Of a stretch of DNA of 64,000 nucleotides, positions 1 to 64,000 are shown piece after piece. The first letter of the stretch is position 1, and the number at the start of each line of letters is the position of its first letter. The notes beneath the pieces are model-generated. The model was not told the origin of the DNA. It was given only the letters and a program-made list of their open reading frames with translations, and searched no databases. Origin of the DNA: Rosa chinensis. Its lineage: Eukaryota > Streptophyta > Magnoliopsida > Rosales > Rosaceae. The stretch spans positions 69,601,823 to 69,665,822 of the forward strand of contig NC_037092.1 in assembly GCF_002994745.2 (NCBI RefSeq), given 5' to 3'. The translations under genes were made by a program, and so were the position numbers.

Positions 1-2
1 CT

Positions 3-2113
3 GCTGATGAACTTAGCTATGAGCTTTACGCGCCCAACCATTTTGCTCGCCAATTTGGCCTCGCCCAATTAGTGCTATTCCCCCTATATGATGCCTGGAA
101 CTACAACACTTCTTGGCGCAAAATTGGCCCCACTACTGGGCCTCCACTGGCACAAAGCATGCTTGCACTGGATGATCTCCCTGACTGGGCCAATGACATC
201 ACTCCTATGGATGGGAACGCTGAAGAGTACGAGCAACGGTGGTCAGAAGTTTCTGTCAACTGCTGGGGGCAAAGGGATGACGAACTATTCGCGACCATCT
301 TTGCAGAACTGAGATACCCCTACGACGCTGATACTGAGTTGCTTGCTCACTTTTCTAAAGCCGAGGCACAACCCTCGCCCCCTAAAACGGCTAAGCAACC
401 CGCGAGAACTCCACGCCCGGTCCAGGCTGGGATTGTAATCAACGAGCCCCCTCAAGAGGTAATTGCCTTATATTATTCTATGTTTTTTTGTCATCGCATT
501 CTCTTTTAACTCAGACTTTGTTGCATCAGGGAAGTGTGCCACCTTTCGGCAGTCGCGCAGTTAATGCTTCTCCGGCCACTGGATAGGCCGCGAAGAAAAA
601 AGCAATAGTGACGGAACCCGAAGTCGAAGACTCCTCTTCTGATGATGATGACCCACAAACGGTAAGGATTTTCCCCTTATGAGGTCTCAACATTTTCCTC
701 CCAAGTCTAATTTGTAAATCCTGACAGATTGCCGCTGTTTTGGCCCGAAAGCGCAGTCGCCGCTGATCCTCGAACCGATCCGTGGGCAGAAGATGAACCA
801 ATCGTTGATCGACTGGTAATACCCTTAAAGCGAGCCTAGTATCTTTGTCTCACTATGTACGACCGTATAACGCTCCTCATCTACAGGTTCGTTGTAGGTC
901 CACCAGACAAGTTGGGGAAGGTTCCTCCGCTGTTGGCGAAGACGCGTCTGCTTCACACGCCCAGGCGTCGACTGGTTCTAACAATCCTTCACCTCCCATC
1001 AGCACTGCAAACAATATGCAATTGGCTCTAGTACTAGTTCAGGTCATAGACGATAGCTCACCTGAGGTTGAGGAAAGGGTACCGTTAGCAGACACCCCTC
1101 GCGAGCAACCAACCGCAGCACCTATCATGGCACAAGTAGCGCCTGATTCGATTCCAGTTTCTGGTGAAGTCGCTCAAGAACCAGCGCCAGTAGCAATCCT
1201 TCCTGAACTACCTGTTCCAGAGGTACAACTTCTTGCTTATCCTACATTCTGATTCTTGCCTTAACCTTTTGACGCTTTAACCATTCACTGGAAAACAGAA
1301 TCCTGCCCCTATCGAGGAAGTGGCGGTGGCCGCCGTAGAGGTGCTTGGTGAAATCCTGCTGAACCGGATAGCGCGGACGTGGACAACCAAGAACCCACCC
1401 CTGATGCCCCCCAAGCACCTGAAGTAGAAGATGAAGTGAACCCTGAGCCGGTATTGGAAGAAGTTCCTATCGCGGGGCCTCACGAGTCTCCTATGGTTGC
1501 CTCCCCAAATCTGTCGCTTGCGCTCCCTTCTAGACTGGAAAGGCTGGCTCGCGTACTCGAAGTGACTCCTCCTGGAGTTATAGATGATGCCAGAAAAGGC
1601 CTCCGTCGTCTCCTGGGACCTGATATTTTGACGCCCGGAGCCCCTGCGAGAGCTTTGGAGCATCTGAGGGTACTTCTCTGTGAGGAAGCCATCACTGAAG
1701 CCCAGTTCCTCGATATTGATCAACTGCTGCAAGACTTCCCCTAATGGCTCAATGAGAAAGAGACCGCGCAGGCCAGGCAGACCCAAGCCCACTATCTGAC
1801 CCCTACTCAACAGGCAAACACCTCGCGCGATTTCTTAGGAGACCGGGATACTCTCATCAGGGACTTGATGGTTACGAGGAACCATCTCAGGACCCAGATT
1901 CAAGATCTTCAGGCCCAATTAACAGCTATCACGGCCAGACTCGCCCATGAGGAAACCCAACTGGAGCAACCCTTAGTCGCTTTCGAGGTGTTGTCTCAAG
2001 AACTGGCCCAGGCTTGCCTGGAGGCCCAACAAGCCGCTCAAGCTGCCGCTGACGCCAGCTTTCGGCTAGATAAACATTTTCTCCTCCTAACTTATGCAGG
2101 CCAAGGGCTTTAG
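3..2113 (+). pseudogene. Antisense extra ORF with plant-mobile-domain-like start and coiled-coil end, spliced structure
   Basis: The reading frame is open from the window edge (the residues before LFPLYDAWNYNTSW are also in frame), so the 5' part is missing. Plausible GT-AG introns lie at 459-529, 662-727, 816-886 and 1223-1298. Exons would be 3-458, 530-661, 728-815, 887-1222 and 1299-2113. The N-terminal part resembles the aminotransferase-like plant mobile domain. The middle is Pro/Glu/Ser-rich and acidic. The C-terminus (1865-2113) is Gln/Ala/Leu-rich and predicted coiled coil. A TAA at 1742-1744 and stops in the second and third exons break it. Extra ORFs in either orientation downstream of pol are known in Tat elements. 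It runs opposite to gag-pol. It could instead be a decayed MAIL/MAIN-like host gene. Confidence 0.6.
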
Positions 2114-3474
2114 GCCTCTAATATTAGGCCCATTATTTTGTATGAACAATATTAATATTAATATCATTATTTATGGTTTGGTGAAATATTCAGCCCACAT
2201 TTCTTGGCCCAAATATTTTGGAATTACAGGCAGTTAAGTGCTCAACCTTACCTTTATTGCATATTAAAACCGTTTGAAAAGATAACCTCGAAATAGAGCA
2301 GTTACCTCCTCGAAGACTGCTCCGCTTCCCACGCGTCTTCGAATTTCTCTCCTTTATGAGATCATAGCATTCAATTCTATTGATATTCCCATTGATGGTG
2401 TTGAATTGCTTCAACTGCCCATCGAAAGGTTGAGGCCACTGAGGTTGGCCCTATAAATAGTCACACTTTGGAGAAGCGAACACATACACAAACATGGCTA
2501 ACCCAGAAATAACTCTGCAAACCCTGCTTCTTTTCCTTCTGTTTCTGAAATCTTCTCCTTACTATCTCACCCTTAGCCTCTAATTTTTAGGCTTTATGGC
2601 TTAATCTCAATACCTGGGTAGGCCTTATGGCCTAATCTCAGGTTCAACCTCTTGTCTTTGGTCTCTGTAACTCCGGATGGGATTCACCGGTTCCACTTAG
2701 ACTAAAGAACACGAGGGGCTCCTAGCGCGGGATACCATATCCTGGGGATTGCCTCTCCTCAGATTTCGTTGCGTGGAGCAAAACGAAGAAGGGCGGAAGG
2801 CCACTCGAGGCTGACCGTTCTTCTTCCGCAGTTTACCTCCGAGGTCGGACGCACCGACTTCTGTTTTTTCCCTGGAGGTAGATGAGGCAACTGGGCTGCG
2901 CTGACGAGCTGATTCCATCTCCATCCCAGAGGACAGCCAACTGGAAGGGCTGCGATGGATTATTTGCTTCCCTCTTCTTCCAGTACAAATGATAGCAGCT
3001 GCAGCTCGGAGTCAAGAGATGTGGGTGAAGAGAGGAAGAGTAACAATGATCATCTCACTGCCTCTGCTACAAGATCCAGACGCTCTTTGAAGATCTGAAA
3101 TCCTTATGATGTTTAGCCACTTTTGGCTTTGTAAACCGCAAATATAATTTTCTCAAACACATTGTACTGCTTCTGGCCGCAAAGCCACTTTATGTATGAA
3201 ATTTTCTGAATTTTGTCATTTCCTGAAAAATAATAAGGCCTCTGGTATAGGCCCTTACATATATTCCTAACACAACATATTGTCAAGAAAATTGAAAGAA
3301 AAGTCTCAAAAGAAAAGAACTCAAAAAATTGAATTTACTGCACAACATAATGGCTGCAAACATTGGGCCTAGATGCACAGAGTGTTGGCCCCTAGTGTTC
3401 TTAGGTGGAGCGAATGCATGAGGATGAGGCCACAGATTGGCCTAAATGGAAAGGATGGAGCAAGCCAAAGAAGA
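2114..3474. other. Non-coding block between convergent retrotransposon ORFs, with promoter-like sequence
   Basis: There is no supported gene. The block lies between the 3' end of the antisense ORF and the 3' end of pol. It contains a plus-strand TATA box near 2451 and a similar GGCCTCT...AGGCCC motif near both edges (about 2114 and 3238), suggesting an old insertion or LTR-like unit. No primer-binding site or convincing TG...CA ends were found. Confidence 0.4.
2449..2460 (+). promoter_or_regulatory. TATA-box-like promoter element
   Basis: The motif CTATAAATAG sits about 40 bp upstream of an ATG (2494) that opens only a 29-codon ORF rich in Leu/Phe. The setting (AT-rich upstream, CT-rich leader downstream) resembles an LTR U3/R junction or a cryptic promoter. 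It is the only clear plus-strand TATA motif I noted in this block. Confidence 0.35.
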
Positions 3475-4620
3475 CTATGTTTGCCCCCCAATCTCAGGAA
3501 CAGCTGGATCCGGTGGGTCTTCAAATTCCCAAACACTGGGGTAATATTTCTTGAGGAACCTGCCGTTAATGGGGTTGCGGTGGAGGTCGCCGTCCAAATC
3601 TTTGAGCTGAAAAGCCCCACGTTCTAGAATTCGGTGAATAACAAAAGGTCCTTCCCAGCGAGGAGTCCATTTACCGCGGCCAGTCAACTTTTCGCCAAAC
3701 GGCAGGACTGCTTTCCACACGATCTCACCTTCCTTGTAACTGTGACCACGCGTCCTTTTATTGTAGGCGCGAGTGATCTGCTGCATTTCCATGACCAAGG
3801 AGTCCAAAGCCTCTAAGCGCTTCCTACTAAGGTCTTCATGTTCTTGCCACATAGCCTGGACATAATCTTCACCAATCAGATGCTGTTGATCTTGGACGCA
3901 CAGAGATTGAACATTGATCTCCAAATTAAAGGGAGAACCGCATCGTGGCCGTACATTAATGCATAAGGGGTGGTGGCCGTAGGAAGTACGATAAGCCCAT
4001 AACGTCTCATACAATGTGTCATGCCACTGGCGAGGGTTCTCCACGAGCAGTTTTTTTTCAACAGAGTAATGATGATCTTGTTACTAGCCTCCGCTTGACC
4101 ATTAGATTGGGCATAATAAGGCGTGCTATGGATAAATTGGATGCCAAAATCATTGACAAGCTTCTTGACATCACCACCCATGAACGCTGCCCCCCTGTTA
4201 GACACTAAAACCTCTGGAATGCCAAACCTGCAAATAATATTGCGAAAGATGAATTGGCGAATAGTGGCACCGGAAGCCTCTTTCAAAGGCTCGGCTTCCA
4301 CCCACTTAGTGAAGAAATCGGTAGCAACGATGATGAACTTGTGCTGGAGTGAAGAATGCAGATGAATCATGCCGATCAAGTCCAAAGCCCAACCTCGCGT
4401 AGGCCACGGTTTATTGATGGGCTGCATGGGAATATTAGGAATGTGCTGGATTGGTCCATGTGCCTGTCAATCTTGGCATCCTTTCGCGAATGCGATACAG
4501 TCCTTCAAAATACGGGGCCAATAATAACCATGTCTCCTGATAAGCCAGCGCATCTTTAGACCCGCTTGATGAGCGCCACACACACCTTCATGTACTTCTC
4601 GCATTAATCGTTTCGCTTTG
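3475..4620 (-). pseudogene. Retrotransposon integrase (broken)
   Basis: The minus-strand reading starts in an N-terminal HHCC-like zinc region (about 4470-4620), then a core with ALDLIG (first Asp), VSNRGAAF and YYAQSNGQAEASNK (the Glu). A C-terminal chromatin-distal part holds GRGKWTPRWEGPF, the usual GPF-type motif after Ty3 integrase. Two overlapping frames (3876-4427 and 3475-4044) show a frameshift near 4.0 kb, and a stop at about 4465 separates it from the RNase H part. The second catalytic Asp position reads Asn. This enzyme would have joined cDNA to the chromosome; this copy cannot. Confidence 0.85.
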
Positions 4621-5957
4621 CGGCCATAGACACATCTGAAATCGATGCCATCTTCACCGCGTCGATGTAGCTCTTCGCCTCTGAGGAAGTAATTTAAAGG
4701 AAGGAAACGGATATTCCTGTCTGCAATGGGGTCTGGATGTTTGAGGTAATCTATCAAAGGGATGCGCCAATCTACGTCAATAGGCTCTAGGACAGCGACG
4801 ACCGGCTCATCAGGAGGGTCAGGTAGCACAAGCCACGAAGGTAGCGTGCGTCGCTCAACCTTCGAAATGCGCTCGCGAACCCTATATTTCAATGTACTTC
4901 CTGTGGCCAATTGGGCGAGTTCATTGGACGCGAAATTGCGCTCGCGAAGGATGTGCTCCAAACCCACGTCATCATATTGGTCTAGGAGTTCAACGACGCG
5001 ATTCAAATATGGTACGAGCAAGCAGCTTACACACCTATACTTCTCTTGAAGTTGGTTGATCACGAGCAAAGATTGACCACGTACCTGAACATCTCTCACT
5101 CCCAGCTCCAATAATACCTCTAGGCCGATAATGAGGGCCTCATACTCTGCTTGGTTATTGGTGCACTTAAACTCCAATTGGAAAGAATATGAAAAACGAT
5201 AGCCTGCTGGGTTTTCCAGAACCACCCCTGCCCCCGATAGGGTTTCTGTGCATGAGCCATCAAAAAACAATACCCAGGGTTGGAGGGAGACTATGGCTTG
5301 ATACCATAAAACATATTCTGGAATGCGCGCCAAATCTGGTTGAATGGTGGTGGTCGCTATCTCTAACTCTTTCGTGGCGGGGACATCCACTATAGGGTGA
5401 TGTGCGAGGAAGTCTGCGATAGCCTGTCCCTTTACTGCTTTCTGTGTAACGTATTGTAGTGAGAATTCGGATAACGCAAGCACCCACTTGCCAATGAGAC
5501 CTCTCAGAATAGGTCGCGACAGCATGTATTTAACCAAGTCTGTTTGAGCAATGATGCAAGTAGTAAAGGACAACATGTAGTGCCGTAACTTGCATGCTAA
5601 GAAATATAGTGTAAGACACAGCTTCTCCATTGGAGTATACCTTGTTTCGCAATCTGTAAGTATCCTACTGAGGTAAAAGATGGCATGTTCGATGCCTTCC
5701 TCGTCATCTTGAGCAAGTAGGCTTCCATTGGAAGCCTCAGCTGCTGAAATATACAGCTTCAATACGAATCCAGCTCTAGGTGGAACAAGCACTGGCGGGC
5801 TCGCTAAATAGGACTTAATTTTGTCAAAAGCCTCTTGATGTTTAGGTTCCCATATAAACTCGTTATGTCCCTGCAGATTCAGCAGTGGGGAAAAGGACTG
5901 GATTTTACCTGCAGAGTTAGAGATGAAACGTCTCAAAAAATTGGTCTTACCTAGCAA
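4467..5957 (-). pseudogene. Tandem RNase H domains (gypsy-type then archaeal-type) of Tat pol
   Basis: One open stretch of 496 codons. The first part is the RT connection and ordinary RNase H (YISAAEASNGSLLAQ, TRYTPMEKLCLTL). The second begins LFFDGSCTETLSGAGVVL and continues with NNQAEYEALIIGLEVLLELG, the archaeal-type RNase H seen in Tat elements. The position where this fold normally has the third acidic residue (G-D-S) reads GQS. The C-terminal end runs into the integrase zinc-binding region (VHEGVCGAHQAG, then RHGYYWP). It is the longest intact stretch of pol in this copy. Confidence 0.88.
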
Positions 5958-6967
5958 TCGCTGTAGTTCCTTCTTTGTTCACGGGGGAGACGCGTTGATG
6001 ACTGCACTGGCCTTGTCCTCAGGGACCTCAATTCCTCTCTGGTGGACTATAAATCCTAGAAAGTCACCAGCCTGAACTCCGAAAACACATTTGGCGGGGT
6101 TCATTTGAGCTTTTGTTGCAGCATTCTCTTGAAAACCTTTCTGAGATCTACGATATGGTCTCCTCTCTTCTTAGACTTCATGACCACGTCATCGATATGA
6201 ACCTCCAAAATCTTCCCCAATACTTCATGGAAGATTAGGTTCATGGCTCTCTGATATGTTGCCCTGCGTTCTTCAGTCCAAAAGGCATGACCACATATTC
6301 AAAAACACCCGCGAAGCCTGGGCAATGTAACGCAGTCTTGTGTCTATCTTCTTCCGTGACCGGAATTTGGTGATACCCTGCAGTTTCGTCCATGAAGGAC
6401 AACAGTTCATGTCCCGCTACTGTGTCTACCAGCATATTCGCAACCAACATGGGGTAGACGTCTTTAGGCGTAGCGACATTAAGGTCTCTGTAGTCCACGC
6501 AGACCTCATCTTGCCTTCTTCTTGCGAACTGGCACTATGTTGGATAGCCACTGATTGTATTTGGCTACCCTGATGATGCCTGACTTGTGCATCTTTTCGA
6601 CTTCCTCTTTGACCAGGACGTGGGTCTCAGAGTTAATTCTTCGCGGCTCTTGCTTCACAGGCCTCTTGTCAGGGAGTGTGGGCAGCTGATGGCATATCAA
6701 ATCTGGTGACAGGCCTGGCATGTCTTCATATTTCTCAGCAAAGCAGTGTCTGAATTCCAATAATAAGTCAATGAGCCTCTGTTTTTCGCTAGGCTCTAAA
6801 TAGGCGCTAATAGCCACCTCCATAGGCTCATATACTGTTCCAAGATTGACCTTCTCGGTAGGGTCCCTGACCTTAGGAGGAGTATCATCCAACGCTGCCG
6901 GAGCCAGCTGAATCTCATCGTCGTCTTCTTGTTCTTGGTCAGAGAACTCCTCATTGACAATTTCCAA
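5958..6967 (-). pseudogene. Reverse transcriptase (fragmented)
   Basis: Minus-strand pieces: 6506-6967 carries the pre-RT segment (RRINSETHVLVKEEVEKM, SNIVPVRKK). 6241-6498 carries DYRDLNVATPKDVYPM and the YVVMPFGLKNAG palm motif. The catalytic motif around 6190-6200 reads HIDDVV, where the family has Y-x-D-D. Frameshifts near 6506 and 6245 and a stop near 5980 interrupt it. Both aspartates of the active site are retained, but the preceding aromatic residue is His. Confidence 0.85.
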
Positions 6968-7359
6968 GGTCGCGATCCGATCATAGGCCTATTTTTCCAC
7001 TAGGTACGAGGATAGTCTTTCGTACAGCGAGTGGAAGGCCTCAATGCCTTCCTCTGGAAGGTCGTAATCCATTAATCGTTAAGGGGTTTGGGCACAGCGT
7101 GACCAGGCCTTTCCAGGCCTTCCTTTGAGAGCGTGAGCCCCCACTATGCCAATCCAGAGGCCGTCACCCCCGTGGGGCGGCCTTTGTCATCGATGCCACT
7201 GACCTGCAATGGAGTAATAGGCTCCAAGTAGTACTTGGCATCTACATAATTTGCGGAAATAGAGAACGGACGAGGATCCTCTTTGACCACCTCAGCTTTG
7301 TCTGTTACCCTGTTCCACATTATCAGTTCTTGATGAAGAGTTGAAGGGACACAGTAACT

Positions 7360-7740
7360 TCAGTGGATCCAATCCCTGCCTAGAATGGCACTGTAAGCCG
7401 TGTAGCAATCTGTCATGAAGAAAGCATAAACGCCCTCTACGGGGCCTACCTTGACAAGCATGAACAATAACCCTAATGTTTTCGTTACAGTCCCCGCGAA
7501 GTTCTTGAGCGTGAGAGATGTAGACTGAATCTTCTCTTTCTTAATCCCAAGTAAATGCATGGTTCTTGTTGTGATGACATTGACTGCTGCTCCAGTATCA
7601 ACCATGATTTTGCCGACCTTGGTACCACCAATCTCCGCCGTGATGTACCGAGGCCTCATATGTTGGACCATGGCTGGGGTTGGCCTTGTAAAGCTCATGA
7701 AGAACTCCTTACTGTTGATGTCCTTTGTTTCTAGTAACAT
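7360..7740 (-). pseudogene. Retrotransposon aspartic protease
   Basis: A 126-codon open stretch contains the single-chain retroviral-type active site MVDTGAAVNVI, followed by the flap-type region and a C-terminal SAILGRDWIH (the ILGxDW motif of retropepsins). It lies between gag and RT as expected for Ty3/gypsy order. It is separated from RT by about 400 bp with stops. It would process the gag-pol polyprotein. Confidence 0.82.
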
Positions 7741-8016
7741 AGCCTCCTCAACAGGTGTCGCTGCTGCTGAAGTAATCTATAGAGGCTGTTCATTGTTCTC
7801 CTCAGCTTTAATACATTCTTACGCGGCGACTGGCAGTGAGTAATTCACTGGAAGCACGTAAGCCATGTTGCAAGATGTATCAACTGTATCTGTGTCGCCC
7901 ATGTCCTCTTCAAGGTTAAGCTTGGGCTCATCAAGCGGGATGTCGGTGTTGAACTGCTTAGCCAACCGGTCTACCAATGACTCTTCCGTGAGGCCTTTTA
8001 CCTCACACTGCTTGTG

Positions 8017-11000
8017 TTACTGCACCACCTCCCCTGCTGTACTTTGTTTTAGGGGCGCGACCACTACACTTTGGACTTTTTTAGGTCTCCACTGTAAAGC
8101 TTCTGCAGTGTTGTCCTTACCCCCCAGTCTCTCAAAGACCGAGGATTTGATATCTGGTTCCTCGCGAAACAACCTGCGCCTGACATGTGGCCACTTAGTT
8201 GGTGAGCTTTCCTTCCTAGCTGGCAGAGGTGTTCTCTCCTTAGTGATCCTGCAGAAAACACTGGGCTTAGAGGCCCCTGACTCCGAGCATGCTTGCTTTT
8301 GAAAACTGCGGGGAGCCACCAATGGCTTAGCAGCTAACGCCTCTATCTCCTTCTGATATTGTTCAAGATTTTTGACCGGTTGCGAGGGTTTGATCAGACC
8401 CTGGTCCAGAACCTCCAGCGTTCGCTTGGCTTCTTCAAACCTGCGCTACAGCTTTCTTTTTTTGGAAGGACTGATCTCCACTACTTTCCCCTTTTCCCTG
8501 GTGTACCACTACTTGCCTTCCTTGATGGTGGAAGTTGAAGCAGGTGGGATGTAGGGTTTCGTCAAAACATCTTTGTCCTTGCCATCTTGTTTTTGTTCTA
8601 CTGCAGCTGCCTTCAGTTTTTTGAACAAGTTGGAGTCCCTTGGGGATGACGGTGACTCGGTGTTGTCTCTTCCTCTTGGGCTCGAAGGTTGATAATTTCG
8701 CGATGGCGAAGCCCACTTGATTGGCGGGAAAGAGCCAAAGCGAAATGTTTGCTCGTCCTCTTCGTGTGACACTTGGATGCCACATTCTTCCTTGCATTGC
8801 GAACAAAGGACCAGTGGTGAGGCTGCGCTGACTGGTCTGGCTTTCCTTTTCACCGGGACTTCATTTTTATTTTCTTCTTTTCCCTTGGTGGCCACTTCTA
8901 GGGTTGGTTTCCTCTGGTTCTGCTTGGGCTAGTTCACATCAACCATGTTGACTCTGGTGTTGGGAAAAGGGTTCAGATCTATGAGCGCTGCCGCGATCCC
9001 TGGAGCTTCCACCTGCACACTACCATTATTGAGCCATACCTGAATCTGATCCTTCAGCTTCACACAATTAGCTGTATTATGATTCCACAAGTTGTGGAAT
9101 TTGCATTACTTTTTACCCTTTAGCTTATCTGGATGAGGAAAATGTCAAAGTCCGTCTTCACCATCTTCGCGCCGATCATCTCATCTAAAATCTCATGTGC
9201 CTTGTTGGCATCATATGTATACGTCGCGAATTCAGGTTTGGTGAAGGCTACAGATTTGAGTTTGACAGGATCCTTGGATATCTTCAGTTGTTTCAAGGTT
9301 GTGTTCTTCCTTCCTGTCAGCTCAAAAGCAGAGACATCCTTCTCTTCTTCCTCTTCTTCATCCTGGAACATTTCTTCACTAGGACGGTGGTAGTAGGGAT
9401 CATAAGTAGTGGCTGGTAGCTCAGCGCTGCTATGGTGCGGTGTTTGCCAGGCACGTATGTCCCTTTGGACGCATTTTTCCTAGCGTCAGTTTCTCTGAGG
9501 AGATGCTTAAAGCTACCGACCTCTATGATAAGCTCTCCCATTGACTGAATCATGCTACCATGTTGCTTCTTTCATTGGCGTGACCCCAGACCTTTGATTG
9601 CCAGTTTAACCAACTCCTTTTCAGGAAATATCATGCTCAATTTGGCCTTCTAGATCTGAAAGCGTTGGAGATAAGAGACAGCGGACTTGGTGGGCTGTTG
9701 GGCCATCTGGGTGAGAGATGCTAGGTCAACCTCTGGCTCAATAGCTCCAAAAGTCCCTCGAAAGAGCTTGTCCATGGCTGGCCAATCAATCACTGACCCT
9801 GGTCGAAGTTTAGAAAACCATCTAAAAGCCTAGCCAGACAAAGAAGTGCCAAAGATCCTATACTTGAGGACGTCATCGTTCTGGTACTGGCCGCACTCCA
9901 CCTTAAACCTGGCCAGATGGGTTACCGCGTCTTCAGTATCCTCTCCTGAAAAAGTAGAGAATATGATATTTTTATAGCCTCTGGGAAAAGGCGCGAGCAT
10001 TATATGCGGCGGGAACGGTCCCTCATAGACCCCATCTAGATGGGCCCTAGGAATAGCCATCCTCATCATCTCCTCAACCTCTTCCAGTCTCACATAGCCC
10101 GGACTAAGGGGAAGTGTTGCCACGTTCTGACAAGCATTCTGCAGGGGTATAGCCTGGCTGGCAGTCGCTGTTCCTTCTCCGAGGCGAATGGTCTGAGGAT
10201 TAGCAGATTGCTGAAGAGTTACCTCTGGGATGGGGACATCCTTTACCAGAGCTGTTATCTTGACCGGGTTGCCTGTCTGATCAATGCCATAGTAATTGTC
10301 TGGGAGTTCATGATAGACATTCTCCACCCCGTCGCTGTTGTACTGAGTAAACACAACAGGATCGTCAAGAGTACCATCACCGATTTTCTAAATCTTATCC
10401 TTTTGCGGGGCCGGTGGAGTGGCCTTGTTACCGCCGATCACCAAGTCTCTTTCCTTATTCTTGGTTGACGTGGCAATAGCCGTTTTCGATGGAGTAGCCA
10501 TACTGCTGCTCGCTTTCTCCCGAGCATTTGGTGGTATATATTTACCAGAACTGGAGGGCTGTCCAAGTGACCCGAGGATGGCATTAGGATCTCCTAAAGC
10601 TTTGTTCAATACCTCTTTAGCCTGGTTCAACTCGGCTCTCTGCATGGCGACCTCTGTTGCAAGGTTAGAACCATCCTTACGAAGGCCTGACAAATCTGAC
10701 GCGGTCTGCTTGGCTTGGCTCGCGATAGCTTCCATGACTTACTTTTGGCGTTGACTATGCTCATCAGCGATACCTCTGGCATGGGCCCTTACTGCATTCT
10801 CAGATCGTGCAATTTGTTGCTTAGTATCTTTAGCACGCTAGGCAATACGCTGATCTAGTTCACGTATGAGCTAGTCAGTCCTCGCGATTTCCCTGTCAAA
10901 GTCAGCGGCTACCTTTTTACGATGTGTCTCGTTATTCTCCACCATGATCATGAGCTTTTCCTCAAAAGTCGCTCCCTCTGGAATAGGCTTTGGAACGAAA

Positions 11001-11164
11001 GCCTCTCTTTCTTCACTTTCCGCAACATTGGAGATAACGGTACTGTTAACAAGCTCGTTTGCCTGGTTAGTAGTGACATTCTGACCCTCAGTAGCGGGAG
11101 GGTGATTCTCTCCCTGTTCAGTCAACATGTCGGATGATTGGGGGTGAGAAAACCTTTGAGTCAC
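8017..11164 (-). pseudogene. gag region (capsid, zinc knuckle, linker), multiply broken
   Basis: Minus-strand fragments: 10871-11164 (N-terminal charged part), 10388-10735 (coiled-coil-like), and 9830-10354 with FPRGYKNIIFSTFSGEDTED, a retrotransposon capsid signature. Next comes about 9540-9830 (FRGTFGAIEPEVDLASLTQM-like), then 9120-9553 and a zinc-knuckle-like C-K-F-H-(x)-H-N-T-A-N-C around 9070-9105 that follows an in-frame TAA. 8017-8895 encodes basic, Ser/Lys-rich linker before the protease. At least six stops or frameshifts break it. The product would be the particle protein. Confidence 0.75.
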
Positions 11165-11311
11165 TTGTTCTTCAGAAAGACCACGACAGTTCGCGCAAGA
11201 ATGCGATCTTTAACTGGAGATCTTATGCTTTGAGCAGTTAGTGTAAACCTTTTGGTAAGGGTTTTCGCTTGACTTCCCAATGATTACGTTCATGAAGAAA
11301 CGCTATGCACA

Positions 11312-11330
11312 GGTCCCACTGGGCGTGCCA
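11312..11330 (-). promoter_or_regulatory. Primer-binding site next to the 5' LTR
   Basis: Minus strand reads TGGCACGCCCAGTGGGAC three bases after the LTR's terminal CA. The TGGC...GTGGGA shape is typical of Tat/gypsy primer sites. I cannot assign the tRNA with certainty. Confidence 0.7.
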
Positions 11331-11333
11331 AAA

Positions 11334-12088
11334 TGTTTGGCTCCAAAACCAGTTGGCTTGCAAACTGTCTCTTTGCTGATGTGATTGCGCAGGCGTGCCA
11401 GCACCGTGGGGTGCAGTCGTCAGGGAGTCCCTTGACCTGACTTCTTGAATCAAGCGTTGTGGACGAGGAGAGCACCAACCTCGTCACAATGCTCTTTTCT
11501 CTGCCTTCCAGAAAAGGACTTCTTGCCTTACTGGTAAGGGCTTTGGTTGTGATCTCTTCGCGACACCGAATCGATACTCAAACGTTGTAGGTTGAGCAGA
11601 GCAATCACCAAGAAGTTTGGAGAAAGCACGGGTTTTGCTAAAGCGTGACTTTAGCTTCGCTGGGTTGCGAGGGCATTACCCTTGATTCGCTGATAGTATC
11701 GGTGGCAGTAGCACTAGTAGTCGGCTCTTGGGGAGACTAGGACTAGAAGTACGGTCGCAGGGTTTCAACTAGGTTGAAGGTTTGCTCCGAGGAGGCTTTG
11801 ATAATCTGTGCGATTAGTTGATTTGAGAGTTATGTCTAATTCGTCCTTGAAACCTGGTATTTATACCTAGGGTTTCGACTGTTCCTTGCCATAGAAGGAT
11901 TATTGATTGAGGTTTCCTATTCAATCTCCGCTACTTGACTCCAATAAGGGCTCGTTTTCCTTATGGATTACGGAATGTGTGAAGCTGTAACCCAAACCCA
12001 AGTAGGCTTATTTTTGAGCCGCAGGTATCGGCCCTCTATGCTAAATCCACTTAAAGGATCTTGCCAAAATTACTTTTGGGCTCAAACA
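11334..12088 (-). repeat. 5' LTR of the Tat element
   Basis: Plus-strand ends are TGTTTGGCTC...GGGCTCAAACA, so the 755-bp unit has the TG...CA form with a longer imperfect terminal inverted repeat. It abuts the primer-binding site on the gag side. The flanking 5 bp at 12089-12093 are TAATC. The matching duplication would be left of the window. Confidence 0.8.
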
Positions 12089-13147
12089 TAATCAAAGAGT
12101 TAAGGTATAGCACTGTTCTGCCACTATGTTGTGTATTCAATGGTTTCAATCATATAGTTGTATATGAATAATCAACAAAACTATATTCAATTGACTAATA
12201 AAAAAAAATAAAAAAAGTAGATGACTTAATTGAAATCCATGTGGTGATATAAACAAATATCAAAGCTTAATCATGAATTCATTGAACCATATGAATTGAT
12301 CGAAACCATATGCTGATATAAATATTACCTCATGTTCAAGCGCAATCTGTTCTTCGACCTTGTCAGAGATGATATCTATAGTTGCAGCTTCAGTCAGTAT
12401 GGATTGACTGAGACGTTTCTAGGTTTCAAAATTTTCTCTGTTCTTTGTCCTTGCCAAAAGTCACAGTATGGATTTGGGAACGGCGTTAGCTAACGTCCTT
12501 TCCTTAATTGAGTTAGAACTCTGTTTTTATTTTTTATTATTTCTTTTATAAGTAGTTAAGTTAGCGTTTGATTTTTTTACTCAAAATATATGTGGCTATT
12601 TCTGATTGGTAGGTTGGGAGAGGAGTGAACAAGCAGGTTCACCCAAGGGGTGGATCCAAGAATTGTTAAATTCAACAATACTCCATTTCTTTTCCTTTTT
12701 TATTTTTAATATATATTTTTTCCCATCTTCCCTCACCTTCGCGTCTGGCAGTTCTCTAATGTCCTCTCATCCTTCCTTCACTCTAAAGCTCAAATTCAAC
12801 CAAATATGATAGAATCATGGAGCCCAGAATCCTAATCAAAGCCTTACCCAATCAAACCTCTCCCTCCTCCCCAGTGTGGATAAACCAAGATTAGGAACTT
12901 ATTCAATTCTTTGGTTTTGATGTTGGCTGGGTTTTTTCACAAGCCGCCAAGAGAAGATGAAGATGCCTCCCAATATACACTTCTTTCTCTCCAAATTCTC
13001 ATACACTTCATTCAATTATTCAATTTTCTAATCATCTTCATCGTCATTTTCAAGAATTTTTGGTTTGCAGATATACCAGATGATTTTGATTTTGATGTTA
13101 AATTAAACTGCATCTATTTTTTTCGTCTGCAAAACTGAATCTTTATG
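12089..13147. other. AT-rich non-coding DNA
   Basis: No gene is supported. The segment 13065-13100 (GATATACCAGATGATTTTG) recurs in diverged form at 16287 on the other side of the hAT element. In the pre-insertion sequence the two copies would have been about 90 bp apart, so this is an old local duplication. Confidence 0.5.
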
Positions 13148-13434
13148 ATCTCGATCAGGACCGTTTCAAACTTTTCGGAGGTCCTGTGCGAAAGCTTAAA
13201 ATGCGGTCCTCTAAATTGTAGTCTTATATAAAAATATTAGGAAGACAAAATCATTAAAATCTCATTAAATTCATAACGGAAATGTATACTTAAACAAATA
13301 GATAGTATCTAATTTAATAAAATCAAATCAAATAGCCAACAATGTCCAATCAATTATACCTCATTAATGAGCCTACAAAAGAGGGAAACTATTTGATCGA
13401 CCAAGTTAGTCAGTCAACTTTAAAAACCAACAAT

Positions 13435-14522
13435 TAGGGGTGGGACAGGTCGGGTTTTCGACCAACATCTACCGGAACCGACACCGAACTGATGTACTAA
13501 ACTTCCGGTCGGTTTGAAGAATATCAATCTCCATAACCGAGCAAGACTCGAACAGATAAAAATTGGTTCCATTTCCTCAGTTCTTCGGTTCTGTTATCTG
13601 TCTGAATCAGTGAATCCAGATCTTGATCAATCTTAAAATCTAGTTAAATTCCGTTGACTGTGCCTGTCCATATCAGTCGTACATGGTTACTTTGGTATTG
13701 TGGCTTTAAAGTGTATGCATTCCATATGAATCCATGAGGTAGTCCTCAAATCAGTAGCTTCGAAGAAGAAGAGAAGAGTGTAGACCAGTAGCTATGAAGA
13801 ATAAGAGAACATGGGTTCAAACCCCTTCAACAATAGCTTCAAATTTTTTCAACATGCAAAGTCAGTGAAGAACTACAGATTCGATACCTAAAAAATGATG
13901 GAAGAATTGAGATTGGATAGCAAGGAAAAAAGTTGAGACAAAACAAGGACGAAGAAAAAGCTGAGCTCCTCAAAGTCCTTACTTTGAGAGAAGAAGAGGA
14001 GAAGGAGGTTGAGATTACGTACATCGTCGAAGACGTACAAAATCACCACTGCCATTCTTGACTGTTGTTATTGCAGAGAAACAGAGACGAAAGTTCAAAG
14101 CTGAGAAATGGAAAGTAAGTGGGAGGATGAGTGGGAGAAGAAAGTGGGAGGATGAGTTTAAAATGTTTAATTAAAGAAGAGAGTAGGTTTGTGCAGTAGA
14201 GAAAAAGGAAGAGATGTATATGTGGATAGGGTAGGTAGGTAGGTTAAAGATATCATCGCTCATAGGCACAGCAGAGAATATAGGGAGCCCACTTGAATAA
14301 CGACACGGAACACAGAAGAATTACACAATATGTTATGAAACCACCTCGGTTCGGGTAAAGACAAAAACTAAACATGGGAATCGAAACAGAACCGACAATT
14401 ATTGTAAGGGAACCGAACCGGAGAAAAATAACTGAATTAAGAGAGAAAACCAACCCAAACTGACCGGTTCGGATCGGTTTGGACCGGTTCTTCTGTTTTT
14501 CGGGTCTAAAGTCCCAGCCCTA
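13435..14522. mobile_element. Nested non-autonomous hAT element, 1088 bp
   Basis: Terminal inverted repeats TAGGGGTGGGAC and TAGGGCTGGGAC (11 of 12 match) are bounded by the perfect 8-bp duplication CCAACAAT (13427-13434, 14523-14530). Subterminal DNA is rich in ACCGAACCGG-type motifs. The termini resemble those of the hAT at 21087-25279 (TAGGACTGGGCG), so that family could have supplied transposase. No coding capacity was seen. Confidence 0.88.
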
Positions 14523-14530
14523 CCAACAAT

Positions 14531-15560
14531 AATAATGCCATATAGCTCCTGAAAACTCGGAGCTTAGTATACCGAAACGCAGGATTTCGTGTAGTAGGGT
14601 GGCGATGACCGGAATGTTCTTTGCACGCTTTAGGGCGCTTCCGACGTCTTTCTCTTCAGAGGAACAAAGAAGGCTTGTTTGTGGAGGCATCAGACCCGTG
14701 TTTGTGGTGCTGGGATTAGAGTGAAGATCTGGTTTCAAGGTCGTCCTTTTATGGCGACGTCATTGTGATCATAGGCAGTGACACAGTCAATTTCTGAGGA
14801 GGTTCTGTTGGGTTGAAGACGACGCCAGAGTGAGGCGGCATCGGATTGGATAGTTTTGTTGGGGTGAGTAACGACCAGCGCCGGTTCAGTTGAAGGCGGC
14901 TCGGACCCTTGCGGGCTTTCTTCAAGGGGAACTTCTTCTAGTGACTCTTATGGCTGAAGTACGTTTGCGCCCGCCGGAGTGATGAGGATATGCTGCTCTT
15001 CTTGAAGTTCAGATCCGGCCATACCTGGGTGGCTGAAAGGGTGGGCACGAGGTTGGGGTCTAGGGTCTGAGCTTCTACGGCCTGGTGGGCTGGACCTTAG
15101 GGCTTGCCCTATGCTTTTTTTCTCTCTCCTTTGGGTTGGCTTGGTCTGGGTCTTTCGAGGGAGCTATATCTTGCTCTTAGTCCTATTTTGCCGCTAGGTC
15201 AAAGCTATTTGCTGTTTTCATGAGTAGAAACGTACACCATGAAGTTCTTAGGCATCTAAGCTTGTGAAGACGATTGCTTTGTCTTATGGTGTATAGGAGT
15301 AGGTTTGTGCGGTAGAGAAAAAGGAAGAGATGTATAGCTTGTGAAGACGATTGCTTATTTTCCTGCATTTTACATTCTAGCATTTTCCTTCTTGGATATT
15401 AGGTTTTGGAGTCTTAGCTTTTTTGGAGTTTAGTCTTTTAATAATTGAGCATCGTTTATGTAATATGAGGGTTCTCTGGACTCCTCAAACTTGACCGAGT
15501 GAGATCGTATGATTTTCATCAATGGATTAGTCTTCCGTTTCCCTCCAAAAAAAAAAAAAA
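14531..15560 (+). mobile_element. LINE-like 3' fragment with poly(A)
   Basis: The plus-strand segment ends in A14 (15547-15560) after a typical plant retroposon 3' tail (TTTCCCTCC). The upstream part around 14820-15110 looks like the Gly/Pro-rich end of a LINE ORF1, but no intact ORF remains. A patchwork repeat at 15260-15356 lies inside it. The 5' limit is approximate. Confidence 0.5.
15260..15356. repeat. Patchwork of a 20-bp direct repeat and a 40-bp copy from the neighbouring hAT
   Basis: GCTTGTGAAGACGATTGCTT occurs identically at 15260-15279 and 15337-15356. Between them, 15297-15336 matches 14181-14220 of the nested hAT in 39 of 40 bases. This looks like templated filler DNA. Confidence 0.8.
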
Positions 15561-16067
15561 GGACAACTTACTATTCAATACAAATAAAAATTTGCAACAA
15601 AAAAAATTACAAAAAGATTTCACATAAAACCCTCAAAATAAAACATTCTTCCAGCCAAATGTTGATTGATATATGAGCATCAGGCTTTCCTCACTGCTTG
15701 ATTTCTCTAATCCTTGTCATATGTTTCTCAATTCCCAGAAAATTACTAGGGCTTTGCAATTTTAAAAACAAATCAAAGTATTAGTAAAATTATACAAATT
15801 GAACTATTAAATAATAACTAAACAAATACTAAAGAAAACATTTATTTATTTGTGGATACAAATCAATTAATCATAACTGAGTCGTGACTAGGGTCTAAGG
15901 ATTACTAATGAGCTTCATTTTGCTTCTAGATCTCTCATTGAAGAATGAAGACTTGATGAAGTGGGAGAGAACTAGGACTACTCTGATTTGGATTCTTTTT
16001 AGAGCTATCAAAGAATGAAAAAGGATATAAAAAATCGATGGGAATAGAGAAAGAGACGATGAGAATT

Positions 16068-16088
16068 GGGGGGGGGGGGGGGGGGGGG
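16068..16088 (+). repeat. Homopolymer run of 21 G
   Basis: Twenty-one consecutive G within the hAT element. Such long G runs are rare in plant DNA. The exact length may be a sequencing or assembly artefact. Confidence 0.9.
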
Positions 16089-16289
16089 TTATTGGGGAGA
16101 CAGAGAGAGAACAGAAACCAAGAGACCATTTGTAGAATTCTCGAATGAGTCATAGTTGAGTGACCATTTGTAGAATTCTCCCTTAATTATATAAACATAA
16201 AGCTTTAAAAAAAAAATTTGGCCCTCCCAATTTAGGGCGCTGTGCTGTCCCCCATCTTGCACCTGTTGAGAGCCAGCTCTGATCTCGAT

Positions 16290-17849
16290 ATACCAAATGA
16301 TTTTGAATTTGATTATGTTTTTGTTACATACAGATTTTAAAACCCATTATAAATTTGATGCCTCCCAATATACATCGTCATGGGGATCATCTTCATCGTC
16401 ATTTGGAAGTATTCATGCCTCCCAATATATAATGCCATCGGGAGAAGGAAGTGTTGAAAATTTGGAGAGAGCAGGAAAATAAAAATTGAATGAAGGAAGA
16501 ATGAGAAATGAACTTCTTTTTTCTTTCCGACAAAAAGGAGAATTGAAATTAAAAAAAAAAAAAAATAGAGGAAGAACAGAACTTGAGAACATGAGGTAAG
16601 GAATGAACTAATGAAGACGAAGGAAAGAAGTAGAACTCAAGAGTTAACATCTCCTTCCAAACGTCGTTTACATTTAAATTGCATTTTTTTTTTTGGAGAA
16701 GATTTAAATTGCTTATTTAATGAGTTTTAGTGGGTTAATGGTGAGCTGTCATGTTTGTGGCCTTTTGATATCTCATCAATGGCTGTTATTCAAAGTCACG
16801 GATAACCAAGGCCAATAAATAGCCAAGGAGTGGATCTGGATCCGAACTGGTATCTATGATACCTAAAGGGGGAGTGCTAGGCTCACACTCAAGTGAGTGT
16901 GTGCGAGCCACACTCAGACAAGCGTCAACTTCTCATAGTTTTCAACTAAATTACACAATAACAATTAAAACTGTTTTGAATTTAGTTTTTTTTCCGTCTC
17001 TACCCCTGAGCTATTCAGTTTCTGGCATGGTGTCCTACTAACCATATTTCTCCCTCCATTTTCTACTTTTCCTCCGCTATCCATTTCTAGATAGAACAAT
17101 TGAATAGATAGATCATATTTAATCAAAACCCATGTAATTGTGAATATGCTTATAACAAAAAATGGGTACCACTTAATAGCCTATTATGAGCATAATCAAA
17201 ATTCATTTAATCAAACAAACTAGCCTCTCCATTCTTGACTTTCGCAACCAATTGCAATAACAGTTTAACTTCACAAATTCTTCAATTGGTTGCGAAAGAA
17301 GTGATGCAGGTGATGATATAACAATTAATCTGGGATACCATTCAAAATGCTAGTGGCTCTTGGCTAATTGGACTTCATGCTAATCTAGGTAGGGCTAGGG
17401 GCAATGTGTTTTGCTAGATTCGCCTTCTCTTTGACATTATGTTTAAACATTTTGGACTCTCCTATTTGATGATTGACTTGGGGTGGCTAGATCGGCTCTG
17501 TGACACTTTGATGTAATATTATCCCTTTTTTGGGCCATCGGACGTGTGACGTGTCTTGGTTTTACAACGACGAGCTGATCGACTATTTCGATGCTGAGAA
17601 CTATTTGTAACTCTGTATATGAACCTGAATATGAAGAAGAAGAGGAATTTGATAATTAGGGCAGCAATGGCTGGGCTTGATCGAGATGCATCACTTGTGG
17701 GAACAAGAAACTACACTGTTTGGTTTAATTAGTTGTTTAATTATTTTCAACATACGATATTTTCAGAGAGCACTGTGGGTTTGTCATGTCAACCACAGGT
17801 TTATCTAGTTTGCAATATAAGTCGATTATGAGACGAAAGTCATGAAACC
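16290..17849. other. Non-coding DNA with a small perfect inverted repeat
   Basis: No gene is supported. A perfect 16-bp inverted repeat (CTTTCGCAACCAATTG at 17239-17254, its complement at 17283-17298) could form a short hairpin with a 28-bp loop. Other parts are AT-rich with short ORFs only. Confidence 0.45.
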
Positions 17850-18710
17850 TTAGTTTTTTTTTTTTGGTCGAAGGTAGCATCAATTAACAAGGCCCAAGGC
17901 CAAACAACAGTACAAGGGACACAGCCCAATACAGACGAAATCTGCAAAACATGATTCACATAGTTAACTGCAAGAACAAGCAAGACTAGAGAAATCAAAA
18001 GAAAAGAAAGAACAGCTGAAAACATAAAGCAAAAGAAAAAAGAAGGAAAAAAAGTAACAAAGCCCAGATCTTCTTCAGCCGCCACAAATCCAGCACCACT
18101 AACGTCCACCATAGCCATTGTAGCTGAATTCGTACATGGAACTCCAAAATTGCAGCTTGTAAGGAGACGCCTACACCAAAGCTCGATCAAAATAACCCTG
18201 AAAATGGAAAAACAAAAGAAAAAAGAGGATCTAACCACAGATATATCCTCTTCCCCACAGTACAAATTTGCAACATAACATGAGATTTGCAGCCACAACT
18301 TTGAGAACAAATCTAGGCAAATGAAACCCATATCAGGAGAAGCCAAGAGGCCCCGAAAATAGAACATAGAAGGAGGTGGTGCATGCACCCGAGCCAAGAC
18401 TCTACCTATCTTCCGATTGAGACGCGAGAAATCGCGTTTGAGAGAAGCCACTGCAACAACCAAGCCATGGTACCAATTTGAAATGGAATAGAAGAAATCC
18501 AGGGAACAAGATCTGGAGATGAGAGATGGTGGGTAAAAGAAAGTGATGGGTGGTGAGGAATGGGTTAGAGCAAATTTGGGGTTAAAGTGCAGAAAGAAAA
18601 TTGGAGCAAGATGGAAGGAGAAGGGAGGGAGACCGAAGGAGAAAAAAAGAGAAGAAACAAGAGGCAGAAGCCCCAGATCTGAGACATAGCTCAGGGAAGC
18701 ACCCATAAAG
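17850..18710 (-). mobile_element. Retroposed segment with poly(A) on minus strand, LINE-like
   Basis: On the minus strand the segment ends GATGCTACCTTCGACC followed by an A run (T run in plus, about 17853-17865), the shape of a plant LINE 3' end. A 288-codon minus-strand ORF (17840-18706) reads into the tail. It is Ser/Phe/Leu-rich without a recognisable domain, so I do not call it a gene. Flanking target duplications were not found. Confidence 0.4.
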
Positions 18711-18949
18711 GGTGAGCAGTGCCACCGACTCTCAAGGGCACAGAGTGGGTTTCAGAGAGAGAAAAATCTACAATATGTGGACTATGGACCCTTTCTTTTT
18801 ATGAAATCCTAGTTGGTGTGAGCCTTGTCCAAGTCCTTCTATGTTTTTTTTTTTTAGTCAAAGTCTTTATTTGGCTCTTCCAAAAGAAAAAAGTCATTAT
18901 TTGGCAATGTACGTGTAAACTCGCACTTGCCATGGGATAATAGGCAACT

Positions 18950-19480
18950 AGGTTTGCCAATGACAAGCCTTCTGGGCAGTCCAGGTCGCCGGATCCTTCT
19001 AGTTGGCAGGTGGGTTGATCTGCTCCTCTTGGTGTAGGGGGAGGCTCTTAAGTCTCATCTTGGGCCTCACTTGGAGGCTATCACTCCTTTGGGTTGGGTC
19101 TTGGGCATTATGCTTATGTTGTCCGGGTGGTTGGCTCCTCTTGTCATAGGGAGGGATTTTTGCGTCTAACTCTTGGTTTAAGGGTAAGTGCGTTTGGGCC
19201 TTGTTTAGGATAGTCTTTATTCTACATTTTATGATGCGTTTTTAGTCTTTTTACACTTAGTTAAAGAGAATTTTTGAATATCACAATTGAGTACATTGGT
19301 GAGAGGATTCTCGCTAAGTTTTAATTTTGAAAGACTAATCATAGTCTTATAGCTGAGCTATGTTGGTTGTTTCTTAACTACTTGACCTCTTATGTAGAGC
19401 ACAAATATAGGAAATTATTGTACGCGTCGTTTTAACTATGAGATTAATGAAATCTCTTCTTACTATCATAAAAAATAAAA
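18950..19480 (+). mobile_element. Retroposed segment, A-rich 3' end
   Basis: This G/T-rich segment, unlike the AT-rich surroundings, ends AATGAAATCTCTTCTTACTATC followed by an A-rich tract (about 19469-19483). That resembles plant LINE 3' UTRs. No coding frame is evident and the boundaries are approximate. Confidence 0.35.
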
Positions 19481-19483
19481 AAA

Positions 19484-20251
19484 TCAATAATTTGGATCTA
19501 AAACTCTATATTACTATTATATTTATTTATAACAAGAAATGCAGTTCCTAATAATTTTTTATTCCAATAGCAATTTCATGAATTTGACACCTCTATTGTC
19601 ATTACTATTCATTCAGATTTTGCATATTCAACCTCATTTAGTCAAAAGCCATAGCATAATCTCAATAAACCATGAGGACCACCTCCTCTCCCTTCTTCTC
19701 GGTTTTGGCTTTTATTCTACAAAACTTAGTCAAAATGACTAAACTTTTGACTTAGGGGTCATTTTAACTACATTTTCTATTGGGTTGGAGGTGCTCGACT
19801 TGGATTGGGGAAGTCAAAATGACTTTTGACACTAGGGTTGGAGATGACCTTACTTACACATTAATAGAAGACATGCATAAATTATAGTCTACAAAACTAC
19901 TCGAATATATAAATAATTAAGGTGGGCCTATAAACCACATCAAACATACAATCTTAATCCAAGTCTGACCTTCAACAACAACTTTCAAATCTATTGTGAG
20001 CTTGAGATTATGCAGGTCTCCATCAGTTTAGTAGTCCACGGGTCAAATAATGATTTCTAAACTCTTATCGTTAAGATTTAAGTTTTTATTTTAATTTCTT
20101 CTTATATCTATATCTGTATATCAAGTAAAAATAAAATTAACAGATTACAATGAACTAGCAACTTCATTAAATTAGCAAAGACGAAACGACCATAATCTCG
20201 ATATATGATAGATACGTTAAAATTATGTTTCAACGAATGATGAATACTACA

Positions 20252-20255
<4 letters not shown>
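19484..20255. other. AT-rich non-coding DNA
   Basis: I see no gene, RNA or recognisable mobile element here. Confidence 0.5.
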
Positions 20256-20288
<33 letters not shown>

Positions 20289-20680
20289 TCTTATCCAGAG
20301 CGAGGCATCGCTTTGAAATTTCAGAGCGAGGTTAGGGTTTATGGTCACTTTTCGGTCGCATATCCACATCTCAACCGTTCAGTTTGTAGGTACTAATGTA
20401 TAGATCATCTCTGCAAAATTTCAGCGAAATTGATGGTCGTTAAGGCATTGATAACTGCCTTAAAGCTAGTACGGTTCAGGTTGGACAGATTCAGTTCGTC
20501 CATTGGTTTAAGCAAGTTAGATACCTTAAAGACCATCATTTTCGTTGAAATTTTGCAGAGATGATCTATATATTAGTACCTAAAAACTGAACGGTTGGGA
20601 TGTGGATATGCGACCGAAAAGTGACCATAAACCCTAACCTCGCTCTGAAATTTCAAAGCGATGCCTCGCTCTGGATAGGA

Positions 20681-20729
<49 letters not shown>
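20256..20729. repeat. (TA)n microsatellite interrupted by a foldback MITE
   Basis: TA repeats flank the MITE on both sides (20256-20284 and 20685 to about 20729). Together they are consistent with one TA tract that was the insertion target. Confidence 0.85.
20285..20684. mobile_element. Foldback MITE with about 165-bp arms, Micron-like placement in TA repeat
   Basis: The ends are CAGATCTTATCCAGAGCGAGG and its near-perfect complement. Arms 20285-20447 and 20521-20684 pair over almost their whole length with few mismatches, leaving a loop of about 70 bp. It is exactly flanked by TA repeats. Micron elements of rice are known to target (TA)n; this element has the same placement, though homology is not claimed. 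Confidence 0.85.
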
Positions 20730-21086
20730 GTAAAATGTAAACGCCATGAGTTTTCCTTCATAAATTTGAGTCCTTAACTAAATGAAATATCCATCCACCC
20801 ATGTCAAACATGTGATAAACACCAAATGACAACAGATCGATGAGTTTTACGTACAATCACTGATTATAAATAAAGATTGGCAAGTTGCTTCATGTGCATG
20901 CAGAAGTAGTGAGCACTTACTATTAAACAACCACAAGGAATATCTATGTTGGAAATTGTGGAGATTTGTAAGTCACTGATGTTTGTAAGTTTATTACACT
21001 TTATTAGTAAATGGATAATGGAGGAGTGGCGTGGTGCCTAGCCTTTTGGGCTTGTTATTATATAGTTATATACATGACTACTTGAG

Positions 21087-24000
21087 TAGGACTGGGCGTT
21101 TGAGGCCGAAAACCCAAGGGACCGATCCGGAAACCCGAGAAACCAACAAATCGGGTCGGGCTTTGTAGTCATTTTTTACGGTCCGGGTTAAGACCGAACC
21201 GAAACCTATGAGAACGGGCCAATCTCAGTTTCTAATATTTCTACCCTCGAGTAACCCAAACCGGCCCAACTATAACACCCTCTATACGTGTCAGTCTTTC
21301 ATTGGTCATTAGTTAGTCCCAAACCTAAGTCTAAACACGACCTCAGTCAGTTTCGACCTCATTTCTTCAGTTCTTCGCAGAGTCAAATCCTTAGCACCCA
21401 AAGCCCCAAACTACTCTTCCCTGATTTCTTCCCTGATTTCATGATTTTCTTCCTTCGACTGAGTGTTTGTTTGATTCCCTCTTCTCTCTTGTGGTTTCGA
21501 TTCCCTCTCCAATCTGATTCTGTCTCCATTTTCTTCAATTCTTCCCCAAAATCTGCCAAGCATGCATGGCCTCACCTGATACAACAGCAAAGTCAGCAAC
21601 AAGCATGGCTTCCAGGGGGGGAATTCTATAGTTCCGGCAAGTTCAACAGTGGAAGCAAGTCAGTCCAATTCGGCAAGTTCAACAGCTCAACCACATGTTG
21701 ACCCGAAAGAGAAAGGGAAGAGGAAGAAGGGTAACAAGCCTGGAAAGTTTTGATTCGATGTTTGGGTACACTTTGACAAGATTGAGAAGCCTGTGTTTGA
21801 AACAATTGATGGGAAGATGCAGCAAGTTTGAACTGTCACTCTTGCCCAATGTAAGTATTGTTCAACCGATTTGGCTTGTGATCCATATGAAAATGGGACT
21901 AGTTCTCTTAGGAGACATATTCAAGATGTCTGTAAGAAGTATCCGGGTAAGGCTGACATAGAGAAAGGGCAGACACTATTGGGTGGTGATGGGAGTGTAA
22001 GTGTCAGTGGTGAACCTAGTCTAGCTGTTAAACTGTGGTCGCAAGATCGGTGTAGGATAGCTCCAGTTGAGATGATTGTGATGGATGAATTTCCATTTAG
22101 CGCAATTGAAAGGAAGGGTTTTAGGCATTTTTGTTCAGTGGCTGTCCTAAAGTGGGAGATTCCATCTAGGAGAACAATAGTGAAATTGTTTTTGAAGATG
22201 TATGATGCAAAAAAGGTGGAGCTGAGGAAGGAATTGCATAGTCATAGTGTGTGTTTAACCACTGATACATGGACATCAGTGCAAAACATAAACTACATAG
22301 TGCTAACTGCACATTTTATAGATTATGGAAGGAAGATGCACAAGAGAATTCTCAACTTTTGTGTAATTAGTAATCATTCAGGCAATAGCATAGGGAAGCT
22401 TATTGAATCATGCTTGATTCAATGGGGTATTGAGAGCGTTTTGACAATTAGTGTCGATAATGTTGCGGCTAATAAGCATGCAATTGAATATGTGAGGAAG
22501 AAAATGGTGGATTGGTCGAAGAAGCCAGTTTTAGGAGGGAAGTTTCTACATGTGAGGTGTTTGGCTCACATCCTCAATCTCATTGTGAGATCAGGACTCA
22601 CAATGTTAGATAGGTCAGTGGGTTCGATTAGGAAGGCAGTCAAGTATGTTCGAAGTAGTTCATCGAGGCTTAAGGTGTTCAAGAAGTGTGTTGAGAAAGA
22701 GAAGTTGGAATCCAAGAAAATATGTGTTTTAGATGTCCCAACTAGGTTGAATTCAACATTTATTATGTTGGAGACTGCCAGCTTAGAGTTGAAGAAAGCC
22801 TTTTATAGGATGGCTGACGAAGAGGACAGCAAGTACGAGAACTATTTTGATGAACCTGAACCTGAACTTGAAGAAAATGATGGGGAGCTTGAAGATGGTT
22901 TTGTAGTTGTCGACCCGAAGACCAAAAAGAGGATTGGACCACCAAATGAACATGATTGGGAGAAAGCTGGAATATTTGTGCAGTTCTTAAAGGTCTTCTA
23001 TGAGGTAACCTTGAAGGTTAGTGCATCAAACAAGCCTACCTCACATCGAGCATTCCATGACATTGTAAGCATTCAAGTTGAAATAGAGGACTTGTTTGAT
23101 AGAGATGAAGAAGATTTTGAGCATGAAGCACACAGAACCCTGTATCAGATGGCTGTGAAGATGAAAGCCAAGTTTACGAAGTACTTTGCCAAGCTGGAGG
23201 ACATGAACCAGCTTCTTTTGGTTGCTCTCGTGCTGGATCCTAGGTATAAGCTTAGGAATTTTGGCAGTACTTGTCAGGATATGCTTGGATATGATGGTTC
23301 ACAAGTTAAGAAGGCATCGAAGGAACTGAAGGAGTTAGTTGTGCAGCTTATTGACCTGTATGCATCTTCAAATGGACCTCATAAAGGTCAAACAAGTTCA
23401 GGGAGTGGCATTACTAGTGGAAAGACTGGAAGCAACAGCTCTAGTACAAGGATGTTGAGTGGCAAGAGGGTTGACATGTTGAAGAAATGGAAAACCGAGT
23501 TGAGGGAATCAGGAGAGGTGGTTGTGCAACATGAAGTGGACAAATATTATCTTGATCCAATCAAAGATCCACTTGAAGAAGAGGATTGAGACATTTTGAT
23601 GTGGTGGAGGCTTAATGGAGTGAAGTACCCAAATCTGCAACTTGTGGCCAGAGATGTGCTTACTGTCCAAGTTAGTACAGTGGCCTCTGAAAGTGTCTAT
23701 AGTACTGGAGGTAGGGTAATTGATCCCTATAGAAGTTCAATGACTCCAAGAACTGTGGAAGCCCTAATATGCATGCAAAATTGGATCAATGCTACCAGCA
23801 TATCTGAGATCGAGTACTTTCCAACTACCGAAGAGTTTGAATTCTATGAAAAAATGGAAAAAGGTGGGTGATTGTTTCAAAGTTTCAGTACATTACTTGT
23901 AAAGTTAAATTTTTTTTGCCTCCATTAAAGTGAACTAATTGTGATATAATTTTGGTGCAGAACATCAACTTGAGGATTCTGACTCAAGTGAAAAGGCTCG

Positions 24001-25279
24001 TGCAGGAAAGCTCTCAAAGGCTGCAAAGATAACAATTGATTGTGATGCAGCAGAGGCTTCAAATACTTCATCTTGACTGATGCAGCAGGGGCTTCAAATA
24101 CTTCATCTTGCAGGTTACTTACTGTGTTTTTTACTTGGTTTTTACACTTATTTATTTATGATGCAATGTGTTTTGTCTATTTTGATGTTGAACTGCAATC
24201 AGTGCAATGTGTTGACTTGCCTAATGGACTGATGCAATGTGTTTTTTGTGAACTGTGTTCACTTGTCTGCAGCAATGTGCTATCGTGCATTTGTGCTACA
24301 TTGATATAATTGTGATGTAATATGGAACAAATTGAGCAACTTGAATTTTGTTATGTAATAGATTATCTTCTATGTGCAATTTTCATGATTTGATAAGTTG
24401 TTGATGGAAAGGCTATGAATTGTTCAAGTTGTTTTTTCATTGGTGATGAGATCTGTATGAATTTCTATTCACTGAAAATGTATCAAACTATCAATATGTT
24501 GAAATCCAAATGATAGCAATATTTTGTTGAATTTCTGTTGTAATCCAAATGATAGCAGCATTGTGATAATGTGATCGATTTCTGTTGAAATGCAATGTGC
24601 AGAATTTCTGTTGGAGGCTTGGACCAATGTGAGTGATGCTGCATTGTTGCTGTTGGAAAGATGTCCTTTGTTTGAGGCTTGGAGCATGGCTTCTGTAGTT
24701 CTTGAAAACTTTGTTTGATTGAACTGCAATTCTTCCTGCTGTTATTTGATTTAAATTCAATTGGACAATTTCAATTTGTTCTATTTTTTTTCTTCTCTCA
24801 ATTATAATTTGACAATTTGTAGTAATTTGCCTTCTCAATTTGGGAGTTGTCACTTCTGAGTTTGGAACTTTGGATTATGAAATAATGTGACTGTGAGTCA
24901 AGTTATGGTTGTTTTGTTGTTCTGCACTATAGCTATTCTGAGTTCAGTTGCAATGTTGCATTAAATTTGTATGTTCATGTAATGTGTTGTGTAATAAACT
25001 TATAATGAAATTATGTATTTCATTGTGATTGTGTTGCATTGCCATAAAAAGATGTTGGATAACAGGAAAAAGGCCATTTCCCAGAAGGCATAAGCTGGAA
25101 ATCTGCTATATTCATGTGTCACAGGACCGACAAACCGAAAGTACGGACCGAATATAACTGATTCGGATTGCAGTTGGTTTTAGAATGAAAAATACTTGGA
25201 CCTGAACCGAGACTGAGTAGTCGGGTTTGATTTTGGGTCCACAAAATTCCAAGACGGGACCGGACCGCGCCCAGCCCTA
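21087..25279 (+). mobile_element. hAT transposon, near-complete, 4193 bp
   Basis: Termini TAGGACTGGGCG and (inverted) TAGGGCTGGGCG are bounded by the perfect 8-bp duplication TACTTGAG (21079-21086, 25280-25287). Subterminal regions are rich in ACCGA/CGGGT motifs. It carries a transposase reading frame at 21566-24076 that is intact except for three in-frame TGA codons and a one-base deletion. 24077-25279 is non-coding 3' region. Confidence 0.93.
21566..24076 (+). pseudogene. hAT transposase (BED finger, DDE RNase-H-like core, hATC dimerisation domain)
   Basis: The likely start is ATG at 21566. Seven G at 21615-21621 cause a frameshift relative to the downstream frame. A BED zinc finger follows (AQCKYCSTDLAC with LRRHIQDVC). 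Then comes the catalytic core with CLTTDTWTS, SVDNVAANKHA and HVRCLAHILNLIV. The hATC domain spans about 23600-23800 (VSTVASESVYSTGGRVIDPY). Stops are TGA at 21751, 21829 and 23587, all in the same frame. An intron 23864-23960 (GTGGGT...GTGCAG) joins a last exon ending TGA 24074-24076. This enzyme would cut and move hAT elements in the nucleus. The otherwise continuous frame suggests recent inactivation. Confidence 0.9.
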
Positions 25280-25287
25280 TACTTGAG

Positions 25288-25738
25288 GGTCTGTTCGTCA
25301 AGAACTCAGGATACAAGTTTGACTTCGCAGTTCTATCTTGCACGTCCATAGAACTACTGTAAGCATGCTATCATATTTAAGCATTATGCTTCACTATTTA
25401 GATATGCACTTAAGGTTTAAGGACAATATATAAAACCAATGATGAGGATATGCATGCGGTTTGAAACATTTTTTACTTTCTTTTAGTCTTTGAAACAACA
25501 TTGTTATATGGAGTACGTACCAAAGTACATGTACCAAGTTATGCTATACATGTCTTTTACTTTCTAAAAAGACAAGGCACATTTAAAAGTTCAAAGAATA
25601 GAACGCAAAACAACAGTAATTAATTATACGTGGGCATTGTGAGAAAAATCAAAATACAATTAATAGTCATTGCAGTCCACAAGGGACGATCTAGTTTATT
25701 TGTCATCACTTATTCACAAATCTCCAAGAGCATGCAAA
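25288..25738. other. 3' flank of CA1, no gene
   Basis: AT-rich sequence between the hAT element and the stop codon of the first carbonic anhydrase. It should include the CA1 3' UTR and polyadenylation site, but no single signal stands out. Confidence 0.5.
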
Positions 25739-27522
25739 TCAAGATTGTACGATGATGAGGTTTGAAATGTGGGATTTGAGCTCCCATAGCTCGAAAATTC
25801 CATTGACAAAGTCATAGTATCCACCCCGAAGTGCTAGTTTTTCATCCAAGTGTGCCTTTTGAACAAAGGGGTAGGTAAGTAGGTTTGCCAGTGACAAGTT
25901 TACTGATTCCTGCATAAAATTATGACAGAAAAATCATGCTGAGAGTCATGCAAAGTTATATATATGAAGCTAATTTTAGCCAAAAATGAAAGTTAGAGCA
26001 TAATTAGCTTACCCTTGCACATCTTTCACATTGTTCATGGAAATCTGCACTCCCAGCTTCTGCAATAACCTCAGCCTTGGCTGGTAAACTCATTTTCACC
26101 CATTCATCTATAAAGTCGCTGAAAATGTCAATCATGGAGATGCAAAGCATCAGAAGGATTAGAATGATTTCTGTTCCAGCTTATATGTTATGCAATGCAG
26201 CAAATTTTGAATATGAAAAGAAGCCTTACAAGGGCTCAGAGCCATCCTCCGGATAAGACATTAGCCTCTTTATTCCACCACAATTACTGTGTCCCATTAC
26301 CAAAATATTTGCCACCTATAAAATTTTCTCCTTGTTAGTTAGCATTCAAAAGTGAACATGCATGTATGCGTTGACATATAGGATTAAAGAAGTTCAACAT
26401 AAAAAATTGCAAAATGTTCACCCCGAGTTCTTTGACAGCATATTCTATGGTTGCTCCAACTCCTGCATGTTTTAGCTGTGAAGCGGATAATAAATATTAG
26501 CTACGTACCGACGTACGTACGCATAGTAAAATGAATATATAAGTTATGATTACTTGGAGATAACTAATAAGGAACTGGGCTATAGTAGTTTGATTAATTA
26601 GATCTAGGTAAATTAATTAACAAACCTGATCAAAAGCAGGAACCATGTTAGCAATGTTGCGAACGATGAAGGCCTCCCCAGGTTGGAAGTGAAGAACATG
26701 TGAAGGACACACTCGAGAATCCGAGCATGCAAATACCATAAACTGCATATGAGATCAATTACCAACAAATTAAAACATATGTATCTTAATCAAATCATGA
26801 TAATTAGAAATAAAGGATACCAATTATGGCCTAAAGATGGAAAAGTATACGTGCCTCGGGGCTTTGTCCTTGGGCAAGCTCATCAAACAAAGCTGGATTT
26901 GTGCTGCAAGAAGGAAATTGAAAGATATCAGTTTCTTGCATTGTGCTTTTAAAAGCAGTAATTTATGAGTTCAAAAACATACTTTCGTCAACAAGACAAC
27001 AACAGAGTAATGTATATTTCTTACTCGAAGTAGCTGGTCTTGAAGTGCTTGAAGCCATCTATAATTCTTTTAACTGGGTCGAGTGGGCTGGCTATTGGGC
27101 TGGTCGGTGCATTTGGTTCAGCTCCTTTCAGGTCATTGCACTCAACCATGAGGTTCTGAAGTTTGGGAGCAGCTACATCTTCCAGGTCTTCCTTCTGATA
27201 ACTACAAGCCGGCCATGTTAATTAGCATTTCATCATCGCGCGCCATGCGTTTATATATTTTAAGCAGCATATAGTATTGTTAGAAATGTAACATTTCATT
27301 AAGCAAGTTCGACAGTGGAATAACAACAACTATAATGTAGACTATAGTCGATCCTTTGCTCCTTTGGGAGTGAGGGTAGGTGCTAATTAATTTATGCATC
27401 AATTGTTGCATAATCCTCATAAGATAAGAAGATAGAATAGACTGGAGTCACTGGACTAACCTCACAAGCTTTTTCAAGATGAGATCTTGAATGTTGGTCA
27501 AATCAGATAACTGGCTAGTCAT
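25739..27522 (-). CDS. Beta-carbonic anhydrase, cytosolic type (CA1)
   Basis: Catalyses reversible hydration of CO2. I assembled eight coding exons on the minus strand: 27461-27522, 27025-27201, 26855-26903, 26626-26742, 26422-26475, 26230-26315, 26013-26118 and 25739-25909 (822 nt, 273 aa, frame kept throughout). Zinc ligands are Cys102 (FACSDSR), His162 and Cys165 (GHSNCGG), with the Asp104-Arg106 dyad. The C-terminus has [13 protein letters not shown]. The start MTSQLSDL has no plastid transit peptide, so a cytosolic protein is likely. An acceptor at about 27543 indicates a 5'-UTR intron. The donor after exon 3 is GAG|GCACGT, a GC rather than GT donor. It has a tandem paralogue at 31725-34043 with the same exon lengths except exons 2 and 8. 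Confidence 0.93.
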
Positions 27523-27868
27523 ATATTTTTTCAAGTTACTTCCTGCAAATTAAGTAAAATGAATAATCATGACTTATTTCGGTACAAGGAAATATATTTT
27601 CAAGAGTGCTATTAACTAGAGCAAATTGAAGTATAAACCATGCTAATGAGATCGCTCTCTCAACCAAAAGGAAAGGATAGTTATGTAGATTGCTTGAAAG
27701 TTGAAAAAAATCAGTAACTAGCACATTTATACGTACATCAACCAACCATACGTTTTCAAGAGTCTTGATCTCTAGGAATTTAAGGACTATTTGTTTCTGC
27801 TAATCACTATAACAAAAACACACAGAAGCTCTAAATTGGGACATCTTTGCAGTGAGGGCTGAAGCTTC

Positions 27869-27876
27869 TATATATA
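27869..27876 (-). promoter_or_regulatory. TATA box of CA1
   Basis: Minus strand reads GGCCTATATATAGAAGC. The surrounding block (GGCC-TATA-AGCT.CAGCCCT) is shared with the CA2 promoter at 34420, supporting function. The 5'-UTR exon would run from about 27845 down to about 27738. Confidence 0.75.
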
Positions 27877-27879
27877 GGC

Positions 27880-28631
27880 CAATTGCCCTCTTTCAGCTTC
27901 GAGTATTTGAGTCGTTTTTACCAATGCCACTAGTTTTTCAATATTATACCAAAATAAAAGGGACCTGCGAAGGCAGGCTGCCACCATTTCAACTATTGAA
28001 GTCGTCGTAAACAGTAAATATGGTCGGAAACCACCGCGTATGCCACCGTTAAATATTTCTTGATCGACTACAATCAGACTCCAAGGACGCGGAATAAGTA
28101 CTACACCGATCGATCCATAAAACCTTAGTTTATGCAAAAGTTCGACAGACCCAAGGACGCGGTAATTAAAAGTTAGATATTTGTTATGTATATGCCCACA
28201 AGAAAAATGCATGCACTATCCTGATTAATCTATTAAGGAACGTGGCTATAATTTGTATATCACAATAAATGAACAGTCTTGTTACATCCCCCTCGAAATA
28301 TGGTCCCAAAATTTGAATAAGAATTTTCTGTAAGGAGAAAGTATTACCGCATTTACACTAACGAGAATTGATAGTTAGATAATATTAAGTATATTTTTTA
28401 ATTATTAAAAAAAAATATTACATATAAATATTAACGGTTGAGATCTGTTTAATCTGCTGGTTTATATGATTATCATATTTTATTGTTAGTATTGACTAAG
28501 AATACTAAGACTATATACATAATTAATCAAACATAATTATGAAGATGATCATTGATCAACGATCAACAATACGTATCTAAAACCTAATTAATTAGTTCAA
28601 ATAATTGACGCTAGAAATTGGGCAACAAGCA
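27880..28631. other. CA1 upstream region
   Basis: There is no gene. The part at 27955-28000 (GGGACCTGCGAAGGC, then CCATTTCAACT) and the part at 28190-28215 (CCCACAAGAAAAATGC) recur in diverged form at 40318-40360 and 40503-40520, beyond the copia insertion upstream of CA2. They are therefore probably ancestral promoter sequence. Confidence 0.6.
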
Positions 28632-30064
28632 CAGGGGCGGAACTACATGGTAGGCTGTCTGGGCTGCAGCCTAGACAAGAATTTGACCCAAAAACCCTTA
28701 AGTATATGTATATTTTCTCTCAGCCCATAACCAAAGGAAAAAAAAAAAAAAAACTATCCGGAGACTGGAGCTACTCGACTTGAACCCACAAACTTAGGGA
28801 TTCTGGGTAGCTTTGGTGATCAAATGGAAAGATCCCTGGCTGGGTTTCAATCAATTCTATCTCAGAGATTATCAATTTGAAGAACCAAATCATAAATCTC
28901 TCGATCATCAGTTTTTTCGCGGAGGAGACCAAGACAATATGGCATGGCAACAACGGAAAATTGGGGTTTTTGGAATCAGACGCATCACTGGTCCAGAGAA
29001 TCTCTTCGATATCCATTTGGGTTGAGGTTATTTCTACTCCTTGATGGCTCCGCGTCTCTTTGGCTTTGAGGATTGCAGATGCCCCCTTGCCCCCTTGCCT
29101 TCAATTAGGTTTTACTTATGACGGTGAGTTGGGTTCAAGTTCTTACCTATACAATTGGTCACTGTGCTCTCTCTTTCTGCTTGGATAATTATCAATTAAT
29201 GTTTAATTGTAGCTTTGAGTGCGTGAAGGCCAGGTTTGTTTTTTACTTTTGCTCAATTAATTTTATTGGCTCTCTGTTTGAGTGTTTGTTCTTGATTTTG
29301 TTAATCTGCATATTACAAGCTTAGGCTTATGGTGTACTTGTTTTACCGGATTCAACTCTAGCATAAATTTACATACCTCTAGTCAAGATTATGTGACTCC
29401 TTATTTTGGATCTTTCTTCATAAGTCCTTGTAAACGAGGCAGAGACTTTGTTAAAGAATCCAATGCAGAACCTTCTTCTTTCAATAGTTTAGAATGACAA
29501 TCCTAAGTTGGAATTGTCATGGTTGTTCACGGCCAGGTTTTCTCCCTCAAGTAACCTTTCTCTCTTCTTTAGTTGCTCTTGATGTTTTATGTTTAATGGA
29601 TACTAGACTCGATAAGGATGCTTCAGATAAGCTAGTTTCTAAGCTTCCTTTTGGTAATGCTTGTTGTATTCCAACGGATGGGCAATGTGGTGGCTTGATA
29701 TTACTTTGGAATGAAATAAATTATAGTATTTCACTTGTTCTTGAACATTCTTGTTATATTCATTTTTCTGCTTCTCTAATCCTAAAAATGTTGATCGCTA
29801 GTACATTACATTTTTATACATGTATCCTCAAAAGGAAAAACAGTTTCTTGAATTGTGGAATGAATTACTTACTCTTAATACCTCTGCTGATACTGCTTGG
29901 TTTCTTATGGGCTATCGTCATTATACAGAAAGCTGTGAGCTATAGTCATTGTACCACATATATATTTATATATATATATATATATAAAAATTATAGAGAA
30001 ATTAGTCTAATTTAACTGATTGCTAATTAGCCTATATAGGTTTTGGATCCTGGTTCCGCCACTG
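28632..30064. mobile_element. hAT-like element, 1433 bp, between the carbonic anhydrase genes
   Basis: Terminal inverted repeats CAGGGGCGGAAC and CAGTGGCGGAAC (11 of 12) are bounded by a perfect 8-bp duplication AACAAGCA (28624-28631, 30065-30072). No hAT transposase is present. It contains a LINE endonuclease-like fragment (29494 onward). Confidence 0.85.
29494..29760 (+). pseudogene. LINE ORF2 endonuclease N-terminus, fragment
   Basis: The reading frame starts MTILSWNCHGCSRPGFLPQV, the typical start of plant LINE AP-endonuclease domains. It continues with LDVLCLMDTRLDKDASDKL (the Glu of the ME(T) motif is Asp here) and GGLILLWNE. The similarity ends near 29760 although the frame stays open to 30015. 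No RT follows. It sits inside the hAT-like element, so it was either inserted there or captured. Confidence 0.65.
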
Positions 30065-30072
30065 AACAAGCA

Positions 30073-31724
30073 CGATGGATGTGCGAGTCTCCAGTGGTGG
30101 GCAGTGAAGATAGTTTTGTTCACAGACTTTATTTATTTGAGATTTTGATCCTGATAATTTTTGCATAGTTTAATCTCTTAGTATTATTAAGGTTAAAATT
30201 TTCAATTATGGTTCACATATGTTCATCACTTTATTAGAATATATATAAGGAGACATTGGCCATGCATCTCCTTCTTTCTTGCAAAAGCATAGAGCTCAAA
30301 ACATCTTCAATTATGATCCACTATACATTTGTATTTTGGAAATTTGGAATCTAGTTCATAATGGGCAACCTAACATGGGAATGGCTAGCTAATGTGAACT
30401 TATTATGTGGAAGTTCCCATTTGACAGGGACTGATTTCTGTCATTAATCTTGGATAATTAGGATCAAGATTATATATTCATTTTCATTAACAGAAACGTG
30501 GCAACAAGCCCTTTGTATAATACGATAAGTACATTCTCCGCTTTCCATTAGTGCATTACTTGTCGTCAACCTTTTTTCTTTTTTGGAAAGTATCGTTAAC
30601 CTATAGCTAGACGCCTAGACATTATGATCGTTGACATAAAAGTAATACTAGTTGACATGCATGCCATTTTGGACTCTCCCAAGTTTCCAGCTACTGAAAA
30701 CAGTAGCAATAATTCGCTTTAATAAGGTAACAAGACTCATCAGCTACCACGCACATTCTCGGAAACAGGTTGGTGTATCATTATTGAACGAGTACAACTC
30801 CTAACATGTGTTTTTATGTCAACTACTATTAGCTTCTAAATCGATTCTCTTGGCATTGTATTACATCTCAATACTAAGTGACTAAGTGTGTAGTACTTAC
30901 GAAATGAAATCGTTAAATTAGTTAGAGAGAAAAGCGACTATGTTTTAAGTATCAAAATTCAATATTATCATTGCTGTGAGGGAAATGATTGTTTTAATTA
31001 TCTACAATGTAACCATCTTATTATCAAATGGGCAACAGAAAATGAAGTGAAACAATCTCATATTTGAAAATAAAATAAGTTTATAAAACCAATTCTTCAA
31101 CACGCACGTTGAAAGTTGATATTCAAACATGGTGGCAACAAGCTTATTTCTCTCTAATTCTACTCGTAGTAAGCTTGAAATTAGTATATCACTTACCGGA
31201 TACATGAGAAAAGAGCTATGAAGACCCAAAATAAACACATAATTCTTCTTATTGTTGGTACAACTACTCATCTCGTGTACTTGAGAGACTCCATCACTGG
31301 TATTAATTATGAGGTTTCTTCTATATTCAATGACATATTCTTTTTGCTACTATAAATCCATGAGTTTTTCTTTCATATTAATTGTACGGAAGAAAACATA
31401 TAACCCTATTCTCGTCCCAACTAGTTTTCCACTCTCCCTTACTAGTTGTAATCACTTTTTTATTTACTTCTATGAACTGACAATTACAGGTACCAAATCG
31501 AAAACTGATTTAAAACTACAGAAACGAAGATTGTAATTCTGTTTCTAAAAACAGCACTCTTTTTTTTTGGCGGGAAAATGGAGTACATTTAAAGAAGAAA
31601 TGACATAATTCAAGAAAAATCAACTGAACAAGCAACATTATACAGGCATTGTGACAAAATGCAGCACTTGGAGTTCCTCTTCTTTATTTGCGGTTACTTA
31701 TTCAAAGACTTGCAAATTAAGCAA
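30073..31724. other. Intergenic DNA between CA1 and CA2
   Basis: AT-rich. I see no gene or clear element. It contains the 3' flank of CA2. Confidence 0.5.
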
Positions 31725-34043
31725 CTAAGGTGCTATGATGATATTGTCGGAACCATGCTCCCAGAGCTCGAAACGTCCGTTGACAAAGTCATAGTAAGCA
31801 CCCCGAAGTGCTAGTTTTTTCTCCGAGTGTGCCTCTTGAACGAAGGGATATGTGAGTAGGTTTTCCAATGACAAATTTACTGCTTTCTGTATAAAATTAT
31901 CAAAGAAAAATTAAGCCGAGTGTAATCTAGTATTTTAAGTTTTTAACCACGAATTCATTATAACCAATTGCATGAAAACTAAATTATAAAGAGTATGTTA
32001 CGGGAGCTCAATTAGCTTACCCTTGCGCAACGATCACATTGTTCCTGGAAATCGGTATCGCCAGCTTCCGCAATAACCTTTGTCTTGACAGGTAAGGCCA
32101 TTTTCATCCAATCATCTATAAAGACCCTGCAAGTTTCAAATAGTGTAGGATGCAAAATAAATCATTAGCGCGATGGATAGTTCCACACACACACACACAC
32201 ACCTCGTACATAGATCGCAGATTAGACTTCGATGCTAATATAAACATAAGAGAAAGAATTTCCGATCATCTTACGCAATTAATTGAGCTAAAAGTTATGT
32301 AAATAAAATCCTTACAGTGGAGCGGAACCATCCTCGGGATAAGACATTAGCCTTTTTATTCCTCCGCAACTACTGTGTCCCACTATCAAAATGTTTTCTA
32401 CCTGTAAAATTTTATCCTTCTAATTAGCATTCATAAACAGTAATGAAGAGGAATTATAGAAGTAAGTAGATAAATTTGCAATGTTCACCCCGAGTTCTTC
32501 TACAGCATACTCAATGGTTGCTCCAGTTCCTGTGTACCTTAGCTGTGAAGTAGATTAACAGATGACAAAAGTAGGAATCAAATTACAACTTTAGTTAAAA
32601 TAAAGAAATGCAAGAGCTTAATTTGTACCTGGTCATATGCAGGAACCATGTTAGCAATGTTGCGAACCAGAAAGGCTTGTCCAGGTGTGCAATGAAGAAC
32701 ATGCGAGGGACTCACTCGGGAATCCGAGCATGCAAAGACCAAAAACTGCATCAGTTGGAGATTAATCGATTAGCAACAGTCTTTTTTTGACAAATGTATG
32801 TTAAAGTTTAATCACATCCAACAACAAATTATACACAAAATTTGAGTAGAATATGAGAATCCAAAACCTAATATGAAACATGTTTAAAGTTAGTATGAAT
32901 GCTCTTTTTCTTTTCGGAAAATTCTGCTATGCCTTGACAGTGCAAGTGAACTGACAGATCTAACATATATCAGCTATCAATATTTATAAACAACTTTTTT
33001 TTTAATAAAAAAAAAATATACTTGATATGATCCAGCCGTCCTTTTTTTTTTGTGCAAGTGCACGTTAGTGCACCGAATACTCTTTCTTTATTTTCTGACT
33101 TTTAGAATATTGTTTGCCACAAATAAAATGAAAAATTCTTATATGCACTGACGGTGCAAGTGAACTAATAGATCCAGCATATCTCAGTCGTCGATGTTTA
33201 TGGGCAATCTTTTTTTAATAACAAAAAAATGTACTTGATATTATCTAGCCGTCTATTCTTGTTGGTGCAAATGTATGTCAGTGCACTAAATACTCTCTCA
33301 AATAAAACAACTAAACATGTTTAGGAATAAGATAAGATGCCATTAATTATTCTTAAAGATTGCTTACCTTGGGGCTTTGTGCTAGGGCAAGCTCATTGAA
33401 CAACTCTGGATTTGTGCTGCAAGATCAGCCATAATAGAATATTAGAATAAAGATAAGAAAACTTGAACAATATTATTTGATTTTCTTTTTTATCAGACGA
33501 AAAGAAAATAAACTTAATTTGAAATAATGTCGATCATCTTACTCGTAAAAGTTGGTCTTGAAGTGCTTGAACCCGTCTAAAATTGTTTGAACTGGGTCAT
33601 CTTCCAGGCTCTCAGTTTCAGTAGCAACCACATCATCCTGGTTTTCATTCTCAGTGCTGCAACCAAGAAAACAACTATTTTAATACCTCATAGGTTCTTC
33701 TCTCTCACGACTCACGAAATTGCTTAAACTTTCACCTCACACCAATCCTTCTTTTAACTTCTTACATACATAATCAGCATATCTAATCTAGTGAAAATTA
33801 CGATCTTGATTTTTCTTTTTATCATCGTCTTTTTGGTAATGAAAAACAAATTGAAAAATCATTCAGTCATAGATGGGAAGATTTTAGTTGACTAGCTGAT
33901 ACAAATCGAAGTCAAACATGTACAACAGCTAGCTGTATAGTACCAAAGATTTTGAGGTGACTAATGAGTAGGAAAATTAACCTGATCAGATCAGTCTTGA
34001 GCAGATCTTCAGTATTGACCAGATCAGATAACACGCTAGTCAT
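31725..34043 (-). CDS. Beta-carbonic anhydrase, cytosolic type (CA2)
   Basis: Tandem paralogue of CA1. Exons on the minus strand: 33982-34043, 33543-33656, 33368-33416, 32629-32745, 32490-32543, 32316-32401, 32021-32126 and 31725-31886 (750 nt, 249 aa). All introns are GT-AG. Zinc ligands are Cys81 (FACSDSR), His141 and Cys144 (GHSSCGG), with the Asp83-Arg85 dyad. The end is [19 protein letters not shown]. It is 24 aa shorter than CA1 overall, mainly because exon 2 lacks 63 nt. There is no transit peptide. An acceptor at about 34060 implies a 5'-UTR intron as in CA1. Intron 3 carries two MITE-like copies. A copia element lies 184 bp upstream of the TATA box. Confidence 0.94.
32187..32204 (+). 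repeat. (AC)n microsatellite in a CA2 intron
   Basis: About nine AC units inside the intron between exons 6 and 7 of CA2. Confidence 0.9.
32925..33300. repeat. Two diverged MITE-like copies in tandem, CA2 intron
   Basis: Units at about 32928-33095 and 33132-33298 share order and content (CAGTGCAAGTGAACT..., a T/A-rich centre, ...GTTAGTGCACCGAATACTCT). Each has imperfect inverted ends of the TGCACTGAC...GTCAGTGCA type. Target duplications are unclear. They lie in the 622-bp intron between exons 3 and 4. Confidence 0.6.
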
Positions 34044-34419
34044 CTTGCCTAGTTTCTTTCTGAAAAAATTGAAAGAACAACGAATATAGTTACAAGCTAG
34101 AAATATACGATTTAAATTTCACAAGATGATATTTTTAAATTCTAAGACAATGTTCTTGCCATCATCGAGAGAAACATGTGGAGTTTACAAGAGTTTCAAC
34201 AATTGATCACACTAAGTCACTAGCAGGAGTAAGAAAATTGAAGATGCCGGTGTGTATATAGAATGATGATAATATTAACGTAATGTGAGCGTAGAACGAA
34301 ACATATCTTGATCATGGTATAACCAACCGTACCTACGTTTTGGACGCAAAAACTTCTATGTGAACTCAAGGGCTGGAGCTTCTTAATTTGCACATCTTTC
34401 CAGAAAGGGCTGGAGCTCC

Positions 34420-34427
34420 TATTTATA
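34420..34427 (-). promoter_or_regulatory. TATA box of CA2
   Basis: Minus strand reads GGCCTATAAATAGGAGCTC, aligned with the CA1 box in an otherwise similar block. The 5'-UTR exon follows toward about 34335, with a donor near GTACGG. Confidence 0.75.
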
Positions 34428-34615
34428 GGCCAAGTCCAACATTACCATCCTTGAATTCATTGCTTGTTAACCATGGTTAGCTAACAGCAGAAAGTAATAT
34501 CATTTTCTGGCCAATAATAGGAGGGAGAAAGAGGGAATAAAAAAAACAATAGCAGTCTCTTTCTTATTCTTCGTTCTTTACCAAATCCTAGCCAACCATT
34601 ATCTCTATTCTTCAC

Positions 34616-34814
34616 AGTCAAATAAGACAAGTTATGGAGAATGAATTTTCTGATATATTTTATTACACTCATTCTGTGGTGTATATATATATGTTACAAT
34701 CGTACTACAACTATTGTGTACAACCGTACTACACAACATATACAAGGTAAGTAGTTACAACAATATATTCCCTTATAGTCTATTCCTAATAGGGAACGAT
34801 GACTCACACTAACA
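34616..34814 (-). repeat. 3' LTR of the copia element
   Basis: On the minus strand it begins TGTTAGTGTGAGTC and ends ATTTGACT. It is about 98 percent identical to the 5' LTR outside one 10-bp indel. Confidence 0.95.
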
Positions 34815-34825
34815 CTCCCCCTCAA
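34815..34825 (-). promoter_or_regulatory. Polypurine tract
   Basis: Minus strand TTGAGGGGGAG lies immediately before the 3' LTR. It is the expected plus-strand primer for copia reverse transcription. Confidence 0.8.
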
Positions 34826-37800
34826 GTTGGCGCATATACATCAACCATGCCCAACTTGCTTAGTGAGTCATAAAACGCCTTCCCGGAAACTCCTTTGGTA
34901 AGTACATCTGCAAGTTGCTCTTCAGTTTGAACAAAAGGAAAGCTAATAATGTTGGCATCTAGCTTCTCCTTTATAAAGTGACGATCAACCTCCACATGCT
35001 TAGTATGATCATGTTGTACTGGATTCTGTGATATGTCAATAGCTGCCTTGTTGTCACAATACAACTGCATGGTATTTTTGAGTTTGAAACCCAGATCACG
35101 TAACAGATTTCTCAGCCACAACAATTCACACACTCCATGAGCCATACCTCTATACACGGCCTCAGCACTAGAACGTGCAACAACTTTCTGTTTCTTACCC
35201 TTCCATGTAACCAAATTACCTCCCACAAAGGTAAAGTAACCTGATGTCGACCTCCTGTCTGTGATATTTCCAGCCCAATCTGCATCTGTTAAGCCACAAA
35301 CCTCAAGAATGTTGTTGTGTTTAGAAAACAATACTCCCCTTCCTGGAGCTGACTTCAAGTACTTCAGAATTCGCATAACAGCATCCATGTGACTCTCACT
35401 CGGATTATGCATGAACTGACTCACCACACTCACTGCATATGCAACATCTGGTCTAGTATGAGCCAAATAAATCAAGCACCCAACTAACCTCTGATAGCGA
35501 GCTCGATCAGTAGGTACCTGATCTGGATACTCAGCTAAACAATGGTTCTGCTCAATAAGAGTATCAATAGGTCTGCAATCCAACAAACCTGCCTCTGTCA
35601 GCAAGTCAAGAACATACTTCCTCTGGCACATATAGATTCCTTCTCTCCCCCTGGCTACCTCAATTCCTAAGAAGTACTTAAGCTCACCCAAGTCCTTTAT
35701 CTCAAACTTAGAGGCTAGCTGTCTCTGCAGTCTATCCATCTCAACAGTATCGTTACCAGTGATTACCATATCGTCCACATAAATAATTAGAGCTGTTACC
35801 TTCCCTTGTTGATGCTTGAGAAACAAGGTATGGTCTGAGTTGCTCTGCCTGTAACCAACCTTCCGCATGAATTGTGAAAATCTTCCAAACCAAGCACGAG
35901 GTGACTGTTTGAGACCTTACAGAGATTTTCTCAATTTGCATACAAAATCACCAGGAGAAGCAACTACATATCCCGGTGGAAGGCTCATGTACACTTCCTC
36001 GGCTAATTCTCCATGAAGAAATGCATTCTTGACATCAAACTGTCGGAGTGGCCAGTTTAAACTAGTAGTGAACGAGAGCAGAACCCGAATAGTATTCATC
36101 TTGGCAACAGGAGCAAAAGTTTCATCATAGTCTATACCATACGTCTGAGTAAACCCCTTTGCTACAAGGCGTGCTTTGTATCGATTCATTGATCCATCTG
36201 CATTATGCTTCACGGTAAACGCCCAACGACAAGCTACAGCCTTCTTGCCTTGTGGTGGAGGCACAAGTTGCCAAGTATTGTTCTTCTGCAACGCCTCCAT
36301 CTCTTCATCCATAGCCTTCCTCCACTTTGGATCCCTCAATGCATCCTGCACTTTGTTAGGTACTGATACAGCAGATATTTGATTCACAAATGATTCATAT
36401 GACTTAGACAACCTCTTAGTGGACATATAGTTTGCTACTGGGTATTTTGATTTGGCAGTAAGAGTAGGTTCATATCTTTTGGCTGATTGACCTTGAGTGG
36501 TCCTATGTGGTAACACATATTGCTCAACATTAGACTCACTACTACTAGTATCAGTGGATGGACATACCTCAAAAGGGTGATCTTCAGTACCAGGAAGCTG
36601 TGGGTCAGGGGTAGAAGCGATGGCAGGAGGGGCAATTGTGTCTTCCACCTCATTCTGAGTGATGGAAACTAGTGCTTGGGTGTCTGGAGCCTCTTCTGCT
36701 GGAGGCGGCGAGCTAATAGTCTCAACCGGATCCGTCAAAATACCTTATGGCTGTGTGGCTTCTCCTTCTATTTCTGATTCCTCCCCCTCTGCATGATATA
36801 GCTCTTCAAAATATGAATTCTCCCCCTGAAGAGCTGTATCTGAAGAGGAGAAATAACTCATGTCTTCAAAGAAAGTAACATCCATAGTGACATAATACTT
36901 TCTGGTTGGTGGATGATAGCACTTGTACCCCTTCTGATAGCCTCCGTAGCCAACAAACACACACTTAAGGGCCCGGGCATCCAACTTAGATCTCTGGTTT
37001 TTGGGCACATGAACAAAAGCAACACAACCAAAAACACGAGCTGGAAGATTATGAAATGATTGTAAGGAGACATAAAAGGCGAGAACCTCAAATGGAATTT
37101 TTTCCTGGAGGACACTAGATGGAAGATGATTGATAAGATGAGAGGAAGCATGTATAGCATCGCCCCAAAGATACTTAGGCATATGAGCACTAAAAAGAAG
37201 GGCACGAGCCATATCAAGTAAATGACGGTTTTTTCTTTCGGACACTCCATTCTGTTCTGGTGTTTGCGGACACGTGGTTTGGTGAACAATCCCATGAGTT
37301 TTAAAAAACTCTTGGAACACATGGTTAACATACTCCCCCCCATTGTCAGAACGAAAGACTTTAATGGTGCTATGATATTGTGTTTGAACAAGATTACGAA
37401 ATGTTTGAAAAGCAGGGAAGACTTCATCTTTGGTTTTAAGAAGAGCAACCCATGACAATCTCGTACAATCATCAATAAACAACACAAAATATCTCATACC
37501 CGATACAGTGGGCTCTCTAGAAGGTCCCCAAACATCAGAATGAATCAACTCAAAAGGAATAACACTTTTATTAGAAACACTAGGAGAATAAGTAGCACGA
37601 TGACTCTTGGCCAAAACACATGTTTCACAATGTAAAACTAACTCATCCACACCAATAAACAGAGTAGGCATGGTTTTTTTCATAAGACTAAAAGATGGAT
37701 GCCCTAAACGGCGATGCCACAACCAAATTTCACTTAACTTATCAGAATTAGAAGTCAAAGCGGCTCGAGACTGTGCTCCTGGTTTCTCTTCTGCGTATGT

Positions 37801-39213
37801 CGGATCCAGATGGAATAACCTGCCCCTCAGATACCCCCGACCGACTATCTCCCTGGTGAGAAGATCCTGAAAAATCACATACATTGGATAAAAGGTTACA
37901 GAGCATTTAGACTCAGTGTTCAACTGTGGGACAGATATCAAGTGATGAGATAAGTCAGGCACATATAACACATTATGAAGTTCTAAAGTGGGAGTAATAC
38001 GCACTGACCCTGACCCTAACACAGGAAAAGCCTCACCATTGGCATTGGTTACATAGGACACTGGTGGGGAAGACAACTCAATAAAATATGATTTGTCATA
38101 AGTCATATGATCGGAGGCACCAGAATCAATAATCCATGTATCAGAACCAACAAAGTTAGAAACCTTTAAAGCCATACCAATTTTACCTCGACCAGCTATA
38201 GAGGCTGTAGGAGTAGCTCCACCTGCTGTATGATGATCTTGGCCAACCACTCCATAGAAATCTGGTTCTTGGACCAAGTGAACAGCAGCTGCTTTCGCCT
38301 TAGGACGATAACCTTGCTTTTTAGGTTTCAGGTGTGGGTTCAACTTCCAACAAGTCTCCCAAACATGCCCAAGGTCATTGCAATAAGAACATTGAGGACG
38401 AGGGCGGTTGATGAAGCCTTGTGGGAAACCTTGCTGATGAAGTGGGGCTGAACTCTACTACTGAAGGAAAGGTGCCGGTGACTTGGCCTGAATGGCTAGG
38501 CTAGATACTTCAACCTGTGCATGTTTAACACTTTCCTGCTGAGACTCATCCTTGCGGATGTATGTAAAAGCTGTGTTCAAACTAGGAGGGTCTGTCATTC
38601 TGAGCAATTCTCCCTTAGCACTACTATGCTTCTCATCAAGTCCTCTCAAGAACACATGAACCCTTTCTAGCTCCTTCTCCTTCTGGTACCACACAAGATC
38701 TTCCTGATTCTTGATCTTGCAAGGACGCTTCTGATCAATTTCAGCCCATACATTATTCAGCTTAGTGAAATACACAGCTACTAGTTGCCCATTCTGTTGC
38801 ATATTAGTAGCTTTGCACATCAATTCATGAACCTGTATAAAATCAGACTCATTTGTATAGAGATCTCCCAACATCTTCCATATCGCCTCAGCAGTTTCAC
38901 ACTCCTCCACCATCTGTAGCACATCATCAGTCATGGCTCGAAATAGAATTGACATTACAAACCCATCATCATCTTCCCACTTAGCATAGGCCTCCACATC
39001 ATCTTCACTAGGAGCCTTCATTGTTCCAGTCACATGCCCCATTTTGTGTATCCCACGGAGATAAACAGACATAATCTTCTTCCATGTTCGGAAATTAGCA
39101 CCAGTGAGTTTGGTACCCCCAAAAGAACCTCCTTCTGAGCTCTTGACAGAGACTTCAACCCTCTGGACCTCATTGGTCTTAGAACTCTGACATTCACTGT
39201 CATCACCACCCAT
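34822..39213 (-). pseudogene. Copia gag-pol polyprotein with four in-frame stops
   Basis: The likely start is Met at 39213 (MGGDDSECQ). Order: gag (LTGANFRTWKK), zinc knuckle CSYCNDLGHVWETC, protease DSGASDHM, integrase with LGHPS, HSDVWGPS, SDNGGEYV and QNGVSERKNRH, then RT (QFDVKNAFLHGEL, YVDDMVITGND) and RNase H (DADWAGN, LYCDNKAAIDI). Two adjacent TAG codons (38455-38460) separate gag from the knuckle. TAA codons lie at 36745-36747 and 35917-35919. No frameshift was found. It would encode all replication functions of the element, but this copy is inactive as it stands. Confidence 0.93.
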
Positions 39214-39808
39214 TGCAATAATACAATAGAAAATACACAAATCCCAAAGTGCGCAGCGGAAATAAGAATAACAGATGTCTCCAAACAAAATCAAACAAAT
39301 AGTAACAATTTTTTTTTTGAACCTGTTTGACTAAGCTGAATGGGTTGACCGAGTTTAGACGAGTTGACTCACTGAAGAGATCGAGATCGATCTTGAATTG
39401 GCTGAGGATGACGAGTGGGGCGACCTGACCGGAGATGGAAGCAATCAGACTGGAGGCGTGCAACCGGTATGAACTAGCAGCGACCGTCGGAAAACTGGGC
39501 CGTAGCAGAGAGTGGCTGAACTGTGAACTGGGCTATGGGCTGCAACGAACTGGCCTGTGGGCTGGTCTGAGACGAGTGACAGCGGTCTGGAACTGAATAC
39601 AAAGACGAAGCCGATCGAAGATGAGAGACGGCGGTCTTGGACTGAAGACCAAGCCGATCGAAGATGAAGAACGACGTCTACTATTACCAATAGTAGAGAA
39701 CGATGTCGTTTAACCCAAATAACTGGGTTTTAAGCAAACTGTCTTCCTCGGATTGAGAGAAGAATAAAAGGAAAAAAAAAAAAAAGACAAAGTCCTTTTC
39801 GGATCTTT

Positions 39809-39820
39809 GCTCTGATACCA
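39809..39820 (-). promoter_or_regulatory. Primer-binding site (initiator Met tRNA type)
   Basis: Minus strand TGGTATCAGAGC directly follows the 5' LTR. This is the classical plant copia primer site. Confidence 0.95.
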
Positions 39821-40029
39821 AGTCAAATAAGACAAGTTATGGAGAATGAATTTTCTGATATATTTTATTACACTCATTCTGTGGTGTATATATATAGGTT
39901 ACAATCGTACTACAACGTACTACAACTATTGTGTACAACCGTACTACATAACATATACAAGGTAAGTAGTTACAATAATATATTCCCTTGTAGTCTATTC
40001 CTAATAGGGAACGATGACTCACACTAACA
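39821..40029 (-). repeat. 5' LTR of the copia element
   Basis: The 209-bp partner of 34616-34814. The extra 10 bp is a tandem duplication of CGTACTACAA. Confidence 0.95.
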
Positions 40030-40034
40030 TTCAC

Positions 40035-40576
40035 CAAAACCTAGCTGACCTTTAATTCTCTTTTCATCTTCAACTTTTGTTCAACAGAACCCTAAAATGC
40101 AATACCAAGAGGAAAATTGTATTCTTTCACGAAGAACCTTTTGAAAGTCAGAAACACTAAAGCCCAGCAAAAATAACTTGATTCTTGTTAGGTATTTGTA
40201 CAGAGAGTTACTGCTGGGTGAAATCTTAAAACATGCATGTCTTGTCAAATTTTGGAAATGATCGATTGGATGGAAATTGCTCTACCATCTGCTAAGACGC
40301 TGGCGTAAGTCCCGAGAAATTAGGGACCTGCAAAGGCTAACTCGCTCCCACTTTCAACTTTCAAGTAATTGCACACTTGCATGTATATAGTTAATTATAG
40401 TCTTAATACGTGCACTGATCCAACAAAACCTTTGTTTAAACACCAGTTTAGTAATTCCTAGGACGTGATGAGATCGAGTTAGACTCTGTCAAATTTTTTA
40501 TATTCCCACAAGAAAAACGCAGTATACTAATTAATAGACGTCATTGTCCATGCATGAGCTTAATTATATTTCTTTA
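40035..40576. other. Displaced distal upstream region of CA2
   Basis: There is no gene. Blocks at about 40318 (GGGACCTGCAAAGGC, CCACTTTCAACTTTCAAG) and 40503 (CCCACAAGAAAAACGC) resemble those upstream of CA1 at 27957 and 28193. The copia element has moved them 5.4 kb farther from the CA2 TATA box. Confidence 0.6.
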
Positions 40577-41070
40577 ATCCATATATGTTTTTTTTTTTAA
40601 ACAAAACCTCACTAACTCGTGAGACCATACTAACAAGAATACATGAATCTTGTATTCTTTGTGTTTTGTTTTGTTTATTATTATTTTTTTTAAAGGGGTT
40701 TGAAACCCAGCCAGGCTCATTCCCACTGCCTGACTTATTATACTAATATTAGGGTTGGGCATAGAGGGGGACGTAATACCTTGACCTATAGCACCAGTAC
40801 ATAAATCTTCATAGAGTACATCCTGGATAATCACAGGAGACTCATCTAACCAAATATCATCTAGATAATTAAGACTAGCTAGCAAGAAGAGCCAATCTAT
40901 TGGCAACATCATTTGCTTCACGGAAGATATGCCTAATCTGAACAGAGTGTAAAGATGTCAAATAAGACTTACAATCATCGATAATGTGCCCTAATTGAGA
41001 TCGATCTTCCACAATTTGTTGTAACACAGCGACCACGAGAGTGATTGCTCACTTGTGGTAGCTGCGTTTT
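40577..41070 (-). pseudogene. LINE ORF2 C-terminal RNase H fragment with 3' tail
   Basis: The minus-strand translation includes LQQIVEDRSQLGHIIDDCK, then SVQIRHIFREANDVANRLA, the end of the RNase H domain found in plant LINE ORF2 proteins. It continues over the frame to a T-rich stretch (poly-A on minus, about 40587-40598). It is heavily 5'-truncated, as is usual for LINE insertions. Confidence 0.7.
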
Positions 41071-41227
41071 TGTTTTGTTTATATGCCCACAAGAAAAACG
41101 CACTTTTCTCTATAGAGAAGTTAAAATTCAAACTTAATTACAACTTTTAGTGTTTCCATTAATGATTAGACCTTCTAACTATTCAAAGATAATTATTCAT
41201 CCAACTTACACATCAGTCATGTAGGCA

Positions 41228-41343
41228 TGTTGGTTAGCTAGCTTAACTAACACCATGGAGATCATGGGTTCAAATCTCACTGACATTAGGAGTAGGGTGG
41301 GGAGTTACATGTGGTCCGGAATTAAAAAAAAAATTATAAAAAA
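41228..41343 (+). mobile_element. tRNA-derived SINE with long target duplication
   Basis: The body is about 116 bp. It has an A-box-like TGGTTAGCTAGCTTAAC, a B box GGGTTCAAATCTC and an A-rich 3' end. Direct repeats of 25 bp (41203-41227 and 41344-41368, one mismatch) flank it. It is inserted in or next to the left terminal repeat of the outer MULE. Confidence 0.8.
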
Positions 41344-41373
41344 AACTTACACATCAGTCAGGTAGGCACTTTC

Positions 41374-41530
41374 GCTTGATTGACACTTTGATCACCTCAT
41401 GTTTATAAAATTTCACTTTAGTCACTCTATTTTAACTTCGACTATCACTTTAACCCGCCGGTGAATTTTTCCGATAAAAAAGGTCACGTGACGCCTCACA
41501 TGTTATTTATAAGGGTTATTTTTGTCCTTC
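41374..41530 (+). repeat. Left inverted repeat of the outer MULE
   Basis: Pairs with 54207-54363. The shared core CCGGTGAATTTTTCCGATAA and the GTCAC(G/A)TGACGCCTCACATG tract make the homology clear. Confidence 0.85.
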
Positions 41531-43698
41531 AAATTCAGAAAATTTCAACCTATATTCAAACCAAAATTCTCACACACATCTCTTCAACATTCTAAAAAAA
41601 AATCTCACGCTTTAGAAAGGGAGAGGATAGATTGCAAATCTCTGAACGTGGTATGAGTTAGTGATGGTGAACTATTGGAGCTATTTCAGAATCGATGGAG
41701 AGGCAGAACCAAATAATGGTAAACATATTTAAACATGCTCCCTTCGCGGAATGAGTTTTCTCACTATTAATGCTTGAGTACGTGGTTCAGAAATTAGGTC
41801 TAGGTTTGTTATTGACATTTGATTTAAGGTTTCGTAATTAAGAAATTGGGTTTAGGGTTTGATTATTGATATATTGGATTTAGGGTTTTCTTTTGTATCT
41901 ACTGAACTGGAACTTACAGACCATATAAAAGTACAGGGTTACCTCTTTCTGTGTTTTATTAAGTAACTGCATTGTATTAAGTACAAGGTTACCTCTTTTT
42001 GTTTACTAGGCTTTACATTTAGTAACTCGAGTTTTAGTCGAGCCTTGAATCATCATCAGTTAGATTATCTCTTTCTGCGTTTTATTTCAGAACTGGTCTA
42101 ATGAGCACACAGTTGAATGAACATAAGTGTTTTAGATCTATAAATCTCTGGTTGCCTTGAATTTTTTGACTATTACATTGGGATCTATTGCTTTTTATTT
42201 AGAAAGTTATACTTATCTTTTCGGGAAAAATGCACGAATCATATCTGGAGACTCTGAGGACTGTCAAAATGATACCTGAACTTTCAAATGTATCAATGTG
42301 ATACCTGGACTTATATTTACTTGTCAACATAGTACCTACATCAACTTTCCCTCATGGCACCGTTAAATTTACCACGTGTGAGGCACGTGAGGTACAAAAT
42401 GAAGGTAAAAAGATTGATTTGCCCCTATAACTGACATTTTAAATATATATTTTTTGGTAAAAACATTTTAAATATTTTTTTTTTTTTGGTAAAAAGACTT
42501 ATTTACCTTTAATTTTTATAATTAATTTTTTTCACCCCTCTACCTCTCGTCTTCTTCCTCTCCCCTCGATCAAGCACTCTCTAAAAAGACTGGTTGGCCT
42601 TACTGATTCCTCTCGCAACAACACCTCAGTACTCCTAGATTTCAGGCACACCGCGCTGACGCTATTGATCTAGACGAAAGGATCGACGGCGCACATCATC
42701 ACCAATTTCATATCTTCAACAAGTGAGGCTTCGAGAAGACTCTGTCCTTCATTTTGGAGGACGAAATTGAAATTGAAATTGGGATTGGGATTTGGATTTG
42801 GATTGGGTTCTCTGGAAACTTCGACGGTACTCAAAGCAGGACTTGAGATTGAGGAAGACAGAGGATGGAGAGATCGTCTATTTTATTACTTGCTGATGTT
42901 TTTGTTGTAGTTAATAACTTGATATTAATGGATTTTGAGTTTGAGTTCGAGTTTTGGTGGAGCCGTGGTTGTGGGTGGTGACAGAAAATGAAATTCAGGG
43001 TTTCTGCAAGGTCTTCTCGGTTCTTCTTCTTCATTGCCCATTTCACAGCAGGTCTGCATTGATGTTGTTGAGGCGATTTCAAAGGAGGAATGGAATTTTG
43101 TGTTAATTCGATTTGATACATCTGTGATTGTTTTGGTTGTTTTGCAATCCAAGTCTTCATGCTTTCTCTGTTGGACTTGGAGGTGTTGAAGAGGCCATCG
43201 ACCTCGCGGCGGAAGCTGATAAGGCAGCGAGTCTCCTCCTAGATCCAATGCTCGGCCCGCTTCTTCGGGTGCAGACCTCGTGGTCCTTGCCGCAGCTGCT
43301 AGCATGGTGTTGCCACTAATTAAGGCAGACTTGGGATTTGAATAGGGTTGAATGATTTTGCATAAACAAGTTGGACTTGGTTTTGTGTTTTAGAAGTGAA
43401 TCGAACAAGGGAGAAGCTTTGCTAAAAAAAATTATTTCTCATTCTTTTTTGTTCTTGGAGTTCCCAGATCTTTCATTTCTCTTTCAAAATGGGTTTGTCG
43501 AGTTTAAGAAGATAAACAAGAATGGGTTCAAGAACATGAACAATTGAGATTTCTTTTGTATTTTTTTGCATTTTTGCTGGATTTGAGAAGATGAACAAGA
43601 AGAAATGTTAGGTTCATACTTATCGGATTGAATTTTTTTTTTTTTTTTTGAGAATATATTGGATTGATCTTGGTTAATAGAAAAAGCAAAAGAATTTA

Positions 43699-45592
43699 GA
43701 GTTAATTACATATAAGTGCATCTTGGAATGTTTTTTTAGCCATAAGGCCACCAACTAATTTTTTCCCTCATAAGGCCACTAGATTTAAAATGGTGTTATA
43801 TTTTGGATATAAAAACCAACATATTTACATAAATGCCACTAGAGTAAAAAGTCAACAACCATCCTCTCTCTTCTCTCCGGCGAGGTCTCCGGTCAACTCC
43901 GGCCGACCTCCGGTGGGTTTCCGGCAGACCTCGATCCAACTTCCGGCGACTACAAAAGCTACAGTCATCAACACCAAAAGCTACTGTCGCTAGCAACAAA
44001 AGCTACTCTGATGAGATTTCCGGCAATCTCTGGCGAGGTCACAAAAGCTACTATCACTAGCAATAAAAGCTACTGTTACTAGCAACAAAAGCTACGCTGG
44101 TGAGATTTCCGGCGAGGTCACAAAAGCTACTATCACTAGCAATAAAAGCGACTGTTACTAGCAACAAAAGCGACTGTTACTAGCAACAAAAGCTACGCTG
44201 GTGAGATTTCCGGCGAGGTCACAAAAGCTACTATCACTAGCAACAAAAGCTATTGTCACCAATAAAAGATGCGCTCCAAAAAATCAAAAGCCACTAACAC
44301 CATTAACAAAAGATACTGTCACCGACACAAAAAGATACTCTCACCAGCAACAAATGGCTACTGTCACCATCACCAATAACAAAAGCTATTGTCACCAATC
44401 AAAATGAAAATAGAAAAGCTACTGACATCAGCTTGAAAAGATACTAATATAGGTACAGAAAGCTACAATCGCTATGATGGAAAACCACTATAATAGTTAC
44501 AAAGAGGTACTGATTTGAAAACAAAAGCTATTGACATTAGCTTGAAAAGATACTAACATAGACACATAAAGCTATTATCACTATATTGAAAAGCCACTAG
44601 AACAATTACACAGAGCTATCAAATTGAATGACAAATATCAACAAATGAGTTTCTAACTTTTCCAAAAATTGTAACAATACATAATTCCAGGTTTTGAACA
44701 GGTGTAAAATTTCCAGATCCAAGCAATTGAAAAATTACGATTGCATTGAGCACTCAGATTTTACCAATCTCATTACCGGAAAAAAGTCAAAGGAAACCAT
44801 GCTCCAGCTCGACCCGAACCAATCTGAAATTTTACCAATCTCATTACCGGATTCTCAGCCACCAGATCTCAAAAGCATCGGCAGATTCTCAGCCACCAGA
44901 TCTCATGACGAGGCTGAGCCCAGGAGTCGAGTGGTTTCAAAAGCATCGAGTGCTTCAGATCTCAGCCGCTTGCCGGAGAAGGACAGCTTCGAATTTGAGC
45001 TCCTGGCCGTTGGGCTCGATGATCGGAAGCTTGAGGTTCTTTATCTTCTTGTGCTGTCGCTTGGCAGTGGAGGGATCTCCGCAGATGACCCCGACTCTCA
45101 GAACTCTATAATTCTCCTTCTCCTTCTCCTCTCCCTCGATCTCCATCCTCCACCACCGCAGCGGCGTGGAACTCCGACGCCGCGCCACCGATCGACAAAG
45201 CATGACTTCTGAGGCTCAGATTCACAACTGAATGCGACAGAGGTCATCAGGAAATGATCGGCGAGGAGAAATAAGGAGTGAGTGAGGTGGAGTGGTAAAG
45301 AGCATCGCCAAATTTAAGTTATCGTTCCAAATCGGCGACGCCGGAGAGAATTGAGCGACGACGGCGACGAGAGGCGCGAAGCAAGAGGGAGAAAGCATTC
45401 TCAGAGAAAACCGAGAAAATCGGGAAAGGGAGAGAGATAGATCTGATATGATATGATACCGAGGGCAAATTGGGCATAGCATAAAAAAAGCTGACTTGTT
45501 TTAGCCCTAAAGTGGCCTTATGAAAACAAAAAATATTAAGTGGCCTTCTGAATAATTAAAGTTTCAAAAATACACTTGAGTGTAATTTTCTA
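43699..45592. mobile_element. MULE nested in a MULE, 1894 bp
   Basis: Imperfect inverted ends (GAGTTAATTACATATAAGTG vs inverted AGAAAATTACACTCAAGTG) extend to the AAGGCCAC motifs. A perfect 9-bp duplication AAGAATTTA flanks it (43690-43698, 45593-45601). It contains tandem-repeated DNA (about 43.97-44.4 kb) and a 172-codon ORF (44694-45212) plus an opposite-strand ORF (44955-45203), which could be captured exonic DNA. I do not recognise a product. Confidence 0.8.
43960..44420 (+). repeat. Degenerate tandem repeat (AAAAGCTAC motif, about 100-bp higher order)
   Basis: Short units of the type ACAAAAGCTACT are repeated many times. A larger unit beginning CTGGTGAGATTTCCGGCGAGG recurs at 44096 and 44197. 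Not CRISPR: units are irregular and without spacers. Confidence 0.75.
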
Positions 45593-46656
45593 AAGAATTT
45601 AATCATCTTTTATTTTCAATATAATAAATGATTATTTTTTATTTTAAATTTTAAATTTATTCATTTAGGATTTGATGGAGTGGAAAAGTCTTTTTTGCCC
45701 TCATTTCAGCCTCACATGCGTCACACGTGACTCGAACTGACGGAGCAGTGACGAAAAGTTGATGTAGGTACTACGTTGACAAGAAAATATAAGTCCAGGT
45801 ATCACATTGATATATTTGAAGGTTTAGGTATCATTTTGACAGTTTTCAGAGTCTCCAGACACTGACTGTGCATTTTTCCCTATCTTTTCCTTTCGTTTTG
45901 GCCAAGCAACTAATTTGCATTAGCTATTATTTGATTGCATCAATTTATATTTTCAGCAGCATTAAATTGATATATTTCCTTTAGTAACAAATAAATCTTA
46001 GCAAGCAACAGATGATCCACGGGATAAGGTACCATGGTAGATGGAAGATAGATATAGCAGAGCGTTTTGCTTCTCACCTCCAGCACGAACTCTGCAAATA
46101 TAAAATCATACACAACTTAAAACAATACTTTAAATAAAACACACAAATCAAAAGCTGATAAGGTATCAGTCTTGTGCCATATAACTTTCATATATAAATA
46201 CCTTTAAGTTCAGTAACAGAATAGCACAAGATTTGGATTTCAATTAAAAGTTCCTTACAGTTCAGGTTCTTTATTACATGCATTTCAATTAAAAGTTCCT
46301 TCAGCATATATTACAAACCTCAACTAGACCGAGAATATGAATCAATGCATAAATTGAATGCCAAGGAAAATGTAAACAACGAAAAAAAAAAATTTAGCCG
46401 ATATTATGAACAACATGCTTCTATTTTGAAGATTCTATGTTTAAATCTATATATATTTTTTGTAACATGATCAAGTAGTTAAGAGATTTCATGTGTATGC
46501 TTGCTGTATTTGGAACTTAACTTTAGGAGGCAAGCAATATTTAGGGATAAAATGTATTTTGTGGTTGTTCATTTTTAAACTCATTGTGCTACAATTGGAA
46601 AGAATTACCATATACATTCTGGAAATGGTATTAGTTGGACACTTGCACTATCTCTC

Positions 46657-47014
46657 CTTTTTTTTTTTTTTTTTTTTGCACGGAAGAATTGCATTGAAAG
46701 AAACTACCCATCCACATTAGACACAAACCGTATCTATCTTATCATCATATCGTTCTAAGAAAATGGATCATACTACAAAGAAGCAAAACAAAAGTACCCT
46801 ACTGGCAGTTTGCAAATCTTAATACTTTGCGTTTTTAAGTACTCAAGAATTCAGCTCCACAAAAAGGCTGGCTTGAGGATGCAACCTGATTCTTTCAAGT
46901 TAAGTTGGCCTTCTTTGGACCATATACCACCGGGGGAAGTTAGAGACCAGACTGTAATCCTCAACGTCCAAACAACCCAAAGAGTAGGCATAATCATACA
47001 GAGACTACCTCTTC
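46657..47014 (-). mobile_element. Retroposed segment with poly(A) on minus strand, cut by the CACTA
   Basis: A 17-20 T run (46659-46677) followed by GCACGGAAGAATTGCATTG looks like a reversed retroposon 3' end. Its minus-strand upstream sequence runs into the CACTA terminus at 47015. An open frame at 46851-47039 has no recognised domain. Confidence 0.45.
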
Positions 47015-47599
47015 CACTACTACAAAAATCGAAACACACAACAGAATAGAAATCTGTTGTTGTGTGTTAACACTAACTCTGTCAGACAACGGTACAATTC
47101 TATTTCTGTTGTGTGAATGTAAGCAAATTGAAAGGAAAAAAATAGGAAGATATTGCACAACTGAGTTAAGACGTTTTTGTTGTGTAAATGGGAAGCTAAT
47201 TTCCCTCCATTCCGAGCTCATAATTCCCTCCATTCCGAGCTCATAATTCCCTCTCAGAACAAGCTCACCAATATGGAATTTGAACTCTACAAACAACAGT
47301 CTTTTCTTATCTGTTGTATGATTGAATGTTGTATGAAGTTTGAAAAATCCTACTAGGTGTACCTTGTGCAAGATGCACAACTTTATACAACAGATTATTA
47401 TAGATCTGTTATCTGATCATGGAACTTGGTTGCAAAGCATGGCAAAGTTTCACCTAAATCAAACATATGTAGGCATAGGCGGCAACTGTCCCTCCCCTTG
47501 TTTGTCCAAATTTTTACGTATATACATTCATACAACAGATTCTTAAGTATACGTTGTCTGACAGACTTTAAAAAAAAAGGGTCACTAGCTTGCCCACGA

Positions 47600-47960
47600 C
47601 CACATTTCAATAAACTTTTCTTTGTCTTCCTCGACTCTCTTTCTCGCCCTCTCTCTCAATACTCTCTTATCTCTTCCACTCTATCCTTTCCCTCACACCT
47701 TCGCCACCTTCCTCTCTAGTAAGATGTCATCGCTTGGCAAGCCTTCTCTCACCGCCTCCTCCGCTCCTAGATACGCCTACCCCAACTTCCTTGCTAACCT
47801 GCACGCAATTGCATGCACCCCTCGCCGCCCTGTCGAAGCAAACCACCACCACCTCTCCATGGGAGCATGTGTCGAAGCCTCGCAAGCTGTTACTGGAGAT
47901 GCAGGTCCTTGTCAGTGTGGGTAAGTGAGAGAGAGCAGCGAAAGAAAAACAATGACTAAA
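47600..47960 (+). pseudogene. Possible first-exon-like captured fragment, unidentified
   Basis: CT-rich leader and then an ORF starting MSSLGKPSLTASSAPRYA, with Ser/Pro/Thr-rich composition. Codon-like GC content stands out from the AT-rich CACTA body. No domain was recognised. It could be a captured 5' exon. Confidence 0.3.
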
Positions 47961-49221
47961 GAACACAACCCTCATCGTCATGCCGAAGTAGGCCACCACC
48001 ACCGCCAGCCAATTCCACCCAACCGCCTAGCCCCCGCCTAAAACCATTCCAATTTCCACTGCTCCCAAAACCTAGGGTTTCGATTTTTTGAATCTCCCAA
48101 ATTTTCAAATTAGGGCTCTTAATTTTTCACCTGAAATGCATAAATGGAAGCTTCAGCAGAATCTATCTCACAACTTGTGCTTCATATTCCACTTTATCAA
48201 GGCTTTAATCCAACCCTATGCGATTATCAATCATTATTTCAATTTGGCAGTGGATCTATTACTGGAATCGATTCTATTTGATTTGTGGTTTTTGTGTTTT
48301 GATATGATGTTTTGATGTGATGTTGTTGTTGTTGAGCTTAGATTTGTGTTCGTTCCATTTTGATCTAGGCCCTGCAAAGTAGACTTTGGGATTTTGGGGT
48401 TTTCAGTAAGACGACGCAATCTCTCACTAGCTCTCTCTCTCTCTACAATTGTGCATATATGGCATGACTGCTCAGACCCAAGAATAGCTCCTTGCCGCCC
48501 ATCTCAAATAGCAAACCATCGATGTAAGCTTTAACTCTCTGTCAAGGTACTTTTTAGTGTAGAAATCAAGTAATTGTTAATCAAAGTTTTAAGACTTGTA
48601 GGTGGGTATTGTAAATGTTAACATGTGTTAAGATTGCAAAGATTGCAATCTTAACATTTACTTGAAGCTTTTGATATATCAAAGTTTGATAAAACAATTA
48701 TTAGATGGGTATCAAAGATTGCAATGATTGCAAATGTTAAGAATTATTCTTTTGAATTGAGTAGGTATGTCTTGTTTCAAATCAGATATGTGAGTTGATG
48801 TTGCCATGGTGCTACCTGATTTGCATTATCTAGCAATGACATTTCATTCTGGCAACAACTCCATGAATTAGGTTTGTTTGCATTTGCTTCTTGTTTTGGT
48901 TTTCTTAGCAAGTTCAGTTCTTTATAGTAGATTGTTCTATGGAGCCTAAACCCTAAGAAAAGTATAATCTGATTAATTATAATTTGGTTGTGTAGTTTTA
49001 CTGCTAGTGATGGAAAGATGAGGCTAAGGGCGTTGTTCAACTCACATCTAAGTTCTTATGCTATCTCTGGGAGTATTCAGAACCTGGGCCTCATTTGTCT
49101 TCTTGATTACACTTTTAATGACATTCCAAACATGCCCGATTAGTGATCACTTCTCTATCTCTTGGTTTATTTCTTCTGAAGTATTGGGTTTCAAATGTTA
49201 AAGTTGATAATTATTGCTTAG

Positions 49222-51215
49222 TGGTCTGCTAAAGGAAGTTGACTGTTCGCAGCTTGCAAACTATTTGAAAGATCTTGGAGTGAAAAAGGGTGATGCTTGT
49301 TGCGGTTTACTTACCCATGTTAATGGAACTTCCAATCACAATACTTGCATGTGCTTACATTGGTGCTGTTCACTCGGTATGTAATGGTCTTACTCTTTGC
49401 TCTCCAACATCCATAGCTTTTTCATTTCTATAAAAAAAAAAATTTCATTCTTTGGGGTTGTATTTGCTGGATTTTCTGTTGAATCTCATGCTCAAAGAGT
49501 AGTAGATTGCAATCTGAAAGTTGTGATCACTTGCAATGCTGTTAAAAGGGGTTCTAAGGTCATCCACCACAAGGATATAGTTGTTGCTGCCCTTATTGAA
49601 TCAACCAAAAGTGGGGTTTGTGTAGGTGTGGACTGAATTCTTTCCATGTCATATTGAATAATTTGTATTTGATGTTTAGGTCCCAATGGAGTTTAGGTTT
49701 CTGTTTGATCATCTATTGGCAGGATAGGCTTCTAGGTTTGGATTTGACGCAATCTGGAACCTACATTATTTGCCAAAGTTGTGTGCCTAGATACAGTAAC
49801 CAACCATGAGAGAATACCAAATTACTCTTCTATACTATATTTTCTAAAACCAATGATTAATTTTTGTTGAGAATATACACATCCCACATGGGAAAAATGG
49901 GACCTTGCCTATGGGTTTATAAGGGTTTGGACCACTCCATCCATTGCTAATTGGTTTTGGATGTGAACCCCAGATTACTTTATCATGGTATCAAAGCCAG
50001 GTTATCCACGTGTGCATGCCTCATGGCCACACGGACTCCAAGTCACCCAAAGTTGTCCACATGTATGGCTTGAAAATTCGCCACACGTGCGGGGGCGTGT
50101 TGAGAATATACACATCCCACATGGGAAAAATGAGACCTTGCCTATGGGTTTATAAGGGTTTGGGCCACTCCATCCATTGCCAATTGGTTTTGGATGTGAA
50201 CCCTAGATTACTTTATCATGTTGAGATTATAGATCCCACATGGGAAAAATGGGACCTTGCCTATGAGTTTATAAGGGTTTGGGTCACTTCATTCATTGCC
50301 AATTGGTTTTGGATGTGAATCCCAGATTACTTTATCATGGTATCAGAGCCAAGTTTCTCACGTGTGCATGCCTAACGGCCACATGGGCTCCTCGTCACCC
50401 AAAAGTTGTCCACTTGTATGGCTTGAAAATTTGCCACACGTGCGGGGGCGTGTTGAGATTATAGATCCTACATGGGAAAAATGGGACATTGCCTATGAGT
50501 TTATAAGGGTTTGGGCCACTCCATCCATTGCCAATTGGTTTTGGATGTGAACCCCATATTACTTTATCAATTTTCTCATATTTACTAACCAAATAGATAT
50601 ATTTTATGATAGGAATCTGATTGATATATGATTTCTTGTTTGAGCAGATGTATGCTTAACTTATGAGAATGAATCTGCTTTGAAGAGGGAAGTACTAATT
50701 GGGAAGAAGGATGAGACATATGGTGGCTGGTTAGTAGTAGTACAAACTCCTCTTTCTATAGGCTTTCATGAAAAAAGAAACATTTTTTTTTCTTTTCTCT
50801 TTCAAATTCATACTGCATTGTTTATTCTTTCTTTATTAGTGTTTTTATCAAATGGTTATAGGTGACTTGAACATTTACTTTACGGATTGGTGTTGACTGA
50901 TGACTCGTAATTATATTCCAGGATGGCATACCTAAATATCCAACTACTTGTGCAGTGGAGTGGGTTGATGCAGAGGATCCACTTTTTGTGCTCTATATCA
51001 GTGGGAGCATTGGGAAGCCCTAGGTATATTTGTTCCGTACTTCAATTTCAATTTTTTTTTCTTCTTCTTTTGGATTTTTCTAATTTTAATCTTATTAGCG
51101 AGTTATGCACACAACTGGGGATATATGGTGCAGCTGCTACAACATTTAAATATGCTTTTGATTACAAACCATCCGACATCTACTGGTACCCTTCACAACC
51201 AGAGGCTTATTATTA
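49222..51215 (+). pseudogene. Captured acetyl-CoA synthetase fragment, five exons with introns
   Basis: Exon pieces: 49222-49376 (SQLANYLKDLGVKKGD, then after a frameshift YLPMLMELPITILACA), about 49458-49625 (VVFAGFSVESHAQRVV, TCNAVKRGSKVIH), 50648-50729 (VCLTYENESALKRE), 50922-51023 ([27 protein letters not shown]) and about 51101-51215 (ATTFKYAFDYKPSDIYW). This order and content match AMP-forming acetyl-CoA synthetase, which makes acetyl-CoA from acetate. The AMP-binding motif is altered (TSGSTGKPKG in the family), a stop follows KP, and the acceptor before exon 2 lacks AG. Introns are retained, so the copy came from genomic DNA. Confidence 0.88.
49865..50569 (+). mobile_element. TRIM retrotransposon head-to-tail dimer
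   Basis: Four LTR copies: 49865-49985 and 50098-50218 (type A, 121 bp, starting TGTTGAGAATATACAC), then 50219-50337 and 50451-50569 (type B, 119 bp, starting TGTTGAGATTATAGATC). Each pair encloses about 112 bp beginning with the initiator-Met primer site TGGTATCA(A/G)AGCC and ending with GTGCGGGGGCG. Type A's second LTR abuts type B's first with no base between. One 5-bp duplication ATTTT (49860-49864, 50570-50574) flanks the whole. It lies in the intron between the second and third acetyl-CoA synthetase exons. Confidence 0.93.
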
Positions 51216-51410
51216 ATTTGTTAATTTGACTTTTTCATGTTAAACTACATAGCAGAGATCAATGGAAACTTTGATTAATTGGATTGAACTGAGAGCCAAG
51301 CATTTGATGAACTATTAGGTAGTAATCTTGTGCTAATATTTGTTATTCAATCTAATGTTTATCATGCTTAATAGTTTGTTTTCATTTGATTCTGTAATAA
51401 TAAATTGCAG

Positions 51411-51606
51411 GTGGAATTGAAACTCTAGCAATCACAAAAGTCTTTGGGGAATTTAGGTGAGTTATTTTACTTTCAGTATCACTAGTGTCCATAATCTGAA
51501 ATGTTTCTTTGAGTATCACTGTTGACTATTGCTTGTATTAAACATAAACACAAATTTCAGGTCTGGGAAAACACAGCTTGCACACACACTCTGCGTAACC
51601 ACACAG
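51411..51606 (+). pseudogene. Captured DMC1/RAD51-family recombinase fragment, two exons
   Basis: Exon 51411-51456 (GIETLAITKVFGEFR) and exon 51561-51606 (SGKTQLAHTLCVTTQ) are joined by a GT-AG intron that splits the Arg codon. Together they give the Walker A region GEFRSGKTQ, characteristic of the meiotic recombinase DMC1 and its RAD51 relatives. Both ends have proper splice sites (GCAG before, GT after). Flanking exons are absent. It encodes only the ATP-binding loop, so it is not functional alone. Confidence 0.85.
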
Positions 51607-52479
51607 GTTTGTCTCTCTCCTTGTTTGCATACTGGAAATCACACCATCATTGTGCAAAATTATGTTGTGGTCTTTCACTAAAAGTCTGGCATTTGAGTAG
51701 TGAATGTTCAGTTTACATTGACTGTGATTTTCAGTCTTCTTACATATTATTCAGTTTGATTAACGGAGAATTATACACCATTAAGAAGCATGTTACTGAA
51801 AAAGTGATAATTGTGGGTTATAGACTGCTGCAGTGCCATGCCAAGTAAAGTTGAATGCCAATACTGCTTTTACAACTGTGCATCCCATATCTGGTCTTTC
51901 TCAAATAATAAACTAGCAGATACCTAAGATTTCCATACTTGAACATGCTCTTAGTTACATTTGATATGCACAATCTTTTTGTCAAATTAAATTAACTTGG
52001 CTCTTTGATGCAGCAAATACATCTAGTCGATGGAGACAATTGCTGTAGTTCAATCAGCAACAAAAACTACTGCTGTATCCTCTTGCACTCCGTGTTTTTG
52101 TTTGCTAGTTTGGAAGAATGTGATAGCTATCATTATTTTCTTTGAAATTGAGAACTCCCCTTGTTTTCTTACTAGAGTTTTATACAAGTTAGATTTGTTA
52201 AGTTTGGGTATTGATTTTGGTGGTCCAGTTTTCACTTTATTACTCATTAGCTTTGTTGCATGTGCTGGTACCATAGTTTTTCTTTTGGTTGATTGCACTC
52301 CAGGTTTCTTTTCTTTTTTGAAGATTGGACTTTGATTTTTTCTTGTTGGTTTTACTTTGGCTTATTTAGAATCTGTTAAAGATTTTGAAGTGTTAACTAA
52401 TTGGTTAAGTTTGGTGTCTGATGACATGAGTTGTGGAGTTATTTGACATTGCCACAAAGAAAGTCTCTTAGTTCCTAAT

Positions 52480-52725
52480 ATGCGTTGTGACATTGCCAAG
52501 CTTCTTGAGATTGGCCAGGAAGCTACAGCTCGGATTCGGGTAATTTCTCTTTTTTCATTGGGGTTACTTTACTTGCACAATATCGAGAACAAGTTCTTAG
52601 TTTTTGGTTAGTAATTATTTGGTATATGTATTTTAGGTAGAGCATGTTATTAGAGAAGAGAATATGATGGCAGCTTAGGAGATCATCGGGCTATTTGCTG
52701 AGCTTATTTCTATTCGCATATTGAG
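52480..52725 (+). pseudogene. Captured IST1-like (ESCRT-III regulator) fragment, two exons
   Basis: Exon ending 52539 reads MRCDIAKLLEIGQEATARIR. After a GT-AG intron the exon 52637-52725 reads VEHVIREENMMAA, a TAG, then EIIGLFAELISIRI. This matches the conserved N-terminal helices of IST1-like proteins, which act with ESCRT-III at endosomes. The in-frame stop and lack of the remainder make it a pseudogene fragment. Its intron is kept. Confidence 0.8.
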
Positions 52726-53677
52726 GTTTGCTATTCTTCTGCTGATTACTTCTTCTAAATATATTGCAAAGAAACTGGGGCCTTGTGTGCAATGAAGGAA
52801 GTCTCCTTCCTGATGATCCTAGATCTGCAAAAAGTATAAAGCAATTAGAGCAGGTCCTTCCGGGTTTTATTGAAGCCAAAGGCAGCTGAAAGCTAAGAGC
52901 CATCGAGAATATGAATGATCTTGATTCATGTATAACTAGCTAGGAATGCTCTTGTCTGGTACATTATCTAATTACTTGAATGTATAGATGTTTGAATAAT
53001 AGTACTTGAATTATATGGATTATAGTACTGTTTATATCATAATATATCGAGCATTATTTCTGTGAATATTCTTGTTGTTGTCTAAGTTTCAGTCATGCAA
53101 CACAATACAAAACAATGTGTTGTATGACTGCAAAATAGTTCAAAATTAAGGCCTCTCCTACAACAGTTACTAGATGTTATCCAATTTGATTACAATATTC
53201 ACACCACAGTTAACCAAATATAGTTTGTTGTGTGAACTAAAAACCAACATCAGAAAACAATAAAATTACGTTGTGTGAGATTCATAACACACAACAGAAA
53301 TATAACTATCCCTGTTGTCTGAATGATTCAACAGACAACAAATACATAATTATAGCTGTTGTGTCTTATACATCTCAGACAACAAGAAAGATTTATAACT
53401 GTTGTGTGTTATGAACCTCAGACAACAGCTAATTTCTTCTTTTGATGTCTGAATGGCCATGTCAATGCCGATGCATCTCCGCGCATGCCATGTCAGGCAC
53501 ATGCCTGCGCAGAATTCGTACAACAGAATAATTATCTGTTGAGGAAATGGATATTGCACAACAGTGGAATCACCGTTGTGTGATTTTTCAATCACACAAC
53601 ACTCGTTTAGACCACAGCGAGGCTGGTCATCACACATTTCCAAATATCTGTCGTCTGATTAACTTATTGTAGTAGTG

Positions 53678-54206
53678 TTTCATTATTACTACACAATTGC
53701 AATTGTATGAATGTAAGGAATAGATTATATTTTTTCTTGTTTTCAATGATTATGGATCTTGCTCTGAACAATGAAGGAGATGAGGCTATTTTTAACGATC
53801 ATGCTCTTTCAAAAGTGATACCTTTCTTTCTACTTTGTGATTCAAATAAATGACATTAAACATTTAAGGATATAATTGAACTGAGACCTTCCCATTTCTC
53901 TTAAATCTGAAAATTATAATTTACATCTTGATCTCCTTGCTTGCTTTTGATCTTGTGCTGTAATTGGAGAACAAAGGTAATGATATGTAAGGATATGTTC
54001 TGAACGTAAGTGTTCTGGTAATGATATGGCAAACTGTTAACCAATAGCAAAAGAGAAAACGTTGGATGTGTTTAAAGAATTTAATAAGAGAGATGTAATG
54101 GCAGGTCGAAGGAAAAAGTGAAGGGGGGAAATTTAGAGGGAAGCCATAGATTTTGGAGGGAATTGTGAAGAGTTAAGAGGAAAAAGGCGGGTGAAACGTA
54201 AGGGAC
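53678..54206. other. Outer MULE interior right of the CACTA
   Basis: AT-rich. No gene was seen. Confidence 0.5.
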
Positions 54207-54402
54207 GAAAATAACCCTTAAAAAATAGCATGTGAGGCGTCATGTGACCTTTTTATCGGAAAAATTCACCGGCGAAGTAAAGTGAATAAGTGATAGTTGG
54301 AGTTAAAGTTGATTGACTAAAGTGAACTTTTATAAACATGAGTGACCAAAGTGTAGATCAAGCAAAAATTGAGTGACTAAAACTGTATTTTTTCCTTAGT
54401 TT

Positions 54403-55174
54403 AATTATCAAACAAATTGTAAAATAGGAAATTATAATTTTAAATAGATAAATTAGTTTCATTAATGAACTAAAATCTACTAGGAGTCACTTTCTCGCTT
54501 TTCAGATTTAGAAGCTCTTTGCGTTTTTTCTATTTTAAGAGTGTGGTTGGAGCAACTTTTGTAAACTACATAAAAGCTCAAAGAGGGAGTCTATTGTGGA
54601 TGCTCTAACTATTTTCACAAGGCTCATCCAATCACCAATGGAGGCTAGGTTTATATATGTTTTACTTAAATGTATGTGCAAACTTTGATGTCCGATTTTA
54701 TTAATAAGCTAATATGCGTTGAATTAATTCCTCAACATTTTATATACTTCTTATGTTTAAGTATTGTAGTAGCATCTTGAAAATTATCGTAGACTATACA
54801 CTTACAATTCTGATCGAGTAACACCTTCAATGGTTGGTTACGTAGGATAGCTAACAACTTCAACTACATATGACATGAAAGTTTATATACATTATCAATA
54901 AAAATGACGTCCAATTTCCAAAATGAAATAAAAGTGTTTCTATTTTTGGGATCCTTCACTAATAGATTCTTATTTCAGGTGAAATGGATAGAACCCGACC
55001 TGAAAACGTTTAAATATTCACCTATATTTATCGAAATATCAATTTCGATAAATATGGGTGAATATTTGATGATGTTGAAAATATATTGGCAATACAAAAA
55101 ACTCTCAGTAAGATATGTCAGCACCTTTAAAGAGGAATATATCGAAAGACACAAATATTTCAATCTTCAGGTGC

Positions 55175-55215
<41 letters not shown>

Positions 55216-56034
55216 ATAATCTAAAATTGCTTGTATTTCAAAACTTGATATTTGCCAAGGAGTCACTAGTGTTGAACTACAACAAATGTGGCTTGTGGCT
55301 TACTACAACACATATCTTGTCCAAACTTTACCACCTATTAGGTGTTGAGTTTTAACTCAAAAGGCCTCAGTACAATCGGAAACTTGGTTAATACGCACAT
55401 TGTAAACCTAAGTTAACGCATCTTTTCAAAAGCTCCCCCATAATTTGTTCACTAAAGCCAACACATCTTTTCGAATGCTCAGTCATTTGTTTCAAGCTCA
55501 ATTATTCAGGTCCATGACATGATTAGAGAGAAACCCTCTCTGATACCAAGTTAAATGGCGACAAATGTGGTTCATGACTTATTAACGCACTGATATTGTC
55601 CCAACTTAACCACTATTAGGTGTTGAGTTTTATCTCAAAAGACCTCAATACAATTGAGAATAAGTCACCCACTTATAATTCAATTATAGTTTATTTTATC
55701 GCTTTCCTAATGTATGATCTTCACTCTCCAACAACTAGAATAATTATTGTTATTTTGAGGTATTCGACACAAAATCATATAAATATGGTGGATTGTCATC
55801 AAGAACGCAACCTCATGTTTAATTTTCAATCTTTATATCTTGACATCCTGTTGTATTCTCATTAAAAAATAAGTTAGTTGTGTATGGGTATGGTTGTTTG
55901 GGTATTACCGAGTGATCAACATAATGCAAAAAACAATTTCAAACTACTTCTTAAGTTTATTTGATGTTGTAAACTCGGGTTGCCCAAGGGGCTTCAGCAT
56001 CTAATGAATTAGTTTTTGTATAAAACAAAAAGGA
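54403..56034. other. AT-rich non-coding DNA with a duplicated segment
   Basis: No gene is supported. The segment around 55285-55400 (GTGGCTTGTGGCTTA..., TTAGGTGTTGAGTTTTA) recurs diverged at 55565-55670, and a TGATACCAAGTT motif at 55541 could be a relic primer site. Together they suggest a decayed LTR/TRIM-type element. Confidence 0.4.
55177..55213 (+). repeat. (GA)n microsatellite
   Basis: About 18 GA units. Confidence 0.95.
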
Positions 56035-56430
56035 GAATATTACAAATGGTCACTCAACTTTTACCTGTTTGACACTTTGGTCATTCAACTTTAGCTCTGT
56101 TATTCACTTTAGTCACTTTGTTATTTTTCCGTTATTATTATTTTATTTTATTTTGCCACAATATCAAGAACATGCATTTTCGTTCAACCAGCCTTTGAGA
56201 ACTAAGAAGTTTGAATTGGATTGATTGGGAGAAGTGACTAAAGCAAGATTTTAACGATATTACCCTATAAAAAATACATATTTACAAAAATATTGCCTAT
56301 TTAATTGAGATTTTAACAGAAAATTTAGCAAAATTACTAAAGTAATTAACAGAGTAATAGTTTGGTGACCAAAATGATATATTTGATAATTGAGTGACCA
56401 AAGTGTCGAATGAGTCATACTTTCTTAGTT
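56035..56430. mobile_element. MITE with imperfect inverted ends, related to MULE-type termini
   Basis: The left part (GGTCACTCAACTTTTACC, GACACTTTGGTCATTCAAC) and the inverted right part (TTTGGTCACCAAACTATTAC, GACACTTTGGTCACTCAATT) are diverged copies of the same words as the outer MULE ends. Length is about 395 bp. No clean target duplication was identified. Confidence 0.55.
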
Positions 56431-58012
56431 TATCCTACAAACATTTGAATTATTGAAAGGGTATATTACCCAAGTGCAAAATGACTAAGAAGCCTACTCA
56501 TTTTCTAAAATTCAAATTTGCAAGGAAAACTAAATACATCACCAATTAATTAAAGGGTCTTTGACCCAAAGCACCAAAATAGACCAAAATCATCCCACTT
56601 ACCCCAGCAACACATTTTTATTCACATTAACCCAATTTAACAGCTAAATGACGATTTTGGACTCCAAAAAGTTAAAAACTACATATTGCCACACACACAC
56701 ACACACTCTCTCTCTCTCCCTATCCTCCCTATCTCTCTGCCGGTGACTTCTTCATCTCTTTCTCTCTTTCTCTCTTTCTCTCTCTCTGTGCTTTGACATC
56801 CTCTGATGGACTGAACATGGCACACAACTTCCATCCCTACGCGGCCGCCACAGCCTGCTTCCAGCAAATCTTGGTCAATCCATCCCTTCAACCTTCGTAT
56901 CGGCCCACTTCCTCGACCGACTTTTCTTCTTGTTACTGCCTCGACCTGATTTTCTTCTTCCTCAACCCGCTTTTCCTTTAGACTACACTGTTGCGTCAAA
57001 CAACCGTGGACGCGCGATGGATCCGGAAGATTGCCGCAGTGATTGGGACTAGTCGTTCTCGGTGGTTGAGGTCAACGGAGACTTCAAAGCGTCATTGTTT
57101 TGGAAGTCGCTGGAATTTGATCTTAATTTCCCATAGTTGGATGAGGAGTTGAGATCTCCGGTCGTCGATGATGCCAGAGATTAGGGACCGTTTGCAACCG
57201 GCAAAGAATAGAAGAGACGTGGGTGCCCAAAGCATTTTTTGGGTGCCCAGATAATTTTTTTTTCTTCAAATATTGCAGGTTTGATTATACAACAAAAAAA
57301 AATTCTTTTTTGAGAAGAACAAAAAAGTAACTAAGTGTACAACACAAACAGAGTAATAAAACCACTATTTTCTTGCTTTTATCGGGGGCAATAATTTTTT
57401 TTGTTGATTTATTGCCCCCTAATAAAGGGTTTCGAATTGATGCAATTTCCTTATCTTCTTTCTCAATCAAAGTTTTATTTGTCTAATTTTAGGGAGATTA
57501 GTTCTCCTTCCCCTCAATAAACATTTATTGCCCCCCAATAATTGGGGTGGCAATAAACCTCACCGGCGACGTATGAAATCTCCAACAACCTCTTTGGGGA
57601 CCTTCGGTAAGGTTTCATAAACTTTTATTGTCGCCCAATAAATGTTTATTGGAGGAAATAATTGTTTATTAGGGGGGCAATAAACCTCTCCGGTGATCTA
57701 TGAGATATCTGACGATCTCTTTAGGGACCTCCGGTGAGGTTTTCAGAGAAGTCCGGCGATCGGTGACCCGAATCCGGGAAGTCTCAAATAGCTTCTCTCT
57801 CTTCCACTAAAAAAAAAAACTTAATTGGGTATTAGGGAACAACTTATTAGTCATTATGGGTAAGTGGGAAAAAAATATGTGAGTGGTGTAAGGGGGAAAA
57901 AGTCCCTAGAATTAGAGTAAACGGTGAAAACCGCTTAATTAAATGTAAAGACTACTTGATCTCCAAAATATCCCTGTGATTAAAATGGCAAACCCTACTC
58001 TCTCTCTCTCTC
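56431..58012. other. Possible degenerate MULE or unidentified repeat, SSRs
   Basis: (AC)n and (CT)n tracts lie at 56690-56790. Repeated AATAAA(C/T)(A/G)TTTATTG-type palindromic words lie at 57500-57680, and CCCACTTACCC near 56600 recurs inverted near 57860. Short ORFs only. No function is assigned. Confidence 0.3.
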
Positions 58013-59207
58013 TCTCTAATGGCACTCCTCTTTGCGCTTACACTAGCGTTGCAACCTTGTAGTGGCGTCGATCACAACGGCTCCGGGCTTGTTGACATAT
58101 CAGGACGCGTTCGTCTAGTCGTACCAATCATTCGATCCTCATCATCAGATGCTTCTCAACTTCAATTCCAGCAGCCTCGATCTGCTACTGTTGTTGGTAT
58201 TGGACATGGTGGAGCATCTGGTCTATCTTGGGCTTGTGGCCTCCATCAGTTTACCTGATCGCAGTTGAACATCGGCGGTATCATGTTGATCTCGCCCGGG
58301 CTTTGCAAGGTTGTGGTGCAGAACTGGATTATATTAGGGATTAATGTATTTGCTGCAATTCGGAAGATAATTACTATGGTTGGGCGGGCTCTTAATAGCG
58401 GTAGTTATGGTGGCTACGGAATAGTTATGATGGCTACCTGTGATGAAGATGACACAAAGATGATCTATGGTGGCAGTGGTGTTGAATCTGGTGCAGCGGT
58501 AAAGATGATTGAGATGCAAGCAGGTCCTAGCCGGCATCCTGGTATAAAGCATGGGTGACTCCTTTTGGGGTGCCCATAGCAAATTGGAATGCTTTTTTAG
58601 GCTCCTGGCTTACCACTTTCACAGGCCAACGATCACTCAGGCAGTGATGGTTGGGTCTGGATTTCCTATGCAAATGGTGTCTTCAGATTGCGCACCATGA
58701 GGGGATTTGCGGCGGCGGTCGGCGGAGAATGCTACAGGGTCAAGCTGGAAGATGGTTCTTTGGCCTCGATTTCTTTCTTGGCAAACTTGATCCCGGCTAA
58801 AAAGTGTAATGGCACGCCGTTGACGAACCTAGCAATGCCGACAAGGCCTCAAAATGGGCTGGTGCTCATCAATCAAGAAGCTGGGATTTGGGTTTGGAAT
58901 TGGGCGTGGCCTGGGATTGGTTCTAAACTTGGTTTGTGTAATCCTCCTAGCCCTAGCTCTAAGGGCAAGGAGATAATGTAGTTTCTTTAAGGTGCTACGC
59001 CTATATGATATATCTTAGAATCTTCATAATTATAGGCTTGCTTTGAATAAGGAAGTGTTAAGTTCGAATATAGTTGGTCTATCCCTATATACCACTGTGA
59101 TCTTCACCATAAATCTTTTATATGTCCATAGCATAGTAGCGGGAGGGTATGTAATGACCTTCTTGACATGAGTTTTTATCAATGAAATTATCATTTACTC
59201 AAAAAAT
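58013..59207 (+). mobile_element. Retroposed transcript-like segment with A-rich end, LINE-like
   Basis: GC-richer than its surroundings. Several short ORFs (58019-58258, 58265-58558, 58688-58981 ending SPSSKGKEIM) look like shattered ORF1. The 3' end TATCAATGAAATTATC plus an A run (59201-59206) is typical of plant LINE tails. No domain was recognised with certainty. Confidence 0.4.
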
Positions 59208-59498
59208 TTGCATCTTCTCCACCCAAATTTAAATTTATTCCTTTTTTTTTTTTGTCTTTTTGTTGCCTCCTCATCGCTAATTTGTTAATCAATTCACAAA
59301 ACCATTAATATTAACTTCATCAAAATCTGTACAATATCATTTGCAAACAGAAAATTTTATTCCCACATCCCTAAATACTTAATGCACAGCTCTTACTTAA
59401 TACACCACCCATTTAATTTCTTATTCTATCATTTTATTAAATACACCACTCGAACTACCTATGTTATCCTCAAATCTCAAAATTCTATATAAAATCAA

Positions 59499-59769
59499 GG
59501 GAAAAATTCACCAACGGTGTCTGGACACTTAGGGGACTTTCAGAATGATACCTGAACTTACAAAGTTATCAATGTGATACCTGGACTCATTTTTTCGTAT
59601 CAACATCGTACCTATGACCAATTTCCGTAACGGCTCCGTGACGGAAATTGGCCTTAGGTATCACATTGATACGAAAAAATGAGTCCAGGTATCACATTGA
59701 TAACTTTGTAAGTTCAGGTATCATTCTGAAAGTCCCTAAGTGTCCAGACACCGTTGGTGAATTTTTCCC
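59499..59769. repeat. Terminal 271-bp palindrome, left
   Basis: Reads the same inverted around a centre near 59634 (AACGGCTCCGTGACGG). Both its ends are GGGAAAAATTCACC. Confidence 0.9.
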
Positions 59770-60533
59770 AATTTTGCACGTGAGTCACTTAATGAAGACA
59801 AAATGACCGATTTACCCTCAAATTCTTTCTTTCTTTTCTTTTCTTTTTTTCTTTATTCTTCTTTCTTTCTTTCTTTCTTCTTCTTCTTCTTTTCTGGTTT
59901 CTTCTTCCCCTGATTTGAATCATCAAGATTCAAATCATCTTGCTCGTCTGATTCCCACCGCCGATCGCTGATCAAACACCGCCGCTGCGTCTCAATCCAC
60001 CTTCATGCACCACAGATGTTTCTGGTTCCCCCAACTTCAAATCCTATAGCAAATTGAAATTGTGGATTGAGGCTTCACCGTTCACTCCGAGTTCATCCCC
60101 GCCGCCGCCGCCAATGACTTGACCACCGCCACTCTCGTTCTCTCCTCCGACCCCCTTTTATACACCATTGATCAGAAACTCAGACCCCGCCAGCCCTGCA
60201 CTCTCAAATCACAGCTCCAATCACACCCCTCCATCCTCTCCTTCTTCCCGACATGCAACACCACCTCCACACCATCCTCACCTGCAACTTCATCGGTTTA
60301 GCCAACAACTTGGGCCTCTAGCCCAACTTCGATCAGAGGCAATTTTAGGCAGACAAAGATTAACAACTTCGACCTCAACACCATCCTCACCTGCAGAAAA
60401 TTCGAGCTGTTCTTATTCACTATCTTCGCCACTCCGCTGCTACCCACCATTGTGCCTCGCCGATTAGTAAACAAAGGACTCGGAGCCTCCACCATCGAGA
60501 AATTGAGGCTTACGTTCTGCGTATCCTGCGCGG

Positions 60534-60758
60534 CCAATCGACGACCTTGCTAGGCTGGTCGTATCCAAGCCGGTCCTTCATGTCGTAGAATTGAATGGCG
60601 GTGTGGGCGACGAGCCTGATGCTGCGATCCCTGGGGCCTTTAGTGGTGCAAACCTTGCTGTGGCTGTCCTTCCGGCCGGTGGCCTTTAGAATGTGGCCTT
60701 GAGCCTCCACGATTTCGCTAGCGGTGGAGGAAGAAGCAATCCTTATCCCCAAACCCAA
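60534..60758 (-). pseudogene. Captured TCP transcription-factor domain fragment
   Basis: The minus-strand frame includes [19 protein letters not shown] (basic region) and [20 protein letters not shown] (helix-loop part), then SKVVDW. This is the TCP domain of the class that includes CIN-type leaf-development regulators. Similarity stops right after VDW, inside the second helix. Substitutions such as Ser in the RKDRHSK core suggest drift. Upstream residues ([14 protein letters not shown]) also fit the family. It is in the MULE loop, so it was captured from a genomic gene. Binding as a stand-alone protein is unlikely. Confidence 0.88.
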
Positions 60759-61028
60759 TCGAGAAGCAGTGGAGGATGACGTTGTTGTGCGGTGGTGGAG
60801 GTTGTTGTGGTCAAGTCATTGGCGACGGCGGCGGGGATGAACTCGGAGTGTGCGGTGAAGCCTCAATGCACAATTTCAATTTGCTATAGGATTTGAAGTT
60901 GGGGGAACCAGAAACATCTGTGGTGCATGAAGGTGGATTGAGACGCAGCGGCGGTGGGAATCGAACGAGCAAGATGATTTGAATCTTGATGATTCAAATC
61001 AGGGGAAGAAGAAACCAGAAAAGAATAA

Positions 61029-61065
<37 letters not shown>

Positions 61066-61155
61066 AGAATAAAGAAAAAAAGAAAAGAAAAGAAAGAAAG
61101 AATTTGAGGGTAAATCGGTCATTTTGTCTTCATTAAGTGACTCACGTGCAAAATT

Positions 61156-61426
61156 GGGAAAAATTCACCAACAGTGTCTGGACACTTAGGGACTTTCAGA
61201 ATGATACCTGAACTTACAAAGTTATCAATGTGATACCTGGACTCATTTTTTCGTATCAATGTGATACCTACGGCCAATTTCCGTCACGGAGCCGTTACGG
61301 AAATTGGTCATAGGTACGATGTTGATACGAAAAAATGAGTCCAGGTATCACATTGATAACTTTGTAAGTTCAGGTATCATTCTGAAAGTCCCTTAAGTGT
61401 CCAGACACCGTTGGTGAATTTTTCCC
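61156..61426. repeat. Terminal 271-bp palindrome, right
   Basis: Second copy of the 59499-59769 palindrome, equal in length and very similar in sequence. Confidence 0.9.
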
Positions 61427-61436
61427 TAAAATCAGT

Positions 61437-61452
61437 GTGTGTGTGTGTGTGT
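61437..61452 (+). repeat. (GT)n microsatellite
   Basis: About eight GT units immediately after the MULE's right target duplication. Confidence 0.9.
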
Positions 61453-63552
61453 AAATCAATATCAAAATCATTAAGCTAAACTTTATCATAATCACAAAAT
61501 TCTATATATTTGAAGCATTAGAATAATTGCTAGTAGTCAAAACTTGTAGAAGAAGATTCCGTATATGGCTTATATAACTCTTAGCCCATACAATACCCCT
61601 CTCTATATATAACTCTTAGCATAAATGGATTGAATAAAAGAGGGGCAAAATTGTAACTATGTGGTGGAAAAGAATAGGATAAACACGGCTACTCTCCCGT
61701 TTCAGTTGAATAACAGATAAACCCAGAGTGATTGCAGTTATTATCCTCCCAATCAACGCTCCCACGTTCAACCAAGAAAAAAGTGCTTTGCAGTTCTTGA
61801 CTCTTAAAACGGCTCCTCTCATACGTAGTTTCAAATAGGAAGAAAGACGGAATGACAAATCTAGTTATTAATTAAGCCAATAAAGCTTAAAGTTAAATTT
61901 TTAAAATACCTGAAATTGCCCTTCTTTAATTAAACACAAAAAATCTGAAATTTAATATATATGAGGATATAACAGTAATTAACTTAAGACACATTGAAAT
62001 AAGAAGTGCATTTGATCGTGGGAACAGTACATGCTTCAACAACTGCAATTGCAGTTTATGATTTCAAATTGAAAAGTTAGTTTATCCAAAGAAAATAAAA
62101 TTTCTCCGAATGAATAAATAAAAATTATTATTTAGAAGATCCAAATATCAATTGACACGGTAAATGAAGCTATTTAGAGTCAATTGACACGCGCGTAAGC
62201 GTGTGTTAATTGGCTTGTTGATATAAATTTGATATGTCATATATGGATATTTTTTGAAAGAGAAATGGATTAGATAAGTAAATTTAATAATTAAAATTAA
62301 AATATAAAGTGTAATAAGAAAATAGGGTACAAAAAAAAAAAACAACCTACATCACACGTCTCATAACTCGAGCAAAAGATTGCACAAAATTGTTTTTAGG
62401 CTCATGGGAATGACGAAATGCATGCGTCAAATGCTTAATTTCTAAGACCAACTTTGAGAACTTTATGCAAAAGCCAAAGCAACTCCTTGACATTATATAA
62501 TACGGCCCGCTATACGAGTTCGGTGAGCCGACAATCAATGGTAAAGTAGAACCAAACCAATCCTCATTGGCATGTTCATCAATTATTCTAAGTTATTCTC
62601 GTTAAGGTCAATATGGCCTTGAGCATCAGAGCACCATCCATCATCATGAAAAGGGTTCTTCTCTCAGGTGCTTCTGCTCTTGCCAAGCTTCTAAGTTGAG
62701 TGCAGACAATAAAGTGAAGAGTAAAAAGGACTCCAGCCGAAACACACTAGGGAACCTCAGAACCTCTGAATGCAGAACAGACAAAGAAACACAAAATGCA
62801 CGCATACTTGTATTTACAGCTACATCCAAGTGTGGTGAAACACCATCATGATCACAACAAGGTACTTCTGATTGCACAAGGGAGAGCATTCGGAACATAA
62901 AAAGAGAGAAAAGAAGTTGCACGATTAGTTCCCTTTTCCTCAATCTGGATTTGCGTCTTGTCATGATATTGTTTTAACTTCTACTATGAGCCATGTATTA
63001 CAAGTCTAAAGATTGTCGTGTATCACTTTGGGTTGTACTAGTAAAGAAAGGGATAATTTGATTTGTGATACATGGCTTGGATTAAGTGAAGCGAGAGCCA
63101 GACAAGAATAAAATTAAATTCTCATATTTCATAGTTCATCCATTTTCAACAGAAGAATAAGAAAAGGAAGGGTTTAAGCTTAACTCAAACACAAACAAAG
63201 AAGCGGGAAATATAAAAATAAATAAAAAGACACTAGTTGAAAACTAAAGTTTTTCTGGGAATCGAAAGGGACAAAATAAAGAACAATCAAGACATTCCAT
63301 TATGAAAGCAATTGAGTACTTTAACATGCATTTGGGGGGTCCAAATTCTCAGTTCCAGTTGCCGACAGCATGGTTCAAGCACTCAAACACTAATTATGTA
63401 TGCAATGATAACTGCAATGAAGTCAACTCATGATATCAATTCTCAGTGTGTAAATGACATAGGATTCCCAAGCACTTTTTAACACACGTCCCACAATTTT
63501 TTTAAATTAGGCAATGATTAGACTACGCCATGGTAAAGAGCTTCTGCCTGCC
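61453..63552. other. AT-rich intergenic DNA
   Basis: I see no supported gene. A 106-codon minus-strand ORF (62644-62964) has no recognised domain and no clear promoter. Confidence 0.5.
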
Positions 63553-63560
63553 TATAAAAG
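63553..63560 (+). promoter_or_regulatory. TATA box of the right-edge gene
   Basis: TATAAAAG lies 57 bp before the ATG at 63617, with a CA-rich leader between. This is a typical plant promoter layout. Confidence 0.7.
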
Positions 63561-63616
63561 ACCCTGCCACAACAAAATATATCTCAAGTTCTCAACAATT
63601 CCTATTCACCTAAAGC

Positions 63617-63737
63617 ATGCATCATCTTCAGCTTAAGATGGGAAGACAGAGCCACATTAATCTTCTTTTGATATGGCTCCTGCTCGCAACTTCTCAATAC
63701 CACCACTACATTATTAATGCTCAAGCTCTTGAATCAG
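63617..63737 (+). CDS. Probable first exon of a secreted-protein gene, cut by window end
   Basis: ATG at 63617, with a second in-frame ATG at 63638. The translation contains MGRQSHINLLLIWLLLATS followed by NAQALESG, a good signal peptide. A GT donor at 63738-63739 (CAG|GTAAAT) follows. Possible next acceptors are at about 63779 and 63858, but the continuation is outside the window or uncertain. The family cannot be named. Confidence 0.5.
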
Positions 63738-64000
63738 GTAAATCACTCTGGAGGGTTTCTCTGCTATGCTTAACCACAGGTGCAGTTACGTTCCACCCAA
63801 GTTGCAGGGGATGTTCGAACAGATAAGTTTTGACGTTTGAACAGAACCCTCAACTTGCAGTTAACCATGGCAGAGAACTCTTTACTCAGTCTTCAACTTT
63901 TTGTAATGGATATGAGAAGTGTCGCAAACATTTTATCAAAACTCAAATCATTACAAAGAACCAAAAAAAAAAAACGTACATAGCTGAGCAGATTGTACCT

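Follow-up and report, generated by a model that had tools for sequence, protein, structure and literature searches.

A Pack-CACTA-type element of Rosa chinensis that carries pieces of four host genes

A complete, non-autonomous CACTA element of 6,663 bp (nested TRIM-like insert counted in) lies in the window, i.e., the whole stretch of 64,000 nucleotides of the Rosa chinensis genome that was analysed (C5:69601823-69665822 of a 515-Mb assembly). Its cargo includes pieces of at least four host genes, those for replication protein A large subunit (RPA70), acetyl-CoA synthetase (ACS), DMC1 and an IST1-like protein, all on the plus strand and with introns kept, for which candidate donors with identities of ~84-90% were located on four chromosomes (C2, C4, C6 and C7). 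We propose, with a probability of roughly 0.92, that this element is a Pack-CACTA with transduplicated host gene pieces that was assembled stepwise. As in Pack-TYPE and Pack-CACTA elements, host gene DNA with donors elsewhere is present in more than one copy as a unit. An earlier note on this DNA had described a CACTA element with host gene pieces in one orientation, a description borne out by the target-site duplications, by the donor loci and by four more complete copies. The features of the element and the positions of the other complete copies are as follows.

47015..53677, plus strand: non-autonomous CACTA element, complete, with terminal inverted repeats (TIRs); both ends also bound four other complete copies
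47015..47560, plus strand: 5' end with terminal and subterminal repeats, motif density 20 per kb
47561..48834, plus strand: Y1, element body common to many loci; a group of genome matches stops at ~48805-48834
48938..49205, plus strand: RPA70 N-terminal-domain exon with flanking intron; Pfam Rep-A_N 5.4e-8, above cut-off
49242..51244, plus strand: ACS piece, 89-90% identity to the gene at C2:88.486 Mb
49253-49376, 49454-49625, 50648-50726, 50922-51023 and 51099-51185, plus strand: ACS exons
49865..50569, plus strand: TRIM-like element, two head-to-tail LTR-body-LTR units, interrupting the ACS piece
51245..51286, plus strand: short stretch (~41 bases) between ACS and DMC1, present in relative L017 and not in the ACS gene
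51287..51948, plus strand: DMC1 piece, 87.8% identity to DMC1 at C4:8.50 Mb
51287-51318 (partial), 51411-51457 and 51561-51605, plus strand: DMC1 exons, introns kept
51949..52479, plus strand: X, bridging sequence from DMC1 to IST1
52480..52717, plus strand: IST1-like piece, 84.6% identity to the IST1 gene at C6:33.41 Mb (L046)
52480-52538 and 52638-52717, plus strand: IST1-like partial exons, with an in-frame TAG
52858..53677, plus strand: native 3' region with subterminal repeats and terminus, motif density 23 per kb
C7:57.96 Mb: complete copy L009
C6:28.00 Mb: complete copy L010 (with L038 and L049)
C5:51.06 Mb: complete copy L011 with L012
C6:59.53 Mb: complete copy L013 with L014

The TIRs are 31 nt long and 77% complementary, with CACTACTACAAAAATCG starting at 47015 and TTGTAGTAGTG finishing at 53677. 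Subterminal motifs occur at 20 and 23 per kb in the 5' and 3' ends, respectively, with a single match in the 5.3-kb interior and a background of 0.61 per kb in the remaining window. An internal terminus was looked for in the 5.3-kb interior of the window copy and none was found. The genome search for other copies with the 47015 and 53677 termini, which the earlier note had suggested, returned at least four, so that five complete copies, the window copy included, have the identical chain between identical ends; those at C6:28.00, C5:51.06 and C6:59.53 Mb bear further inserts and total ~11-12.5 kb. Nested within the copy at C6:59.53 Mb (L013 5078 to L014 1647) is another stretch that has CACTA-type ends and is flanked by GCA on either side. 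The window copy is flanked by TTC/TTT, an imperfect target-site duplication, and the other complete copies by GCA/GCA (L009), TGT/CAA (L010, no duplication), TTA/TTA (L011/L012) and TGA/TGA (L013/L014); relatives with partial cargo are flanked by CAA/CAA (L022), AGA/AGA (L039 with L023) and AAT/AAT (L025). Perfect 3-bp duplications are thus found in six of the eight elements with both flanks read, a count that leaves out L015, L016, L017, L019, L026, L027, L028 and L050, each with fewer than two ends read. At the level of the family, CACTA...TAGTG TIRs, 3-bp duplications and subterminal repeats are all present.

No stop-to-stop frame of at least 150 aa, the only size considered, that could encode an own transposase was found inside the element. 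Elsewhere in the genome, Transposase_21 scored above cut-off at least 150 times (150 of 150 scored, out of 570 candidates found), and the element presumably moves by transposase from other CACTA elements. The 3' end has at least 100 genome matches (40 of 500 candidates scored), and the family of ends is therefore large. From the reading frames, no obvious host gene was detected in the flanks of the element, where one 175-aa frame has no family match. Other parts of the window contain an open 585-aa frame at 21832-23589 with a hAT-like RNase-H domain plus a BED finger just below the Pfam cut-off, minus-strand pieces of Copia-type gag-pol at 34822-39330, minus-strand RNase H and integrase zinc-binding domains at 4467-5978, and tandem repeat arrays of 22- to 109-bp units around ACAAAAGCTACTGTCAC at 43952-44635.

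The TRIM-like element has four LTRs of 119-121 bp and one 5-bp duplication, ATTTT, on both sides. LTR1 and LTR3 are followed by TGGTATCAAAGCC and TGGTATCAGAGCC, respectively, which we take to be the primer-binding site. The short LTRs, primer-binding site and 5-bp duplication of TRIM retroelements are thus all present at 49865-50569. This insert is confined to the window copy and is missing from the other four complete copies.

The earlier note had counted at least three host genes in the element, and its search for donor loci could be completed with candidates for all of ACS, DMC1, IST1 and a fourth gene that it had missed, RPA70. The RPA70 exon is 83.8% identical to L047 (C7:4.155 Mb), and its comparison with PDB gave nothing below 0.47. 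The five ACS exons were read correctly in the earlier note, with the homology starting at 49242 rather than 49222. One ACS exon matches ACS structures (E 7.3e-7); six ACS stretches were scanned in Pfam, of which three gave AMP-binding matches below cut-off (0.00031, 0.068 and 0.14) and three gave no match, so that these stretches rest on the alignment with the donor. The candidate donor, L018 at C2:88.486 Mb, has exons that align to residues 3-426 of the 432-residue query and is the only locus with such an exon run in the ACS search (67 of 67 candidates scored). The spliced DMC1 piece, which comprises three exon pieces and not the pair first reported, has its best PDB match in DMC1 (6.2e-14) with RAD51 behind. 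It is 87.8% identical to L020 (C4:8.50 Mb) and 85.9% identical to a second gene copy, L037 (C4:9.01 Mb). Several DMC1 gene-like copies are found within ~0.5 Mb at C4:8.50-9.01 Mb and elsewhere, and dispersed DMC1 fragments are plentiful, with at least 76 matches (100 of 140 candidates scored).

The IST1-like exon pair of the earlier note corresponds to two partial exons with matches of 2.4e-7 in PDB and 2.7e-13 in Pfam Ist1 (with X placed at the stop). L053 (C1:13.15 Mb), which lacks the stop, matches 52553-52831 at 88%, i.e., above the C6 gene L046, and may be the true IST1 source or an older copy of the element. Another part of IST1 (~residues 93-175) recurs at many loci on C1, C2, C4 and C6, several with similar stops, which suggests another IST1-carrying repeat. 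In or near the bridging sequence X, 51947-52074 matches C2:45.14 Mb (88%) and 52156-52337 matches C1:13.15 Mb (72%). X was initially read as a fifth captured gene; among the L051 frames compared with Pfam in the hunt for its source, no match fell below 0.17, and L052 was inspected only by eye. The plus-strand orientation and the kept introns hold for all the pieces, as the earlier note had stated. By chance alone, four pieces would share one orientation with a probability of 1 in 8, and the shared orientation is a weak sign of any rule.

Relatives of the element hold sub-sets of the cargo, i.e., RPA, DMC1 or IST1 without the rest, and their breakpoints are at or near the same places as those of the complete copies. 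The segment 47496-49215 has at least 43 matches in the genome (40 of 73 candidates scored) and is carried whole by L050 (C4:20.81 Mb) and at C5:25.76 Mb, neither of which is among the at least 56 matches listed in a broader search (40 of 1,310 candidates scored). In L050, an element with other cargo that also shares 52858-53338, the match to the window ends at 49242, where ACS starts, and L050 holds additional RPA70 exons. L017 has ACS up to 51285, directly before the DMC1 start of the complete copies, while the match to the ACS gene ends at 51244. The DMC1-bearing relatives have the same or nearly the same right edge (position 5136 of reversed L020; 5140 in L022 and L023) and different left edges (3530 in L019, 4262 in L015, 4461 in the window, and 4576 and 4586 in L022/L023), with L022 and L023 reaching 4 bp deeper into the DMC1 gene than the complete copies. 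The IST1-bearing L025-L028 share the sequence from 52331 onward, three of them to 53677 and L028 to 53427; L025 (C4:41.37 Mb) also has a stretch resembling PAM2 (Pfam 0.0041, under the cut-off). L016 (C2:60.59 Mb) was considered as an X plus IST1 precursor and dropped, being by eye a truncated copy inside a copia-like element.

Because the relatives carry sub-sets of the cargo, the chain is best read as a mosaic to which two or more element lineages contributed. At the 5' end, the K2P distance that separates L025 or L028 from the five complete copies is 0.19-0.22 (L022 and L023 excluded, with coverage under one half), and at the 3' end four complete copies (all but L010) are 0.04-0.065 from L025 or L027 and 0.075-0.10 from L026. 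With a 5' end far from, and a 3' end near to, the IST1-only elements, the complete copies are therefore hybrids. Among the complete copies, K2P is 0.031-0.045 for ACS, 0.025-0.038 for DMC1 and 0.022-0.058 for IST1. Between copies and donors it is 0.079-0.085 for ACS and 0.094-0.110 for IST1, and between copies and DMC1 genes 0.099-0.113 for three of the four gene loci and 0.115-0.132 for L024. Based on its lowest distance to the donor, ACS is probably the youngest capture among ACS, DMC1 and IST1, with differences that are small and an IST1 stretch of just 238 bp. The DMC1 tree sets L019, L015 and the complete copies apart with 100% support, whereas its split between the genes and L022 or L023 is not firm (support of branches near the genes ≤86%); support in the IST1 and ACS trees is mostly poor.

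All 10 aligned element copies have TAG at an IST1 codon that is CAG in the gene, and the ACS piece carries a frameshift. Variable sites among the five copies number 56 of 827 in exons and 114 of 1,364 in introns (Fisher p 0.19); by piece, p is 0.18 for ACS, 0.11 for DMC1 and 1.0 for IST1, where the DMC1 sites (4 of 124 in exons, 40 of 538 in introns, p 0.11) are too few to exclude weak constraint. Given the shared IST1 stop, the ACS frameshift and the lack of a significant exon-intron difference, the captured pieces, judged by these features, are not maintained as coding sequence.

Among public gene models of Rosa chinensis, P0017 and P0121 have their best match in the L010 copy on C6. Over residues 65-153, P0017 and L010 agree at 88 of 89 positions, and over 1-43 at 40 of 47 that could be aligned. 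The C-terminus of P0017, KPSDIYWWN, is exactly what a splice between the ACS exon end at 51185 and the DMC1 acceptor at 51411 would yield, with a stop two residues into DMC1 in the predicted frame. P0121 differs from P0017 in one additional intron that is removed. An exact string search locates the donor site in four of the five copies and the acceptor in all five. These database models would fit a chimeric transcript spliced from ACS to DMC1. The read-through that the earlier note had envisaged is thus supported in predicted and indirect form by P0017 and P0121, but P0122 of R. sericea, which has an ACS piece of the same kind, runs past the donor site without a DMC1 join. In R. rugosa, P0124 has an ACS piece joined to other sequence and P0125 (SNI1-like per its source) has other sequence joined to an IST1-like exon; these models look like further chimeras.

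The 5' end, Y1 and RPA derive from one element lineage and the 3' end and IST1 from another. We propose that pieces were added or swapped stepwise when elements recombined with host genes or with one another, or were repaired from them, presumably at breakpoints of little or no homology. Transcripts crossing the element could splice the exon of one gene to that of the next. Since the frames are broken, such RNA would most likely be non-coding or yield short junk peptides. The element may also act as a source for small-RNA silencing.

Several other explanations bear on this proposal. Two unrelated CACTA ends that flank a degenerate gene cluster by chance would fit the imperfect duplication of the window copy, but the same block with the same ends recurs at four further sites, and perfect duplications flank three of these. 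Those copies refute this reading, whose probability is negligible, and they answer the refuting test of the earlier note, i.e., whether both ends belong to one element. Gene models in R. chinensis (P0017 and P0121) and R. sericea (P0122) would be expected of a functional chimeric gene under selection; we regard such a gene as very unlikely and reject it on the broken frames (the shared IST1 stop and the ACS frame change) and the lack of a significant exon-intron difference, and the reading frame ends two residues into DMC1.

For the Pack-CACTA reading itself, template switching and tandem fusion are candidate routes of assembly. Interrupted gap repair, in which repair after excision jumps from one template to another, between an element and either an unlinked gene or a second element, with little homology, has about even odds in our estimate: the interior lacks remnants of termini, the edges of the pieces fall inside exons or introns, and the overlaps at the RPA-ACS and ACS-DMC1 junctions are a few bases at most, as judged by eye. 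However, terminus remnants could have gone by later deletions, and ~41 bases that are not from the ACS gene sit between ACS and DMC1. Tandem fusion, the Pack-TYPE route in which neighbours of one family are inserted in tandem, lose their inner ends and move as a block with the host DNA between outer ends, comes somewhat short of even odds. The model is described in the relevant passages of PMC8903248 and PMC13317346 and accords with complete copies that are hybrids of two lineages (by the 5' and 3' K2P distances of 0.19-0.22 and 0.04-0.065), although the 5.3-kb interior has one subterminal motif and no internal terminus, and the cut RPA cargo with ACS put in mid-cargo needs further deletions, which the published model allows. 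More speculative, and in our estimate improbable, is the proposal that the Rosa Pack-CACTA family is a cargo shuffler, in which modules are swapped at recurrent breakpoints by template switching among elements and genes and not by tandem fusion, and that small RNAs from its DMC1 and RPA70 pieces could dampen two meiotic recombination genes.

With precursors, candidate donors and mapped breakpoints in one genome, the capture of unlinked genes by DNA transposons becomes testable, and chimeric models that are transposon copies can be purged from rose gene catalogues. The process is already known in plants, and the rose element is a well-preserved case with unusually clear assembly traces; among the papers listed in literature searches, none deals with a Rosa CACTA element with these genes. 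Like Pack-MULEs and Helitrons, as far as the sections on them describe, the rose element holds captured host gene pieces. Pack-MULEs and Helitrons differ from CACTA elements in their ends, target-site duplication and transposition chemistry. Host gene capture and chimeric transcripts are described for both in the sections of PMC13317346 and PMC1947982 that deal with them. Pack-CACTA and other Pack-TYPE elements, as portrayed in the pertinent parts of PMC8903248, acquire genic DNA from several loci and can form by fusion of neighbouring elements, and the rose element resembles them in captured multi-locus DNA between its ends, nested sub-sets of cargo and a possible element fusion; unlike the published cases in those parts, it is from a rose genome, it shows internal truncation of cargo with replacement at the junctions, and no inner-end remnants were found in the window copy. 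Tgm-Express1, the soybean CACTA element of the wp allele, is 5.7 kb long and carries five unrelated gene fragments with chimeric splicing, and its chimeric transcripts, detected by RT-PCR, are driven from the promoter of the host gene, according to the relevant sections of PMC1947982. The chain of unrelated genes that the earlier note had called notable is so only in part, as those five fragments are likewise spliced together. On the same account, the rose element is like Tgm-Express1 in being a CACTA element of similar size with several unrelated host fragments and introns kept, whereas it differs in its genes and host, in chimeric splicing that is deduced from gene models of another copy, and in the several copies and partial-cargo relatives that were found.
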